Origin: Eubacterium sp. An11
Lineage (GTDB): Bacteria > Bacillota > Clostridia > Lachnospirales > Lachnospiraceae
Assembly: GCF_002161065.1 (NCBI RefSeq)
Contig: NZ_NFLV01000005.1
Location: forward strand, 1-64,000
Length of the DNA: 64,000 nt
Direction: 5' to 3'
In this document: piece by piece, positions 1-64,000 of the stretch
How the letters are laid out: each line of letters starts with the position of its first letter
Numbering within the stretch: the stretch's first letter is position 1
Translations under genes and position numbers: made by a program
Notes under the pieces: generated by a model
The model's database searches: none
Told to the model about the DNA's origin: nothing
The model's input: the letters and a program-made list of their open reading frames with translations, nothing else

Positions 1-50
1 CTGCCGGCGAACTGCCGGAAATCCGGAAAAGGAGAAGTGAAATAGAGATT

Positions 51-85
51 GGAGCAAATCTGTCCTTATCATACAGGTTTGCTCC
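51..85 (-). terminator. hairpin downstream of the DUF6020-like pseudogene
   Basis: A 13-bp stem (GGAGCAAAYCTGT paired with its complement, one G-U) closes a short loop 30 nt past the repaired stop of the membrane-protein pseudogene. The following T tract is weak on both strands, so this may be an intrinsic terminator for leftward transcription or only a stable RNA end. Confidence 0.45.
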
Positions 86-115
86 AGATTTGTACAGGTA
101 CGAGATATCTACCGT

Positions 116-1380
116 TTACTTCACTACTGTCTCAATTGAATAAAAACACTGAACTAATCCTTCTTGCCAAGGTGCCCAAAACCAAAATGTTTGCTGTAAA
201 TATGCTTTAACATAAATAGCAAAATTATTAACCAACATTCCAACCCATGTTACTAAAACTCTACTTTGTGTTCATTTAAAAATGTTCGATTAAACATTCC
301 ATCCCACTTTAATGTATCTACGGTTCCAGGATTATACTTAGAAGCCATTTCATTTAGAGGCATCAATTGATTAAGAAAATTTGCTTGTTCCGCAGATATT
401 TCTCCATTATTTGCTACCACTGCTGCTATTTGTTGCAACGGTATAGCTACCATCTCCTGAAACAGTTGTTCCACACCAAAATGTATCATTAACAATTTTT
501 GTAAAACAACAACTAATATAGAAAATACTATCATGACAAAAATATTTTTGCGATTATTTGTACAACATATGATTAAAATCAATAAAATAGGAAATACAAT
601 ATAGCTCCCATTATTCCGAAGAGATAAAATCCCAAATAATACTACCGCAAAAAAAATCCACCACATTTTCCCCATATCATTATTACTTTTTTCAATTATC
701 AAATCATATAGAAGCAACACTAATACAAATAAAAATAATGAAAATAAAGTATCCTTCAACATGGCAATTGCATACATTGCAAGTAAAGGTTCCATCAAAA
801 AATATAACAAGACTAACCATTTCACAATTTTCGGTACCTGTTTTTTTGAGAACCACACATAAATCCATGTATATAAAGCTGATACACAAATAATTTGTAA
901 AATAGAATATATCGCAACACTATATTGCAATGAACCTAATGCTATACCAATTTTTTTTAATATAGTTAATCCTATACAATAAAAAACCGGAAATTGCTGG
1001 GCTTGAGACATCCCATAATACATAATATTTAATCCATCATTCATACCTACTCCAGGATAATAGGTTAAAAGGCATATAATATTGATGCATATACTCAAAA
1101 GAAAAATAACTAAAATTTCTTTTTTTCGCAGCGGAACAATGGCTCTTGCTTCCTTATCTTCTTCTCTTTGTATAATTTTCCATAATACCATCAAAATTAA
1201 AAAAATAATAATACCTGTTCCAAATACTTCTATTATATTTATATATACTCTACCTTCCTCTACTAATTTATGTGATATCGAAAATACAACACCAAATAAT
1301 ATTGAAAAAAATATAAACGCCATTAATTTTTTTATAGTTAAATATTTTCTTAATATAAACATTATTTTTCTCCTCTTCAT
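116..1380 (-). pseudogene. frameshifted multi-spanning membrane protein, DUF6020-like
   Basis: The intact part (253-1380) encodes 375 residues with many hydrophobic helices and a YYPG...D signature at residues 107-115, followed by a MLKDTLF segment, as seen in DUF6020-type polysaccharide-locus membrane proteins. It stops at TAG 253-255, but reading on in another frame just after a TTTT run (255-258) gives about 45 further plausible membrane-protein residues (for example KAYLQQTFWFW) up to TAA at 116-118. Loss of one T in that run explains the break. It lies beyond the insertion-sequence remains at the edge of the polysaccharide locus. The role is unknown; GT-C-like sugar transfer or polymer modification is only inference. 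A sequencing error in the homopolymer remains possible. Confidence 0.6.
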
Positions 1381-1549
1381 ACTATATTTGATTTGTAGGC
1401 AAAATTATTTTTAATATATAATATTATCACAAATTTAATTAACAATCGATCTCCATATATTGTTGATTTCATGACTTGTCACCAGACTGCTCTCACGAGT
1501 TGTTTTTAAAAAGCAATCATCTACCTCTGGAATTCGGCCGTTTTTTTAG

Positions 1550-1702
1550 TTGAATCACGACAAGCGGAAGGGGCTGCGTTTCGAGAAGAAAAAGCCCATT
1601 CTGGAAACTTTGGTGTCGTGGCTGAGCAGACAAAGACCAATACAGAGCACTCGGATGGACAAAATTTTCCCCTTCCTGATCCTTTACACCAGCTCATAGT
1701 TA
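1550..1702 (+). pseudogene. probable IS66-family transposase fragment
   Basis: One plus-strand frame reads LNHDKRKGLRFEKKKPIL then ETLVSWLSRQ, which resembles the stretch of IS66 TnpC just before its C-terminal domain (pattern R..RLE.SKP.L..F..WL). There is a stop just upstream and the reading decays after about 50 codons. No start, no catalytic residues and no inverted repeats are visible, so this is a short relic. It is the weakest of the three IS fragments here. Confidence 0.4.
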
Positions 1703-1829
1703 TTCTCGCACAGCCCTTGCAGTGCCGTTTCAATCATATCAAAGACTTAAGCAATTGTGAATACCAAGTCAATGAAATTTCTAAAAAACAGGTGCTGATT
1801 CCAAAACGATACGCAAAAATCTTTCATAA

Positions 1830-2060
1830 GATGACTTCTCACCACGACACCCATTATTCAAGAAACGGCATCCAAGTTGGATCCCTTCAAACCTATCATC
1901 CAAGAATAGCTGGATAAAACCAAGAAACATTAGCAGAAAACAGCATCATACCACTTCATGGAGTCTATGAACATCTTGTGGAAGAACATAGCTATACCGA
2001 AAGTTACAACATCATCCAACTATATGAAAAAATGCCTTTCCATCCAAACTAAGAAAGCAA
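1830..2060 (+). pseudogene. IS21-family IstA transposase fragment
   Basis: Pieced together over frames, the plus strand reads FSPRHPLFKKRHPS, KLDPFKPIIQE(stop)LDKTKKH, KQHHTT and VYEHLVEEHSYTESYNIIQ. This order matches the conserved IstA segment (KLDPFKP.I..WL..D...RKQRHTA.RIYERLVEE.G..GSY.TV). At least two frameshifts and internal stops show that it is dead. No istB helper ATPase is present nearby. Confidence 0.6.
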
Positions 2061-2139
2061 ACCTAAAACTGAGCTGAGATTCAGAATCTGTACAAGTAAA
2101 TTTTGGGTAAGCAAATTTTAATGAAACAGGGAAAAACTC

Positions 2140-2741
2140 TGCCGCAAGTCTAACCGTGTCGTTTTCTTACAACATGAACTATACAGCACTGATATCTGGT
2201 ATCCGGAAAGCCTTCCGAAATGGTTTCCAGCATGCCAAAATTCTTATCGCCGATGATTAAGCGTGCACCAGTAAGCCCGCTTTCTTTTAACCATATGAAG
2301 AAAAAAATACCTGGTTTGATATGTTCATAAACCTTTTATTCAGGTTGCTGATGGTTCCCGGGAATACTTTCGTTCCCCATAAGGTTTCAAGGTTATCCTC
2401 CAAATGGCATACAGAAACATCAGCCGGATACATCTCAATCAAATCTTCTTATACGGAGGATCCCTGCGTCGATATCTTTCAATAATGTCGGTCTCAACAG
2501 GAACCTTTTTTCGTTTAGAATCCTTCAGTTAGACTTCTCTTGCGGTAGCATGAAGATTTCGCTTATAATGACCAGAACGATATCCCTGGCAGTCAGAGGA
2601 ACACTCATACTTTTCAGCGTTGATTAACCCATCAGCTTCCTTATTGAGCCTGGCACTTAAAGTTTCTCAACGCTGTTATGAACAAGATCTTAAATCATGT
2701 TTTATTAAGACCTCATTTAGCTGTATAATCTTATTAGACAT
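2140..2741 (-). pseudogene. IS256-family transposase remnant
   Basis: On the minus strand, starting at an MSNKIIQLNEVL-type N-terminus, broken frames give YRSGHYKRNLHATARE, KKVPVETDIIERYRRRD and ALWGTRVSP-like text, then, after an internal deletion, WLKESGLTGARLIIGDKNFG and FPDTRYQCCIVH. These are hallmark blocks of IS256 (mutator-type) transposases, including the region around the second catalytic aspartate. Several frameshifts and stops and the missing middle make it non-functional. It lies immediately downstream of the polysaccharide locus and marks past insertion at this boundary. Confidence 0.75.
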
Positions 2742-3215
2742 AGGTTTATAGCCTTCTCCGATATATTTTGTTGTGGTAACTTAATTTTACCAAATGGCTA
2801 TAGATCATATCTATTTTTATGAAATTGATTTTGCAAAATCAATTATACGTTTTCGTTTTATCATATAAAAAGCTTTGATTATATATACAGAAAAAATTAT
2901 ACTACCTTTGAAACAGATAATACTACCTCTTCAAATCTGTTTTCCCCTTCAATATATACCAACAAAATTATCTTTAATGTCTTTAATGTTACTCAGCTAA
3001 ATTATTATTTGTCACATACTTCTGAGTTTTACAATCATCTTTTTATATTCACAATATGTGTTTTCTCTTCCATATTTTTCTCTCCTTGAATATATAAATT
3101 CAACCATTATATTATTATATTGTTTTATCAATCTGCTACCACTTAATTTTTTAACAATTTCAATATTATATATTTTCGCATTAATACCTAATCTTTCCCC
3201 GCTACTGCTTGTAAT
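2742..3215. other. AT-rich spacer with a perfect 22-bp palindrome
   Basis: No gene is visible between the IS256 remnant and the stop of the acyltransferase gene. The only clear structure is the perfect palindrome AATTGATTTTGCAAAATCAATT at 2823-2844, which could be a terminator stem for the minus-strand locus or part of a former IS end. Confidence 0.4.
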
Positions 3216-4325
3216 TTAATTAACGGGACATCTATCACATAATATACCGTTCATTATTTTCTTTAATACGCGAACTCCTTCTCCCAAAATAATTGTGACT
3301 ATGAATATTCCCACGGTTCTACATATTATATATAAAATACATCCTAATCCACTCTCAAGAAATGCATTATTAAAAAAGATTCTCAGTACAATATACTCTA
3401 ACGGATCATGAAATATATAAACATAAAATAAGTTTCTTATCACAATTTTGCCCAATCGCTTTTTCAATATTTTTGGAAACATTCTATCACAAATATCTGC
3501 CAGCAAAAAAGTTAAAAATGAACCAATAATAATCAGAAAAAATGAATTAATAATACTATATCTTTTATTAATATATTCCAACACAAATAAAATAATAGTG
3601 GCTGTTATCGTTTTTCTAATATTCCATTTTTTATGAGAACGTCTTTCAATTTGAAATATATAACCCAAAGAAAAATAAAATATGTATCCTAAACCTTTTT
3701 TCATTCCCAAAATATCAAACGGCGCATATCCAACGCATAGTTGTATGACGCCACTCAAAAGTAACAATCCATAAACACTTGTTATATTAAGTCTATCTAA
3801 AAATTTTTTTAAAGCCACAAAAATTATCAAACACCAAAACAACGCAGTTAAAAACCAAAGATGTCCGCTATCCTGCCCTGACAGAACTCCTTTCATCGCA
3901 GCTTTCAGAGAATCTGTATCATAAAAATTTCCTAACCATTTAACAGGCAACATAAATAACCAGCTGTACACAAAATATGGAATCAATAATCTTTTCACTT
4001 TTGATTTAAAAAACTTATCGAATACAGCCATAGGTTTTAATGCCAGTACTGCTCCCGAAAGCATAAAAAATAACGGCATATGAAAAGTATATACCCAGCC
4101 AGATAAATATCTGAAAAAATCCATAATTTTAAAATTATAAACAATACTTAAGTTTTGTGGCAATATATATTCTACTCCACCGTATGTAGTCTGCATCGTT
4201 AAATATGCACTATGTCCAACCACAACAAAAATCGTCGCAATTAACCTCACCCAATCATATATGGTCTCCCTCCTATATTGATACTCCCCCTCTTTATCAT
4301 ATCCAAATACTTTATTGTCAATCAT
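3216..4325 (-). CDS. acyltransferase family 3 membrane protein
   Basis: Integral membrane acyltransferase of 369 aa. After a short cytoplasmic head, the first helix carries the conserved histidine (VVVGHSAY, H38), and FHMPLFFMLSGAV (81-93) is the second family signature. About ten helices follow. Such enzymes move acetyl or other acyl groups onto sugars of surface polymers. It is the last intact gene of the minus-strand cassette that starts at 12594, with a GAGG-type ribosome site before the ATG. The acyl group and acceptor cannot be told; a fucose-4-O-acetylase-like role is one possibility. Confidence 0.8.
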   Translation of the reverse strand: MIDNKVFGYDKEGEYQYRRETIYDWVRLIATIFVVVGHSAYLTMQTTYGGVEYILPQNLSIVYNFKIMDFFRYLSGWVYTFHMPLFFMLSGAVLALKPMAVFDKFFKSKVKRLLIPYFVYSWLFMLPVKWLGNFYDTDSLKAAMKGVLSGQDSGHLWFLTALFWCLIIFVALKKFLDRLNITSVYGLLLLSGVIQLCVGYAPFDILGMKKGLGYIFYFSLGYIFQIERRSHKKWNIRKTITATIILFVLEYINKRYSIINSFFLIIIGSFLTFLLADICDRMFPKILKKRLGKIVIRNLFYVYIFHDPLEYIVLRIFFNNAFLESGLGCILYIICRTVGIFIVTIILGEGVRVLKKIMNGILCDRCPVN

Positions 4326-4355
4326 AAACTTATCCTCTTTTCCTCATACACTGAA

Positions 4356-4682
4356 TCACATTGACACAAATATCGCACCAACTAAAATTAATACAACACC
4401 CATTATCTTTTTCATCGTAATCTTTTCTTTCAAAATCATATAAGATAGAACCATCGTCCAGATATATGTGATGGATGTAAGTGGCAATACAACTGAATAA
4501 TCCAGATATCTCAGAATGTAAACGTTTAATACCGCAGATATCAGATATAATCCTCCACCAAGGTATAGATTGATATTCAAAAACATTTTAAAAATACCTT
4601 CTGTTCCTGAGGCTCTTTTTAAAAATAAAGAAGCAACTGCCCCACATACGGTCATAAAAACCAGAATAACAAAATAAATCAT
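4356..4682 (-). CDS. EamA/SMR-like four-helix transporter subunit (second of pair)
   Basis: A 108-aa protein of four hydrophobic helices, the size of an SMR or half-EamA unit. Its start overlaps the stop of the preceding small transporter by four bases, so the two are probably made together and may form a heterodimer, as ArnE/ArnF do when flipping undecaprenyl-linked aminoarabinose. Next to a DPM-type glycosyltransferase (5082-5876) the likely substrate is a polyprenyl-phosphate-linked sugar, but this is inference from context. Confidence 0.7.
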   Translation of the reverse strand: MIYFVILVFMTVCGAVASLFLKRASGTEGIFKMFLNINLYLGGGLYLISAVLNVYILRYLDYSVVLPLTSITYIWTMVLSYMILKEKITMKKIMGVVLILVGAIFVSM

Positions 4683-5020
4683 TTTTCATCACCCCCGGCA
4701 ATTAACATAACTCCCGTTATGATAATAAACACTCCGACACCTTTCATAACAGAGATATGTTCATTCAAAACCAAGGCCGCCAGAATAATGCTAAGTACAT
4801 AATTCAGACTGAGCATCGGCTGCAGTACCGACAGCTTTCCAAAGCGATAAGCAACTAACATCAGCAATGCCCCTATTCCATAACTGGCAAATCCCATTAA
4901 GAGAACGAAGATTCCCTGTTCGGCTGATAGCTTCCATAATAATTGTCCTATACAGACAAATATGGAAGACAAAAGCATCAAAATGATACCGGTTTTATTT
5001 TTCTTAATTGAATCTAACAA
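4679..5020 (-). CDS. EamA/SMR-like four-helix transporter subunit (first of pair)
   Basis: Four-helix EamA-type protein (KNKTGIILMLLSSIFVCIG onwards). The frame is open to an ATG at 5110, but that ATG has no ribosome site and lies in a poor N-terminal tail. The TTG at 5018-5020 has AAGAAGG nine bases upstream and gives a 113-aa protein beginning just before the first helix, so TTG is chosen. It overlaps the next transporter gene by four bases and follows the GT2 gene by about 60 bp. Probably one half of a lipid-linked sugar flippase. Confidence 0.65.
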   Translation of the reverse strand: MLDSIKKNKTGIILMLLSSIFVCIGQLLWKLSAEQGIFVLLMGFASYGIGALLMLVAYRFGKLSVLQPMLSLNYVLSIILAALVLNEHISVMKGVGVFIIITGVMLIAGGDEK

Positions 5021-5081
5021 TATCTTGTACCTTCTTTTTTCTTTTCTATTCGTACAAATACATCCTGTATCATACAAAAAC

Positions 5082-5876
5082 TCACTTTGGAGTATATACT
5101 CCCGCTGCATTTTTAAATAAAATCTTTATTAATTCACTGTTTCCTTTAAAAAAACTTATTTTAGTAGGAGTCTTCCCTTTTTTCGGATACGCTCTTGTCA
5201 CAGGGATTTCACATGCTTTCATCCCAATTTGTGTAGCGCGAACCGAAAGGTATGCCAATAATTCATAAGTCATAAAAATATCACGTAAGGGCTGCACTCT
5301 CTTATCTATCAGATATCTGGCAGAGTAAGCTCTGTAAGCATTTGTCGTATCCGTAAATTTGTGATGTGCTGTCAGGGATATTACCGGTGCGTGTATACAT
5401 TTCACTGAAATCATTCTGATCAAAGGAGTGTTAATTGCTTTTCCTCCTTTTACAAATCTCGATCCCTGAATAAAATCATACCCTTCTTCCAGCTTTTTGA
5501 TAAAATGTGGTACATCCTCTATGCTGTCTTTATTGTTTCCATCAATAGTAATAATTCCTTTGTATCCACGCTGCAAGGCCCACCACATACCCATACGAAG
5601 CTGAGCTCCCTGTTTTCCCGTATCATCTTTTACCAGAAGTGTATTAACTTTTAATTTTTTTAACCGTTTTTCTTCTGTACAGCCATCTGTTGATCCTCCG
5701 TCACAGATGACAATGTCCGCACAATCTTCGATATTATATTTACAGGCTCTTTTTAACTCTTTAATAATTCTGTCACTCTCATTAATAATAGGAATCAGAA
5801 CAACATAATCTTTCTCTTTAGATTTGAACTCTCTGCATTCAAAGCGAGGTACTCCTTTTTGTTTTTCGTAAATCAT
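5082..5876 (-). CDS. family 2 glycosyltransferase, polyprenyl-phosphate sugar type
   Basis: GT-A fold enzyme of 264 aa without membrane helices. VVLIPIINESDR (25-36) and ICDGGSTDG (57-65) form the nucleotide-sugar site, and IITIDGNNKDS (108-118) occupies the place of the DXD motif, here DGN. It resembles dolichyl/undecaprenyl-phosphate mannose-type synthases, which charge a lipid phosphate with a single sugar. Its start overlaps the TIM-barrel gene by four bases, and the two EamA-like proteins follow, fitting a make-and-flip module for a lipid-linked sugar. Donor sugar unknown. Confidence 0.75.
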   Translation of the reverse strand: MIYEKQKGVPRFECREFKSKEKDYVVLIPIINESDRIIKELKRACKYNIEDCADIVICDGGSTDGCTEEKRLKKLKVNTLLVKDDTGKQGAQLRMGMWWALQRGYKGIITIDGNNKDSIEDVPHFIKKLEEGYDFIQGSRFVKGGKAINTPLIRMISVKCIHAPVISLTAHHKFTDTTNAYRAYSARYLIDKRVQPLRDIFMTYELLAYLSVRATQIGMKACEIPVTRAYPKKGKTPTKISFFKGNSELIKILFKNAAGVYTPK

Positions 5877-6670
5877 ATAAAAATGCTCCTTACATAATCC
5901 AATCTTCTCTCAATCAATTGCAGGTCGTCTGTTTTACCCATTTCAATGGAAACGAACCCTGTATAACTTTCATTTTCTAAAACCTTTTTTAAATCCTTAT
6001 GCAGCTTTCTTTCTTTTATCGGTTTAAGATTTGGCTCACTGATATGCACATGATTAATCAATCCGACTTTGCCCTCCAACTCGTTGACATCTTCTTCATT
6101 TTGAATCATCGTTCCGACATCAAGATTTAACAAAAAACCTTTCGAATTTACCATACGAATCAACTCAAATGCGGACTCTGTATCATTAATATAATTTGTA
6201 TTGTATAGAGGCGGATTCGCTTCCATCCCTATAACCGTATTATGCTCAGCCGCATAATCACCCAATTCTTTAAAAAATCGCACTCCTATATCATAACTGA
6301 CATCATCAGGAATATTTCTGTTTCTGGGACATCCAAAAACAAGATTTGTACAACCAATTGCTTCTGCAAATTTAATGGCCATTTTTGTATAGTCTAACAA
6401 ACCTTTCCGTTCTTCTGATGTTCCAAATATATTTTCCTTTCGCCGAAACCATATGGATTGCATAGAAGGAATCACCAAACCGTATTGTTCCTTCAAATTT
6501 TTACTCCATATTTTTGCTTCTGTATTTTTACTATACGGTGCTTCTGGAAATATTCTGGTCGGAGCAATTTCCAGACCTGAGTACCCATACCATATCATTA
6601 ATTCGTACACTTTGCCATCCTGTGATCCGTCCCATGCTATATTTGATATTGATAACTTCACTTTTTTCAA
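5873..6670 (-). CDS. xylose isomerase-like TIM-barrel sugar (phosphate) isomerase/epimerase
   Basis: A 265-aa member of the AP endonuclease family 2 / sugar isomerase superfamily. Metal ligand candidates appear in order at the barrel strand ends: GMEANPP, LNLDVGT, NHVHISEPN and SIEMGK. GLEIAPTRIFP near residue 33 is the usual first-strand motif. It overlaps the 976-aa membrane protein gene and the GT2 gene by four bases each, so all three are translationally coupled. It probably makes or interconverts the sugar used by this cassette. DNA repair is unlikely in this context. Confidence 0.7.
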   Translation of the reverse strand: MKKVKLSISNIAWDGSQDGKVYELMIWYGYSGLEIAPTRIFPEAPYSKNTEAKIWSKNLKEQYGLVIPSMQSIWFRRKENIFGTSEERKGLLDYTKMAIKFAEAIGCTNLVFGCPRNRNIPDDVSYDIGVRFFKELGDYAAEHNTVIGMEANPPLYNTNYINDTESAFELIRMVNSKGFLLNLDVGTMIQNEEDVNELEGKVGLINHVHISEPNLKPIKERKLHKDLKKVLENESYTGFVSIEMGKTDDLQLIERRLDYVRSIFI

Positions 6671-9597
6671 TCTCCCTCCAATACTCTTACATCTTTTATA
6701 ATAAGTTGTTCGTCATCATTAAACAAAATCGTATCAATATTATATATATCCCAAAAATAATCTGCGCTTACTCTGATCATATATTGGTTTGTTCCCGGAA
6801 CGGCTTCAAAGCAATATTGCATTTTAGCCCCTTCTTTTTGCGAATCGTACAAAACAATATTGACTGATTTATTTTCTTCCGAAGAATTCATGATTTCAAA
6901 TGCCAGATAATTTCCTTGCTCACCAGTCGTTGTCTGAGATCCTTCAAATCTAAATTGGTTATCACCTGTTGAATTAACAGAAATTATCTTTTTATTATCA
7001 ATCGCAGCATATTTATCATAATTTGCCCATATATATGGCAACATATTTAAATTGTAAGAATGATATGGCTTAAATAAAAAACCAACGTTTCCCTTTTCAT
7101 CTACAAAAGAAGTGGTAAAATCATATCCATAATCAACCAATTCATAAATATTTTCATCATATTTATTATTTTGAAGAATTAATTTATATTCATCATATTT
7201 ATCAGTTTCACACCATATCACAAATTCTCCAAATCTGATTAATGGACGATACTTATTATAAATATATTCTGCAATCTTATAATATCTAATATTATGCGGA
7301 ACACCTACCATTTGCTGAAGATAAGATGTCTCTGTTGTTCCCAATATAGCCAACGGACAACTGTATTCAGATATCTCTCTCAAATAACACTTCTGAGAAT
7401 ATAAATCCGTCAACAAACTTGGCGTCTGTCCCACATAAGAAGGCCTTTCCCTTCCTGTTAATGCATACATTGAGGTCACATTCGCAAAATCAACGAAGGT
7501 TTCATCTTCTTCTAATAACGTATCAAAGACAAATTCAAACTGTTTCACCAACAATGTAGTACTCTCATCAAACACTATTCTCGGCTGTCCTACATTCTCA
7601 GTCACATCATCTCGCAAATCCCAATTCTCCGAAGCTTTCAAACTTCGGGAGACCAAAATAGAATCTGCCTGTGGCCAACTTTGAGTTACTGCCGTTCCTT
7701 CTACAAGAATTACTATCATCATTGTTCCCATCCAGGCCAACACTTTGTTTCTCTGTTTTCTTCCCCTCACAGACATCGTATATAGCACATAAAGCGCCAC
7801 TGTCCAGTGGATAAAATTAAGAAGCACACCCGTTCGCCCTGAACACACAGCCAGATTATGATAAACAATAGTTCGAGTTATATATAGAATCTCTGCAAAA
7901 GCAAATACCGTGGTCAATAATGCCACTCTACCATTTTTACGAGTTTTATAATATTTAAATAAAGTAAAAACTACCAGCAGAATAGCCGTTATCGGAACCA
8001 CAATATATGATAACAAAAACGCAAAAGAACTTTGATCTCCAAAATCTGCAGTTGCCCAGGTTGAACTGGAACTCAAGCTCACAGACATCCATTCTTTGAT
8101 TCTCCCCATGACTGGTATTCCAGTTGCGCACGCATATATAACATAAAAAATAAGTGCACCGATGCCGACGCCCGCTCCGCAAAAAACAAATTTCTTCAGC
8201 AGCTTTATCTTCCTCTGAATTAACAAAAAGACCACATGTGCCAATATGCAGGCAACACCTAAAGACATTCCCTCATCATAAGTTATAAAAACACCAATAA
8301 GTGCAGCACACCAAAAAACAACATATTTTTTTACGGTTGGGTTTTTGTATATATACAACAAAGCTGCTATTGATATACCACACAAGCTCATCCATTTTAT
8401 TCCCGTAAGAATACCTGGGAACAACAGCACATATAAAACTGCAATATTCTTATCAAATAATTTTTTTACAATGAAAAATAAAATAATATATGCTATCATT
8501 GCAGTCAATCCGCCATACGGATCAGCAAAAATCCCTTTAATATCGTCATGTATTAAACAGTATATGATTCTTGTCCATACATCATTTAAAGCATGTGCAG
8601 AAAAATAATCAAAAATCGGCAACTTTCCATGTAATATGGAATCTACTGTAACTGCATTATTTCCCTTCTCATAAACATTTGCAAAAGTATCATATGACCA
8701 AATATATTGATAATTATATGCAAAATTATTGACCACAGCAATGCTTACTATAGCACCAATATATCCAAAAGTTGAGAAACCTCTCTCCTGTTTTCGTAAT
8801 AAAATAACTGCAATCAGAGCTACACTTAAAAATGCAATACAAGCTATTCCTATAAGCGTAAAATAACGTTGAACACCCCATCCTTTTTCCGTTAAAAAAT
8901 ATATTCCTTCTAACACAATCCTTATTACAGCAGGCAACCACATCAAAAAGAATATATATTTTTTATTTTGTTCATACGCTTCCTGTCCTACCGGAACGAA
9001 AAGAACAACGCTGATATATCCAATTAAAATAACGCTGCAAATCAGAATACACGTTGTCATTCCAAGCATGCGGAACATCATATTAAAGGTCAAAACCAAC
9101 ACTACAAATATAACTAACAGCATAGAAATATCTGCAAACTTAAATCTTTCCGTTTTATCTAAAATGCAAATAATTGTCAATATCGCAAAAAATGCTAACA
9201 GACACTCCATTAATGGATTGCTCACTATATCTGTATTTTTTGAAAAATATCTTGAAATATAGGATGCGGAAACAGCAAACACCAATACTGTACTTAATTT
9301 AAAATAAATATTTATATACTTTTTTCTATTATAAAAAAGCCAGTTTAGCAAACATATAAGAACTATTGCTATTCCTGGCAAATATAAGAAAAAAAGCTTA
9401 TAAAAATTTCCTATTCTTGCATCAATAGATATTCCCGACAATGTAGCCGTACTAAAGGTACGGTCCCATTCCACTAAATCCACGCCGGAAAGAGGATTAA
9501 TATAATATGCAATAGCCAGAGTAAGTACAAAAGCAATAAAAAGTACTTGTTTATTCGTTTCCTTAAGCAATTTTATGATTTTTTTCACCTTAGTCAT
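6667..9597 (-). CDS. large polytopic membrane protein of unknown function
   Basis: About 976 aa. The first two thirds form many transmembrane helices with long loops; the last third (from about residue 640) is soluble and probably extracellular. The layout resembles GT-C-type transferases and other large polysaccharide-locus membrane proteins, but I see no definite catalytic motif. The ATG at 9597 has GGAG nine bases upstream, inside the end of the SDR gene; a TTG at 9618 would add seven residues without a ribosome site. Probable role: transfer of the lipid-linked sugar made by the neighbours. That is inference only. Confidence 0.65.
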   Translation of the reverse strand: MTKVKKIIKLLKETNKQVLFIAFVLTLAIAYYINPLSGVDLVEWDRTFSTATLSGISIDARIGNFYKLFFLYLPGIAIVLICLLNWLFYNRKKYINIYFKLSTVLVFAVSASYISRYFSKNTDIVSNPLMECLLAFFAILTIICILDKTERFKFADISMLLVIFVVLVLTFNMMFRMLGMTTCILICSVILIGYISVVLFVPVGQEAYEQNKKYIFFLMWLPAVIRIVLEGIYFLTEKGWGVQRYFTLIGIACIAFLSVALIAVILLRKQERGFSTFGYIGAIVSIAVVNNFAYNYQYIWSYDTFANVYEKGNNAVTVDSILHGKLPIFDYFSAHALNDVWTRIIYCLIHDDIKGIFADPYGGLTAMIAYIILFFIVKKLFDKNIAVLYVLLFPGILTGIKWMSLCGISIAALLYIYKNPTVKKYVVFWCAALIGVFITYDEGMSLGVACILAHVVFLLIQRKIKLLKKFVFCGAGVGIGALIFYVIYACATGIPVMGRIKEWMSVSLSSSSTWATADFGDQSSFAFLLSYIVVPITAILLVVFTLFKYYKTRKNGRVALLTTVFAFAEILYITRTIVYHNLAVCSGRTGVLLNFIHWTVALYVLYTMSVRGRKQRNKVLAWMGTMMIVILVEGTAVTQSWPQADSILVSRSLKASENWDLRDDVTENVGQPRIVFDESTTLLVKQFEFVFDTLLEEDETFVDFANVTSMYALTGRERPSYVGQTPSLLTDLYSQKCYLREISEYSCPLAILGTTETSYLQQMVGVPHNIRYYKIAEYIYNKYRPLIRFGEFVIWCETDKYDEYKLILQNNKYDENIYELVDYGYDFTTSFVDEKGNVGFLFKPYHSYNLNMLPYIWANYDKYAAIDNKKIISVNSTGDNQFRFEGSQTTTGEQGNYLAFEIMNSSEENKSVNIVLYDSQKEGAKMQYCFEAVPGTNQYMIRVSADYFWDIYNIDTILFNDDEQLIIKDVRVLEGD

Positions 9598-9598
9598 A

Positions 9599-10519
9599 TT
9601 AACATTCTCCAGACTCAATAAATGTTTTTATTTCCCTCAGTACTTCCTCTTTTTCTGAAATATATCCACCTTTTCCACCAAAAATTTCTGAAAAAACTGT
9701 TCTGTAATCGTAATCTGCCGGTTCTCCATTTAATTCATTCGTAAACTGTTTTCCATTCAGGTATTGATATATTTCACCAGCAGAAACCGGTTCTGTCGCC
9801 GGATGCCATAATAAAATGTCCTCTTTAAGAGCAATCCGAATATCATCCCATAACCTATTTAAATTATAAAATTGATAGACACTCCTGCTGTCAGTAAAAT
9901 TCAACGCAGAAAAACCAATCTTTCTAAATTTATTTTTTAATTTCTCTTTTTCCTGTTCAGAAACATTGACTTTATAAAATCCATTGTCTTGTAACTGATA
10001 ATATTTATCCAGTTCTGAATCTATTTTCACTAATTCATCAAACTTGTCCTTATTTAACATAAAAGGAATCACATTTATATAATCATAGATAAAATTTTTC
10101 TTTATATTTTTTCCAAATAATCCAGGAAGTCTTATAATCAGAGCATCCGGATAATTTTCACGTACCCATAATTCCAACTGATATCTGTTATACCCATATG
10201 GATGTAGATTTTCCGTATCTATTCTAGATCTTTCATCCACCTTTCTTGGTTCTTTAAACACATCTATTGTTGAAATCAAGACCAATTTTTTAGGTCTTAT
10301 TTTTTTAATATTCTGTTCTGCTTCTATAATCTGTTCCATATCTTTTTCAGGAGCATTATTTGCCAGATATTTTTCTGCTCTTAATCCCGCATAAACAAGT
10401 AAATCCGGGCATGTTCCATACGCTTCCTGTATATTCTTAGAATTGTACGCAGCATCAAAATCACCCGATGTATATAAATTACTACCCACAAATCCCGTAT
10501 ATCCTACTAACGCCTTCAT
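9599..10519 (-). CDS. atypical NAD(P)-dependent epimerase/dehydratase-like SDR
   Basis: A 306-aa extended-SDR protein. The N-terminal nucleotide loop reads GYTGFVGSNL (6-15), and a central LVLISTIDVF strand supplies the catalytic-serine region. The usual YxxxK dyad is altered: the best match, YGYNRYQ, has arginine where lysine is expected. The enzyme may therefore be a divergent sugar reductase/epimerase or have lost classical SDR chemistry. It sits between a GT2 gene and the large membrane protein in one operon, so a nucleotide-sugar substrate is likely. Confidence 0.65.
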   Translation of the reverse strand: MKALVGYTGFVGSNLYTSGDFDAAYNSKNIQEAYGTCPDLLVYAGLRAEKYLANNAPEKDMEQIIEAEQNIKKIRPKKLVLISTIDVFKEPRKVDERSRIDTENLHPYGYNRYQLELWVRENYPDALIIRLPGLFGKNIKKNFIYDYINVIPFMLNKDKFDELVKIDSELDKYYQLQDNGFYKVNVSEQEKEKLKNKFRKIGFSALNFTDSRSVYQFYNLNRLWDDIRIALKEDILLWHPATEPVSAGEIYQYLNGKQFTNELNGEPADYDYRTVFSEIFGGKGGYISEKEEVLREIKTFIESGEC

Positions 10520-10532
10520 TATTACTCTCTCC

Positions 10533-11471
10533 CTATTTTGTCAGTTTCTCTATATTTTCAAAACTATAATGCTTTTTCTTAAATACCAGATCAATACACA
10601 ACTGCAAATATTTTATAATAATAGTCAATATACCAAACAGTCCAAAAAATGCTATTGATAAAAACAAAACTGTTGTCGTCCACCCAGCAACAGGATTTGA
10701 AGTAGCATATATCACGACAGAATAAATAATCATAATCATTGACATAAACATCATTAATACGGTCATTGTCTTTGCAAAGCTATAACCCATATTTGTAAAT
10801 AATATAAGAGAATCCACCGCAAGCCCAGACCGGAATTTTTTCTCCCTTTTATCCAAAGTCTCCTGTATAGAATTAATCTTATTATATTTAATATTGTCTG
10901 TCATCAAACCGCAATTAGCATAAACTGCTTTTCTGTAAGGAATCGTCTTATTCATAGAACTTATTCTATTTATTACCCTACGGCTCAAAACCCGAAAACT
11001 TTCTGTAGTCATCTCATACGATAAATCAGTATATTTCTCAAACACCTTATAAAACAACTTAGAACTAACTCTTTCTCTTCGATTTGAAGATGCGCTGACG
11101 ATATCATACCCCTGCAATGAACGATAATAAATATCCATAATCACAGATGGAGCAAAATCGAGATATGTGTTGTCAAATTCAAAAACAAAATCACCAATGG
11201 AAAGATCCACTCCAGCGTTCATCGCATTTTCTACCCCATGAAAATAACTCATATTAATAATAGACACACTTGTCGTTGAAGCCAGCGCGCTGACTTTCTT
11301 TATTACATCTGAAGAACAATCTTCTGAACAATCATTGACACAAATAATTTCTGAATGTTCAAAGTTATCTTCCATCACTTCAATGATCGTTCGTAAAAAT
11401 TTTTCTATTCTATTTTCTGCATTATGAACATATATTACAGCCGAAACAAAATTCTTTTCTTTAATCTTCAT
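10533..11471 (-). CDS. family 2 glycosyltransferase with C-terminal membrane helices
   Basis: GT2 domain with VSAVIYVHNAENRI at the N-terminus and ICVNDCSEDCS in the donor site; VFEFDNTY stands where the DXD motif is expected. Two hydrophobic helices end the protein, as in GtrB-like transferases. The ATG at 11471 is preferred over 11486 because it lies closer to the expected fold start and just inside the upstream gene's end (11 bp overlap). It is co-transcribed with the FAD oxidoreductase and the SDR. Acceptor could be undecaprenyl phosphate; donor unknown. Confidence 0.7.
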   Translation of the reverse strand: MKIKEKNFVSAVIYVHNAENRIEKFLRTIIEVMEDNFEHSEIICVNDCSEDCSSDVIKKVSALASTTSVSIINMSYFHGVENAMNAGVDLSIGDFVFEFDNTYLDFAPSVIMDIYYRSLQGYDIVSASSNRRERVSSKLFYKVFEKYTDLSYEMTTESFRVLSRRVINRISSMNKTIPYRKAVYANCGLMTDNIKYNKINSIQETLDKREKKFRSGLAVDSLILFTNMGYSFAKTMTVLMMFMSMIMIIYSVVIYATSNPVAGWTTTVLFLSIAFFGLFGILTIIIKYLQLCIDLVFKKKHYSFENIEKLTK

Positions 11472-12594
11472 CGCAAAGCACCTCATCTAAATCGTACACT
11501 GTATTGATTTTTCCGGAGAGCACGCCAACAAAAGTTGGATTTTCCGAATATTTTCTTATCACCGTCGGTCTGGAATCATCAATTTCAGAACTCATAAGTA
11601 TCGGTTTCATAGAAAACAGTGATTTATTATACGTAAATTGATAATCATCCAGCATATATTTTCTGGCCAGATTAGCCATATAAGGAAATGCCGTTGCCGG
11701 CTTCGCCGGACAATCATTACAATTACCCAAATGAAATGTTGAACAAAAACCTCCACTTTTTTCCTGACAAGAAAACGTAGGAACATCATCATAGCTTGTC
11801 GTATGCGGTGTAAAAGTTACCGATGTGAGAGAATGGTATCCCGTTTTCCCAAAAGGCATGATTGAAAAAAATGGTCCATCCATTACTGTAAAACCGATAT
11901 TCTTTAAATTATCATTCACATCACATAATATAATCTCACAAAGTTCATATTTAATTCCAAACTTTTCAAACCCTACCATATCCAATATCTGATTTGTTCC
12001 AGCATAAGTTGCATTCAAAACAAAACCCGCTTTATATGTTTCTCCATCTTTCGTACTAATAATATAACTATCCGTATCTGTGTCTATCTCTGTAATTATC
12101 ACTCCATATTTTATTTCAATCAAAGATGGGTATTCTGACAATTGTTCCAGAAAATATTCTTTTAATATCATGGCATCATAAGTATATTCCCTAGTACGAA
12201 ATACCCCGTCACACATCCCATTTTTAAAATAATTTCCGGGATGCAGTTCCTCACAGGGAATGTTTGCCGCCCTGCAAAATTCTTTAAACTGCTTACCATC
12301 TGTCCACGAATACTGACTGGATGTTGCATAAATCTGATCAAATTCTTTATTCACACAAAATGCATAATCTCTGTTAAATCTTTCAAAATAACCCGCTGAT
12401 TTCATGGCCGTAGATATAGATCTGGGATAATGATAACCCTGATGCACTCTGGCCTGATTGATATATGTTGCCCGCTTAAACGGAGTGGAATCACATTCTA
12501 ATATAAGAACTTTTTGCCCCCTTTTACAACAAAACAAAGCCGAATACAAGCCATAGAGACCTGCACCGATAATAATTTTATCAAATTGCTGCAT
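11461..12594 (-). CDS. FAD-dependent oxidoreductase (DAO fold) with a four-cysteine insertion
   Basis: A 377-aa protein with a Rossmann FAD loop IIGAGLYGLYSAL (8-20) and the DAO-type layout. Between residues 276 and 295 four cysteines are spaced C-x7-C-x7-C-x2-C, a possible metal site that classical DAO enzymes lack. It is the first gene after the palindromic hairpin at 12636 and leads a tightly coupled cassette of GT2, SDR, membrane protein and isomerase, so it probably oxidises a sugar or sugar precursor (similar to UDP-sugar or amine oxidases). Exact reaction unknown. Confidence 0.7.
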   Translation of the reverse strand: MQQFDKIIIGAGLYGLYSALFCCKRGQKVLILECDSTPFKRATYINQARVHQGYHYPRSISTAMKSAGYFERFNRDYAFCVNKEFDQIYATSSQYSWTDGKQFKEFCRAANIPCEELHPGNYFKNGMCDGVFRTREYTYDAMILKEYFLEQLSEYPSLIEIKYGVIITEIDTDTDSYIISTKDGETYKAGFVLNATYAGTNQILDMVGFEKFGIKYELCEIILCDVNDNLKNIGFTVMDGPFFSIMPFGKTGYHSLTSVTFTPHTTSYDDVPTFSCQEKSGGFCSTFHLGNCNDCPAKPATAFPYMANLARKYMLDDYQFTYNKSLFSMKPILMSSEIDDSRPTVIRKYSENPTFVGVLSGKINTVYDLDEVLCDED

Positions 12595-12624
12595 TTTCCA
12601 CTATCTCCTCTGCAATTGAAAATA

Positions 12625-12655
12625 AAACAAAAAAATGAGCTGCTAGCAGCTCACA
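12625..12655 (-). terminator. perfect palindromic hairpin with T tract between two polysaccharide sub-operons
   Basis: TGAGCTGC-TAGCAGCTCA at 12636-12653 is a near-perfect stem followed on the minus strand by seven T. It should end the transcript that comes through gtrB (12950). Only about 40 bp separate it from the next gene, with no promoter in between, so downstream expression needs either read-through or a promoter in 12660-12950. Confidence 0.7.
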
Positions 12656-12949
12656 AAAAACAAGATTTATAAGACCATTTAGCTGACTAGTTCTCGTATA
12701 TCATTGATAATCTAAAAGAATCTTCCTCTATTCTACGCATAGGTACCAAAAACATACTATCTAATACATGATACACTATACCCCCCCCGGTCTGCAAGAA
12801 GATATTTTAGCTATAGTCCGATAAATCAAATTATTTTTTTATTTAAATGCAGCATTATCATTCAAAATTTATTCTTGATATTTCACCTCTTTCCACCAGA
12901 TCTTTAACTTCTATTTTGAATATTAAAAAATCATTTTACATATTTTTAC
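12656..12949. other. AT-rich spacer, possible promoter zone for the 12594-3216 cassette
   Basis: No reading frame. It contains a run of eight C at about 12781 and several TATA-like hexamers on the minus strand (for example TAAAAT near 12808), but no -35/-10 pair with good spacing that I can defend. Confidence 0.3.
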
Positions 12950-13897
12950 CTACTTCACCTTCACCGCATCCTCGCTATTCGTGTCTGACACAATAAAATG
13001 TGGCCGGTGTTTTGTCTCCATATACGTTTTTGCAATATACTGCCCTATGACTCCCAGGCAAAATAACTGTATCCCACCGATAAAAATGATGACACAGATA
13101 GTAGAAGCCCATCCGGCTACCGGGTCTCCGAATATCAACTGTCTTATGATAACTATTAACAGCGCAATGAAAGAACACAATGTCATAAAGATACCAAACC
13201 AGGAGGCAATGCTGATAGGCGCCAGAGAGAAATTAATGATACCGTCTATTGCATATTTAAACAATTTCCAGAAATTCCATTTGGTCTCCCCGGCAACTCT
13301 TTCTACATTTTCGTAGGCCATCCAGTAAGTTTTAAAACCAATCCATCCGAAAATACCTTTTGAAAACCGGTTATACTCGCTCATGCTCACAATCGCGTCC
13401 ACCATCTCTTTTCGCATCAAACGAAAATCACGTGCCCCATCTACGATATCAGCATCTGAAATTTTATTAATTATCTGATAAAATTTTCTCGCAAACCAGC
13501 TACGTATCTTTGGCTCTCCTTCACGATTCTCTCTTCTGGTCGCGACGCTATCGTATTCACCAGTTTCAAGAATCTGGAGCATTTCCGGAAGCAGAGACGG
13601 GGGATCCTGTAAATCAGCATCCATTACCGCTATGTAATCTCCCTGCGCATTGCAAAAGCCCGCATACATGGCCGCTTCCTTTCCAAAATTACGGGAAAAG
13701 GAGAAATATTTCACATGTTCATCCTCTGAGGCATACTTCTTCAAGATACTCAAAGTCTCATCTTTCGAACCATCATTGACAAAAAGCAACTCATAATCAT
13801 AGTTTATTTTTGACAACACTTCCTTTGCTTCTTTATAGAAAAAAGGCAAAGACTCTTCTTCGTTATAACACGGAATAATTAAAGATACTTTTTTCAT
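12950..13897 (-). CDS. GtrB-like polyprenyl-phosphate glycosyltransferase (GT2)
   Basis: A 315-aa GT2 enzyme with SLIIPCYNEEES (5-16), FVNDGSKDET (39-48) and the diagnostic VMDADLQDPP (91-100), then two transmembrane helices at about 230-255 and 265-290. This is the architecture of GtrB/bactoprenol glucosyltransferases, which load a sugar from UDP-sugar onto undecaprenyl phosphate on the cytoplasmic side. It lies directly downstream of a GtrII-like protein and a GT-C protein that could use the lipid-linked sugar outside. No GtrA-type flippase is adjacent. Confidence 0.85.
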   Translation of the reverse strand: MKKVSLIIPCYNEEESLPFFYKEAKEVLSKINYDYELLFVNDGSKDETLSILKKYASEDEHVKYFSFSRNFGKEAAMYAGFCNAQGDYIAVMDADLQDPPSLLPEMLQILETGEYDSVATRRENREGEPKIRSWFARKFYQIINKISDADIVDGARDFRLMRKEMVDAIVSMSEYNRFSKGIFGWIGFKTYWMAYENVERVAGETKWNFWKLFKYAIDGIINFSLAPISIASWFGIFMTLCSFIALLIVIIRQLIFGDPVAGWASTICVIIFIGGIQLFCLGVIGQYIAKTYMETKHRPHFIVSDTNSEDAVKVK

Positions 13898-13911
13898 TTG
13901 TTTTTTCCTCT

Positions 13912-15477
13912 CTACGATACACGTATCACTACTATACCATCAATTTGCTGAACCGAACCATCTGTCGGAAAATTTGTCATTCCCTTTACTCTTGAATCCT
14001 TTAACAAATACTCATAATCTGAACCACTACACGTTGGAAGATTAACCCCGCACAAATTAGAAAAAATTCCGTGCCAAGTTCGTAAATCTAAAGAACTTTC
14101 CCAATAAGGCCCCGCAATCTTGGCATAGCTATTCGCCTCATCATATAATTTATTCAAATAAATACTCGTATTATTGCACGGCGCACCAATCACTGCATAT
14201 TGCTGTTCCTCACTATACATATTTTTTTCATATAAGACAGATAATATATTTTGCGCCATAGACTTTGCTGCCACCGTTCCCTGCCTTAAAGCTTCCTGAT
14301 CTATCTGAGTCTGGTATATACTTCCCCACATAATAAATATAGATATTAGTGCAAGACCCAATTTTAATATATTTTTTAATTTAAAAAATTCAATCTCACA
14401 GAACTGTTTATAAAGGATACACGCAATAACTGGAATAATTAATGCACAAGGTGCTGTCTGCCACGTCTGATATGCGGAGCCTGGCACTAAAATCACAACA
14501 ATATTTGCTGCCAAGGGAAGAAGTATAATGGCAAATAAACCAACCACTGTATTTAAAAATTTCTTTTGTGTCAAAATCATTATTATAATCATCAAAAGGC
14601 ACAGTATTGCCACCAATATGAACAGCTTATTTCCAGCAAATAAATTCCATTTTGTCTCATCCACTCCACAAAAATAATTAAAACATATTTCATATGCACG
14701 TCGTATTGACGTACTTAAATTAAATACAATGTTGCTTGCTGAAAGGGTATCAGCCCCATTATATGAACTCATTTCCACATTATGTCTCAACAGTTCAATT
14801 TTCAATATTATTTCAAATACAATAAATCCACCTATACCTGTCGCGCATCCACCAACAATATAAGATCTTATATATTTCCAAGGCTTATTGCTATATAATA
14901 AAAATACAAAAAAGAGCAAGGCTACCAATGCAATACATCCTAAATAAGCTTGATACAGCCCTAGTACAACAGCAATGCAAATACCCCCCGAAAAATAGTA
15001 CAATATTTGCATTCTTAATTTTTGTTGATTGTTACATTGATTTTCCACACCTTTTACAATAAGCCATATACTCAACATGGCTAACAAAAAAGAACAACCA
15101 TATATATTTGACGTATATAGATATGATATGGATGAACAGACCACCACATTGCCTAAGAACAGACCTGATACCAGATAATCAAAAATTGAGCCTATTTTAA
15201 TTTGAAATAAATTAACCAAAAAACAGGTTCCTAATACAAGCAAAGTTAAAATAGTCGACCATGGATGGGTTGAAACCCCAAAATGGGTGATATCCAAATA
15301 AGGAATCGCCCATCTTCCCAAGGATAGTTCCCAATTTCCTGCTTCATAATAGGTTCCATTCCATATACCATCCTGACGATTGAACAAAAAATCATTCATT
15401 ATCAAACCATATATTGCCACACAAAATATCATTTTAATCAACACTGAGATTAAAAATTGTTTTAATAAATGTTTCAT
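13912..15477 (-). CDS. GtrII-like glucosyltransferase-domain membrane protein
   Basis: A 521-aa polytopic protein. About a dozen hydrophobic helices precede a soluble C-terminal region with an end typical of the GtrII/glucosyltransferase-domain family. AAGGTGG stands eight bases before the ATG at 15477; a GTG at 15489 falls within that site and is not preferred. It is 14 bp upstream of gtrB, so the pair probably adds a glucose-like side branch from a lipid-linked donor outside the cell. Family assignment rests on architecture and context. Confidence 0.65.
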   Translation of the reverse strand: MKHLLKQFLISVLIKMIFCVAIYGLIMNDFLFNRQDGIWNGTYYEAGNWELSLGRWAIPYLDITHFGVSTHPWSTILTLLVLGTCFLVNLFQIKIGSIFDYLVSGLFLGNVVVCSSISYLYTSNIYGCSFLLAMLSIWLIVKGVENQCNNQQKLRMQILYYFSGGICIAVVLGLYQAYLGCIALVALLFFVFLLYSNKPWKYIRSYIVGGCATGIGGFIVFEIILKIELLRHNVEMSSYNGADTLSASNIVFNLSTSIRRAYEICFNYFCGVDETKWNLFAGNKLFILVAILCLLMIIIMILTQKKFLNTVVGLFAIILLPLAANIVVILVPGSAYQTWQTAPCALIIPVIACILYKQFCEIEFFKLKNILKLGLALISIFIMWGSIYQTQIDQEALRQGTVAAKSMAQNILSVLYEKNMYSEEQQYAVIGAPCNNTSIYLNKLYDEANSYAKIAGPYWESSLDLRTWHGIFSNLCGVNLPTCSGSDYEYLLKDSRVKGMTNFPTDGSVQQIDGIVVIRVS

Positions 15478-15534
15478 CCAAAAAACCACCTTTTATGCAT
15501 TCTAAAAGAAACGCTAATCAATATTTACCTATAT

Positions 15535-17478
15535 CTACTCTGAATATAAATAATACGTAGTAGTAAAAGCATACGTACCCATTTCCGAATAAGCACTAAA
15601 TTGAGGACAAGTTTTCATTATTTCTTTCAATATTTTCTCTGAATCAGCTGTAACTAAAAGCATCATCTCTTTATTATTAATAATTTCCAGAGATGATAAC
15701 ATTTCCAGATCACTATTATTAACAAAGGTTACACTATTATAATTACGAACTTCCGAAAAAGAAGGCTGTGTTTTCCAATTTTCATCATATACATACAGAC
15801 AATCTACATTTTGCTTATTTTCAGACATTTCAATAAGATTAGCTGAATCCTTGCATAGGTAAGACCAATTTACATCCTCCCATTCATTTATCACTACAAC
15901 AGTCATCAACAATGCAGTAACTATTAATAAAATTTTGTCCTTAAATAATTTTTGTAAACAAGTGATAACCAGACAAAATATCCCTCCCAGTGCTCCTGCA
16001 TAAATGGGCATCATATATCTGTCAGTAACAAATGCAGCCATCTTGGATACAATAAAAAAATACATACCGATCGGTATAAAAATCAAAGAATATCGCATTA
16101 ACACAATCTTTGCCCTGGATTCAGAAGAATTAAAAATATATTGTTTAATGCTATTACGATAATGAAATTGCTTCTCAAATACATAAACCAAAATTAATAT
16201 AAAGAGTACTGTAACACCAATATATTCTAATATATTTCCAAATATTTCTGCATCAATAATATTAAAAAAGTTTTTAATGCGCTCCCAAAATTCATTTGCA
16301 GATTGATTCAAATTATTTACAGCTTCTGTACCACGATATCCACCAAACATATGATATAACATATACGGAAATATTCTATAGGCAGAAGCACCAGATAATA
16401 TTCCAGTAATAATAACGCCTACTACCGGAAACACCCTTTTGTTTAATAAGAGTATCATACAAAATACCACACATATAAAAACAGTAAATACAATACAGTA
16501 ATAATGAGTAAGTGCACCCAAAAGAGCCACTACACCTAGTTTTACATAAAAACTCAAACTAAACTCCCATATGCCAATTTCTTTTACAAGCAAATAAATT
16601 AATAATGTCACTAGAAACATTGCCAATATATACATTCTAAAAAAAGATATGGCCGACAAAATTCCAGAAGATAATACAAACATTATAGATATAATATCTC
16701 GAATTTTTTCATTTTTATTTGTTAACTGCAATATTAATTTTCTTAAAACAAACAACGTTAACAAAGCAAATAATATATTTATACTTCCAGCATACCATTT
16801 ACTAATGGTTCCTGGGAAAAACGAACATATGGTATGAAGCAGAGCATAGTACAATGGCGGGTGAACATCTTTGCTTTGATTTTCCCATACATTCTGATAA
16901 TCAAAACGATGTTCTTTATTTACTGTTAAATATTTCAAAAAAGGTTCCGCCGGTTCAGAATATCTTTTTCCATCTTCAATACTGATAGCAATCCCGCCTT
17001 GATGGTTCGCCAATCCATAACTGTATGTTTCGTCTACATGATAAGTCTCTTTATTGCCGATTGTCACAATCATCAAAATCAGAAAAAGACCGTATAAAAT
17101 TAATACCGACAATGATGGTTTTTTTATAACTACATTTATCCGTTTATCTTTATTTTTGTCTTCTGAAAAATTTTTTCGCTTATCTAAATTGAAATATCGT
17201 CTTACTATATATTCTATTGACGGTATAATAACAGCAATCACACCTGCCAATAAGATATATTTACAAGCGAAATCCCTATATTTATTTAATTTCAAAATAA
17301 TATTTCCTGCATTTTGAAATCCGTAAAATAAAATCAAATCCATAACCCAGTTTAATGTAATTACAGAAAAAACATATAAAATAATATTCTTTTTATAGCT
17401 TGTTGTAAAACCCAACATTTTACTTCTTACACCCAGCAATAACAAAGCTGGAAAAAACAAAGCTATGATTGCCAACAT
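15535..17478 (-). CDS. GT-C (GT39/ArnT-like) glycosyltransferase
   Basis: A 647-aa membrane protein. The first large extracellular loop carries YHVDETYSYG, with the acidic pair expected for the GT-C active site, and a following DVHPPLYY motif is typical of GT39-like transferases. About twelve helices and a soluble C-terminal domain follow. Such enzymes take a sugar from a polyprenyl-phosphate donor and place it on an external acceptor. It sits upstream of the GtrII/GtrB pair. Donor and acceptor are not readable from sequence. Confidence 0.7.
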   Translation of the reverse strand: MLAIIALFFPALLLLGVRSKMLGFTTSYKKNIILYVFSVITLNWVMDLILFYGFQNAGNIILKLNKYRDFACKYILLAGVIAVIIPSIEYIVRRYFNLDKRKNFSEDKNKDKRINVVIKKPSLSVLILYGLFLILMIVTIGNKETYHVDETYSYGLANHQGGIAISIEDGKRYSEPAEPFLKYLTVNKEHRFDYQNVWENQSKDVHPPLYYALLHTICSFFPGTISKWYAGSINILFALLTLFVLRKLILQLTNKNEKIRDIISIMFVLSSGILSAISFFRMYILAMFLVTLLIYLLVKEIGIWEFSLSFYVKLGVVALLGALTHYYCIVFTVFICVVFCMILLLNKRVFPVVGVIITGILSGASAYRIFPYMLYHMFGGYRGTEAVNNLNQSANEFWERIKNFFNIIDAEIFGNILEYIGVTVLFILILVYVFEKQFHYRNSIKQYIFNSSESRAKIVLMRYSLIFIPIGMYFFIVSKMAAFVTDRYMMPIYAGALGGIFCLVITCLQKLFKDKILLIVTALLMTVVVINEWEDVNWSYLCKDSANLIEMSENKQNVDCLYVYDENWKTQPSFSEVRNYNSVTFVNNSDLEMLSSLEIINNKEMMLLVTADSEKILKEIMKTCPQFSAYSEMGTYAFTTTYYLYSE

Positions 17479-17560
17479 ACTAACACCTCATTTGAACCAC
17501 ATAAAAAACTATTTTCTATAAAAAGCAACCCAAGATTCTTATAAATAATTTTTCAGAAAA

Positions 17561-18646
17561 TCATTTTAAAACAGGATTCTCCAATCGAGAAACATATCTT
17601 TCTACCATTTGATATACAAATATATCTGGTTTTTCTTTAAGAACTTCATTAAAAATTTCAGTATCTCTATGAACAAAATCAGAGTACTCAAATGTTCTGG
17701 ATAACATAGGTTTTAATGCATCTCTAAAAGAATCACCCATAAAAAATATTTTTCCATGCCCATCATTATATCTATACTTCTGATATGCATTGTTTCCGTT
17801 TTCATCATCGTACAATATCTCTACCGTTCCGCTATAGGAAATAAAATTTTCATCATAAGCCTCTATTATTCCAGATAACATAGCCATATTCGCCAAATCG
17901 CCGCCATCATATTCTCTGGCCTCTATATTCTCAAAAGATAACGGCGTAATATTTAACGCAGACATTAAAGCCTTATATCCTTCATAAGCCCCCAAATCAT
18001 TCCAGTGAGTATCATATTTATAATATACGTCGTATTTTTCTTTTGCTTTTAACAACTCTTCTTTAGGATACACCACTTTAATATCACTATTTTCCCGAAT
18101 GTAATCTACGACTAAATCAATATTTTTTTCTTTGTGGACTTCTTTAATTCCGTCTGGCATGTACTCACGATAAATGTGTTCTTTGTTCGGCATTAGCATA
18201 AGGACAAATTCCATACCATTATCGTCACACCATTTTTGTAATTCTGTTACATTATTCAGAATCTTCTTCAATTGTTTTTCGGTATAGAGTGTTTTAGCCT
18301 GGTAGTCATTAATGGAGATACCACCCTCACCCTGATAAAAGAGCCATCCATTTTTTCCCAAAATCACATCACTACTGTTTATTTTATTAAAAAGAGTATA
18401 CTGAATTTTTGTATTGAATCCCATTAATGTATCTCTAAATCCTATATTATCATTTAGCCAACTATTAAATCCTGTTTTCAATTCTGGATTTATTGCTCCA
18501 TCATCGTTGAATACCTCCGGAAATTCAGCTAACGCCCTATTTTCTACTTTGGAAATCATCCCAGCTTTTTTATTAGAAAAAATCAGAGGAATGATGCATA
18601 CAGCTAAAAACAATACAATAAAAATATAATTTAATACTTTCCGCAT
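17561..18646 (-). CDS. DHHW/AlgX-like extracellular O-acetylation protein
   Basis: A 361-aa protein anchored by one N-terminal helix (about 6-24). The SGNH-like domain shows YDTHWND (211-217) with the DTHW motif that names the family, and FFMGDSFRD (301-309) with the nucleophile serine. Together with the MBOAT protein encoded 10 bp upstream it forms an AlgI/AlgX- or DltB/DltD-like pair: the membrane protein passes acetyl groups out and this protein transfers them to the polymer. AGGAGG precedes the ATG. Confidence 0.8.
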   Translation of the reverse strand: MRKVLNYIFIVLFLAVCIIPLIFSNKKAGMISKVENRALAEFPEVFNDDGAINPELKTGFNSWLNDNIGFRDTLMGFNTKIQYTLFNKINSSDVILGKNGWLFYQGEGGISINDYQAKTLYTEKQLKKILNNVTELQKWCDDNGMEFVLMLMPNKEHIYREYMPDGIKEVHKEKNIDLVVDYIRENSDIKVVYPKEELLKAKEKYDVYYKYDTHWNDLGAYEGYKALMSALNITPLSFENIEAREYDGGDLANMAMLSGIIEAYDENFISYSGTVEILYDDENGNNAYQKYRYNDGHGKIFFMGDSFRDALKPMLSRTFEYSDFVHRDTEIFNEVLKEKPDIFVYQMVERYVSRLENPVLK

Positions 18647-18655
18647 AACTTCCTC

Positions 18656-20059
18656 CTAAAATTGAAAATAGATAAATGAATTATAAGAAGATGAAACCAC
18701 TCCCACAATGCATATTCCCATTAAAATAACCAAAATAATATTTTCAACTGCTATTGAACCGGCTGTTTCTTTCACATACTTCTTATAAAAATTCTTCAAA
18801 ATCGGCACGCTGAAAATAATAGCCACAATCAGTAATACGATATTAAATTTTGTCAGATACCAACCTGCCGTATATCCGACCGCACTCAGATCATTCAAAC
18901 CGAACATTGATAAAATGTAACTGCATGCATGTTTTAATCCCGGAGCACGGAAGAACACCCAGCCCATATTTACTACAAACATTGTATAGATATAGGATAT
19001 CACTTTTTGAACGATATTTCCGGTGCCAACTTTATATCCTTTGCTGCCTAAAAACTTCTCTATGATGTTGAAAAATCCGTTCCACAGTCCCCATATCACA
19101 AAGTTCCATGCACTGCCGTGCCATATTCCAGTTACCAGAAATACGACAAAAATATTAAAATATACATTTCCTGTTCGACTTCCACCTAATGGAATGTAAA
19201 TATAATCTCTGAACCAAGACGACAAAGAAATGTGCCATCTCCTCCAAAATTCCGTTATCGACCGCGATATGTATGGATAGTCAAAATTCTCTTTAAAGTG
19301 GAATCCGAATACCCGCGCCAGGCCGATTGCCATATCACTATATCCTGAAAAATCAAAATAAATCTGTAACGTATATGCCAGAGATCCAATCCATGCCACG
19401 GCTACTGTCATCTCATGAGTAGAAATCCCCCATATGGAATCCGCTAAAATACCCAGATTATTTGCAATAAAGACTTTCTTAGCAAGTCCAATCACAAACC
19501 TCATTAATCCGTACCGAATATCATCACCGTCAACAGAACGATTCTTCAGCTCTTCCTGCATATCCACATATCTCACGATTGGGCCAGATAATATCTGCGA
19601 AAAAAATGTCATAAACAGTAAAAAATCCACTATATTTTTTTCCGGTTTAACTTTACATTTATAAACATCGACAAGATAAGAGATTGCCTTAAACACAAAA
19701 AAAGAAATCCCAAGCGGTACAAGAATATTTAAAGCTGATATATTTGAATCAAATACTGCATTAATATTTTCAATAAAAAAATTCGTATATTTAAAATATC
19801 CCAGACTCAATACATTAATTACTACACCTAAAACTAATAACCATTTACTATTCTTTCTATGAAAAATCAATAACCCTAACGTATAGTTAATCAAAGCCAG
19901 GATAATTATTATGCACAGCCCCCTTAAACTTCCCCATGCATAGAATATAAAACCAAAAATCAATAGCCATAAATTTTTCAAATTGTCTTTTATAAAGAAA
20001 TAACTGATGACCAAGATTGGAAAAAATATTGTTATAAAAATTAATGAATTGAATTCCAT
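18656..20059 (-). CDS. MBOAT-family O-acyltransferase
   Basis: A 467-aa polytopic membrane protein. IYFDFSGYSDMAIGLAR (233-249), FWRRWHISLSSWFRDY (271-286) and TGIWHGSAWNF (310-320, with the catalytic histidine H314) are the defining MBOAT/AlgI blocks. It probably moves acetyl groups across the membrane for the DHHW protein that follows by 10 bp. Genes of this pair sit within the polysaccharide locus, so O-acetylation of that polymer is the likely job. GGGAGAG is a plausible ribosome site. Confidence 0.9.
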   Translation of the reverse strand: MEFNSLIFITIFFPILVISYFFIKDNLKNLWLLIFGFIFYAWGSLRGLCIIIILALINYTLGLLIFHRKNSKWLLVLGVVINVLSLGYFKYTNFFIENINAVFDSNISALNILVPLGISFFVFKAISYLVDVYKCKVKPEKNIVDFLLFMTFFSQILSGPIVRYVDMQEELKNRSVDGDDIRYGLMRFVIGLAKKVFIANNLGILADSIWGISTHEMTVAVAWIGSLAYTLQIYFDFSGYSDMAIGLARVFGFHFKENFDYPYISRSITEFWRRWHISLSSWFRDYIYIPLGGSRTGNVYFNIFVVFLVTGIWHGSAWNFVIWGLWNGFFNIIEKFLGSKGYKVGTGNIVQKVISYIYTMFVVNMGWVFFRAPGLKHACSYILSMFGLNDLSAVGYTAGWYLTKFNIVLLIVAIIFSVPILKNFYKKYVKETAGSIAVENIILVILMGICIVGVVSSSYNSFIYFQF

Positions 20060-20216
20060 TTTTCTCTCCCAATTATTGTTTGCTGCTACTTTACATTTAC
20101 CAGATCACCAAACATTAACTTTCTTATTATTATCACAACAACATTATAAAGGAACATAAAGTCATAAAAATTCAAACATCTCCATCCTAATATTCCTACC
20201 CAGTTTGAAAACTTTT

Positions 20217-21332
20217 TCAACTATTGTACACTTTTTTTCTCAAATTCAAAAATAATTTTTTTATAATTTTTATACAAAAAAAAATTATGAGTGATAATAT
20301 TAATGCTATGATAATTGTTTTTCCCACAATTATAGGAAAATATTTTAACCGTGACTGCATAATTGGTTCCAATTCTTTCAATTTAGGATAATTATTTGTA
20401 TCTGGAATCCAGCTCAAGATATATGCTCCAAAAGTCAAATTGGATATAACAGCCAAAAAACTTGCAATTTTTTCATTGACTTTTTGATAATCAATAGAAT
20501 TAATTATCAAAAAGATCAACACGGTATCTATAACATTTTGAAATCCTCCCCAACCACACCATGGTCCCCAAACAAATTTAACCGAATAACTCCTCCAAAT
20601 ATTAAAAAGGCCAAAAATACTAACCGCAAATACTAAAAGTACAGCTAACTTCCATGTTCTTAATTTTTTTATATCAATATAACATTTAATATATGCCCCA
20701 ATATAATAATAAGTAATCGGGTATAATATCACCCACCAATCCGGAACTATAGTTTTATAGTTTGTTGATATCCATGGTGAAATCAAAGCTTTCGGTGTTT
20801 CAAAATCCCAAATATTTAATATACTTGGAATAGTTGTTAAAACTATCACCACTAAAACTAAGATTTCTCTTCCATCTTTTTGAATGTTATGCCATAAACA
20901 ATTTAAAAAAGGAATTAACAGAAAAAAGCCGATATACATTTCTACATACCAAGAATATTGATTAAATCCTAATATGTTTGAAATACAGCTTTTTAGGCTC
21001 AATTGTTCATGTAAACCAACGCCTCTATATATCAAAATTAATGCCGTAGCAAGTATATACGTAATTAATACTTTTGATAATTTTTTATATTGCTTCCAGA
21101 GACTTTTCTTATTCATTAATATTCTCTGTTCTGACATTAAATATCCACTTAGCAACATAAAAAGCGGAACACATATCATAAACAACGTTCGAAGTATCAC
21201 CATTACATACATTTTTTCTCCCAAAACCGGAGTATCATAAAATCCAGAATTTAAGAAAAAATGTACAGAAGGGACAGAAATAAATGCAATAATTCTAGTT
21301 ATATCAAGCCCCAAATTCCTATCTTTTCTCAT
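20217..21332 (-). CDS. acyltransferase family 3 membrane protein
   Basis: A 371-aa protein with ten or so helices. The first helix carries the family histidine (SVPSVHFF, H24), and PLFMLLSGYLMSEQ is the second signature. It ends about 160 bp before the MBOAT gene start and begins only 3 bp after the glmS stop, so it is likely co-transcribed with glmS. A third acylation activity in this locus, besides the MBOAT/DHHW pair and the protein at 3216; probably O-acetyl or succinyl transfer to a sugar. Confidence 0.8.
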   Translation of the reverse strand: MRKDRNLGLDITRIIAFISVPSVHFFLNSGFYDTPVLGEKMYVMVILRTLFMICVPLFMLLSGYLMSEQRILMNKKSLWKQYKKLSKVLITYILATALILIYRGVGLHEQLSLKSCISNILGFNQYSWYVEMYIGFFLLIPFLNCLWHNIQKDGREILVLVVIVLTTIPSILNIWDFETPKALISPWISTNYKTIVPDWWVILYPITYYYIGAYIKCYIDIKKLRTWKLAVLLVFAVSIFGLFNIWRSYSVKFVWGPWCGWGGFQNVIDTVLIFLIINSIDYQKVNEKIASFLAVISNLTFGAYILSWIPDTNNYPKLKELEPIMQSRLKYFPIIVGKTIIIALILSLIIFFCIKIIKKLFLNLRKKVYNS

Positions 21333-21335
21333 ATT

Positions 21336-23174
21336 TTATTCCACCGTCACGGACTTCGCCAGGTTTCGCGGCTTATCTACATCCAGTCCTCTTGCCACAC
21401 TCACGTAGTAACCTAAAAGCTGCAGCGGAATGATGGCCAGCGTTGTCGCAAAATGCTCATCAATCTTTGGCACATAGATCGTAAAGTCCGCCGTACCCTC
21501 GATGCTGTAGTTGCCATAGGTGGTCACCGCCATCAGGTACGCGCCACGGCTGCCCACTTCCACCATGTTGCTGATGGTCTTCTCATAGAGCGCACTCTGG
21601 GTCAGCACACTGACAACAAGCGTACCGTCCTCGATCAGGCTGATGGTGCCGTGTTTCAGCTCTCCAGCCGCATATGCCTCCGAATGTACGTAGCTGACTT
21701 CCTTCATCTTCAGGCTTCCTTCCTGACAGATGGCATAGTCAAGGCCCCGGCCGATAAAGAACACATCCTTCGCGTTGGCATACTTGCTGGCAAACCACTG
21801 GATCCGCTCCCGGTCATCCAGCACCTTCTGGATCTTATCCGGCAGAGTCGCCATCTCTTTCAGATATGCCGCATACTCTTCATCAGAAAGCACGCCCTGC
21901 ACATGGCCGCCCTGCACAGCCAGCAGATAAGAAGCGATCAACTGGGTGCTGTACGCCTTTGTGGTCGCCACGGCGATCTCCGGTCCTGCATAAGTATAAA
22001 GGACATAATCGCTCTCTCTGGCGATACTGGAGCCCACCACGTTGACAATACCGAGGACCGACGCGCCCTTCTCCTTAGAAAGACGCAGCGCTGCGATACT
22101 GTCGGCCGTCTCTCCGGACTGGGAAATGATGATCACAATGGAATTCTTCGCCAGCTTCGGATCCCGGTAACGGAACTCAGAACCCAAATCCACCTCCACG
22201 GAAATATTGCTCATGGACTCGATGATGTATTTCGCCGCCATACCCACATGGTAGGCAGAACCACAGGCAATGATGTAAACCCGCTCCAGGTTCTCGATGA
22301 TCTCATCGGTCAGCCCCACGGCGGAGAAATCAATCTGTTCATCTTTGATATAGGCATTCATCGTATCCCGTACTGCCTTCGGCTGCTCAAAGATCTCCTT
22401 GAGCATAAAGTGCTCATAGCCACCCTTCTCCGCTGCCTCTTCATTCCATTTGATCTCCACCATTTCCTTCTTAATCTCATTGCGGTCGATATCATAGAAA
22501 TGGACTTTCTCCCGGGTCAGCTCCGCAATCTCCAGATTATCAATATAGTAGACATTCCGCACGCTGTCCAGGATCGCCGGCACATCCGATGCGATGAAAT
22601 GACCAGTCTCATTCTTTCCAATGATCAGTGGGCTGTCTTTCCTTGCCGCAAAGATCTTGCCCGGATAATCCTTAAACAGGATACCGAACGCATAGGAACC
22701 ACGGAATCGCAGCATCGCGCGGGTGAGCGCCTCCAGCGGATCCCCTGTCTTCTTATAATAATAGTCGATCAGCTTCGTGGCAATCTCGGTATCTGTCTCA
22801 GAATAAAAATCATATCCTTCCCTTACCAGCTTCTCTTTTAACTCCTGATAATTCTCAATAATGCCGTTATGTACCAGCACCACGGACTTATCATCGGTAC
22901 AATGCGGATGCGCGTTCACCTCTGACGGCTCCCCGTGGGTCGCCCATCGGGTATGACCGATCCCGCAGGTACCCGTCACCGCATGGCCGTCATCAGTCTT
23001 CTCCGATAAAGCATGGAGGCGTCCTTTCGCCTTGAGAATCCGAATATCACCTGTTGCTTCATTTCTAACAGCTATTCCGGCAGAGTCATAGCCCCGGTAC
23101 TCTAACTTTGAAAGTCCGTGCAAGAGAAGCGGCGCCGCCTGATTATCACCTACATATCCAACAATTCCACACAT
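21336..23174 (-). CDS. glmS: glutamine--fructose-6-phosphate aminotransferase (isomerising)
   Basis: A 612-aa cytoplasmic enzyme that makes glucosamine-6-phosphate from fructose-6-phosphate and glutamine, the entry to UDP-GlcNAc. MCGIVGYVGD places the N-terminal nucleophile cysteine at position 2; GIGHTRWATHG is the glutaminase loop; two SIS sugar-isomerase domains follow; the C-terminus LAKSVTVE is the conserved swivel tail. AGGAGAG precedes the ATG. It is visibly more G+C-rich than the polysaccharide genes on either side, so it is probably a native gene around which the cluster was assembled. No room for a glmS ribozyme: only 70 bp separate it from the upstream gene. Confidence 0.97.
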   Translation of the reverse strand: MCGIVGYVGDNQAAPLLLHGLSKLEYRGYDSAGIAVRNEATGDIRILKAKGRLHALSEKTDDGHAVTGTCGIGHTRWATHGEPSEVNAHPHCTDDKSVVLVHNGIIENYQELKEKLVREGYDFYSETDTEIATKLIDYYYKKTGDPLEALTRAMLRFRGSYAFGILFKDYPGKIFAARKDSPLIIGKNETGHFIASDVPAILDSVRNVYYIDNLEIAELTREKVHFYDIDRNEIKKEMVEIKWNEEAAEKGGYEHFMLKEIFEQPKAVRDTMNAYIKDEQIDFSAVGLTDEIIENLERVYIIACGSAYHVGMAAKYIIESMSNISVEVDLGSEFRYRDPKLAKNSIVIIISQSGETADSIAALRLSKEKGASVLGIVNVVGSSIARESDYVLYTYAGPEIAVATTKAYSTQLIASYLLAVQGGHVQGVLSDEEYAAYLKEMATLPDKIQKVLDDRERIQWFASKYANAKDVFFIGRGLDYAICQEGSLKMKEVSYVHSEAYAAGELKHGTISLIEDGTLVVSVLTQSALYEKTISNMVEVGSRGAYLMAVTTYGNYSIEGTADFTIYVPKIDEHFATTLAIIPLQLLGYYVSVARGLDVDKPRNLAKSVTVE

Positions 23175-23244
23175 AATTACTCTCCTATTCCTTATATTAT
23201 TCTACATCTCCTAGAACAATATAATTTTTGTTATATTAAACTAC

Positions 23245-24657
23245 TTATTTTGATCCTTCTCTTTTTAAAACAACCAGAATTGTTTTTAAAAGAATTTTTA
23301 TATCCAAAGATATATCCCAATTTCTAATGTACTTTGTATCTAACCGCACCACTTCTTCAAAGTCTGTGATATCACTCCTGCCGCTTGTTTGCCACATTCC
23401 CGTTATACCGGGCTTAATGGAAATACGTTTTAAGTGATGCATCTCATACATTTCATATTCTTCTACAGTCGGCGGTCTAGTTCCTACAAGGCTCATATCG
23501 CCTTTCAGAACATTCCAGAATTGTGGGAGTTCATCTATACTGGTATCACGGATAAACTTTCCGATTCCTTTTATGATTCTTGGATCATTTTCCATTTTGA
23601 ACATTAATCCATTCATCTCATTTTGATCCATAAGTTCTTTTTTCCGTTCTTCCGCATCCATATACATACTACGGAATTTATATATTTTAAAACGCCGACC
23701 ATTCTTTCCGATTCTCTCCTGAGAAAAAAATGCAGGACCAGGATCAGCTATCTTAATAGCAGGCACTACAAAGATACATGCCAAGCCGGTTATTACAATA
23801 CCTACCAAGCCACCTAAAATATCCATGACACGTTTTATAAATAACTGTCCTGGTGTCACAACCTTCATACTCGTTGTGATAACTGTACACCCTGAAAAAC
23901 CTTCTACATACGCAGGACTATTTAATTCTGCCAGCCCGTCTAAATCAAAGTGGATTGTTTTTCCTGTCTGCAAGAAAAAATCAATATATTTTTTTTCAAG
24001 AAACTCTCCCGGATTGAGATGGACAAATATCTCATCAACTACATAATCATGAAAATATTCTGGGTCTTCCTGCAATGTTCCTAACACAGTAACTCCTTCT
24101 ATGTTTTCCCCTTTCAACTCTTTATCGGTGAGTACAATTCCAACAAGCACTCCATCAAAAAGTTCATTCGATGTTAATTTTTTTATTATTTTTTTCACTC
24201 TTTTTGAAGTAGTAATCACTAGAATCCGTCGTTTATCCCTGTTCAGAACCATTTTGTGATGAAGGATTCCCTTCCATATGCATCTACCTGAAAGACATAA
24301 TAAAACACCTATAATCCAGAATAACACAAAAACTTCACGGGAATACTGCAATTCTTTCATAAAAAAGGTAATCGCGATCAGTGCTACTTCCACAAGACTT
24401 ACATGTAAAATAACACTTTTTACCTCTTCTACAAAATCTCTCTTCAATACGCCATGATACCCTTCACGAAACATTGCAATACATATACTGATTAAAGCGA
24501 GCAAAACTCCTACCCGCCTATAATAATTCATATTGAAATAAAATATCCAATCATGACGTATACCATAACTCAGGAAAAATGCCGCTTCGAGTAATATTAC
24601 ATCTAAAAAAAAGAAATCAAAATGTTTACTCCAGCCTTTTCGATTCTGCTTGTACAT
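23245..24657 (-). CDS. polyprenyl-phosphate sugar-1-phosphate transferase (initiating transferase)
   Basis: A 470-aa WbaP/CpsE-type protein: four N-terminal helices, a CoA-binding-like central region, then the bacterial sugar transferase domain beginning KRVMDILGGLVGIV, with KIYKFRSMYMDAE, DELPQFWNVLKGDMSLVG and KPGITGMWQ as diagnostic motifs. It attaches the first sugar-phosphate of the repeat unit (glucose or galactose in this family) to undecaprenyl phosphate. It has its own extended -10 promoter at 24699 and follows a terminator, so repeat-unit initiation may be controlled apart from the upstream genes. Confidence 0.92.
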   Translation of the reverse strand: MYKQNRKGWSKHFDFFFLDVILLEAAFFLSYGIRHDWIFYFNMNYYRRVGVLLALISICIAMFREGYHGVLKRDFVEEVKSVILHVSLVEVALIAITFFMKELQYSREVFVLFWIIGVLLCLSGRCIWKGILHHKMVLNRDKRRILVITTSKRVKKIIKKLTSNELFDGVLVGIVLTDKELKGENIEGVTVLGTLQEDPEYFHDYVVDEIFVHLNPGEFLEKKYIDFFLQTGKTIHFDLDGLAELNSPAYVEGFSGCTVITTSMKVVTPGQLFIKRVMDILGGLVGIVITGLACIFVVPAIKIADPGPAFFSQERIGKNGRRFKIYKFRSMYMDAEERKKELMDQNEMNGLMFKMENDPRIIKGIGKFIRDTSIDELPQFWNVLKGDMSLVGTRPPTVEEYEMYEMHHLKRISIKPGITGMWQTSGRSDITDFEEVVRLDTKYIRNWDISLDIKILLKTILVVLKREGSK

Positions 24658-24698
24658 TTTTTTCCTCCGCTTTACGTATTTTATATATTCTTTTTGCT

Positions 24699-24728
24699 AT
24701 TATAGCAAAATCCTTTCATCATTTCATC
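24699..24728 (-). promoter_or_regulatory. extended -10 promoter of the initiating transferase gene
   Basis: On the minus strand TGCTATAAT (TATAAT at 24699-24704 with TGn in front) lies about 40 bp before the ATG at 24657. The matching -35 is weak (ATGAAA at 17-bp spacing). It is placed directly after the terminator hairpin at 24779-24820. Confidence 0.6.
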
Positions 24729-24778
24729 AACAAAACTCATCTAAAATCAATATTTTTAACAAGGCAAAACTACAATCT

Positions 24779-24822
24779 CAAAAGAAGCAGATTATACTAC
24801 TATATAACCTGCTTCTTTTATA
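24779..24822 (-). terminator. long hairpin terminator between two halves of the polysaccharide locus
   Basis: AAAAGAAGCAG and CTGCTTCTTTT pair over 11 bp, with a further TTATA/TATAA extension, giving an A-rich and T-rich flanked stem that can act on both strands. It follows the stop of the RmlA-like gene by about 50 bp. Confidence 0.75.
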
Positions 24823-24869
24823 TTACACAAAAATTATCACGCAAGTCTACTATACATGATATCTTGAAA

Positions 24870-25727
24870 TTACTTTAATTTTAATAAATACTGTCCATAA
24901 TTCGTCATTTTTATTGCTTCCCCTAATTTATGAACCTGATCTAACGTAATAAATCCTTGCCTCCAGGCAATTTCCTCTAAACATCCTACATAGCATCCAG
25001 ATTTCTGCAGAGATTTTATTGTTTCTGCTGCATCAAGAACACTGTCTGCTGTTCCAGCATCCATCCACGTTAAACCACGCTCGAATGGTATTACCGTAAG
25101 CTGATTTCTATGCAAATATTCAAGATTAACATCCGTAATCTCAAACTCTCCTCTTGCAGATGGCTTCAGTCCTCTCGCAATCTCAACTACCTGATTATCA
25201 TAAAAATATAATCCTGGAATAATATAATTTGATTTAGGATTTTTAGGTTTTTCTTCGATTGAAATCGCTCTTCCCTCTTCATCAAATTCGACTACTCCAA
25301 ATGGGCGCGGATCATCCACATAATATCCAAATACTTTGGCTCCTCTTTCCTCAGCCATGGCCTTTTTCATAATTTCTTCCATATTATAGCAATGAAAAAT
25401 ATTATCCCCAAGTACCAGACACACACTGTCATCTTCAATAAAATCATGCCCGATTACAAGAGCATCTGCAATTCCTCTTGCCACTTTTTGAATCGCATAT
25501 TCAATTTTTACCCCCAGATGACTTCCATCGCCTAACAAATTTGTAAATTCTCTTTCTTCTCCCGGTGGTATAATGACAAGAATCTCCTTAATACCTGCCT
25601 GAAGCAATGTCGCTATCGGATAATAAATTAACGGTTTATCATACACTGGTAACAGCGGTTTGCATACCGGCTTTGTCATTGGATATAATCTGGTTCCTCT
25701 TCCTGCTGCAAGTACAATACCTTTCAT
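24870..25727 (-). CDS. RmlA-family nucleotidyltransferase, second copy
   Basis: A 285-aa sugar-1-phosphate nucleotidyltransferase. The N-terminus AAGRGTRLYPMTKPVCKPLL differs from the standard [19 protein letters not shown] of the copy at 40758: the first glycine is alanine and the SKQ stretch is CKP. LGDNIFHCYNM and RGEFEITDVNLEYL are otherwise conserved, and ISIEEKPKNPKSN supports dTDP/UDP-glucose-type substrates. It may still be a glucose-1-phosphate thymidylyltransferase, or may make another NDP-sugar for this polymer. It is the last gene before the internal terminator. Confidence 0.85.
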   Translation of the reverse strand: MKGIVLAAGRGTRLYPMTKPVCKPLLPVYDKPLIYYPIATLLQAGIKEILVIIPPGEEREFTNLLGDGSHLGVKIEYAIQKVARGIADALVIGHDFIEDDSVCLVLGDNIFHCYNMEEIMKKAMAEERGAKVFGYYVDDPRPFGVVEFDEEGRAISIEEKPKNPKSNYIIPGLYFYDNQVVEIARGLKPSARGEFEITDVNLEYLHRNQLTVIPFERGLTWMDAGTADSVLDAAETIKSLQKSGCYVGCLEEIAWRQGFITLDQVHKLGEAIKMTNYGQYLLKLK

Positions 25728-25767
25728 GTGTTTTCTCCTTTTATCTTATAAAATACTCTAATCTATT

Positions 25768-26877
25768 TTAATTTTTTTCTAAAATCTGTTTACTCATTTT
25801 TAATGCGCTGGCAATTACCATGTCCATATCATAATATTTATATTCACCTAAGCGGCCACCAAAAATAATCTTCTTCTCTTGTTGCGCCATACGTTTATAT
25901 TGTTCATACAACTGATTATTTTTTTCATCATTAACAGGATAATAAGGTTCATCACCTAACTTCCATTCCGAACTGTATTCCCTACTGATTACTGTCTTAG
26001 GCTGAGTTCCAAATTCAAACCATTTATGCTCAATAATACGTGTCCACGGTGTTTCCCTATCTGTGTAATTTACTGCTGCATTTCCCTGGAAATTCGGTTT
26101 ATCCAACACCTCTGTTTCGAAGCGAACAGAACGATATTCTAAAGCACCTAGTTGATAATCATAAAACGCATCAATAGCTCCTGTATATATTATTCTATCA
26201 GCAATATGATCCCATTTTTCTCTATTTTCCAAATAATCTTCGTTTACAATTATTTCAATGCCACTTAACATATTTTCAACCATTTTCGTATATCCGCCAA
26301 TTGGGATACCTTGATACAAAGCATTAAAATAATTATTATCAAAAGTAAATCGCACCGGAAGACGTTTGATAATAAAAGCCGGAAGTTCTTTACAAGAACG
26401 CCCCCATTGCTTTTCTGTATAACCTTTTACTAATTTCTCATATATATCTGTTCCAACTAAACTTATAGCCTGTTCTTCCAAATTTTTCGGTTCAGTAATT
26501 CCTGCTGCTGTTTTCTGTTCTTCAATTTTTGCTGCTGCCTCTTCCGGTGTCACTACTCCCCACATTTTATTAAATGTATACATATTGAACGGAAGAGAAT
26601 ACAACTCATTTTTATAATTTGCAACTGGCGAATTGGTAAAGCGGTTAAACTCTGCAAATTGATTGACATATTTCCATACTTCTTTATTATTGGTATGAAA
26701 TATATGCGCTCCATATTTATGCACATTTATCCCCTCTATCTCTTCTGTGTAGACATTTCCGGCAATATGCGGACGTTTTTCAAGAATCAGAACTTTTTTC
26801 CCTTGTTCATGTGCACGTTGAGCCACAACTGCTCCAAATAGCCCAGATCCTACTATTAAATAATCATACTTCTTCAT
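25768..26877 (-). CDS. glf: UDP-galactopyranose mutase
   Basis: A 369-aa flavoenzyme converting UDP-galactopyranose to UDP-galactofuranose. The FAD loop YLIVGSGLFGAVVA (6-19), GINVHKYGAHIFHTNN, FNMYTFNKMWG, GYTEKQWGRSCKELP and GGRLGEYKYYDMD are all conserved blocks of Glf. A galactofuranosyltransferase-like gene lies three genes upstream (29581), so the polymer very probably contains galactofuranose. Length is standard for the family. Confidence 0.95.
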   Translation of the reverse strand: MKKYDYLIVGSGLFGAVVAQRAHEQGKKVLILEKRPHIAGNVYTEEIEGINVHKYGAHIFHTNNKEVWKYVNQFAEFNRFTNSPVANYKNELYSLPFNMYTFNKMWGVVTPEEAAAKIEEQKTAAGITEPKNLEEQAISLVGTDIYEKLVKGYTEKQWGRSCKELPAFIIKRLPVRFTFDNNYFNALYQGIPIGGYTKMVENMLSGIEIIVNEDYLENREKWDHIADRIIYTGAIDAFYDYQLGALEYRSVRFETEVLDKPNFQGNAAVNYTDRETPWTRIIEHKWFEFGTQPKTVISREYSSEWKLGDEPYYPVNDEKNNQLYEQYKRMAQQEKKIIFGGRLGEYKYYDMDMVIASALKMSKQILEKN

Positions 26878-26894
26878 TTTAATCCACCCTTTTT

Positions 26895-28349
26895 TTATCT
26901 TTTAAACTTGCTCAATGTCATATTCATAAACTCTTTCACAAGCTGCTCTTTTAAGATAAGCAATATCAATCCATAACTTACAAAAAAACAGACTGCTGAT
27001 ATCACCAGAACTACAAAATATGATGAAAACAAACCTTTCACCCAAATACTTGCTGCTGTTGCAATAACTAAAGCGATAATAACTTTATAAGTCTTAATCT
27101 CGCTATACAAATTTACTTTTCTGTTTCTGATAACTGCCAATTGCCAGATCAACACAACAATTTCTGCTACTAATGTTCCTACTGCAGCACCGGCCGAAGC
27201 AAATCTTGGTATCAACATCGTATTCAATATCAAATCAACGACTGCGCCGGCTATCTCAGAATATAATACTTGTTTTTCCAATCCCAGCGGAACCAACATT
27301 TGAATGCCAATAATATTTGTCATCCCAATAAAAATCAACGTCGGCATAATAATCTGCATCGGAATGATTGACCCTGCATATGCATCTCCCGATAAAAAGA
27401 AAATTCCCTCTTTCGCAAAAATCATAAAATAAAGAGCCAAAGGACAAGCTATCAGCACCACAAAATGCATTGTTTTTTTCAGCAACTGGTAAAAATCTTC
27501 CAGCATATTTCTATCTACATAAAAAGAAGCTCTTGGCAATAATACGGCACTTGCAGAAGTAACTAAACTAACCAAAATATTTTTTATCTTAACTGCCGCA
27601 CCATAATATCCAACGTCCACATCACCTTTCATAAACCCTAACATGACACTATCCAAATTAGTGTAAATGGTTGTCGCAATTGACATGGAAAAAAAAGTAA
27701 TAACCATTTTTATATGCTGTTTAAAATTATAATTCCCAAGTGGCTTTAAGATTATATATTTTCTCAAATTCCAAAAATTCAGTACATTTGAGGCAGAAGC
27801 AGCGAAAATTGTAATCCCACCATAAAAAATATAATCTTCTTGATTCTTAACTAATAAAAACATTGCGACTAAAGCAATAATTTTAAAAATCAAAGAGCGT
27901 ATGGTAATATACGAATACTTCTCTAAAGCTTTATATAACCACTCAACACCCAGTGCATTTAATATAATAGAAATCCCAATAATGAAATATAATAGTTTAT
28001 CCTGTGCCAGACGAGGTACGCTAAATAATGCTATAAAAAATACAATATATACTAAAATACACATGAAAATGTTGATAAATAAAAGCTCATGTACCGTTTT
28101 TGATAATTTTTCCTTATTATCTCTGACTTTCGCACACGCACGTATACCATAAGTTGGAATACCCAATTGAGCAAACATTGCAAAATAATTAACAACGGAA
28201 GTCGCAAAATTTACTTTTCCCGTCCCTGCTGGTAACAATATTCTTGACACATATGGAAACGTTATCAGAGGGAATATAAATGATGACATTGTTAATAACG
28301 CATTCATTAACATATTTATTTTAACAGAATTTTTGTTAAAACTTATCAC
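26895..28349 (-). CDS. wzx: Wzx-type polysaccharide repeat-unit flippase
   Basis: About 484 aa, MOP-superfamily transporter with roughly 12-14 helices; FPLITFPYVSRILLPAGTGK near the N-terminus and AVKIKNILVSLVTSASAVLLPR are typical of Wzx. It flips the lipid-linked repeat unit outward. The GTG at 28349 is chosen as start: GGAGG lies seven bases before it, within the last codons of wzy, giving a 14-bp overlap and probable translational coupling. The longer TTG at 28367 would overlap the ribosome site itself. Confidence 0.88.
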   Translation of the reverse strand: MISFNKNSVKINMLMNALLTMSSFIFPLITFPYVSRILLPAGTGKVNFATSVVNYFAMFAQLGIPTYGIRACAKVRDNKEKLSKTVHELLFINIFMCILVYIVFFIALFSVPRLAQDKLLYFIIGISIILNALGVEWLYKALEKYSYITIRSLIFKIIALVAMFLLVKNQEDYIFYGGITIFAASASNVLNFWNLRKYIILKPLGNYNFKQHIKMVITFFSMSIATTIYTNLDSVMLGFMKGDVDVGYYGAAVKIKNILVSLVTSASAVLLPRASFYVDRNMLEDFYQLLKKTMHFVVLIACPLALYFMIFAKEGIFFLSGDAYAGSIIPMQIIMPTLIFIGMTNIIGIQMLVPLGLEKQVLYSEIAGAVVDLILNTMLIPRFASAGAAVGTLVAEIVVLIWQLAVIRNRKVNLYSEIKTYKVIIALVIATAASIWVKGLFSSYFVVLVISAVCFFVSYGLILLILKEQLVKEFMNMTLSKFKR

Positions 28350-29568
28350 AATTGTTCCTCCTAACAAACGCAGGAATCTCAGAATTTACATTTAACACAT
28401 TTAATTTCTGCCCCACGTCTTCTGACATCTTACTCCTAAATAAAACGCATAGGGACAAAACAAACGGATTAAAACCAAATTCTATTATACGCGGCTCAAT
28501 AATACTATATATACACATAAATATAATGCACATACACAAAAATCTATCTTTTTGTTCGATTGCTCTATACGCTACTAAGGCATATCCTACCAACATTATT
28601 ACAAAAAAAATGATTCCATAATCCAGTAACACTTTTACATACGAACAATCAACAAAATTATATTCCTCTTTTAGTCTACTGGTTGTATATCCTAATCCTC
28701 CAAATCCTATCCATCGAATCTTTTCACCAAAAAGTGTCACTCCATGTTCCAGTAATGCATTATGTCCCATAATTAATCTGTTATTAATAAAACTATTTAT
28801 CTTAACCAAAAAATTATTTTCATCACTGTATATAACGCATGCAAAAATACTGATTATTGCGATTCCAAACACCGAGTAACTGTACAATAATTTCGAAATC
28901 AAATTATTTTTTAATTCTTTTTTATAATATTTTAATACAAAAAATACTATAATAGCCAAAAAAGTAAGTACAAAACTTGTTTTAGAATCTGTAAGTACAA
29001 AAATGATGCAATTTAATACTCCAATCATAATGGTTTCCAGTAGATGTAACTTTTCTTTTCGAATATATATATATGCTAAAATCATATAGAAAAATATTGA
29101 AGCAATATAGCTTGGATATATATATCCTAAAGAATGTCTATTCCGTCCTTCGATATTATACATCCAATCAGACACCAATCCTATTTGACTTGCAACCGCA
29201 ATCATTATAGTTAAAATAAGCTGAATCCAAAAGGCTCCTAACAAAAGCTTACGTATATCTATATTTCTTGCCGCAATAATAAAGAAAAAACTACAAAAAA
29301 GAATATTACTATTAATATGAAGAGAAACCAATCCCAACAAAATAAAAATTAGTAAAATTTTTACTATTTCTACTTCCGTATAAATACTATCATATATTAA
29401 TTTTACAGCAATTATTCCATAAGATATATATCTTAATAATTTCATTAATTGTGGCATCCAATTAATATCATTAAACATTGTAGATATTTCAATGGTTTTA
29501 GCTACCATATATATCGCTAATGCAATAAAAAAAAGGAATTCGGTTCGAAATATATATTTTTTTTTCAT
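28336..29568 (-). CDS. wzy: Wzy-type polysaccharide polymerase
   Basis: A 410-aa protein with about 11 hydrophobic helices and a larger external loop in the second half (around 240-310), the architecture of O-antigen/capsule polymerases. Sequence motifs are weak, as usual for Wzy, and the call rests on topology and on its place directly before wzx, which it overlaps. It would join flipped repeat units on the outer face. Confidence 0.75.
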   Translation of the reverse strand: MKKKYIFRTEFLFFIALAIYMVAKTIEISTMFNDINWMPQLMKLLRYISYGIIAVKLIYDSIYTEVEIVKILLIFILLGLVSLHINSNILFCSFFFIIAARNIDIRKLLLGAFWIQLILTIMIAVASQIGLVSDWMYNIEGRNRHSLGYIYPSYIASIFFYMILAYIYIRKEKLHLLETIMIGVLNCIIFVLTDSKTSFVLTFLAIIVFFVLKYYKKELKNNLISKLLYSYSVFGIAIISIFACVIYSDENNFLVKINSFINNRLIMGHNALLEHGVTLFGEKIRWIGFGGLGYTTSRLKEEYNFVDCSYVKVLLDYGIIFFVIMLVGYALVAYRAIEQKDRFLCMCIIFMCIYSIIEPRIIEFGFNPFVLSLCVLFRSKMSEDVGQKLNVLNVNSEIPAFVRRNNCDKF

Positions 29569-29580
29569 AAATATTCCTCA

Positions 29581-30627
29581 CTAGTTCAATTTGCTCATAG
29601 CTTGATTTAATGCTTTTCTTAAAAAATATCCTTTAGTAATCTTCTTTGAAACATTAGCTACATTATTTAACATATTTTCATATTCTTCTTCGCTTATTTT
29701 ATTAAGTATATCCGGAATTTCCCACAGAGAATCTACTGTAATTCCAACATGGTTTTTTTCAACAAATTCTGCTAATGCCGCTTCCTTCCATATTATAACA
29801 GGGAACCCGGAAGCTAAATACATTGAGGTTTTATGTGGATTATTAATCATTAAATATTTTCCTATTTTTCCCTCACAACAGTCAGGTGAATTTCCATCCC
29901 AAACCAAACCAAAAGAACCTTGCAACTGTTCTACGACTTTTTCGGGAGGAAACTGTCCATAATATCTGGCACCCTTTAAACTTTCTTGATCAAATTGAGG
30001 ACCATATAAAGCAAATTTTTTCGACACATTCTTAAAATTATCATTATAGAGATATCCCGACTTACTTTTGTTTAAATTCCCAACAACCATAACGCCATAA
30101 TTTTTCCCTTTTTTATTTAATTTTATATTCGTTTCTTTTCCCAATAAATAATCAAAGATTTCTAACGAAACCATTTTTTCTTTAGGATATCCAAAAACTT
30201 TTTGTATTTTTTTTATCATTTTTTCATTATGAGCAATTACAATATCCGCAATCGAAAACATTTTTTTATCTTTTTCTTGATAAAGCTCTCTGTTTTCAAA
30301 TAAATTTCTTATCGATTCCAAATCATGAATAATAAAAATGTAATATAATTTCTTTTTTTTCTTTAATTTTTCCAGATCATTCAAGTATCTGTTATCCATA
30401 TAATACGGATGCTGAATAACCACAATTGAGCCTTTTGAAATTAAGTACATTTTTGCTAATTGCAATCCTTTTATTATCTTTCTGATTACACGTATTTTAG
30501 AAAAACAACTATATGCTTTTATCTTTTTAAATCCCAAATCATTTAAAATAGTTTCAGAATCTTGAACAGCTTTGCTTCCTGCATGATTTGCTTTTTTTTC
30601 ATCAACATGTAAAAAATACTGTCTCAT
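29581..30627 (-). CDS. galactofuranosyltransferase-like glycosyltransferase
   Basis: A 348-aa soluble protein. HVDEKKANHAGSKAVQD at the N-terminus, IVVIQHPYY and YYIFIIHDLESIR are characteristic of the beta-1,6-galactofuranosyltransferase-like family of lactobacilli and streptococci; the GT-B C-terminal half contains YYGQFPPEKVVEQL and SGFPVIIWKEAALAEFV. With glf three genes downstream, transfer of galactofuranose from UDP-Galf to the growing repeat unit is the best reading. AGGAGG precedes the ATG. Confidence 0.75.
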   Translation of the reverse strand: MRQYFLHVDEKKANHAGSKAVQDSETILNDLGFKKIKAYSCFSKIRVIRKIIKGLQLAKMYLISKGSIVVIQHPYYMDNRYLNDLEKLKKKKKLYYIFIIHDLESIRNLFENRELYQEKDKKMFSIADIVIAHNEKMIKKIQKVFGYPKEKMVSLEIFDYLLGKETNIKLNKKGKNYGVMVVGNLNKSKSGYLYNDNFKNVSKKFALYGPQFDQESLKGARYYGQFPPEKVVEQLQGSFGLVWDGNSPDCCEGKIGKYLMINNPHKTSMYLASGFPVIIWKEAALAEFVEKNHVGITVDSLWEIPDILNKISEEEYENMLNNVANVSKKITKGYFLRKALNQAMSKLN

Positions 30628-30649
30628 TTACAGCCTCCTATGATTCGAA

Positions 30650-31813
30650 TCATAACAAATTATACAATTTTTTTATATTATCAGAATAATCAATCTTCTC
30701 ATTTTGTAATTCTTTTTTTACCTTTTCTCTTTTCTCTTCATCTCGCAGAAGCTCTTCTATCTTATTGGCAAACGCCTTTTCATCTAATTGTACTAGATAC
30801 CCATTCACTCCATCTATTATTTGTTCTCCTATACTTGGAATATCTGATGCAACAATTACACATCCCAACGCTCTAGCTTCAACGATTACAACAGGATATC
30901 CTTCATTTCTAGATGGTTGCACATATAATGTACATTTTTTCATATATGGATATGGATTATCCTTTCTACCTAACAAAATTATATCTTTTTGGAGATTAAA
31001 TTTATTTATCAAAGATTGCAATTCTTCCTTTTTATTTCCATCTCCAATAAAATACCATGTAAACGGGATTTTCTTTTCTTTTAATTTTAAGGCCGTTTTG
31101 ACTGCAATATCATATCCTTTTTCCTCTACAATTCTCCCAACTGTCAACAGTACATTATCTTCTTCCATTACATCTGAAACAACAAACGCCTCTGCACCAT
31201 CTCTTATTTCCGACACATTTATAAGATTATAAAACACTTCTGTTTTTTCTTGAAATTGCGGATATAGTTTCAAAAAGTTTTTTCTTGCCGAAATAGATAC
31301 GCAAAAAATCCGGTCAAAATAATCTAATGATCTTTCTGTTCTTTTTAACCAAGAACATTTTTCACCATGAATCCATGTACATTTTCGTTTTGCTCGAAAT
31401 AACTTAGCAGCTACAACTGTAGGGAAAAGGCCATATCCACTAAAGTCACACACAAGATCAAATTCTATATCCGGCACAATCACTTGATCTAGCACGGCTT
31501 CAAAGATTGTTCCATCTTCATAATTCACTTGATTTAATATTTTAAATATTTTCCTTTCAAGTTTCAAACAACTTGTTTGTATAATATTAGCTCCTCTAAT
31601 TCCACTTACATAATTTCGATACTTATTCTTCTTAAATTTTATTTCTTGAACATCCACTTGCTTTGGTATGTCATTCAATAAAGGTCCTTCTTTAAACAAT
31701 AAATACAATGTAACTTGTATCTTACTATAATCCAAGGAATTAAGTAACGCTATCATAGCTTTTTCAGTTCCTCCACAGGCCATATAATAATTTAAAATAG
31801 CTATTTTTTTCAT
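30650..31813 (-). CDS. family 4 glycosyltransferase
   Basis: A 387-aa GT-B enzyme. YYMACGGTEKAMIALL forms the N-terminal glycine-rich loop, LLTVGRIVEEKGYDIAVK opens the second domain, and PSRNEGYPVVIVEARALG is the EX7E donor-binding motif. It adds one sugar of the repeat unit on the cytoplasmic side. It begins one base pair before the GT2 gene's stop. Linkage unknown. Confidence 0.85.
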   Translation of the reverse strand: MKKIAILNYYMACGGTEKAMIALLNSLDYSKIQVTLYLLFKEGPLLNDIPKQVDVQEIKFKKNKYRNYVSGIRGANIIQTSCLKLERKIFKILNQVNYEDGTIFEAVLDQVIVPDIEFDLVCDFSGYGLFPTVVAAKLFRAKRKCTWIHGEKCSWLKRTERSLDYFDRIFCVSISARKNFLKLYPQFQEKTEVFYNLINVSEIRDGAEAFVVSDVMEEDNVLLTVGRIVEEKGYDIAVKTALKLKEKKIPFTWYFIGDGNKKEELQSLINKFNLQKDIILLGRKDNPYPYMKKCTLYVQPSRNEGYPVVIVEARALGCVIVASDIPSIGEQIIDGVNGYLVQLDEKAFANKIEELLRDEEKREKVKKELQNEKIDYSDNIKKLYNLL

Positions 31814-31814
31814 T

Positions 31815-32789
31815 TTATCTACTACCTTTTACAATATTATTAATACAATTTTCACATTTAGGTGAAAATCCACATATCATCGTTGTCAACTTCCATTTAA
31901 AATTTCCCGCATCATTTTTCCATAAAATGTGCAAATGTTGTCGAATATATTTTTTTAACCTTTTTTCTACTTTTTTATTATGATATCCACATTCATACAT
32001 TCTTTTTAAATAAAATCCACAAGATAAAACTTTCCTAGCTTTTGCATAATTTTTTAACTCATCATACTCAACATAATTTATTATTTTTGATAATGCTTTA
32101 ATTTCTGTAAGCCACTTTATATTAAAACTCTCTCCTTTAGAACAAGCTTGTCTTGCACTGTCATCATGCACAATATAATGATATGTAGCCTGGGGAACAG
32201 TCACAACTTTATCAGCCTCATTCAAATATTGTACAACAAACAACAAATCTTCCAAAATTGTAATCTCGCTATCTAATCTCAATTTGTTATCTTCTATTAA
32301 ACTTCTACGAAACATTTTATTGCAAAGATATCCTTGAAATCCATCCATCCTTAATGCTGAACTCAACGCTTCCTTTTGATCAAGAACTTCTTGAGGATAT
32401 TTTTCTTTTCCTATAATTATATTTTTCAAAGACTCTCTAATAATACCACAAACAGACATATCAGCTTGCTCTTCCAAGATACCTTTTAGTAGACATTCAA
32501 TGAAATTATTTTCTACCCAATCATCACTATCAATAAACGTTATAAATTCTCCCTTTGCTAATTCTAATCCTTGATTTCTAGCACAAGAAACACCCTGATT
32601 TATTTGTCTCGTTATTTTAAATCTTTTATCACCCTTAATTAATTTATTACATATTTCTAGACTATTATCTATTGATCCATCATCTACTATAATAACTTCG
32701 AAATCCTTATAGGTTTGATTTATAATACTACTAATACATTTTTCTATATATTTTTCGCAATTATATACAGGAATAATTATACTTACCAT
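31815..32789 (-). CDS. family 2 glycosyltransferase (capsule type)
   Basis: A 324-aa GT-A enzyme. VSIIIPVYNCEKYIEKCI (2-19), VIIVDDGSIDNS and FITFIDSDDWVENN (with the DXD) are textbook EpsJ/CpsI-like motifs. The C-terminal third is basic and lacks membrane helices, so the protein probably works at the membrane surface. It sits between the Stealth-type transferase and a GT4. Linkage unknown. Confidence 0.85.
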   Translation of the reverse strand: MVSIIIPVYNCEKYIEKCISSIINQTYKDFEVIIVDDGSIDNSLEICNKLIKGDKRFKITRQINQGVSCARNQGLELAKGEFITFIDSDDWVENNFIECLLKGILEEQADMSVCGIIRESLKNIIIGKEKYPQEVLDQKEALSSALRMDGFQGYLCNKMFRRSLIEDNKLRLDSEITILEDLLFVVQYLNEADKVVTVPQATYHYIVHDDSARQACSKGESFNIKWLTEIKALSKIINYVEYDELKNYAKARKVLSCGFYLKRMYECGYHNKKVEKRLKKYIRQHLHILWKNDAGNFKWKLTTMICGFSPKCENCINNIVKGSR

Positions 32790-32805
32790 GAATTTTCCCC
32801 TTTTT

Positions 32806-33813
32806 TCACAACTCGAACCTCGATTTATTCTTTAATTTTTTATCAAAACTTTTTAATATTTTATTCTTCATTTCTTCAATATCTTGTATCTTCTCGGAAT
32901 CATTAATACAAATTAGTTTATACTTTTGCTCATTTATAGCATTGCATATCGGCATTATACCATCCGCAACACTAAACATTCTTCCTATTTTAGGATTTCT
33001 AGGGACAAAATCACCTTTTGCCAATTGCCAATATCTCATCAACCATTGATTCACATCTCTATCATCTCTAAACTTATGCGAGCTGGTTTCTTCCAGTAAT
33101 TCTTTTTCATTTTTCCAAACTTCAAAATATGTTTGTTTTAAAAACGAGTTTGGCAAATGAGGTTCATAAAATCCAACATATTTCATCCATGGTAATAACA
33201 ACATTGTCCTTACCAATAATTTACCATATTTCAAATTTATCCATTTGCTAATATTTTTCTTAAATTGTTCTTTAAAATCAAAATAATATTCAATAACACC
33301 TAAATCATTTACTACAATATTAGGAATACCGAAGCGATCCATATTCTGCGGATTCAATATAGCAGCATCGCAGGGTAAACCATTGATAAAAAAATCATTC
33401 GGCTGAACAGGTGCATTAATAAAATAATCATCATTAAAAAAAACAAATTTATCTGCTAAGTCTTTAATTCTATGCAAATTTAACTCTATAGGATTTGCAC
33501 TGAAAGTAGGTAAATATTGTTTAGGAATGTACTCCTCATGCTTCACAAAATTTAATCTTGGATGATTTAAATTCAACCATTTAGGGACATGTCCGCACGT
33601 CACAAAATGAATTTTCCTAACCCACGGAGCATATTTCTCCACAGCACGAAACCAATATTTTAATGTACCCCAATCACGATATCGTACATTATTAATATTG
33701 AATTTTTCCGCTTCCCCTTTGTATTTTGCTTTACTTTTTTGCCATGCTACATCGCTGTCATCCACCCATATTAATACAAAATCAATATCTGACTGTTCCA
33801 TCTTTTTTTTCAT
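32806..33813 (-). CDS. Stealth-family sugar-phosphate transferase
   Basis: About 335 aa. Conserved regions appear in order: CR1 DFVLIWVDDSDVAW near the N-terminus, CR2 RYRDWGTLKYWFRAVEKYAP, IHFVTCGHVPKWL and FVFFNDDYFINAP, then CR3 SFLKQTYFEVW and the CR4-like C-terminal region. Stealth proteins transfer hexose-1-phosphate to make phosphodiester-linked capsules (CpsY, SacB, XcbA). This predicts a phosphodiester in the polymer. The ATG at 33813 has GGGAG eight bases upstream; the ATG at 33834 overlaps the previous gene's stop and lacks a clear site. Confidence 0.85.
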   Translation of the reverse strand: MKKKMEQSDIDFVLIWVDDSDVAWQKSKAKYKGEAEKFNINNVRYRDWGTLKYWFRAVEKYAPWVRKIHFVTCGHVPKWLNLNHPRLNFVKHEEYIPKQYLPTFSANPIELNLHRIKDLADKFVFFNDDYFINAPVQPNDFFINGLPCDAAILNPQNMDRFGIPNIVVNDLGVIEYYFDFKEQFKKNISKWINLKYGKLLVRTMLLLPWMKYVGFYEPHLPNSFLKQTYFEVWKNEKELLEETSSHKFRDDRDVNQWLMRYWQLAKGDFVPRNPKIGRMFSVADGIMPICNAINEQKYKLICINDSEKIQDIEEMKNKILKSFDKKLKNKSRFEL

Positions 33814-33833
33814 GTTTCTCCCTACACTCTTCA

Positions 33834-35027
33834 TTATTGACTACTCAGTGTTTTATCATATATATACATTAATCTAATATAGTTATCTTCCGGAAGATAT
33901 TTATTTAAATAATCCTCCCTTGCATTTTCCCCCATTTGCTGACAGTTCTCAGGATTATCCCACATAGCTTGAATACAGTTCACAAAACCTTCAATATCTC
34001 CCAACTTCACTCTATATCCATTATATCCATTCTGAATAGATTCTGTTGAAAAACCTAAATCTGTAGCAATAATTGCTTTCCCGCTACTCTCTGCTTCAAT
34101 TTGAACCATAGAACATCCTTCATACCAAATAGATGGAAATACTACAAATTCTGCATTTTTTACAATCCCCATACACTTATCATGAGGTGTATATCCCAAA
34201 TAATATACTTGCTTATGTTTTTTGGCCCATTTTTCAAAATTTTCTTCCAAGGGACCACCTCCCATAACTACAAGTGGAATCTGAGGCAACGCATCCCATA
34301 TTCTCATTAACGTTCGTATTCCCTTTTCTTCTCCTATCCTTCCAAAATATACAACGTATCTTTCCGGTAATTTGCAATCGTCAATTTGCTCCATGGCCTC
34401 ATTAACATCAGGAATAAAATTATATTTCTTATAAATCTTATTTTCATCAAATCCAATGTTTTTTAACAATTCAATTTGATTATCATTCAAACATATATAG
34501 CTATCTATTTTTTTATAAAAGCTCTTTAAAATTCTATGAATTTTAAAGATAATCGCAACAATAAAACTTTGAATTTTAGAATCTTTAAAACATTTATACC
34601 TTGCCATCCTTAAATAATGGCCATCTCCACACTCATTACATATCTCCCCATTTCTTAATGATGTAGCACATGGACAGATAAATCTGGTGTCATGCAGTGT
34701 GGCAACAACTTTTACTCTTTTTTGATGCGCAGCATATAAGATAGACGGTGAAAGCAACGGAAAAAAAGTATGAATGTGTACTATATCTGGTTTTTTTCTT
34801 TCAATGATACGTTTTACATTTCTATAATGTTTCATTGACCATAACATTCCTAATGTCAATTTTAATTTTCCAAAAATATTTTGTTTATCAAATTCATCAT
34901 TAGAAACTGTATACGTACAAACTTGATGCCCATGTTTCTTCAATAATTCAACTTCTTTTCTAAATACTTGATCATCTCCGCTGGCCGATCCAGTTCTATG
35001 ATAGTTATGAATAATTAATATTCTCAT
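33834..35027 (-). CDS. family 4 glycosyltransferase
   Basis: A 397-aa GT-B enzyme. IHNYHRTGSASGDDQVF (6-22) is the first-domain loop, DIVHIHTFFPLLSPS and VVATLHDTRFICPCA fit capsule GT4 enzymes, YVVYFGRIGEEKGIRTL opens the second domain and PSIWYEGCSMVQIEAESSG carries the EX7E motif. A cluster of cysteines (PCATSLRNGEICNEC) resembles the zinc-knuckle-like insert seen in some glycan-branching GT4 enzymes. It is part of the main cluster; sugar unknown. Confidence 0.85.
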   Translation of the reverse strand: MRILIIHNYHRTGSASGDDQVFRKEVELLKKHGHQVCTYTVSNDEFDKQNIFGKLKLTLGMLWSMKHYRNVKRIIERKKPDIVHIHTFFPLLSPSILYAAHQKRVKVVATLHDTRFICPCATSLRNGEICNECGDGHYLRMARYKCFKDSKIQSFIVAIIFKIHRILKSFYKKIDSYICLNDNQIELLKNIGFDENKIYKKYNFIPDVNEAMEQIDDCKLPERYVVYFGRIGEEKGIRTLMRIWDALPQIPLVVMGGGPLEENFEKWAKKHKQVYYLGYTPHDKCMGIVKNAEFVVFPSIWYEGCSMVQIEAESSGKAIIATDLGFSTESIQNGYNGYRVKLGDIEGFVNCIQAMWDNPENCQQMGENAREDYLNKYLPEDNYIRLMYIYDKTLSSQ

Positions 35028-35037
35028 AATATACCTT

Positions 35038-36534
35038 TCACTTCTCTACAATTACAACACCAATCGGCATCACATTATAATTATTGCAAATCTCTATTTC
35101 TTTATATATATCTTCTAAATTAGAACTGCCCAGTTTCTCTACAATAACTATATATTCTTCTGCCATCAATCCTTCTAACGCATCCTGACGATATAACAAC
35201 ATATTTCCAATAGTTGCTTTTATCCCTGACTTTCCTAACTTTTCTACGATTTCCCTTTCAACACGATTGATCTCATCTGTGTCTATTGTACTTGCCAAAT
35301 AAACTTTTTCGGCTTTTACTTTTCGTAAAGCCATTAATACTTGTGTACAAATCAGTTGTGCTTTTTCTTCTTTCGTGTTATTATATCTGTTTCTATCAAA
35401 AACTAAATTGATTTTTTGTGTCAATTTGCTCTCTTTCTTTTTCCTGTCATCTTCCATTGTTCCCAATAAAGATAATCCATAATAGTCAGAAACTTCTTCT
35501 AAAACAGCTAATTTATTTCCAAAAATATATGGAAGACAAGCATAAGCAGCAGATAAAATAAAGCCAACAGCTAATCCCAATATAATATATTTTATATTTA
35601 TATATTGCATTTCCGGCTTTTCACCAACAGTTACCTCTTCCACTATATCACTATCAGGAACAACTTCATCTTCCGCTTCATAATTTTCAATCAGCGCATC
35701 AAAATAACTTTCCTGTCCTTCTGTCATCGAGGAACGTAAATTTTCAAAATAAGTTTTCAAATTATTTAATCTGCTACTATAGTCATGTTGCTGTGTCATT
35801 AAATCTTTGTCAACGATGCTCGTACTGATTTGTTTCATGGCCTCAATGGAAAAATTACCATATTTATCTTTTAAATCACTTGATCTTGCCAATACTTCTT
35901 CATTAAGAATCTTTGCCATTCCTTCAGCAGTTTTTGTATCAGGAGCAAGAATTTGAACTAATAATACAAAAGAGCTTCCCTCTTCTTCCTGCAATACTAC
36001 ATTACTATTAGTTGTCGATGTAGCATCTCTCATGTCTTCAAATTTTACCAATTCCCAAATATAGGATTCCTGAGTATCTAATTCCAACTCGTTAATGATT
36101 TTTTTTGCAACTGCGTTATTCTCCACCTGGAACATCAGTGTGTCAACAAAATCTTCCGATTCTTCACAATTATCAATTTTATATTCTATGTTCACTGCCG
36201 GAATACAACCTGGATCTAAATTGATTTTTATTGATTCATCATAATATTCAAGAATTTTATCATAGGTTTCCCGATGTTTCTTATACATTTGGAAATAATC
36301 TTCTACTAATTTTGCATCAGTTTCACTGAGGGCATCTTTATAACTGGATATATCAATTTCCTGCGTATTTTCCTGTTGTTCCGCTACAGTTTTCTGTATT
36401 GCCATATAATATTTGATACAAAAAAATATATTAGCTAAAACTGCGAAAACAATCATACACACTACTATTTGTTTCCATTTTAATAATAATTCATAAAAAA
36501 GCTGTTTTACATATATTTTCTTTTCTTTTTTCAT
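35038..36534 (-). CDS. Wzz-like chain-length determinant / polysaccharide export regulator
   Basis: About 498 aa. One helix near residues 25-45 and a second near 310-330 enclose a large extracellular part with coiled-coil character (KDALSETDAKLVEDYFQMYK and the region around 230-270), and a cytoplasmic tail resembling the BY-kinase fold follows but without a clear Walker A. This is the PCP/Wzz architecture that sets polymer length. The ATG at 36534 has GGAG nine bases upstream; the GTG at 36549 overlaps that site. No separate tyrosine kinase or phosphatase gene is visible in this window. Confidence 0.75.
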   Translation of the reverse strand: MKKEKKIYVKQLFYELLLKWKQIVVCMIVFAVLANIFFCIKYYMAIQKTVAEQQENTQEIDISSYKDALSETDAKLVEDYFQMYKKHRETYDKILEYYDESIKINLDPGCIPAVNIEYKIDNCEESEDFVDTLMFQVENNAVAKKIINELELDTQESYIWELVKFEDMRDATSTTNSNVVLQEEEGSSFVLLVQILAPDTKTAEGMAKILNEEVLARSSDLKDKYGNFSIEAMKQISTSIVDKDLMTQQHDYSSRLNNLKTYFENLRSSMTEGQESYFDALIENYEAEDEVVPDSDIVEEVTVGEKPEMQYINIKYIILGLAVGFILSAAYACLPYIFGNKLAVLEEVSDYYGLSLLGTMEDDRKKKESKLTQKINLVFDRNRYNNTKEEKAQLICTQVLMALRKVKAEKVYLASTIDTDEINRVEREIVEKLGKSGIKATIGNMLLYRQDALEGLMAEEYIVIVEKLGSSNLEDIYKEIEICNNYNVMPIGVVIVEK

Positions 36535-36599
36535 AATCCAATTCTCCACTTATCTATCCAAAATTTAACATTATTATTCCAATAAATTTAATTATCACA

Positions 36600-37199
36600 T
36601 TATAGTTCCAACTTACGAATCGTTTCCCATTGCTGATCTTTTTCGGAAAGATTCAAAGGCGTTCCATCCACTAACGAATATCCATCCCCCCGAGAAGTTC
36701 CCCTATACTCTCCTTGCATTTGTGGCCATTCTATCCCAATATCCGGATCATTCCACGCTAGGCCACCTTCATCGCCTGGATGGTAGAAATCTGTACATTT
36801 ATAGCAAAATTCTGCTTCATCTGAAAGAACTAAAAATCCGTGTGCAAACCCTTCACTGATGTAAAATTGTTTTTTATTTCTTTCACTTAATTCTACACCA
36901 TACCATTTACCATACGTTTCACTTTCTGGTCTCAAATCAACAGCAACATCAAAAACTATACCTTTTATTACTCTGACCAATTTTCCTTGAGGATATTTTT
37001 TTTGAAAATGAAGGCCACGTAAAACACCCTTTTTACTCATAGACTGATTATCCTGTACAAAAACCATGTCCAAACCAGCCTCATGCATATCATTTTGATT
37101 ATAGGTTTCCATGAAATAACCCCTGTTATCTCCATGAACAGTTGGTTCAATGACATATAATCCTTCAATTGGACATTTTTCCACTTTAATCTGACCCAT
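36600..37199 (-). CDS. rfbC: dTDP-4-dehydrorhamnose 3,5-epimerase
   Basis: A 199-aa cupin enzyme, third step of dTDP-L-rhamnose synthesis. VQDNQSMSKKGVLRGLHFQ (48-66) contains the catalytic histidine, FAHGFLVLSD and FCYKCTDFYHPGDEGGL follow, and IGIEWP is the conserved C-terminal block. GGAGG seven bases upstream supports the ATG at 37199 rather than the longer 37220 frame. All four Rml genes are in this locus, although split by a rhamnosyltransferase and a palindromic insert. Confidence 0.95.
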   Translation of the reverse strand: MGQIKVEKCPIEGLYVIEPTVHGDNRGYFMETYNQNDMHEAGLDMVFVQDNQSMSKKGVLRGLHFQKKYPQGKLVRVIKGIVFDVAVDLRPESETYGKWYGVELSERNKKQFYISEGFAHGFLVLSDEAEFCYKCTDFYHPGDEGGLAWNDPDIGIEWPQMQGEYRGTSRGDGYSLVDGTPLNLSEKDQQWETIRKLEL

Positions 37200-37242
37200 A
37201 ATAAACCTCCATGTTACCAATAACTATACTATCTATATATCA

Positions 37243-38418
37243 TTATCTGTTTTTTATAAATATTTTTTCATATTTATCTACAATGATATCCCAAGTATAT
37301 GCGTTCTGTATTCTTCTCTTAGCTTTTTTTCCATAGCTTAGAATTTCTTCATCCGTCATTTCATCTGCTTTTTCAATCATTTTTGCGAGACTTCCAGCTT
37401 TCTTTGACCAATATAACGCCGCATCCCCTGCTACCTCGCGATTAAATCCAACACCTAGCAGCAAATTCAAATCCGTTGAACCAAGCGCCTCTAACAAACT
37501 GGGATTCGTCCCACCAACCTCATGTCCATGAAAATATCCATAAGCATTTTCACGTATCTTTTTTAGAAGTTCCTGATCATAAACTGTACCTACAAAGTTA
37601 ATACGTGAATCATTTTGAAAATGCGTTCTCTCTTTTAATTCATCCCGGAATTTATCTGTAACATTTGTAACTAAAACAAAGGACTTTTCCGTTTTAGCCT
37701 TCATAAACTCCCGTATCATTGTTTCATAATTATTTTCCGGTACAAATCGACCTACAACCAGATAATATTCTTTGGGCTTAACATGATGTTCTTTACACCA
37801 ACTTGCCCATTTTTTGTCATCATCTTTCAAAGCGGATCTGCTCGTCTCAGAACCATACGCAATAAACGTTGTCTTCGGATTGTATCTGGCATATTCTTCT
37901 TTGATATATTTTTCAATGTTTACACTATCACAAATCAATAAATCTGCATGTTTTACCATTTTGGATTCAGAATATTTCCAATATTTGCGAATCGCCTTAT
38001 TCCACTTTGCTCTTTTCCATTCATGTCCATCCGGATTCACATACAATTTGCCACCCAAAGCCCGAATCTGTCTTTTAAAATGCGAAATAAAAGGTCCAAT
38101 TCTACAAGCCAGCACGTAAAAAATAGGTTTGCTGATTTCCGGGTGCTTTTTACAATATTTCAGACAATAATTCAATGCTGCACAATCATAATAAATTGCT
38201 TTAGCACTTCCTACATTGGGAACTTTAATGCAAAAACAATGGGCTCCGTTATGTTCATATTCTTCTGTATGATCAGATAATACAGCTACATGGTATTGAA
38301 TGTTCTCCTGTTTTCTATATTCTGTTAATTTTTCAACAAATGTTTCGAACCCACCATAAGCCGCCGGTATTCCCTTTGATCCCACAATAAATACATGTTG
38401 TTTTTGATTTGATGTCAT
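37243..38418 (-). CDS. DUF1972-type rhamnosyltransferase (GT4, Cps2T/WchF-like)
   Basis: A 391-aa GT-B protein. FIVGSKGIPAAYGGFETFVEK (10-30 region) is the DUF1972 hallmark; AKWNKAIRKYWKYSE and YYLVVGRFVPENNYETMI follow, and FHGHEVGGTNPSLLEALG carries the donor-site acidic residues. Relatives add the second sugar, beta-1,4-L-rhamnose, to the lipid-linked glucose. It lies between rmlD and rmlC, consistent with rhamnose use. Confidence 0.85.
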   Translation of the reverse strand: MTSNQKQHVFIVGSKGIPAAYGGFETFVEKLTEYRKQENIQYHVAVLSDHTEEYEHNGAHCFCIKVPNVGSAKAIYYDCAALNYCLKYCKKHPEISKPIFYVLACRIGPFISHFKRQIRALGGKLYVNPDGHEWKRAKWNKAIRKYWKYSESKMVKHADLLICDSVNIEKYIKEEYARYNPKTTFIAYGSETSRSALKDDDKKWASWCKEHHVKPKEYYLVVGRFVPENNYETMIREFMKAKTEKSFVLVTNVTDKFRDELKERTHFQNDSRINFVGTVYDQELLKKIRENAYGYFHGHEVGGTNPSLLEALGSTDLNLLLGVGFNREVAGDAALYWSKKAGSLAKMIEKADEMTDEEILSYGKKAKRRIQNAYTWDIIVDKYEKIFIKNR

Positions 38419-38482
38419 AAAATCTCCTCAATCTTTCCCTTTTGTTCTCATATTATAATGCATATATGACACTTTAACGCTT

Positions 38483-39334
38483 CTATTCCTCTTCCACCGT
38501 CTCCAAATACCGTCTCAGCGCATCTTTCCAATCCGGCAGTGGCTGAAAGCCATTGTCCACCAGTTTCTGCTTATTCATCCGGCTATTCTCCGGGCGTTTG
38601 GCTTTGGCTGCGTACTGGGCGCTGCTCACCGGTTCCACTTCGATGTTGACGCCGGCCTGGCGGAAGATTTCGCAGGCGAAGTCATACCAAGTGATGTATC
38701 CTCCTTCGTTGGTGGCATGATAGTTGCCATACTTATCTGTCTCGATCATATCCACCAGCAGTCTGGACAGATCGTAGGTGTAGGTCGGAGTTCCATACTG
38801 GTCGTTAACCACCGTAAGTTGATCATGAGTTTTTGCCAGATTCAACATCGTTTTGATGAAGTTTTTGCCCTTTCCAAATACCCAGGCAATACGGACAATG
38901 AAGAATTTTTCCACGTTATTGCGGACAGCCAGCTCTCCCTCGTATTTTGTCTGTCCATAGACATTGAGTGGTGTGGTGACCGGGTCATCTGGTTCCCATG
39001 GACGGGTCCCTTTTCCGTCAAAAATATAATCTGTGGAAATGTACATCATTTTGCAATCCAGTTTTTTACAGACTTTTGCAATATTTTCTGTTCCATATGC
39101 ATTTACCTGACGACATTTTTCTTCGTTATCCTCGGCAGCATCCACCGCTGTCCAGGCTGCACAGTGAATGACAGCATCCGGTGCAGTTTCTGTAATCATT
39201 TTATCTACCGCCTCGGCATCTGTGATATCCAGTTCTTCGATATCAACGCCGATAGCTGTATGACCGCGTTTTTCCAACTCATTGACTACATCGTACCCCA
39301 GCTGTCCTCTGACGCCCGTAACAAATACTTTCAT
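38483..39334 (-). CDS. rfbD: dTDP-4-dehydrorhamnose reductase
   Basis: A 283-aa SDR enzyme, last step of dTDP-L-rhamnose synthesis. VTGVRGQLGYDVV (5-17) is the NADPH loop, IHCAAWTAVDAAE and MYISTDYIFDG contain the expected blocks, and VYGQTKYEGE holds the YxxxK catalytic pair. VVNDQYGTPTYTYDLS is typical of RmlD. It begins about 120 bp after the palindromic element that separates it from rmlB. Confidence 0.95.
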   Translation of the reverse strand: MKVFVTGVRGQLGYDVVNELEKRGHTAIGVDIEELDITDAEAVDKMITETAPDAVIHCAAWTAVDAAEDNEEKCRQVNAYGTENIAKVCKKLDCKMMYISTDYIFDGKGTRPWEPDDPVTTPLNVYGQTKYEGELAVRNNVEKFFIVRIAWVFGKGKNFIKTMLNLAKTHDQLTVVNDQYGTPTYTYDLSRLLVDMIETDKYGNYHATNEGGYITWYDFACEIFRQAGVNIEVEPVSSAQYAAKAKRPENSRMNKQKLVDNGFQPLPDWKDALRRYLETVEEE

Positions 39335-39451
39335 TTCTGCCTCCTGTATCTATTAACATCTGTTATCTGTCAACATATACTACTATTCTGTTCGAATTGT
39401 GTCTTTTTATAATTATAAATGTTTTATGAATTATCTCTGAACACAGCGAAA
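39335..39451. other. spacer between rmlD and the palindromic element
   Basis: AT-rich leader of rmlD. It contains TTGACA-like and TATAAT-like hexamers on the minus strand, but none at convincing spacing. AGGAGG lies just before the rmlD ATG. Confidence 0.3.
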
Positions 39452-39650
39452 GCCCTATCTTAAAAAATCAACTATTCAGCCATACACTTCGGATTCGCAG
39501 CTTACGTTGCTTTTCCGCCGCTAACGCAGCTAAATCCTCAGTTTTGGCTAAACGCCATATGTCTTTCAACACAAAGGATGTCTGCAGATAAACTTGCAAC
39601 ATCTTTTGTGTTGAAAGTCGCATGGCTGAATAGTTTTAATAAAATAGGGC
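39452..39650. repeat. 199-bp nested inverted-repeat element (MITE-like) between rmlB and rmlD
   Basis: Outer arms of about 30 bp (39452-39483 and 39622-39650) pair almost completely; both end in GCCCTAT and both carry CTATTCAGCCAT. Inside, a second pair of 19-bp arms (39563-39581 and 39599-39617, 18 of 19 matched) forms a strong hairpin. No ORF. It looks like a miniature inverted-repeat element inserted 15 bp after the rmlB stop and may terminate or pause the operon transcript. Confidence 0.7.
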
Positions 39651-39665
39651 GATCATTTTTTCTGT

Positions 39666-40700
39666 CTATTCGGCGTCTTTTAAGCGTTCGCCGTACATGG
39701 ATGCATAATAGTTCTGATATTCACCGGAAATAATTCTTTCCCACCATTCTTTATTGTCCAGATACCACTGGATTGTCTTTTTGATTCCATCCTTGAACAT
39801 GGTCTCCGGAAGCCAGCCCAGCTCTCTGTGAATCTTGGCCGGGTCAATAGCATAACGCATGTCATGACCTTTCCGGTCGGTGACATGGGTGATCAAAGAT
39901 TCCGGTTTGCCCAGAGCCTCGCAGATAATCTTTACGATATCAATGTTTTTCATCTCATTGTGTCCGCCGATATTGTATACTTCTCCGACTTTTCCTTTGC
40001 GGATGATCAGATCAATGGCTTTACAATGATCTTCCACATAGAGCCAGTCGCGAACGTTCAATCCCTCTCCATATACCGGAAGTGGTTTATCTGCCAATGC
40101 ATTGGCAATCATCAGCGGGATTAACTTTTCCGGGAACTGGTATGGTCCATAATTGTTGGAACATCTGGAGATAGTGGTTGGCAATCCAAAAGTACGATGA
40201 TATGCATTTACTAAAAGGTCTGCTCCTGCTTTGGAAGAGCTGTATGGGCTGCTGGTTTTCAGCGGAGTTTCTTCTGTAAAGAATAAATCCGGGCGATCCA
40301 GAGGAAGATCGCCATATACCTCATCTGTGGACACCTGATGGTAGCGTTTCACACCGTATTTACGGCTGGCGTCCATCATCACCTGAGTTCCGATAATGTT
40401 GGTCTGCAGGAAGATGCCCGGATCTTCAATGGAACGATCCACGTGGCTTTCTGCTGCAAAGTTCACCACAATATCCGGTTTTTCTTCTTCAAACAGTTTA
40501 AATACTGCTTCCCTGTCACAGATATCCATCTTCACAAAACGGAAGTTCGGATTTTCCATGGCGTCTTTTAATGTCTCCAAATTACCTGCGTAGGTAAGTT
40601 TGTCAATACACACAATCCGGTCTTCCGGATGTTCTTTTAACTCCAGATATACAAAGTTTGCTCCGATAAATCCGGCTCCGCCAGTTACAATTATTGTCAT
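39666..40700 (-). CDS. rfbB: dTDP-glucose 4,6-dehydratase
   Basis: A 344-aa extended SDR, second step of dTDP-L-rhamnose synthesis. TIIVTGGAGFIGANFVYLE (2-20) binds NAD, FAAESHVDRSIEDP is the RmlB signature, STDEVYGDLP supplies the catalytic Thr-Asp-Glu, and SPYSSSKAGAD the Tyr-Lys pair. GAGGAAAGAG precedes the ATG at 40700, so the frame reaching 40742 is not used. It follows rmlA. Confidence 0.96.
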   Translation of the reverse strand: MTIIVTGGAGFIGANFVYLELKEHPEDRIVCIDKLTYAGNLETLKDAMENPNFRFVKMDICDREAVFKLFEEEKPDIVVNFAAESHVDRSIEDPGIFLQTNIIGTQVMMDASRKYGVKRYHQVSTDEVYGDLPLDRPDLFFTEETPLKTSSPYSSSKAGADLLVNAYHRTFGLPTTISRCSNNYGPYQFPEKLIPLMIANALADKPLPVYGEGLNVRDWLYVEDHCKAIDLIIRKGKVGEVYNIGGHNEMKNIDIVKIICEALGKPESLITHVTDRKGHDMRYAIDPAKIHRELGWLPETMFKDGIKKTIQWYLDNKEWWERIISGEYQNYYASMYGERLKDAE

Positions 40701-40757
40701 AACTCTTTCCTCTTTAATTTTTAATTCTCTTATTTTTTGCAAATATAAAAACTAATC

Positions 40758-41645
40758 TTAATCCAGGTACTTTCCGTCTAATACGTCTTTCAGATACTGA
40801 CCGTACTGGTTTTTCTTCATAATCTCATAGGTTTCCATGACCTCGTCTTTTCCAATCCAGCCATTGATATAGCTCAGTTCTTCCAGACAGGCGATCTTTC
40901 TGTGAGAATGCTGCTCCACAGTTTTCACAAAATTCGTGGCATCTACGAGACTCTCATGGGTTCCTGTATCCAGCCAGGTAAATCCTTGTCCTAAAAGTTC
41001 CACATGCAATTCCTGATTGTCAAGATAAATCCGGTTCAGATCAGTAATCTCCAACTCACCACGTGCTGATGGCTTCAGATTTTTGGCATACTCAACCACA
41101 CGATTATCATAGAAGTATAATCCTGTCACACAGTAATTGCTCTTCGGATGTTCCGGTTTCTCTTCAATAGATATTGCCTTGCCCTCTTTATCAAATTCCA
41201 CTATACCAAAACGTTCCGGATCGTCCACATAATAACCAAATACTGTAGCACCAGAATCCTTTTCCGCTCTTTCTACCGCAGCGCGAAGGCGCTTTTTTAG
41301 GCCATGTCCATGAAAAATATTATCACCCAGCACCATAGCAACGGAATCACTGCCAATAAATTCTTCTCCAATGATAAATGCCTGTGCAAGGCCGTCCGGG
41401 CTTGGCTGTACCGCATAGCTTAAATTGACGCCAAACTGATGTCCGTCTCCCAAAAGCGCTTCAAATCTTGGGGTATCCATTGGTGTGGAGATAATGAGAA
41501 TATCGCGGATTCCCGCCATCATCATGACACTCATAGGATAATAAATCATTGGCTTGTCGTAAATCGGAAGCAGCTGTTTACTGGTCACCTTTGTCAATGG
41601 GTACAGCCTGGTTCCTGATCCACCTGCCAGGATAATACCTTTCAT
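40758..41645 (-). CDS. rfbA: glucose-1-phosphate thymidylyltransferase
   Basis: A 295-aa nucleotidyltransferase, first step of dTDP-L-rhamnose synthesis. [19 protein letters not shown] (5-23), [29 protein letters not shown] and [13 protein letters not shown] are all standard RmlA motifs. It is the first gene after a sigma-A type promoter at 41817-41845 and a structured leader, and heads the main polysaccharide operon. A divergent second RmlA-family gene lies at 24870. Confidence 0.96.
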
Positions 41646-41720
41646 AGTTTACATTTCCTCCTGTATTATAGATGTTTTAGATGCTTTTCTTCATAGTCTT
41701 GCTGTCAATTTCTAACTGTC

Positions 41721-41780
41721 GCACATGCGTATAGTTGAAAGCAAAAAGCCTTTGCGCTTAACTAAACTAAGATCGCATGC
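41721..41780 (-). promoter_or_regulatory. long imperfect stem-loop in the leader of the polysaccharide operon
   Basis: On the minus strand GCATGCG and CGCATGTGC form the base of a structure that encloses TAGTT/AACTA, AAGC/GCTT and AAAG/CTTT pairings. It is in the roughly 165-nt untranslated leader before rfbA. It could be an antitermination or attenuation hairpin, such as those used by LoaP/NusG-like factors on clostridial polysaccharide operons; that link is inference. Confidence 0.4.
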
Positions 41781-41816
41781 CTCAAAATGTCATATTTTAG
41801 CAAATTTATTTCATAT

Positions 41817-41845
41817 ACTATATCATATTCTTTCTTTTTAGACAA
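41817..41845 (-). promoter_or_regulatory. sigma-A promoter of the main polysaccharide operon
   Basis: TTGTCT (41840-41845) and TATAGT (41817-41822) on the minus strand with exactly 17 bp between. It lies 12 bp beyond the stop of the upstream gene and about 170 bp before rfbA. Confidence 0.6.
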
Positions 41846-41856
41846 TGGAAAACTGC

Positions 41857-43035
41857 CTATTTCATCCCGCCCTTTACCTGGTATATGTTGGCGCAGGTGT
41901 ATAGTTCTTTATAGTGGGACGCGATCATGATCTCTATGCTTCCGTCCGCTGCCACCTGGATGCCTTCCGGTTCGCGGTGGCTCAGGGTTTTGGCGCCTTT
42001 GATTTTGCGGGTGTATGTACTGTTTGTTTTGTAGTTATAGGCACGGATGCGGATTGGCGCGAAGCTGGAAGCTTTGCCCAGCTGGCGCATCTCGCTCTTG
42101 CTTCTTGTGCCTTCCAAAGTATATATGGTTGTGCCGCAGATGTCAAACCCCTGGAAGTCGCCGGGGGTGCTTTTTACTCTTACGGTTTTCTTGATTTTCT
42201 TTGGATGTATGGCGGTGCCGTCGGTCAGGTCGTAAATCTGGAACTGCTGTCCGCCGTTGTTGGTGAAGCGGACGGCCAGCTGGCTGCCGTCTGCGCTGAT
42301 GGCGGGATAGCAGTTGGCCGCGTAGCGGCTGCCGCCGGAACCGGAGATTGGAATGCGGTAGGTATACTGTCCATGGCGGCGCAGGGTCGTGCCGGCCCGG
42401 TAGGTAAAGCAGGTAATCGTTGAGGTGTTCTGGCTGCTGCCGGAGGGGTCGCTGCCGGTCCAGAGCCAGGTAACGCCGTTTACGGTAACGCAGTCCAGGT
42501 TGGTTCCGTGGCCGAATTGTTTCAGGGTCATATAGTCTACGGTATATTTCCCGAATCCTTTGTATTTTATGCGGGTCAGCCGCAGGTCATTTTTGTGTTT
42601 TCCTGTGTTGGCCAGCTGGGAAATGTAATAATAATAGGTGTCATCGTGGGTGTACCCCTGGGGCAGTCTTGCCGTGGTAAGGCGGGCGGCAGGATGGCGG
42701 AGCGTCAGGTCGCTGCCTTCCTTTTCTGCCGGGGTTGTGGCTGCAATTTTTCTCTTCAGAGCTTTGGTGAGCTTTTTCATGTTTATGTTTTGCTTTTTCT
42801 TTACCGTGGTGACGGCCTTGGCCTGTGTCTGAAGCGGCGCTGCTTCCAGAGGGCACAGGGCAGTTACGACCAAAATCAGTACCGCAAACCAGATGACTGT
42901 CCTGTGGGAAATACCTGATCGTTTTTTTGTGATACCCGCCGGCTTTGCCACGGCTGTTTCTCTTAGCGTTGCACCCGTTAAGATTGCTATGATTGTTTTC
43001 ATAAGCCCGGCATCTTCTTTCCTTCTATTTCTCAT
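41857..43035 (-). CDS. membrane-anchored or secreted beta-propeller-like protein (helveticin J-like)
   Basis: A 392-aa protein with one strong hydrophobic segment at about residues 47-64 after a basic head, then a basic linker and an extracellular domain rich in short beta repeats. FGHGTNLDCV, WLWTGSDP, GDFQGFDICGTTIYTLEG and HREPEGIQVAADG match the pattern of helveticin J-like five-bladed propellers. No bacteriocin immunity or transport genes are nearby, so a wall- or sugar-binding role is as likely as killing. It overlaps the end of the TagF-like gene by 11 bp and is probably co-transcribed with it. Confidence 0.55.
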   Translation of the reverse strand: MRNRRKEDAGLMKTIIAILTGATLRETAVAKPAGITKKRSGISHRTVIWFAVLILVVTALCPLEAAPLQTQAKAVTTVKKKQNINMKKLTKALKRKIAATTPAEKEGSDLTLRHPAARLTTARLPQGYTHDDTYYYYISQLANTGKHKNDLRLTRIKYKGFGKYTVDYMTLKQFGHGTNLDCVTVNGVTWLWTGSDPSGSSQNTSTITCFTYRAGTTLRRHGQYTYRIPISGSGGSRYAANCYPAISADGSQLAVRFTNNGGQQFQIYDLTDGTAIHPKKIKKTVRVKSTPGDFQGFDICGTTIYTLEGTRSKSEMRQLGKASSFAPIRIRAYNYKTNSTYTRKIKGAKTLSHREPEGIQVAADGSIEIMIASHYKELYTCANIYQVKGGMK

Positions 43036-44815
43036 TTTCCAGATAATTCTCCTTAATATATGCGGCGATGCGGTCTGTACTGTGACCGTCCAGGGCGCTT
43101 AAAAAGGCTTCCCGGAACTGATTCATCCGCTGTGACAGAGAGAGCGCCGCCTGGGTCTGCTCCCTTCCGGCACCGGGCCCGGTCTCCTGCTGGTTTGATC
43201 TGTACTCTTCCGGCCGGAAAGTTTTCTTCTGTTCCGCTTCATATTTGATCTCCATCCACTTTTCTTCTTCCAGCGGATTCCACCGGCCGGCCGCCATGCG
43301 GGCGGCGGTTCTTGTCATGCCGGCGAAGGTGTGTTCCACCGGGCCCGGAACCATCTCTTCGTAGGCGAAGTAGAAATCCCGGCTGGCCATGTATTCTTCT
43401 TTGTCGAAGGCATAGAAGAGCATCGGCACTTCCAGAAGGGCCGCCTCGAAGATGCTGGAGCTGTAGTCGGTGATGAGCAGGTCCGTGATCAGCAGCAGGT
43501 CGTTGATGTGGTCCCTGCCGGTAAGGTCCAGCACCCGGTTCTGCCATTTGGACGGAATGTCCAGGGGCTGGTGGACGAACGGGTGGTGTTTGACAATACA
43601 GGCAGTATCTTCCGGCATTTTTTCCATAAAGGCGTTGATATCAAAAGCATCCTGCGGATAGTAGGCATCTTTGTTGCCGTCGCCCCGGAAGGTCGGGGCA
43701 AAGAGGATGATTTTCTGGTCCCGGAGGAACGGATACTTTTCGTAGAGTTCCTCTCTTTTTTTCATTTTCCGCTGCCAGTCAAAAAGGACGTCTGTGCGAG
43801 GCACGCCGAGAGCTTTGACTTTGCTGGTCGGGATAGCAAAGGCTTCCGCGTAAATGTCGCGGATGGTCTCACTGCTGACGCTGACAAAGTCATAGTTTCT
43901 ATGGTTCATGGAACTTTGCGGCGCGCCGCCGGGTTTGCCCATGCGGGTGAGACCGAAGGTCTTGAAGGCGCCGCAGGCATGCCAGAGCTGCACCACTTTG
44001 GTTTCCCGGCGGATGTTCAGCCGGTGGAGCTGCGGGTAAAAGTCTTCCAGGATAATCACCCGGGCTTCGGCACATTTTCTGGCGCATTCGCGGAGTTCTT
44101 TCTTCTTGAGGACGTCCACGGTGTGGGTATTGATGAACTCTGTCACTTCAATATCCGGGTCGTTTTCGAATCTTTTGCGGATCAGCTGCAGGTTTCCGCC
44201 CTCTTCCGGCAGACGCTCAGATAAAAACAGGACTTTGTTGCCGGTCAGTGTCTTGTTCTGGGAAACGTACTGCTCGTATTTTGACGCGAAATAGTCCGTG
44301 TGACGTTGTCTCGGGCTGTAGCTGCAGCCGCTCAGGCGGTATACGGTGTCGTTGGCTTTTTTGACTGCTCTGGCGAGGTTCTTATTCTCCTGAAACCAGG
44401 CACGGGCAATGAGAAACGGCAGGCCGATGGTGCAGCAGCCGAATTTCAGTATATTTCTTCTTCCGTTCTGTTCCGGGCGGGCGAAAAGCTCCCTCTGCAC
44501 CGGGAACGGCTGGTCGTCGAGAATCCACTCTTTGACGCCGCACCAGAGGGCAAAGGTGACTGTGACCTTGTGTCTTGGCGGCTGGCGGAAGACATAAGGC
44601 AGCTCGATCTCGGCATCCGCCATGATCTGTGGACCGGATTCGCTGTCCTCAATCCGCACGTCCATGGGAAAACGCCGGTCCACCTGACGCTGGGCAAATA
44701 CGGCCTGCAGTCGGATTTTTTTATTCTGCATTTCGTCCGGCAATTGACAGCGGAATCCCAGCTGCATGAGATTCTGGCTGATATTGACGGTTAATCGGTA
44801 GTTAAATTTTTTCAT
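43025..44815 (-). CDS. CDP-glycerol glycerophosphotransferase (TagF-like)
   Basis: About 596 aa. An N-terminal domain of about 180 residues is followed by the Glyphos_transf domain: KVVQLWHACGAFKTFGL, KALGVPRTDVLFD, ILFAPTFRGDGN, IVKHHPFVH and LLITDYSSSIFEAALLEVP. These are the conserved blocks of teichoic acid polymerases and related wall polyol-phosphate transferases. GGGAGG five bases upstream supports the ATG at 44815; the frame open to 44911 has no ribosome site. It may add glycerol-phosphate to a wall polymer or to the polysaccharide encoded next door. Confidence 0.88.
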   Translation of the reverse strand: MKKFNYRLTVNISQNLMQLGFRCQLPDEMQNKKIRLQAVFAQRQVDRRFPMDVRIEDSESGPQIMADAEIELPYVFRQPPRHKVTVTFALWCGVKEWILDDQPFPVQRELFARPEQNGRRNILKFGCCTIGLPFLIARAWFQENKNLARAVKKANDTVYRLSGCSYSPRQRHTDYFASKYEQYVSQNKTLTGNKVLFLSERLPEEGGNLQLIRKRFENDPDIEVTEFINTHTVDVLKKKELRECARKCAEARVIILEDFYPQLHRLNIRRETKVVQLWHACGAFKTFGLTRMGKPGGAPQSSMNHRNYDFVSVSSETIRDIYAEAFAIPTSKVKALGVPRTDVLFDWQRKMKKREELYEKYPFLRDQKIILFAPTFRGDGNKDAYYPQDAFDINAFMEKMPEDTACIVKHHPFVHQPLDIPSKWQNRVLDLTGRDHINDLLLITDLLITDYSSSIFEAALLEVPMLFYAFDKEEYMASRDFYFAYEEMVPGPVEHTFAGMTRTAARMAAGRWNPLEEEKWMEIKYEAEQKKTFRPEEYRSNQQETGPGAGREQTQAALSLSQRMNQFREAFLSALDGHSTDRIAAYIKENYLENEK

Positions 44816-44935
44816 ATGGTCCTCCCAAAATTCCGAAACCCGGCAGCGGGGGCAGCCGGTACGGTTTTTGCCGCGCGTAAGCGCAGACTCTTCCTCACAA
44901 AAATCGCGCACATCCCCCGGAGGGTTATAGTAAAT

Positions 44936-44998
44936 GACAAATTTATTTGTCCTTTGCTATAAATATTATAATAGATTCCCGCTAAAACACAAGAAAAG
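44936..44998 (-). promoter_or_regulatory. promoter plus perfect dyad upstream of the TagF-like gene
   Basis: On the minus strand TTGTGT-N16-TATAAT sits between about 44970 and 44998. Just downstream of the expected start point lies the perfect dyad GACAAAT-TT-ATTTGTC (44936-44951), which is operator-like. The regulator is unknown. Confidence 0.5.
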
Positions 44999-45154
44999 TA
45001 TATGGATTTTTGCTAATTGTATTGGTATAATAATTATAATGTAAGCGCATTGCATAAAAGATTTATGAGATAATCGTTTTCCTGTCATTGCAGTCCGAAT
45101 GGATATGATTATTTTTCCGCAATTGTGGCAGGAAACCGTAACAGAACGGAGCGT

Positions 45155-45949
45155 ATGATGGACAGACAATTTACTTTTGAAGAACTTCATGCGGTGGTCG
45201 CCGCTCTCCGCAGCGAGAACGGCTGTCCCTGGGACAGGGCGCAGACCCACGAGAGCATGAAGGGCAATACCATAGAAGAAGCCTATGAAGTCAATCAGGC
45301 GGTGAGTGATCTGACCACCACCGGCAATCCGGCCAACCTGTGTGAGGAACTGGGGGATCTGCTCCTGCAGGTGATGCTGCACAGCCAGATTGCCGAAGAA
45401 ATGGGCGAATTTACCCTTGAGGATGTCATTGACGGCATCACAAAGAAAATGATCCGCCGGCATCCCCATGTGTTTGCCGGAGAGACTTACAAAAATGACG
45501 AGGAACGGCGGGCAGCCTGGGAGGCCATTAAGGAGCAGGAGCACCGGGAGGCCCAGGCGGCAGCACAATCCAAACCGGGAAGTTCCAGGCAGGCGGCACA
45601 AACCGGGCCGGAGAATTCCAAACAGGCGGCAGCGCATTCCGGAGCAGCGGCGGAACTCGCCAGTGTTCCGGCATCTTTTCCGGCTCTGATCCGCAGCCAG
45701 AAGGTTTTAAAAAAGGCAAAAAAGAATCATCTGATTTCTTTCCGGGAAGAGGACATTTTTAAAGAAATACTGGAATCCGTGGTGAATCTACAGCAGGCCG
45801 CTGCCAGTTCCGATAACAAAGACCAGCTCACTGCAAAACTGGGGGAAACATTATTTGCAGTCAGCAAACTGGCGGCGCTCTACAATATTCACAGCGAGAT
45901 GGCTCTGACGGCGGAAACGGAGAAATTTATCGAGACCGCCGGTGATTAA
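45155..45949 (+). CDS. mazG: MazG-family nucleoside triphosphate pyrophosphohydrolase
   Basis: A 264-aa protein. The first MazG domain is complete: ENGCPWDRAQTHESM, IEEAYEV and ELGDLLLQVMLHSQIAEE carry the EExxE...ExxD metal-binding residues, and RRHPHVF ends it. A low-complexity Gln/Ala/Ser linker of about 45 residues replaces part of the usual connector. In the second domain the ELGDLLF box has become KLGETLF, so only the first domain looks catalytic. It hydrolyses (d)NTPs as house-cleaning. Start: ATG 45155 or 45158, both behind CGGAG; the GTG at 45125 is less likely. Confidence 0.88.
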   Translation: MMDRQFTFEELHAVVAALRSENGCPWDRAQTHESMKGNTIEEAYEVNQAVSDLTTTGNPANLCEELGDLLLQVMLHSQIAEEMGEFTLEDVIDGITKKMIRRHPHVFAGETYKNDEERRAAWEAIKEQEHREAQAAAQSKPGSSRQAAQTGPENSKQAAAHSGAAAELASVPASFPALIRSQKVLKKAKKNHLISFREEDIFKEILESVVNLQQAAASSDNKDQLTAKLGETLFAVSKLAALYNIHSEMALTAETEKFIETAGD

Positions 45950-45979
45950 ACCAGCAGCCGGTAACGGAACTCTTTCTAA

Positions 45980-45997
45980 CAAGTGCTGCAGCACTTG
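45980..45997. repeat. perfect 18-bp palindrome after mazG
   Basis: CAAGTGCTGCAGCACTTG lies about 30 bp past the mazG stop. There is no T tract, so it is either a weak terminator stem or a protein-binding dyad before the transaldolase gene. Confidence 0.4.
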
Positions 45998-46176
45998 CTG
46001 TAAACATTCCAAAATACTGTAAGCACCCTTTGTTTTCTGAAATACCACAACGATATGGCAACTTCATTTTTCTTTTCTAAGAAAATGTTGCAATAGATAC
46101 TTTTACATACGATGCCTGCCATTTACATAATCAGACGCAGACATCAGGGCAATACATGTGTGAGGAGGACTGTATT

Positions 46177-46830
46177 ATGAAGTTTTTTATTGACACGGCA
46201 AAAGTAGAGGATATCCGCAAGGCTAATGATATGGGCGTTATCTGCGGCGTTACCACCAATCCGTCTTTGATCGCGAAAGAAGGCCGGGATTTCAACGAGG
46301 TTATCAAAGAGATCACCACCATCGTGGACGGCCCGATCAGCGGTGAGGTAAAGGCGACCACCACAGACGCTGAAGGCATGATCAAGGAAGGCCGGGAAAT
46401 CGCTGCCATTCACCCGAATATGGTTGTGAAGATTCCGATGACTGTGGAAGGACTGAAAGCTGTCAAAGTATTAAGCGCAGAGGGCATCAAGACAAATGTG
46501 ACTCTGATTTTCAGCGCCAACCAGGCACTTCTGGCTGCCAGAGCAGGCGCTACTTATGTATCTCCGTTCCTGGGACGTCTGGATGACATCAACGTGCGCG
46601 GCGTGGATTTGATCCGGGAAATCGCAGAGATTTTTGCTGTTTCCGACATCGATACAGAAATCATCGCTGCCAGCGTCCGCAACCCGATCCATGTGACAGA
46701 CTGCGCTCTTGCAGGAGCTGATATCGCGACAGTTCCTTACAGCGTTCTCGAAACCATGACGAAACATCCGCTGACCGACGCCGGCATTGAGAAGTTCAAG
46801 AAAGATTATATCGCGGTATTTGGAGAATAA
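46177..46830 (+). CDS. fsa: fructose-6-phosphate aldolase-type transaldolase
   Basis: A 217-aa TIM-barrel aldolase of the short transaldolase (TalC/FSA) subfamily. [46 protein letters not shown] (with the Schiff-base lysine), [31 protein letters not shown] and ASVRNPIHV are conserved. It cleaves fructose-6-phosphate or acts in the pentose phosphate pathway as a transaldolase; the two cannot be told apart here. GAGGAGG at 46162-46168 supports the ATG at 46177. Single gene. Confidence 0.93.
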
Positions 46831-46991
46831 TGGTTCCCTGATAACTTGTTTTCAGATCAAAACATTTTCAGACAAGGAAAGCCGCAGAGACCGGAATTTC
46901 ACTGGTTTCTGCAGCTGCTTTTTATTATTTTCCGATATTTCATCCTGCCGTTTGCTGACAATATCTTTCACACCGGAAAATCTGCATTTCC

Positions 46992-47570
46992 TTATTTCTT
47001 ATTCAACTTTGTTATTTCCTCTGACAGAATCTCATGGAACTTTCCACAATAATGCAGATAGTCAGTCAGGCACCGGTCACCCATACGATCTCTTACCTTT
47101 TCGAGCACCTGATAACCGTAGGCCAGTTCCTGGTGCAGAAGCTCCTGTCCTTTTTCAGTGAGGGAGACAAAGACATATCTCTGGTCTTCCTCGCCGTTCT
47201 TCATCTGAATGTATCCCTTTTTCTCGAGGACATGGAGCATCCGCGAGACGGCCGGACGGGACAGCTTCATGGCGGTTCCGAGGCCGGAGACCCGGACGGA
47301 GCCAACTCTTTCCGACTGTCGGCTGATGGCCAGCAGCATGGTCAGCTCCCCCAGAGGGACACTGCTGATCTGCTGGAACAGAAGGCTGGATTTACGCATC
47401 TGCACGATCAGCTCTTTATAATCGTCGGTACAGATCGTCTGATGTTCAGTCTGGCTGTCGCTGTCTTCTGCCTGACAATTCCTCTGACAACGTTCTTGTT
47501 CGTGATAATCTTCTTCACTCTGCATTTGCTGTACGTTTTGTTCCGATGGCCCTGCTTCTTCGAATTCCAT
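46992..47570 (-). CDS. MarR-family transcriptional regulator
   Basis: A 192-aa protein with an unusually long acidic/glutamine-rich N-terminal tail of about 45 residues, then a winged helix-turn-helix: LGELTMLLAISRQ, GLGTAMKLSRPAVSRMLHVLEKKGYI (recognition helix) and EDQRYVFVSLTEKGQELL (wing). GGGAGG precedes the ATG. It is encoded 21 bp after the citrate synthase gene and is transcribed with it. The dyads at the gltA start point (49076-49093) are the natural target, so this is probably an autoregulated repressor of the operon; ligand unknown. Confidence 0.88.
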   Translation of the reverse strand: MEFEEAGPSEQNVQQMQSEEDYHEQERCQRNCQAEDSDSQTEHQTICTDDYKELIVQMRKSSLLFQQISSVPLGELTMLLAISRQSERVGSVRVSGLGTAMKLSRPAVSRMLHVLEKKGYIQMKNGEEDQRYVFVSLTEKGQELLHQELAYGYQVLEKVRDRMGDRCLTDYLHYCGKFHEILSEEITKLNKK

Positions 47571-47591
47571 ATTTCCTCCCAGATCTGCTCT

Positions 47592-48962
47592 CTACTCTTC
47601 TGCCTTTCTCTCAGACATAGGCACGTATGTTTTCTCTGCGGCAATGCTCTGGTATGCCGGACGAATGATCTTATCGCAGTTCATAAGCTCCTCGATACGG
47701 TGCGCGCTCCAGCCGACCACACGGGCTACAGCGAACATCGGTGTGAAAAGCTGATCCGGCAGACCGAGCATACGATACATGAATCCACTGTAAAAGTCAA
47801 TATTGGCGCTGACGCCTTTGTAAATCTTCCGGCGGCTGGTGATAAGTTCTGTGGCCAGGCGTTCCACGGTCTCATAGAAATGGAACTCGTCTTCGTAGCC
47901 TTCCTCAATAGCCAGTTTACCCAGATATCCTTTAAATATCTGCGCTCTCGGGTCAGAAATGGAGTAAACGGCATGTCCCATACCGTAGATGAGGCCGCTG
48001 TGGTCAAAGGCTTCTTTATTGAGAAGGCGAAGCAGATAATTCTTAATCTCGTCCTCATCCTTCCAGTCTTTGACTTCTTCTTTCATCTCATCAAACATGC
48101 GGACCACCTTCAGGTTCGCGCCGCCGTGCTTCGGTCCTTTCAGAGATGCCAGGGACGCGGCGATGGCGGAATACGTATCGGTTCCCGAAGAGGTTACCAC
48201 GTGATCTGTAAAGGTGGAGTTATTGCCGCCGCCGTGATCCATATGAAGCACAAGGGCGATGTCAAGAATTCTCGCTTCCAGATTCGTATATTTCTTATTC
48301 GGACGCAGCAGGCGGAGAATATTTTCCGCTGTGGACAGCTCCGGCTTTGCGGAATGCAGATAAAAACTCTTGCCTTCCACATAGTGGTTATACGCCTGAT
48401 AGCCGTACACTGCCAGCATCGGCATGGTGCTGATCAGCTGCAGGCACTGGCGCAGTACATTGTCAATCTGAATATTATCCGCCATATCATCGTAGCTGTA
48501 GAGAGTCAGAATACTTCTCTGCAGGGTATTCATCATGTCTTTGCTCGGCGCCTTCATGATAACGTCCCGGACAAAGTTGGTCGGAAGGGTTCGGTAACTT
48601 CCCAGCAGTTTCTGGAAATCAGCAAGCTCTTCCGCAGCCGGCAGGCGGCCGAACAGGATCAGGAATGCGGTTTCCTCGAAACCGAATCGTTCTTCCCTGG
48701 CAAATCCGGAAACCAGATCCTTGATATCGTAACCCCGGTATCTCAGCTCACCTTCGCAGGGAACGCTTTTTCCGTCCACGATCTTAGAAGAGGTAATGGT
48801 GGAAATGTCTGTCAGTCCCGCCAGAACGCCTTTTCCATTCACATCTCTGAGTCCCCGGAGAACATGATAGGTATCATATAAACCCGCTGGTATCTGACCA
48901 TGCTCCATGCAAATAGCGGCCAGCTTCTGAATCTCCGGTGTCATTGCAGAATATTCATTCAT
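47592..48962 (-). CDS. gltA: citrate synthase
   Basis: A 456-aa enzyme condensing oxaloacetate and acetyl-CoA. Catalytic blocks are present: ALVLHMDHGGGNNSTF and IYGMGHAVYSISDPRAQ carry the two histidines, and VSANIDFYSGFMYRMLGLP the aspartate. GELRYRGYDIKDL near residue 90 is typical. AGGGG ten bases upstream supports the ATG at 48962 over 48995. It lies behind a perfect consensus promoter and ahead of marR. No other TCA-cycle gene is visible, so it probably serves glutamate synthesis. Confidence 0.95.
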   Translation of the reverse strand: MNEYSAMTPEIQKLAAICMEHGQIPAGLYDTYHVLRGLRDVNGKGVLAGLTDISTITSSKIVDGKSVPCEGELRYRGYDIKDLVSGFAREERFGFEETAFLILFGRLPAAEELADFQKLLGSYRTLPTNFVRDVIMKAPSKDMMNTLQRSILTLYSYDDMADNIQIDNVLRQCLQLISTMPMLAVYGYQAYNHYVEGKSFYLHSAKPELSTAENILRLLRPNKKYTNLEARILDIALVLHMDHGGGNNSTFTDHVVTSSGTDTYSAIAASLASLKGPKHGGANLKVVRMFDEMKEEVKDWKDEDEIKNYLLRLLNKEAFDHSGLIYGMGHAVYSISDPRAQIFKGYLGKLAIEEGYEDEFHFYETVERLATELITSRRKIYKGVSANIDFYSGFMYRMLGLPDQLFTPMFAVARVVGWSAHRIEELMNCDKIIRPAYQSIAAEKTYVPMSERKAEE

Positions 48963-49075
48963 GTCTGTCAGTCCCCTTTCTATAAACCAAATCATACATA
49001 AACAGTTTTCCCTGTCTGATCTGCGGGCAGTAAGAAATCATCGCCCGCCAATCTTTCACAAAAATAGTTGCTCTT

Positions 49076-49124
49076 GTTAATTAACTATGTTAATTATTAT
49101 ACTGAAAAAAATTCTTCTTGTCAA
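49076..49124 (-). promoter_or_regulatory. consensus promoter with operator-like dyads for gltA-marR
   Basis: TTGACA (49119-49124), a 17-bp spacer and TATAAT (49096-49101) on the minus strand form a perfect sigma-A promoter. Covering the expected start point are two overlapping dyads: TTAAC-TAT-GTTAA (49081-49093) and GTTAATTAAC (49076-49085). They are well placed for repression by the MarR protein of the same operon. The leader then contains a GCGGGC/GCCCGC hairpin (49023-49049). Confidence 0.75.
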
Positions 49125-49281
49125 TCTTAGATAAAACCGCCAAAAAATTACCCTGTTTATAAAAAGTTTATGCAAAAACCGTTTTCTTATCACTAAAAAT
49201 TTATGTATTATGTACAAGTTTTTTCTGTTTTTCAAATTCCAATTGTGCTATACTATAGCTATCTTTTATAAAGGGGATAGT

Positions 49282-49368
49282 ATGCGCCTGCGGCGGCATA
49301 TTTATTTTCCGAAGACGAACCTGCCCGCCGTGATTCCCCTGTCATTGAAAAACAGATGTCATTTTTAA
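49282..49368 (+). CDS. possible 28-aa leader peptide before the M17 aminopeptidase gene
   Basis: ATG 49282 has AAAGGGG seven bases upstream and opens a 28-codon frame (MRLRRHIYFPK...) that ends at TAA 49366-49368, just before the ribosome site of the aminopeptidase gene. It follows a TGCTATACT extended -10 at about 49250. It could be a translated leader, but nothing else supports it. Confidence 0.2.
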   Translation: MRLRRHIYFPKTNLPAVIPLSLKNRCHF

Positions 49369-49385
49369 GAAAGGAGCGTATCAAA

Positions 49386-50861
49386 ATGCAAATACAACGT
49401 CTCGTAGATCTGGAGGATTACGAATTTGATACATTGCTCGTTACATATAACCACAAAAACCGTCTGAGCATTGAACTTGGCAAGGTCAGCGAGATTTTTA
49501 AAGCTCTCCAGGACGACGACCTGGTTGGCGGAAGCAAGGTGTATGGACTTCGGGGCAAAGATTTCTCTTACCAGGGACAGCCTTATTATAACCTGATCTT
49601 TATCGGTATTCCGGAGCACGCCTCACCGAGAAGATATCAGCTTCAGTTCGGCGCTGCTCTGAAAGAGGCAAAGAAGTTAAAGGGACATAATCTGCTGATG
49701 ACCGCCATCGGCGACGACGTGGCCTACTGGCTGAATTCCGCCATGAGAGGCATTCTTCTCGCAGATTACTCTTTTGATAAATACCATTCCGATAAAAAGG
49801 ATTCCCCGGAACTGAATCTGGGCATTCTCACCGGCGTGGATTCCGCTTCTTTCAAAAAAGAAGAACAATATTCCCATATGATGGCATCTGCCGTTGCTCT
49901 GGCCAGAGATCTTGTCAACGAGCCGGCAAATGTAATGACGCCTTCTGCCCTCGCCGACGCGGCAAAGGAAGTCTGCGAGAAGCAGAACATCAAATGTACC
50001 ATTCTCGAGCGGGAGGACTGCGAAGCTCTGGGCATGAACGCTTTTCTTGCTGTGGCCAGAGGCTCCAAGCAGGCTCCGAAGTTCATCGTGATGGAGTACA
50101 ACGGACGGGTCACCGATGAAGAAAAGATCGCTCTGGTCGGCAAGGGTATCTGTTTTGATGCCGGCGGATATAATCTGAAGCCTTCCGCCTCCATGAAGGG
50201 AATGCACGGAGATATGGGCGGAGCTGCCGCAGTTATCGCCGCTATGAGCGCCATCGCTCAGGCGAAGCTTGGCATCAATGTAACCGCCGTGATTCCGGCC
50301 TGTGAAAATATGGTTTCCGGCAAAGCAATGAAGCCGGGAGATATCGTTGCTTCCATGAACGGGAAATATATCGAAGTTGTCAACACTGACGCCGAGGGCC
50401 GCATGGCTCTGGCGGACGCCATTACCTACGCCATCCGGGAATGTGGCGCCACTTCCATCATAGACGTGGCCACCCTGACAGGCGCATGCGAGGTTGCTCT
50501 GGGCAGCCGCTATACCGGTGTATTCAGTAACAGCGATGATCTGATCGCAAAGCTGGTGCAGGCTTCCATTCTCGCCGGAGAAAATATCTGGCGTATGCCG
50601 CTGGGCGACGATGAATACAAGGATCTGAACGTTTCTTCCGTGGCTGATATCGCCAACTGCGGTACACAGTGCGGCGCCATCGCAGCCGCCAGATTCCTCA
50701 ATGAATTTGTGGAGAGAAAGCCGTGGATTCATATGGATATTGCCGGAACTTCCGACTCCGATGCCGACACAGAGATCTACTCCAAAGGCGGCACCGGTGT
50801 TTCTGCCATGACTTTATACGAGTTTGTAAAGTTAATGGAGAAGCCTTATAAGAGCTATTAA
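49386..50861 (+). CDS. pepA: leucyl aminopeptidase, M17 family
   Basis: A 491-aa metallo-aminopeptidase. The catalytic C-terminal domain has VGKGICFDAGGYNLKPSAS, HGDMGGAAAVIAAM and the signature VVNTDAEGRMALADAI with the two-zinc ligands; VATLTGACEVALGSRYTGVFSN and the C-terminal GTGVSAMTLYEFVK complete the family pattern. It trims N-terminal residues from peptides in the cytoplasm. AAAGGAG nine bases upstream supports the ATG at 49386 over 49356. Transcribed alone from an extended -10 promoter near 49250. Confidence 0.93.
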   Translation: MQIQRLVDLEDYEFDTLLVTYNHKNRLSIELGKVSEIFKALQDDDLVGGSKVYGLRGKDFSYQGQPYYNLIFIGIPEHASPRRYQLQFGAALKEAKKLKGHNLLMTAIGDDVAYWLNSAMRGILLADYSFDKYHSDKKDSPELNLGILTGVDSASFKKEEQYSHMMASAVALARDLVNEPANVMTPSALADAAKEVCEKQNIKCTILEREDCEALGMNAFLAVARGSKQAPKFIVMEYNGRVTDEEKIALVGKGICFDAGGYNLKPSASMKGMHGDMGGAAAVIAAMSAIAQAKLGINVTAVIPACENMVSGKAMKPGDIVASMNGKYIEVVNTDAEGRMALADAITYAIRECGATSIIDVATLTGACEVALGSRYTGVFSNSDDLIAKLVQASILAGENIWRMPLGDDEYKDLNVSSVADIANCGTQCGAIAAARFLNEFVERKPWIHMDIAGTSDSDADTEIYSKGGTGVSAMTLYEFVKLMEKPYKSY

Positions 50862-50876
50862 ACAGATGGTGCCTCC

Positions 50877-51076
50877 TGCCTGTCCGGCGCAGGACAGGCA
50901 GACCGCTGCTGTTTGTTCAATGATATCTAAAAATCTTTCTGCACAGGATACCTCCTGGTATACAGACAGACTTCTCTATGAGAACTGTCTGTATACCGGC
51001 TGTGAGGAACATTTTTTATGAAAAAGAAGGGCGCGTCCGATGTCTCAGTTTACCGACATCGGGCGCGCCCCCTTTT
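50877..51076 (+). terminator. three consecutive perfect hairpins after pepA
   Basis: Three separate stems follow the pepA stop: CTGCCTGTCC/GGACAGGCAG at 50877-50902, GGTATACAGACAG/CTGTCTGTATACC at 50957-50997, and a 16-bp stem GGGCGCGTCCGATGTC/GACATCGGGCGCGCCC at 51029-51070 followed by CCTTTT. The last is a good intrinsic terminator for pepA; the first two lack T tracts. The minus-strand carboxypeptidase gene ends at 51157, so the last hairpin may serve both genes. Confidence 0.65.
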
Positions 51077-51156
51077 ATCTGTTCTTTCCAACCGCTTCAG
51101 TCAGCAGTGTATTGACAAGACCTATCTTCTCCCGCTGTATGCTATCAATCTTTCCA

Positions 51157-52167
51157 TCAGTCAAACAGCATGGCTTCCCGGATGACCACATTTTTATTTT
51201 TTCTCCAGATGGAGGGGAATTCGCGGATACTCAGCGGGCAGGTGCCTCGTCCCACTTCCAGGGTGATACACGGGATATCTCTCTTATAAAGGAAATATTC
51301 CCTGGAACATCCTGCTGCTGAGCTGAGACTTTCTGTCGGCATCAGGCGATAGCCTGTCAGACTCTGTGCCGTCCTATACATGCGGTCAGTCACCTGCTCC
51401 ACCTTTGTTTCCGCGTTGCTGGCACATCTTCCATATAAAATGGATCCAGTGGAATGATAGCTGACCACACCCGCAATCTGACCATTTTTCTCAATCCGGT
51501 TGACCATTTTGACCAGAGCTTTTACTTCCGGCTCACTGGCCGCCTTGCTGCCATGGAAACCGGCGTATCCGCGGACACCGCCCTTTCGGAACGCCACGGC
51601 CCAATTCCGGTTCAGATCCACGCCCCGGGCGTTGGCCTTCCATCTCAGAGCACTTCCCGGCATCTTACGAAGGGCTGCCCGCAGACTCTTATCCCGTATG
51701 GCCCCAAATCCAAACTGACTGATGGCCGTTCCGTCAGGATTGGCGGACGGCACATAATGAATGGCAACTTTGTCAAGAACATCCGCCACTTTCGCGCCGC
51801 TGATCTTCTTATTATATTTCTTCAGATAATACTCAAGCTGGCGCATACAAAGCTGCGTTGTCATATATTCCCTCGCATGAAGATTCGCAATGACCACCAG
51901 ATGTTTTTTCGCCTGGGTATTGCCCAAAACCACCTCGTAAAGGTTCCGGTCATCCGCTGACCGTCCGATGACATTGACCTGGCAGCGATCCGGATATTTC
52001 TTTTTCAGCTGTTTTAAATCTTTCCGATACTCCGCATATGTATATTTCTGGTGATTTGTTGATACAATGGCCGCCTCCGTTTTCTGTCCATGGGCAGCCC
52101 ATAGTCCCAGTCCCACGAACAGAAACAAAAGCAGCCATATCTTCCGCCTTTTTACAATACTTTTCAT
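51157..52167 (-). CDS. M14-family zinc carboxypeptidase, secreted or membrane-anchored
   Basis: A 336-aa protein. A basic head and one hydrophobic helix (about 9-25) form a signal or anchor. NLHAREYMTTQLCMRQ gives the HxxE zinc pair, GVDLNRNW the substrate-binding arginine block, GVVSYHSTGSILYG the third zinc histidine, and CITLEVGRGT the catalytic glutamate. It probably cuts peptides or peptidoglycan stem peptides outside the cell. AAGGAG precedes the ATG at 52167; the frame open to 52209 has no site. Confidence 0.88.
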   Translation of the reverse strand: MKSIVKRRKIWLLLFLFVGLGLWAAHGQKTEAAIVSTNHQKYTYAEYRKDLKQLKKKYPDRCQVNVIGRSADDRNLYEVVLGNTQAKKHLVVIANLHAREYMTTQLCMRQLEYYLKKYNKKISGAKVADVLDKVAIHYVPSANPDGTAISQFGFGAIRDKSLRAALRKMPGSALRWKANARGVDLNRNWAVAFRKGGVRGYAGFHGSKAASEPEVKALVKMVNRIEKNGQIAGVVSYHSTGSILYGRCASNAETKVEQVTDRMYRTAQSLTGYRLMPTESLSSAAGCSREYFLYKRDIPCITLEVGRGTCPLSIREFPSIWRKNKNVVIREAMLFD

Positions 52168-52218
52168 CCGTTGTCTCTCCTTCTTTATTTTGTAAAAGAA
52201 TCGTAACATTCTATTAAT

Positions 52219-52247
52219 AATTTACATGAAAAGTGGAAAATCGTCAA
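52219..52247 (-). promoter_or_regulatory. promoter of the M14 carboxypeptidase gene
   Basis: TTGACG (52242-52247) and TAAATT (52219-52224) on the minus strand with 17 bp between, about 50 bp upstream of the ATG. Confidence 0.5.
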
Positions 52248-52349
52248 CAACGGATTTTTTTCAAAAAAATATGACATAACCGTTTGCCTGCATTAACAGC
52301 AAATTTACGGCATGTCACAGTTTTCCTCTCACTATACAAACTTTTCCGG

Positions 52350-52393
52350 ACATAGTAAAAGAGAGCATCTGACTACCAATTCAAATGCTCCCT
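52350..52393 (-). terminator. intrinsic terminator of the repeat-containing RNA
   Basis: GAGCATTTGA/TCAGATGCTC stem with an 8-nt loop, followed on the minus strand by TCTTTTAC. It lies about 650 nt downstream of the consensus promoter at 53044 and 100 bp upstream of the carboxypeptidase promoter. Confidence 0.65.
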
Positions 52394-53036
52394 TTCACTG
52401 TTCACTTATTATGTCCAACGGTCTATACCTCCTGTTCATAATATAGTTTCGGTTAATTACTTATGTTTTTGTCGGACCGTACCTCAAATACTTTTCCTCT
52501 TAACCTTAAGAAGAACTTTCCGGGAATCTCATATCACCAATTCTTTTCCTATCCCTTGCACTATAACCGGTTATCTTCATCCACCTTCAAGCTTCCTTAA
52601 AATCTCGAGCGAACTTTCTTATGATCACAATTTCAAAGTGCCAATCCTATGAATCCTAAGATAAACTGCACGGTGACCTGTACATCTTCTGCTTCTCAAC
52701 TCATCGGGCTCAATCACTGACAACCCCTTACCTCTTGTACCTCTTCCTTCAGCTTCTCCTGAATTCCAATCTTACTACTTCCGGTGGTCTGTACCTCCTG
52801 CCTTAGTATCGTTTGAGTGTCAGATTAAAGTTTTTGGTGGTCTGTACCTCCTTTGCTTAGTATAGTTTTGAGTCTGAAATTACTCTTTCTGGCGGTCTGT
52901 ACCTCCTGTTACTTATTTAAATCTTGAAATTAAATTAACCTTCTTGGTGGTCTCACCTCTTTTTCTTTTACAAAAAACTGAAAATTAACAATTACAAGAT
53001 CTATATAAAGGACTTTGTCCGTCCTGTCTTTGTTTG
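52394..53036 (-). ncRNA. candidate non-coding RNA built from ~53-55 nt tandem repeats carrying Shine-Dalgarno cores
   Basis: No convincing ORF lies between a perfect promoter (53044-53072) and a terminator (52350-52393). The minus strand carries the core AGGAGGTACAGACCACC, with plus-strand positions 52783-52799, 52836-52852, 52891-52907 and a shorter form at 52946-52959: spacings of 53, 55 and 55 bp. Degenerate copies lie at 52419-52433 and 52473-52485 (54 bp apart) and around 52671 and 52733, so about eleven units could fill the whole span. Sequences between the cores are also related (TTAGTAT-GTTTGAGT-type blocks). Each intact core contains AGGAGGT, complementary to the 16S rRNA 3' end, yet no start codon follows. 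No known RNA family is recognised. Confidence 0.6.
52419..52959. repeat. degenerate tandem repeat, ~53-55 bp period
   Basis: Four adjacent units are clear at the 52783-52959 end; two more are 54 bp apart at 52419 and 52473; those between are decayed but keep the phase. Given as GGTGGTCTGTACCTCCT on the plus strand. Period and related inter-core sequence argue for tandem duplication. Confidence 0.65.
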
Positions 53037-53043
53037 TATCTGT

Positions 53044-53072
53044 ATTATAATTCTAACGCCCGATTTTGTCAA
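53044..53072 (-). promoter_or_regulatory. perfect consensus sigma-A promoter without a coding gene downstream
   Basis: TTGACA (53067-53072), 17-bp spacer, TATAAT (53044-53049) on the minus strand. Transcription would start near 53037 and run into the tandem-repeat region. Confidence 0.75.
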
Positions 53073-53224
53073 TACTATTTTTCAAAAAAATTTTTGTTTT
53101 TTCAAAATGATTAAATATTCTGATAAATATTAGTTTTTACATCTATAATTAAATATTTTTCTGATAATTTATTCTTTTGACACAATCAGCACAGAAACAA
53201 CGGTCCGTCACAAGATTCTGACGT

Positions 53225-53761
53225 CTATTTCCTTATTTTAAACTTCTTCTGAATGTCATAACGCCCCCACAGTTCCACATCGTTCTGTCTGGCCAGATTG
53301 CGGGCGCTTTTTGTGAAACCGCTGTTGGTCACCACCATGGCCCGGTCGGCATCATAGTAAGCCACAGAGCCCACAGCCTCCTGCACCGCGGAAATACCAA
53401 CATTTTTCTCATAACGTTTGGCCTGCACCACTATTTTTTCCCCATGTTTCCGGACAATGAGATCTGCCCCGTAATCATGACTGAAATCTGTCAGCGTCAC
53501 CCGGTAGCCCAGATGTTTAAACTGTGCCCGCAGATATTTCTCGAATGCTCTGCCGCTTAATTTATCTACTTTTCGCATGGACATACCGAGATACCGGCGG
53601 CTGATCAGGCGGCGAAACAGAAGCAGCAGTCCCACCGCGCAGAGAATCGTATAAAAAACGCATTCTTCTCCCTTAGCTTCTGTGTACATCATATATCCCC
53701 TGCCATAAGCGCCGATGACCAATACTGCCAATATCCCTGTCATGATGTCAAATACTCTCAT
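53225..53761 (-). CDS. membrane-anchored Mrr-like restriction endonuclease-fold protein
   Basis: A 178-aa protein. Two hydrophobic helices near residues 4-22 and 34-49 anchor a cytoplasmic nuclease-like domain: LSGRAFEKYLRAQFKHLGY, DYGADLIVRKHGEKIVVQAKRY and AVVTNSGFTKSARNLA. The D...QAK pattern is the PD-(D/E)XK core of the Mrr_cat family. No methyltransferase gene is adjacent, so it may cut modified or foreign DNA or serve in DNA turnover at the membrane. Defence is possible but unproven. It lies alone, divergent from mtnK-mtnA. Confidence 0.8.
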   Translation of the reverse strand: MRVFDIMTGILAVLVIGAYGRGYMMYTEAKGEECVFYTILCAVGLLLLFRRLISRRYLGMSMRKVDKLSGRAFEKYLRAQFKHLGYRVTLTDFSHDYGADLIVRKHGEKIVVQAKRYEKNVGISAVQEAVGSVAYYDADRAMVVTNSGFTKSARNLARQNDVELWGRYDIQKKFKIRK

Positions 53762-53888
53762 TGTCCCTTTCCTTTCTTCTGTCCGCCGCGCCGTTTCTTT
53801 TCCGGATAAATCGCTTTACATTTCTGAAAAACCGGACGGTCACGGCTGAATATGCAAGTAATTATACTATAATTTCCCGGTTTTTTCA

Positions 53889-53917
53889 TTGTTTTTCCGT
53901 TATCGCTATTCTATAAT
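53889..53917 (+). promoter_or_regulatory. promoter of the mtnK-mtnA fusion gene
   Basis: TTGTTT (53889-53894), 17-bp spacer, TATAAT (53912-53917), about 50 bp before the TTG start. I see no S-box riboswitch in the short leader. Confidence 0.65.
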
Positions 53918-53967
53918 GAATACTAATAGAGACAACGGAAATTTGATTCCAGGAGGGGGGATATACT

Positions 53968-56364
53968 TTGTCAGATTTCAATACATATTTTTTGATGAAA
54001 GAATCCGATGTGATCGCTTACGTTCAGGCTAAGCTGCATTATTTTAACGACGCAGCCGCTCTTTCCTGCAAGGAAATCGGAGACGGCAACCTAAATTACG
54101 TTTTCCGGGTAAAAGATGAGAAAACCGGCCGTTCTGTCATCGTAAAACAGGCCGGAACGCACCTGCGCATCTCCGATAAAATGACACTGACCACGGACCG
54201 TGGCCGCATCGAGGCCAGTATCTTAAAACTGCAGGGAATCCTGAGCCCGGGACTGGTGCCGGAGGTATACCTCTATGACGGCGTCATGTGCGCCATGATC
54301 ATGGAGGACATGGTGGGGCACACCATGATGCGTACCGGCCTCATTCACCATGAAGTTTATCCGAAGTTTCCGGATCAGATCACCACATTTCTTGTGAACT
54401 GCCTTTTGATGACCACCGATATTGTTATGGATCATCAGAAAAGGAAAGCACTGGTGCGGGAGTTTTCCAACCCGGAGCTCTGTGATATCACGGAAAATCT
54501 TGTCTTCGGAGAACCGATTCTTAATTATAATAGAAGAAACGACGTGTTTCCTCCGGTGAAAGATTTTGTGGAAACGGAGATCTATCAGGACGAAAAATTG
54601 AAGGCGGAAGTGGCTAAACTTAAGTTTCGTTTCATGAATTACGCCCAATCCCTGATTCACGGTGATCTGCACACCGGTTCGGTATTTATCAACCAGGAGC
54701 ACACTTTTGTCTTTGATCCGGAGTTTGCCTTCTTCGGCCCTATGGGCTATGACATCGGAAATGTCATCGCCAATCTTTTCTTTGCCTGGGCCAACGGCAA
54801 CGCCACCATAAAAGACCCGGAAGAAAAGGCGCATTTCTGCGGCTGGTGCATGGGCGCCATTCTGGAAGTGGTGGATTTGTTTAAAGAGAAGTTTGTGCGT
54901 CTCTACGATGAACAGGTGACGGAACCGCTGGCAAAATCCGCCGGATTTAAGAAGTCTTACCTGCGGGATATTCTCGCTGACACGGCAGGATATGCCGGAA
55001 CCGAATGCATCCGCCGGATCGTGGGCATGGCTCATAATAAAGATATCACCGTCATCGAAGATATGGAAAAGCGCGCCTGCGCTGAGAAGATTCTTCTGAC
55101 GTTTGCCAAAGATCTGATTCTTCACCGGGAAGACTTTCAGACCTCCGGAGATTACCTCCAGGCCATGGAAAAGGCTATCCGGGCCATCGAGCCGGAGAAT
55201 CCTCTGCTCGGGCCGGAGAAAACGATCCTTGACTACGATACCGTGGCTCTGGATGATGAGAACCACGCCCTGGTGATCATTGACCAGACAAAGCTTCCTT
55301 CCCGCATTGAGATTCTTTCTCTTACCGCGCAGGAAGATATCTGGGACGCCATCTACCTTCTCAAGGTGCGGGGCGCTCCGGCCATCGGCGTGACCGCTGC
55401 CATCGGTATTTATCTGGCCGCCAGAGAAATCGCTCTTTCCATGGCGTCTCAGAACGGCAATTCCGCCGGACAGGCGTCTTCGGATTATGATGAATTTCTT
55501 CGCCGTTTCCGGGAAGCTTCTGCCTATCTGAATTCTTCCCGACCGACGGCTGTGAACCTTTCCTGGGCTCTGCGCCGCATGGAAAATGTGGTGCAGGACC
55601 ACAAGGGGGATTCTGTGCCGCAGATTGTAACTGCCCTTCACGATGAGGCCCTTACCATCCGCGAGGAAGATATTCTGGTATGCCGCTCCATCGGAAAGTA
55701 CGGCCTCTCCCTGGTGAAACCGGGCGACGGCCTGCTGACCCACTGCAATGCCGGTCAGCTTGCCACAGTCAAATACGGCACCGCCACAGCTCCGATGTAT
55801 CTGGGTCAGGAGAAGGGATATCATTTTAAAGTATACTGTGATGAGACCCGTCCGCTCCTGCAGGGCGCCAGACTGACCAGTTTTGAATTAAAGAGCGCCG
55901 GTCTGGACGTCACTCTGCTGTGCGATAACATGTCTGCTTCCCTCATGCGCGAGGGTAAGATCCAGGCTGTATTTGTGGGCTGTGACCGGGTGGCCAGAAA
56001 TGGGGACACCGCCAACAAGATTGGCACCTCCATGGCCGCTCTCGCCGCCAAACGCTATCATGTGCCATTTTATGTGTGCGCGCCGACATCCACCATTGAC
56101 ATGAACACCGCCACCGGTGATGATATTATCATTGAACAGAGAAAACCGGAAGAAGTCACTGATATGTGGTACGAAAAACCAATGACCGCTCCCAGCGTAA
56201 ACGTTTATAATCCAGCTTTTGATGTGACCGACCATGATCTGATCACGGGCATTGTCACAGAATTCGGCGTTGCTTATCCGCCGTACGGAGAATCCTTCCA
56301 GGAAATTTTCCTGAAAAAGCAGATTCGTGATACCGTACAGCGGATGTTAAAAGATATGAAATAG
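53968..56364 (+). CDS. mtnK-mtnA: bifunctional S-methyl-5-thioribose kinase / S-methyl-5-thioribose-1-phosphate isomerase fusion
   Basis: A single 798-aa frame joins two methionine-salvage enzymes. Residues 1 to about 405 are MtnK: GDGNLNYVFRV near 38-48 and LIHGDLHTGSVF near 228-239, then FVFDPEFAFFGPMGYDIGN (kinase catalytic and metal loops). From about 418 to the end is MtnA: KVRGAPAIGVTAA, THCNAGQLATVKYG with the catalytic cysteine near 592, and GCDRVARNGDTANKIGT with the catalytic aspartate near 673. It would convert methylthioribose through its 1-phosphate to methylthioribulose-1-phosphate. A TTG start follows AGGAGGGGGG by seven bases. Later pathway genes are not in the window. Confidence 0.92.
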   Translation: MSDFNTYFLMKESDVIAYVQAKLHYFNDAAALSCKEIGDGNLNYVFRVKDEKTGRSVIVKQAGTHLRISDKMTLTTDRGRIEASILKLQGILSPGLVPEVYLYDGVMCAMIMEDMVGHTMMRTGLIHHEVYPKFPDQITTFLVNCLLMTTDIVMDHQKRKALVREFSNPELCDITENLVFGEPILNYNRRNDVFPPVKDFVETEIYQDEKLKAEVAKLKFRFMNYAQSLIHGDLHTGSVFINQEHTFVFDPEFAFFGPMGYDIGNVIANLFFAWANGNATIKDPEEKAHFCGWCMGAILEVVDLFKEKFVRLYDEQVTEPLAKSAGFKKSYLRDILADTAGYAGTECIRRIVGMAHNKDITVIEDMEKRACAEKILLTFAKDLILHREDFQTSGDYLQAMEKAIRAIEPENPLLGPEKTILDYDTVALDDENHALVIIDQTKLPSRIEILSLTAQEDIWDAIYLLKVRGAPAIGVTAAIGIYLAAREIALSMASQNGNSAGQASSDYDEFLRRFREASAYLNSSRPTAVNLSWALRRMENVVQDHKGDSVPQIVTALHDEALTIREEDILVCRSIGKYGLSLVKPGDGLLTHCNAGQLATVKYGTATAPMYLGQEKGYHFKVYCDETRPLLQGARLTSFELKSAGLDVTLLCDNMSASLMREGKIQAVFVGCDRVARNGDTANKIGTSMAALAAKRYHVPFYVCAPTSTIDMNTATGDDIIIEQRKPEEVTDMWYEKPMTAPSVNVYNPAFDVTDHDLITGIVTEFGVAYPPYGESFQEIFLKKQIRDTVQRMLKDMK

Positions 56365-56369
56365 GAAAT

Positions 56370-56415
56370 CTGCCGGGGCAGACATACAGCCATGTTCTGC
56401 CCCGGCAGGTTTTGG
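56370..56415 (+). terminator. terminator of mtnK-mtnA
   Basis: A 13-bp GC-rich stem CTGCCGGGGCAGA / TCTGCCCCGGCAG ends in GTTTT, six bases after the stop. The stem is nearly symmetric, but T-richness favours the plus strand. Confidence 0.8.
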
Positions 56416-56510
56416 CATTCCTGAGCAAACTTATTTTTCCCATTTATAAAAATAAGTTTTCAAAAAAGCAAACATAATATTATAAATACCTTTCCTGTAC
56501 TATAGATTTA

Positions 56511-58268
56511 TCATTTTCTCCACCCTGCCGGATATTTATTTTTTAAGGTAGCGCCGGCCACTTTGCCAAATCCCAGCGGGAAACCGTCGGCAAGAACCAG
56601 ATACCAGCCATTTCTGCCCGACTGTTTTTTTCTGCTTTTCGACTGTGAATCTCCCGCCTGCATTCTGCTTTTCAATCGCATATCTTCTGCCTGCATTCTG
56701 CTTTTCGACTGTGAATCCCCCGCCTGCATTCTGCTTTTCGACAGCATATCTTCTGCCCGCATTTCACTTTCGTCTCCCGCTGCTGCCAGGCTGTCATCCT
56801 GTTCTCCTGACCAGTCCAGGGACAGACTTTCTCCCCGAAGATAGTTCTCCAGACGTGGGTCCCGGCCCGAGAAATTCAAACAGCGATCAAACGTATCTTT
56901 TGAGAGAATCAGCGCAAACGGCTGAGACGGCTCAAAACGCTTTTTCTTGAAATCTCCCATGTAAATGCCATTGCGAAGGAAATGAATGCCCTTTGCTTCC
57001 CTTGTCTCTTCCGGTACGTAGTAGAGCTTCTCTCCCCGGACATCCATGCGTTCTGGTTCCAGATCCAGCAGTACATGGGAAAAGAACTCGGCGGCTGCCT
57101 GCTGCTGCTCTTTGCCGAGGTCTTTGCACACTTCCCACCAGTGCTTGTTCCGGCCATTCTGCCGGCCCTGCCCGGAATCTTTTCTTCTTTTTTTCTTATC
57201 TTTTTTACGTTTTCCGGCTTTTATATCGCCCGCCGGCGCGTATGTCATCCGGATTCGTTCTGGCTGGATGTTTTCTGGCAGAATTTGTTCTGCCGGTGTG
57301 TTTTCCATCTGCTCTCGTTCTGTCTCTCCACGCTGACCGGCGCCTTCTTCTTTTTTATGGAGCAGCGCCATGAAATGTCCTTCTCCCGGCATCTTGTGAG
57401 GAAAAATACGCCGGCAGAGATGACAGCTTTCATGGAATTCTTCACCGGCAAAGGCAGTAAGTCCCCAGGAGAATCCTTCGTAATCCTCCATGGGAATCAC
57501 TTCCATCTCCGGGCGTTCCCGGAGCAGATGGGTGATGACCCTCTCGTTTTCCGCCGGTGAAAATGTACAGGTAGAATAGAGCATCTTGCCGCCGGGCCGC
57601 AGCATATCCGCTCCATGCAGAATAATCTCCTTCTGAAGCCGGGAAAAATATTCCGGCCCCTTCTCCTGCCAGGCGTCGATGACCGCCGGATTCTTCCGGA
57701 ACATGCCCTCTCCGGAGCAGGGTGCGTCCACCATGATTTTGTCAAAGTACTCCGGATATTTCTCCGCCAGAACATAGGGCGGCTCATTGGTGACAAAGGC
57801 GTTGGATATCCCGAACAGCTCCAGATTGCGCAGAAGGGCCTTCGCCCGGGCGTTGTTGATATCATTGGCCACTAAAAGCCCTTTCCCCCGGAGTTTTGCT
57901 CCCAGGGCGGTCGCCTTGCCGCCGGGCGCCGCGCACAGATCCAGTACCCGTTCGCCGGGCTGCACCGGCAACCGGGAGGCCGGAGTCATGGCGCTTGGTT
58001 CCTGCAGATAGTAAAGCCCCGCCGCATAAAATGGATGTCTGGCCGGAGCGTCTTCTTCCTCGTAAAAATATCCCTCTGGTATCCACGGGATTTTTCTCAA
58101 ATGAAAAGGAGCAATTCTTTCGAATTCCTCCAATTCTATCTTTGAAGTATTTACCCGCAGACCAAATTGTCTTTTTCCGTCAAAGCCTCTTAAAAATGCT
58201 TCGTATTCTTCCCCGAGAAGCTGCTGCATCATGTTCTGGAAGCTTTCCGGTAACTGCAATTTCGTCAT
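56511..58268 (-). CDS. RsmF/RsmB-type 16S rRNA (cytosine-C5) methyltransferase
   Basis: A 585-aa NOL1/NOP2/Sun-family methyltransferase. LDLCAAPGGKATALGA (about 110-125) binds S-adenosylmethionine, IMVDAPCSGEGMFRKNP has the release cysteine and LLYSTCTFSPAENE the catalytic cysteine. A basic insert (KKDKKKRRKDSG) and a C-terminal RsmF-type domain follow. Within the C-terminal part an 11-residue repeat (SKSRMQAGDSQ type) occurs three to four times in a row (56635-56765), a low-complexity expansion. The start ATG 58268 overlaps the CBS gene's stop (ATGA), with GGAG upstream, so the two are coupled. Confidence 0.9.
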   Translation of the reverse strand: MTKLQLPESFQNMMQQLLGEEYEAFLRGFDGKRQFGLRVNTSKIELEEFERIAPFHLRKIPWIPEGYFYEEEDAPARHPFYAAGLYYLQEPSAMTPASRLPVQPGERVLDLCAAPGGKATALGAKLRGKGLLVANDINNARAKALLRNLELFGISNAFVTNEPPYVLAEKYPEYFDKIMVDAPCSGEGMFRKNPAVIDAWQEKGPEYFSRLQKEIILHGADMLRPGGKMLYSTCTFSPAENERVITHLLRERPEMEVIPMEDYEGFSWGLTAFAGEEFHESCHLCRRIFPHKMPGEGHFMALLHKKEEGAGQRGETEREQMENTPAEQILPENIQPERIRMTYAPAGDIKAGKRKKDKKKRRKDSGQGRQNGRNKHWWEVCKDLGKEQQQAAAEFFSHVLLDLEPERMDVRGEKLYYVPEETREAKGIHFLRNGIYMGDFKKKRFEPSQPFALILSKDTFDRCLNFSGRDPRLENYLRGESLSLDWSGEQDDSLAAAGDESEMRAEDMLSKSRMQAGDSQSKSRMQAEDMRLKSRMQAGDSQSKSRKKQSGRNGWYLVLADGFPLGFGKVAGATLKNKYPAGWRK

Positions 58269-58684
58269 TGATTTTCTCCACATTGATTCTTTTTGCGTAT
58301 CATCTCACTGATGATCTGTTTTCTTGTGACAATTCCAATGAATACATTTCTCCCATCCACCACGGGAACGAAGTTCTGATTCATAATATACTGGTCCAGC
58401 TCCGCCATATTGGCATCAATGCTCACCGCTTTGTAGTCCCATTTTTTCCTTAAAGATGAAACCCGTACCTTCCGCATGGCTTCCATGTCCATGTGGTAAT
58501 CCTCGATGAGATTCCAGAGGAAATCCCCCTCTGTGACTGTTCCCACATAGTGTCCTTCCTCGTCAATGACCGGCACCGCCTGAAATCCATTCTTATGTAT
58601 GACCCGCAGCGCCCGGCCGACGGTATCCTCATGCTCAATATAGGTCACTTCACTTTTTGGAAGCAGAAAAAATGAAATATTCAT
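58265..58684 (-). CDS. tandem CBS-domain protein
   Basis: A 139-aa cytoplasmic protein made of two CBS motifs: AVPVIDEEGHYVGTVTEGDF (first) and FVPVVDGRNVFIGIVTRKQI (second). CBS pairs bind adenosine nucleotides or S-adenosylmethionine. GGGAGGG six bases upstream supports the ATG at 58684. It overlaps the rRNA methyltransferase gene by four bases, and a SAM- or ATP-sensing link is attractive but unproven. A leader hairpin (58721-58768) precedes it. Confidence 0.88.
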   Translation of the reverse strand: MNISFFLLPKSEVTYIEHEDTVGRALRVIHKNGFQAVPVIDEEGHYVGTVTEGDFLWNLIEDYHMDMEAMRKVRVSSLRKKWDYKAVSIDANMAELDQYIMNQNFVPVVDGRNVFIGIVTRKQIISEMIRKKNQCGENQ

Positions 58685-58720
58685 ATAACCCTCCCTGTTT
58701 CGTCTCACACTACCCGCACC

Positions 58721-58768
58721 GCACATGAAGCGCGCCCTTCGCGGAGTAAGATTTTATATTTCATGTGC
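58721..58768 (-). promoter_or_regulatory. leader hairpin before the CBS-rsmF operon
   Basis: GCACATGAA and TTCATGTGC pair perfectly over 9 bp with an approximately 30-nt loop containing a smaller CGCG-type stem. It is about 30 bases upstream of the ribosome site and may affect translation. Confidence 0.4.
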
Positions 58769-58893
58769 CGTATCCTCTGTATGTGATAATCCCAATAAAT
58801 TTACGGTACATATGCTCTTGCCTTATCATACCACACCTGCGGTGTTTTAGATATAAAAATACAGAAGCTTCATGAAATCTTCATATTTTTGTA

Positions 58894-59495
58894 AAATTGG
58901 GATTTGTAAAGGTGGTAACATCTATCTGCTCAGACAGACAATGTCGCAAGGGCACATACGGATTCGCCCGTCTCGGCCCTCAGTCGGACGGTCCAGGGAT
59001 ATCTTTATGAAGCTGTCTTCCCCAGTCCTCCTTCACAGCTCGCGGCCGAAAGCCGTATGTGTCCAAAACGCCATCTGCCTGTTGAGAAACCTTTGTTCCA
59101 CCTTTACAAACATCCTGTGCTACGCTGACAAAACAGCCAGTTATGGCTACAGATGAATCAGCGGATACCAAAATTTACGGCCGCTTCTGTCGGTTTGAAT
59201 CAGGTATTTTTGTTATCATCGATGGACCGTTTAACAGTCAAAAACTGCCACAATCTGTTGTTTCGCCAGGGTAGCCAGGATTCTTTGTAAATCTCTATGC
59301 ACGCAGACTACATTTGGAGAAGACGAGGTATTGATATGGTTTGACGACGACTGTGAGCGCAGGCGTCTGATTTATATTGATGAAATACAGCCAGGTACCA
59401 GTCTGCCGAAGTGGAGGAGGAGAACTTTTATCAATACCTTGTCTTCGGTAAAGCAGCCTTCTGTGGGCTGCAAAAAGATTTACAAATCCCAATTT
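58894..59495. repeat. ~600-bp non-coding element bounded by 17-bp inverted repeats and filled with hairpins
   Basis: The ends AAATTGGGATTTGTAAA (58894-58910) and its exact complement (59479-59495) are perfect inverted repeats. Inside: GGGCACATACGG (58950-58961) pairs with CCGTATGTGTCC (59053-59064), and GAAGACGAGGTATTGATA (59319-59336) pairs with 59429-59446 at 17 of 18. Partial copies of the end motif recur at about 59097-59115 and 59278-59293. There is no convincing ORF on either strand. Candidates are a MITE-like element, a decayed IS with structured ends, or a large structured RNA. Confidence 0.55.
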
Positions 59496-59522
59496 GTATC
59501 CTCCCCCATCCCATGTTATAAT
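59494..59522 (+). promoter_or_regulatory. promoter of the DUF3783 gene, overlapping the inverted-repeat end
   Basis: TTGTAT (59494-59499), 17-bp spacer, TATAAT (59517-59522). The -35 overlaps the last bases of the 17-bp inverted repeat by two bases, so the element may have brought this promoter. Confidence 0.6.
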
Positions 59523-59586
59523 TTTTCAATACGGGGTCTTGTGGCTGGATCCCATCACATTTTCATTGAAAGAAAGGGTACGTTTT

Positions 59587-60021
59587 ATGAGAGAGACATT
59601 ACTTTTGTATAATATCAATGACAGGAAAACCCGCAGTGTCATTCAGTTGACTGCTGTTCAGATGAAGATACGGGTGCGGATCGTTTCGCCTTCCCAATAT
59701 CATATGCCGCTGGGACTGCTGGCGTTCGGTAAAGAGGAAGATCAGAAGGAGTATCTGACGGAGGCTCCTGCGGAGTTTGAAGACGCCATGCTGGTATTTG
59801 CCGGTCTTTCTGTCGGCAGGCTGAATGCTTTTTTATCGCAGATGGCGAAAAAACGAGTGCCGCAGATCGACCTGAAAGCTTCGCTGACGGAGCACAACGC
59901 GGTTTGGGATTCGGTCACCCTGCATGATGAACTGGTAAAGGAGCATGCTTCCATGCACGGCGACGGGCCGGCAGCGTCCGAAGAGGATACGGCCCGGGAA
60001 ACAGGAACGAATCCCCGGTAA
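59587..60021 (+). CDS. DUF3783-like conserved hypothetical protein
   Basis: A 144-aa soluble protein. After a strand-rich first half (LLLYNINDRKTRSVIQLTA), the second half reads DAMLVFAGLSVGRLNAFLSQM, then DLKASLTEHNAVWDSVTLHDELVKEH, matching the DUF3783 pattern (MLVFSG.S...LD.FL..lr......LKAVLT..N..W....L..EL..E). Function unknown. The ATG at 59587 has an AAAGGG site; the frame open to 59494 is rejected because a promoter lies within it. It precedes lysR by about 100 bp on the same strand. Confidence 0.7.
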   Translation: MRETLLLYNINDRKTRSVIQLTAVQMKIRVRIVSPSQYHMPLGLLAFGKEEDQKEYLTEAPAEFEDAMLVFAGLSVGRLNAFLSQMAKKRVPQIDLKASLTEHNAVWDSVTLHDELVKEHASMHGDGPAASEEDTARETGTNPR

Positions 60022-60119
60022 AGAGAAAAGGACGGCGGTTTTGCCGGTTCTTCGTTTCCGGAGCGTTTTGCCGCCATTTTACAATCGCTGACAGGGGCTG
60101 ACAGACAGGAGGGATGGCT

Positions 60120-61043
60120 GTGAATATTAATGACATCGAGGGATTTATCAAGACATATGAAGAACAGAGTTTTTCAAAGGCTTCTGAGGAAATGTATACC
60201 TCCCCGCAGGGTATCAGCTATATGATACACAAGATGGAAAAGGAACTGAATGTACCTTTGTTTGAGAGAACCGGCGGAGGTGTCTCCCCCACTGTGTACG
60301 GAGATATATTTTTTAAATATGCCGTGGCGATCACATCGGCTTTTGACAAAGCCAGACGGGAGATCAATCTGACACAGGCACGGGAAAACGGCATCGTCCG
60401 CCTGGCCTGTGCGTATGGCATTGTCCGGTTTTTTTCGCCAGAGTATATTCTGGATTATAACCGGCGGCACAGCGGCAAACATCATCCCCGGATCAATTAT
60501 ATGGAATTTCCGGATAAAGATGTGATCAGTCAGGTTCGTGCGGGCCAGTATGACATCGGCATCTCTCCATATACCGACGGCACAGAGGGCGTGCGCATTG
60601 ACCCCTTATTTTCCATGGATCTTTATCTTATCGTGTCACCCCAGAGTCGTTTTTACCACAGCCGCGAGGTTTCCCTGAAAGACATTTCCACGGAGCCCAT
60701 GATTCTGGAAAATGAGCGTTTTGTGATCCATGATCTCTTTCTCACAGCCTGCGGCCGGTATGGCATTGAGCCAAATATATTTTTTACTACCAGCGGTTTC
60801 AGCCTGAGCTACAAATTATGCAGGGAGGGACACGGAAATACCCTTTCTATGCATTACATTTTTAAGGATATGAAAAACAGTTCTTTGCGGGCGATTCCCA
60901 TTAAAGAACGTCTGCGCTGGAACGTGGGATTTATCCGGCCGAAAGACTGCCTGACGACGGAGGCTGTGTCGGATTTCATGGATTATACCAGAGGGTATTG
61001 TAAGAATCTTTTGAAATCTCACAAAAATATTTTGTTTGCCTGA
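60120..61043 (+). CDS. LysR-family transcriptional regulator
   Basis: A 307-aa regulator. The N-terminal winged HTH is INDIEGFIKTYEEQSFSKASEEMYTS-type with SPQGISYMIHKMEKEL as the recognition helix (LysR signature), and a periplasmic-binding-like effector domain follows. The GTG at 60120 stands seven bases after AGGAGG; the in-frame ATG at 60114 is only three bases away from that site and is less likely. It is followed on the same strand by the formamidase gene with about 120 bp between, so it is a candidate regulator of formamide use. Confidence 0.88.
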   Translation: MNINDIEGFIKTYEEQSFSKASEEMYTSPQGISYMIHKMEKELNVPLFERTGGGVSPTVYGDIFFKYAVAITSAFDKARREINLTQARENGIVRLACAYGIVRFFSPEYILDYNRRHSGKHHPRINYMEFPDKDVISQVRAGQYDIGISPYTDGTEGVRIDPLFSMDLYLIVSPQSRFYHSREVSLKDISTEPMILENERFVIHDLFLTACGRYGIEPNIFFTTSGFSLSYKLCREGHGNTLSMHYIFKDMKNSSLRAIPIKERLRWNVGFIRPKDCLTTEAVSDFMDYTRGYCKNLLKSHKNILFA

Positions 61044-61166
61044 TTTCATTTCCCATGCTATATTGTGCTCAGTCCCAGACAAAGGCGTTCGGATTTCATT
61101 TCCGGACGCCTTTTCTTATTCCGGAATAATTGGGCCAAACATTGTTATAGACAGGAGGAATATATT

Positions 61167-62231
61167 ATGGGAAGTATTGGAAGTATGAACAAACCGAGTA
61201 AGGGTTTTTTAGTCGCAGCAGTTCAGATGCCTGTTCCAATTGTTAATTCCAGAAAGGATATCGATAATCAGGTCAAAGAGATCGTCCGTACTCTGCACGC
61301 CACCAAGGCCGGATATCCCGGCGCCGAACTGATTGTCTTTCCTGAGTACAGTACCCAGGGATTAAATACGTCAAAATGGCTGACGGAAGAATTCCTTTGC
61401 GATATCCCGGGAAAGGAAACCGATGCTTTTGCCAAGGCATGTAAAGAAGAAGGCGTGTACGGCGTATTCTCCATTATGGAAAGGAATCCGGACCCTTCAA
61501 AGAATCCTTATAATACTGCAATCATCATTAATCCTGACGGAGAAATTTGTCTGAAATACAGAAAATTGTTTCCATGGAATCCTATCGAACCATGGTATCC
61601 CGGAGATCTGGGCATGCCTGTGTGCGACGGACCTGGAGGATCCAAGCTGGCTGTCTGTATCTGTCATGACGGCATGATTCCTGAACTGGCCAGAGAAGCT
61701 GCATACAAAGGCTGCAACGTTTATATCCGTATCTCCGGCTACAGCACTCAGGTCAATGATCAGTGGATTCTCACCAATCGTTCCAATGCATGGCATAACC
61801 TGATGTACACAGTGTCTGTCAACCTCGCTGGCTATGACGGTGTATTTTATTACTTTGGTGAAGGTCAGATTACCAACTATGATGGTACTGTTCTGGTACA
61901 GGGACAGAGAAATCCTTATGAGATCGTCACCGGAGAAATTTTCCCGGAAAATGCGGATGCCGCCCGAAGAGAATGGGGCCTGGAAAATAATATCTACAAT
62001 CTGGGACACAGAGGATATGTGGCAAAACCAGGCGGCGAATCCGATGCCGGTTTAACATATATTAAAGATCTGGCAGCCGGAAAGTATCACCTTCCGTGGG
62101 AAGACGAGATGGAAATCAAAGACGGATCTATCTACGGATATCCTACTACCGGCGGAAGATTTGGTACCGAGCCGGGAGCCGATCCTTATGGCATTCATTC
62201 CTATAAAGGTTTAAAATATACAGAAGACTGA
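61167..62231 (+). CDS. amiF: formamidase
   Basis: A 354-aa nitrilase-superfamily amidase hydrolysing formamide to formate and ammonia. It begins MGSIGSM and contains [20 protein letters not shown], almost the AmiF N-terminus of Helicobacter. Residue counting places the Glu-Lys-Cys triad at E60 (VFPEYS), K133 ([10 protein letters not shown]) and C166 (CICHDGM), the same numbering as in Helicobacter AmiF. AGGAGG before ATG 61167 rules out the longer frame from 61065. It lies after a LysR gene and ends at its own terminator. Confidence 0.93.
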
Positions 62232-62267
62232 TAGATTTATAAGAAAATGTACATATGAACTTTCTCA

Positions 62268-62316
62268 CAGGGATACCATTGGTTCTCAGGAATCGATGGT
62301 ATTCCTGTTTTAATGT
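62268..62316 (+). terminator. terminator of amiF
   Basis: GGGATACCAT and ATGGTATTCC form a 10-bp stem followed by TGTTTTAATG, about 40 bases after the stop codon. Confidence 0.7.
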
Positions 62317-62331
62317 TATTTCTGTTTTTTG

Positions 62332-62416
62332 AAAAAAAGCGGCCGAATGTGACAGCTGTCTCGTGCAGAATGAATCTGCAGCAAGGAAAACCTGTCAAAA
62401 TCGACCGCTTTTTTCT
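62332..62416 (-). terminator. bidirectional terminator between amiF and the foldase gene
   Basis: AAAAAAGCGG-CGA and CTGTCA/TGACAG blocks pair over a long stem (62332-62355 with 62392-62414), with T tracts on both strands. It would end the leftward transcript of the lipoprotein gene (stop at 62443). Confidence 0.75.
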
Positions 62417-62442
62417 TTTTTATAATATCTGGCTGTCAGCCC

Positions 62443-63720
62443 TTACTGTGCTTCCCCGGCTGCCGATGTGGCCGCTGCCGCTTCTGTAGATGCCGCTGTA
62501 TCCGCTGCACCGGCTGCTGTCGTGGTCTCCGTGGACGCTGCCGTGGTATCGGCTGCTCCGGCCGCTGTCGTAGTTTCCGTGGACGCTGCTGTGGTATCGG
62601 CTGCTCCGGCCGCTGTGGCTGTCTGTGCCGGAGCTGTCTCTGTGGCAGCTTCTGTGGCTGTGCTTTCTTCTGTGTGAAGCACCAGCTCTGCCCACAGTTC
62701 CTGGTTCACGTCTTCATCGTAATTCCATTCTGCCTCCAGGTCTTTGGTCCATCCGTCATAAACTTCGGAGAACTTCGTCTGCTGACGCTCAGAGATGATG
62801 GACTGCCGGTTGCTTTCGGTGGCATCGGCGTCGGTGTACGCATCCAGTCTTGCGATGACATAGCCGTTATCACATTCCTGCACTTCCTGGGTGATGTCGC
62901 CGTCTTTCATGGTGGCCAGCAGCTTCTCAAAGGCTTCGCCTTCCTCGGATTCTCCGGCTGCGAAAGTTTCTGAAGTATTGGTGTAGTTCTGCTCTTTGGC
63001 AATATCTGCTATATCAGTTCCGGACTGCAGTTTTGCCAGAGCCGCCTGGGCTGTGGATAATACCTGCGCCTTCTCTTCATCGCTCATGTCCACAGTATTT
63101 CCCTCATCGTCTGTGGTGGTCGTGGCAAATACCACACGGGAGATGGTAGTCTCTCTTGCCTCATCGTCACTGACGTTCGTGTCGGTATCCTTGACCATAT
63201 ATTCCTGCACCTTGGCCGCCAGCGCATTTTCCTCGTAGATCTCTGTCATATCATCTTTATCGGCGCCGCACTCTGCCAGAATCTCCGCTCCGGATTCATC
63301 TTTGGCGAAGGCTTCCGCATATTCTTCACACTGTTTTTCTTCATCCTCACTCAAAGAAGCTCCCGCTTCCTCAGCGTGATTATTCAGAACGATAATCTGT
63401 TTGATGCGGGCGATGATCTGTTCTTTGGCGTAGTCTTCAAAAGTCTGCGCATTTCCTTCATCGTCGGTCCCCATATCCATGGTCCAGAAATTATCCCCGA
63501 AATAAGAAGAATAAGAAGCCTCGTACTGAGCCGCTGTCATTTTTCCGTAAATCCACGCTTTTTTCAGGGGAACATCCACCCCGTCATAGGTGAACAGCGT
63601 CTCATTTCCATTCTGTGTAACTTCCCCTTTTCCGCCGGAATTGCCGCAGCCGGTCATGGTGCCTATGGCAAGAACAAGACCCATGGCCGCAGCCGCCAGG
63701 CGTTTTGTACCGTGTTTCAT
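62443..63720 (-). CDS. PrsA/SurA-like peptidyl-prolyl isomerase lipoprotein
   Basis: A 425-aa exported protein. A signal peptide ends in the lipobox GTMTGCGN with the lipid-bearing cysteine at position 25. A SurA-N-like helical region follows, and a parvulin-like segment (KDGDITQEVQECDNGYVIARLDAYTD) near residues 280-310. The last 70 residues are an Ala/Thr-rich tail with 16-residue repeats (TAAGAADTTAASTETT). It probably helps secreted proteins fold outside the membrane. GGAGG precedes the ATG and a TTGACC-N17-TACAAT promoter lies about 95 bp upstream. Confidence 0.85.
   Translation of the reverse strand: MKHGTKRLAAAAMGLVLAIGTMTGCGNSGGKGEVTQNGNETLFTYDGVDVPLKKAWIYGKMTAAQYEASYSSYFGDNFWTMDMGTDDEGNAQTFEDYAKEQIIARIKQIIVLNNHAEEAGASLSEDEEKQCEEYAEAFAKDESGAEILAECGADKDDMTEIYEENALAAKVQEYMVKDTDTNVSDDEARETTISRVVFATTTTDDEGNTVDMSDEEKAQVLSTAQAALAKLQSGTDIADIAKEQNYTNTSETFAAGESEEGEAFEKLLATMKDGDITQEVQECDNGYVIARLDAYTDADATESNRQSIISERQQTKFSEVYDGWTKDLEAEWNYDEDVNQELWAELVLHTEESTATEAATETAPAQTATAAGAADTTAASTETTTAAGAADTTAASTETTTAAGAADTAASTEAAAATSAAGEAQ
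62490..62620. repeat. 48-bp tandem repeats in the foldase tail
   Basis: Two and a half in-frame copies of a 48-bp unit encode TAAGAADTTAASTETT, a flexible Ala/Thr-rich linker or wall-spanning tail. Such repeats vary in copy number between strains by slippage. Confidence 0.75.
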
Positions 63721-63774
63721 TGCTTACCTCCTGTATTTCCTTTTATTTTGACACGAAATCAAAAATCTGTATTT

Positions 63775-63840
63775 ATAAAACGAATATCTCTGTTCGTTTT
63801 ATTTCTCCTGTATTGTACAATATTTCTATAATATGGTCAA
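63775..63840 (-). promoter_or_regulatory. promoter and leader hairpin of the foldase gene
   Basis: TTGACC (63835-63840), 17-bp spacer and TACAAT (63812-63817) on the minus strand. In the leader, ATAAAACGAA pairs with TTCGTTTTAT (63775-63802), a perfect 10-bp stem that could block or stabilise the leader. Confidence 0.65.
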
Positions 63841-63886
63841 AAGATATTTGTCCTATGGGACTTTCTGTCCGGCCGCACCGCATCGC

Positions 63887-64000
63887 TCACCGTTCCAGCA
63901 ATCCGTCAATGCGGGCGATGATCTCTTTGACTCTCGTCAGAAGATCTTTTTTCGGAATCTCCCCCGGATCATAGACGAAAACCGGATTGGTTTCCGGACG
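63887..64000 (-). CDS. C-terminal end of an unidentified protein (runs off the window)
   Basis: The minus strand is open from the window edge to TGA 63887-63889, ending ...PGEIPKKDLLTRVKEIIARIDGLLER. The amphipathic helix-rich end and RVKEIIARID pattern look like real coding sequence, but 37 residues are not enough to name the family. About 45 bp separate its stop from the promoter of the foldase gene. Confidence 0.6.
   Translation of the reverse strand, partial: RPETNPVFVYDPGEIPKKDLLTRVKEIIARIDGLLER

Follow-up and report, generated by a model that had tools for sequence, protein, structure and literature searches.

A candidate RNA family of Lachnospiraceae with arrays of Shine-Dalgarno hairpins and a micro-ORF at the terminator

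Sequence comparison points to an undescribed RNA family that is widespread in Lachnospiraceae and matches no Rfam family. The RNA was analysed in a 64,000-nt stretch of DNA from Eubacterium sp. An11 (here called the window), where it carries an array of predicted Shine-Dalgarno (SD) hairpins followed by a micro-ORF. Its anatomy, with the SD-hairpin array, the minigene-like units, and a micro-ORF touching the terminator, points to the ribosome as its partner. We tentatively propose, with somewhat less than even confidence, that these RNAs form a new ribosome-engaging family, which may buffer or titrate initiating ribosomes and may be shielded by them.

Locus anatomy

The RNA is encoded on the minus strand, between an upstream gene with an Mrr_cat domain (53225-53761, minus strand; Pfam), which lies outside the RNA, and, downstream, the gene of an M14 zinc carboxypeptidase (Peptidase_M14; 51157-52209, minus strand; Pfam). 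A promoter of the sigma-70 type spans 53044-53072, with the -35 box TTGACA at 53072-53067 and the -10 box TATAAT at 53049-53044, separated by 17 nt. It matches the consensus at 12 of 12 positions, in agreement with the perfect minus-strand TTGACA-N17-TATAAT promoter reported in the initial annotation, and the sequence places the expected start site of the RNA near 53037. The hairpin-plus-T terminator reported for the other end is likewise present, as an intrinsic terminator at 52357-52392 with a core stem at approximately 52392-52361 and a T-run at 52360-52357; it was missing from the output of the scanner that scored the promoter 12/12.

Between these elements (all coordinates on the minus strand), the RNA begins with a 5' leader (52961-53037) in which fold prediction places a GGAC...GUCC hairpin near the start. 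The first core, in unit 1, is degenerate (AGAGGTGAGACCACC; 52946-52960) and is followed by the SD-hairpin cores of unit 2 (AGGAGGTACAGACCGCC; 52891-52907), unit 3 (AGGAGGTACAGACCACC; 52836-52852), and unit 4 (also AGGAGGTACAGACCACC; 52783-52799). A central domain of ~300 nt without repeats (52490-52782), patchily conserved in the genus alignment, precedes unit 5 (core GAGGTACGGTCCGAC; 52471-52485) and unit 6, the terminal core (AGGAGGTATAGACCG; 52419-52433). The initial annotation had counted about eleven degenerate units of 53-55 nt. The tandem array itself is real and was detected by TRF with a period of 55 (rows 52779-52908 and 52783-52967), but six cores are convincing, with GAGG starting at 52959, 52905, 52850, 52797, 52485, and 52431. 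Four of them belong to the tandem block on the 5' side, where the units measure 53-55 nt, and the other two stand at the 3' end; the core shared by the six clear units is of the GGAGGUACAGACC type. AGGAGGT occurs four times in the 693-nt RNA (mean 0.10 and maximum 2 in 1000 mononucleotide shuffles), which bears out the earlier claim that the cores include the SD sequence. The whole RNA was predicted to fold better than shuffled sequences (z -3.3; 20 shuffles).

The terminal core forms the SD and spacer of a micro-ORF (52395-52418), which was read from the sequence and has comparable ORFs in relatives: AGGAGG TATAGACCG TTG GAC ATA ATA AGT GAA CAG TGA, encoding MDIISEQ. The TTG at 52418 stands 9 nt past AGGAGG, the TGA ends at 52395, and the 5' base of the terminator lies 2 nt past this stop. 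The earlier statement that no start codons follow the cores is therefore wrong at the terminal core. That no significant frame exists holds for longer frames, since no ATG, GTG, or TTG frame of at least 50 aa overlaps 52218-53224, but not for this SD-led frame of seven codons at the 3' end.

Conservation within the genus

The RNA was found by blastn in 22 of the 24 genomes of the genus, the query genome included, and blastn matches outside the genus were weak (2 of 37 other genomes). The number of units varies among the genus loci. At 19 of the 22 array-bearing loci, an Mrr-like gene precedes the array in the same orientation; it was not found at L144 and L153, where the array is located at a contig end, or at L156. 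A leucyl aminopeptidase gene is present downstream, on the other strand, at 15/22 loci, and neither this gene nor the M14 carboxypeptidase was seen at 6/22. The promoter pattern was matched at 19/22 loci. L140 and L146 fail it solely because a G follows the -10 box, and L144 fails because the contig end cuts the locus. The GGAC...GTCC leader is retained in 11 of 18 aligned genus RNAs, as counted by eye. In the genus alignment, changes on both sides were observed at 5 of 12 predicted pairs, all of them within the terminator stem. The core hairpin showed no compensatory change, GG-CC being nearly invariant.

As the stop codon abuts the stem, the base of the stem would be covered by a ribosome that terminates there, and the RNA could thus act as a cis attenuator, with the terminator and a downstream gene controlled by ribosomes on the micro-ORF. 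We consider this highly unlikely, because the M14 carboxypeptidase lies downstream at only 11 of the 22 genus loci. The downstream ORFs also differ, with 19 on the same strand and 12 on the opposite strand among the 31 of 33 examined loci that had a called ORF. A conserved co-directional downstream gene, by which riboswitches and leader attenuators are recognised, was not found.

Distribution in the family

The initial annotation had proposed a covariance search across Lachnospiraceae. Two models were built: R1, one unit plus the next core, from 54 units, and R3, the last two units plus the terminator, from 20 sequences. At E<=0.01, where about 4 genomes would be expected by chance, R1 matched 153 and R3 matched 204 of the 397 genomes from Lachnospiraceae, which supports a conserved RNA; a count by eye put R3 at about 183 when the threshold was E<=0.001. 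At E<=0.001, R1 matched 24 of 295 genomes order-wide, 4 of those outside Lachnospiraceae, and 3 of 291 class-wide with the query genome counted. R3 matched 2 of 249 genomes phylum-wide at the same threshold, the query again counted and both in Lachnospiraceae. Every R1 and R3 match in the query's own genome falls within this one locus. Blautia (L088 and L099), which has a short form of the RNA, is among the named members by model match, and at L099 the RNA lies divergent from a gene whose product we take to be enolase. Recognised units number from 1 to 10 per locus. A contig assigned to Oscillospiraceae (L022, 1-100, minus strand) carries GGAGGTACAGACCA ATG TAC AAG TAA, which may be an out-of-family member or a chance match.

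The earlier statement that no described RNA family could be recognised agrees with Rfam: at the gathering score, the RNA in the window and at 19 relative loci had no match, and two tRNAs were the only matches. A lax Rfam search gave three weak eukaryotic matches only, and a literature search of limited depth found no description of such an RNA. At the level of sequence, the picture of an orphan transcription unit with ribosome-binding cores stands, and the unit is conserved.

A phage origin was rejected, as no INPHARED phage record matched. A pattern scan of viral_contigs returned four matches, which, with the size of the collection roughly estimated, we judge to be close to chance. The one match that was read, in a viral contig (L169, 1561-1720), has GGAGGTACAGTCCATTGGA before a small ORF of ~40 aa; this looks like a ribosome-binding site, and the pattern match is probably due to chance. 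A 14-mer scan of genome contigs likewise gave mostly chance matches among those listed.

A-rich, low-complexity spacers and the lack of any frame of at least 50 aa could suggest a decayed protein gene, an IS remnant, or chance repeats. The initial annotation had named decayed-gene or IS homologues as evidence that would speak against an RNA. Such an origin is disfavoured by family-wide conservation together with promoter and terminator, by the spacing of the units (a multiple of 3 in 19/61 genus and 50/108 other intervals), and by the unmatched phage records, and appears extremely unlikely.

Two classes of unit

Cores were picked with a regular expression (339 in total, 111 from the genus and 228 from other genera) after removal of isolated far matches outside the genus. 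Because the model used to locate the loci had been made from the window's genus, CCN-like units are favoured, and the tests below ignore phylogeny. The consensus of the units is a GGUAYRGWCC core behind the SD, in which GG and CC are fixed by the core pattern, so that their variation is uninformative in this set.

As judged from their sequences, the units are of two classes: class 1 is an SD hairpin, GGAGGU-ACRG-ACC-A-CC, without a start codon, and class 2 has a more open SD followed by a very short ORF that begins with AUG or UUG. In other genera, the start position is occupied by ATG in 71 units, TTG in 10, GTG in 2, CCN in 100, AAG in 15, ATC in 11, and ACA in 9, plus rarer ones. Within the genus it is CCN in 60, ACA in 19, and TTG in 19, plus rarer ones, and internal units have other codons, mostly CCA, CCG, or ACA, in place of a start. 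Outside the genus, each of the 83 start units reaches an in-frame stop within 12 codons, at codon 3 in 33 of them, and internal mini-ORFs such as M-A, M-K, M-R, M-G-T, and M-Y-T occur in several genera.

The two classes also differ in the core. A at position W was found in 72/86 CCN units vs 20/80 start units outside the genus (p=1e-14, phylogeny ignored) and in 45/49 vs 7/16 within it; this A can pair with U, and would thereby complete the helix GGAGGU-ACRG-ACC-A-CC. GG just 5' of the core was seen in 83/100 CCN vs 35/83 start units outside the genus, and within the genus there was no difference (50/60 vs 14/16). The predicted probability of the local hairpin in other genera was 0.60 for CCN and 0.19 for start units, and mean predicted SD accessibility was 0.28 vs 0.45 outside and 0.22 vs 0.42 within the genus. 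In loci outside the genus with at least two recognised units, the first unit was CCN in 43/65 and the last was a start unit in 38/65.

It was also considered whether CCN units are ORFs with non-standard starts. Two observations hinted at ORFs. Non-start units have an in-frame stop at codon 3 in 110/145 cases outside and 42/92 within the genus, and in-frame stops in the spacer were found in 19/78 start vs 1/127 non-start units outside and 3/19 vs 2/71 within the genus (p=0.06). The substitution pattern at the stop-position codon weakens this reading: CCN units outside the genus have TTA there in 11 cases and TAG or TGA in 5, and are therefore probably not ORFs. The repeats as one coding sequence were rejected on the unit spacing given above and on the rarity of an in-frame start upstream of CCN (2/49 genus and 24/86 other CCN units).

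CsrB/RsmZ sponge RNAs are stand-alone RNAs with many GGA-containing repeats and variable copy number. The present RNA resembles them in being stand-alone with many GGA repeats of variable number, but here the GGA is part of the 5' arm of the predicted stem, not of the loop. By similar logic, the GGUACRGACC hairpins could bind an RNA-binding protein, with the start units as the regulated target form; a small hairpin-like motif that is strictly conserved while its copy number varies, and the association of A at W with CCN, are consistent with such a sponge. CsrA/RsmA (PF02599) was over the cut-off in 0 of 24 genus genomes, with positive search controls in E. coli, B. subtilis, and T. maritima, and sub-cut-off matches of 22 bits, inside longer frames, were seen in G008 and G018. 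A CsrA sponge is thus disfavoured in the genus, and the regulator store suggested in the initial annotation is unlikely to be a CsrA store here. The exact 12-nt core GAGGTAYRGWCC is present five times at the locus and at three other sites in the own genome; by eye these three look intra-coding, so no target set is visible at the level of the exact core. Overall, we regard a protein sponge as unlikely.

RoxS/RsaE-type regulation relies on C-rich small RNAs that pair with SD regions. The units look as if a single ribosome-binding site had been copied several times, and in other genera they include ATG; they could therefore mimic such a site and titrate a C-rich small RNA. No intergenic full complement of the 12-nt core was apparent on either strand of the own genome when searched as a full-length match, and we consider this RNA sponge very unlikely.

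Terminal micro-ORF

In the relatives from other genera that were read, the core likewise consists of SD and spacer, often ending in a start codon. With lenient criteria, 114 of 118 loci had a terminator downstream of the last core, and 88 had an ORF near the terminator. For a strict test, an SD-led ORF with its stop within -3 to +5 nt of the terminator stem was sought at 94 of the 118 loci, 24 being dropped because the terminator call was missing or weak or the context was short. Such an ORF was present at 21/21 genus and 58/73 other loci (79/94), whereas 1.3 and 3.8 would be expected when the 75 nt upstream are shuffled by dinucleotides, phylogeny being ignored. Among the features of the RNA, this micro-ORF is the most strongly tested.

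For description, 74 ORFs were kept, 20 from the genus and 54 from other genera; a few of the 54 have a weak SD and may be spurious. The genus ORFs all start with TTG (20/20), and the others with ATG (38), TTG (14), or GTG (2). TAA, TAG, and TGA are all in use as stops. Length ranges from about 5 to 10 aa across loci, and 31 of the 54 ORFs outside the genus have five codons. The second residue is D or E in 20/20 genus and 38/54 other ORFs. MDSIV is encoded by five different nucleotide sequences at seven loci, and MDEIV by three. Variation among genus ORFs is greatest at the third positions of the first three codons past the start, and the 31 pentapeptide ORFs of other genera are mixed, with third positions not uniformly the most variable. 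As far as sequences tell, in counts that ignore phylogeny, the reading frame appears to be kept by selection, as in a small ORF (sORF).

Several terminal frames of other kinds were also observed. A second type of micro-ORF (MKLLEIS, MKLLEIH, MKLQDIH, or MKLTIIH) lies close to the terminator after GAAGGTGTA-type leaders (L163 at 2215, L203 at 769, L229 at 800, and L254 at 929; oriented coordinates). The terminal micro-ORFs of L176 and L240 read MIEESV and MIEISG. In genus g178 (L202, L271, L272, L274, and L275), the terminal frame enters the terminator stem, as in MGSNFRGGIS of L202 and MGSMLRGGTS of L275, with the stop 16 nt inside the stem. A tRNA is found near L271 (Rfam), and tRNA-like sequence was recognised by eye at L272 and L274.

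The RNA may instead be a micropeptide or micro-ORF gene, in which the output is the translated terminal ORF, through its peptide or through translation as such, and the SD hairpins are 5' stabilisers similar to STAB-SD. We see this as a genuine if doubtful possibility. The ORF passes the strict test at most loci and is present in minimal two-unit forms (L199), M-D/E starts prevail, and MDSIV and MDEIV recur with synonymous changes. Moreover, passages of one paper describe that an SD without translation can stabilise Gram-positive mRNA (PMC4113751). However, the peptides of 5-10 aa differ greatly among genera, up to 10 units exceed what a stabiliser should need, and internal start units encode other very short ORFs.

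Ribosome pairing and proposed mechanism

We return to the preferred reading, a ribosome-engaging RNA. In G005, a relative from the genus, the 16S tail contains GGATCACCTCCTTTCT (L285), and an anti-SD tail was also found in two other genomes; 16S was not found in the window's own assembly. AGGAGGU is therefore able to pair with the tail of G005, as the initial annotation had held for the 16S 3' end. The predicted pairing of a unit with the 16S tail is about -13 kcal/mol, with -10.7 for AGGAGGU alone, and the core hairpin is predicted at about -3; on these modelled energies, the 16S tail would outcompete the core hairpin. Beyond the anti-SD, the spacer was predicted to pair with 16S no better than random spacers do (~58% of random 7-mers did as well). 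The strictness of GGUAYRGWCC exceeds the need of an ordinary ribosome-binding site, and a pure docking model does not account for it.

We propose that 30S subunits would dock on the units through the anti-SD tail. The start-less (CCN) units would hold 30S with no initiation, and the start-bearing units would run very short cycles of start and stop. The terminal ORF would be translated up to the terminator, where the ribosome that completes it would sit over the base of the stem. The RNA would most likely serve as a sink or buffer for ribosomes, and loaded ribosomes would also shield it from 5'-3' decay. 30S subunits may be titrated, as the initial annotation had suggested. A more elaborate version is possible, though we give it clearly less credence. 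In this version, metastable SD hairpins that mimic the SD/anti-SD duplex, with tandem minigenes in some genera, would capture initiating ribosomes and throttle or buffer translation in gut Lachnospiraceae, and the micro-ORF running into the terminator would report ribosome load.

Comparison with known systems

Lambda bar is of the minigene type. The internal units of several genera resemble minigenes and two-codon mini-ORFs, which have an SD, AUG, one or two more codons, and a stop, and units with an SD, a start, about 2-6 sense codons, and a stop were found in other genera. They differ in that as many as 10 units follow one another in a separate RNA that ends at a terminator of its own; in the window the internal units lack start codons, and the terminal ORF has 7 codons. 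Described examples include axe-txe mg2 and LEE1, and minigene toxicity is attributed to peptidyl-tRNA that is recycled too slowly, according to sections of one article (PMC8708949).

STAB-SD, the 5' mRNA stabiliser of cry3A, is similar in having an SD-like sequence that can bind 30S and for which translation is not required, and bound 30S blocks RNase J1, as stated in the same passages as above (PMC4113751); for the present RNA the pairing is predicted. STAB-SD is a single site in the 5' UTR of a protein gene, whereas here an array with hairpin forms is located in a separate RNA, whose own terminator precedes the next gene.

Type III toxin-antitoxin RNAs (ToxI/CptI) have tandem RNA repeats, a promoter, and a terminator, as does the RNA in the window. 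Unlike in these systems, the neighbours in the window carry Mrr_cat and Peptidase_M14 domains, and the neighbours elsewhere differ. No ToxN-like toxin gene was found directly downstream in the window by Pfam (the relatives' neighbours were read without Pfam), and a type III antitoxin is disfavoured, as the downstream gene encodes Peptidase_M14.

RNAIII and SR1 are dual-function small RNAs. The present RNA shares with them, and with sORFs, a short ORF on a small RNA, but its ORF has only 5-10 codons, abuts the terminator, and comes after an array of SDs. Categories of bacterial sORFs and uORFs are outlined in parts of a review (PMC6429828).

Other features of the window

A 798-aa gene at 53968-56364 (plus strand) matches APH (kinase-like) and IF-2B in Pfam, and looks like a fused methylthioribose kinase/methylthioribose-1-phosphate isomerase. 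A tandem repeat of 33/66 nt at 56630-56763 lies inside a 590-aa frame, which we take to be an RNA-methyltransferase-like gene. A further tandem repeat array, with a period of 48 and related periods, was found at 62491-62618.

Implications

The RNA is a clean candidate for a new Rfam family, and it calls for caution in the annotation of micro-ORFs. Such micro-ORFs are far below the usual length limits of gene calling. About half of the sampled species (204/397) of a dominant family in the human and animal gut carry this Rfam-unmatched RNA. It may offer a natural system for asking why 5-residue ORFs such as MDSIV persist across genera, what role start-less SD sites have, and whether cells titrate ribosomes with RNA.
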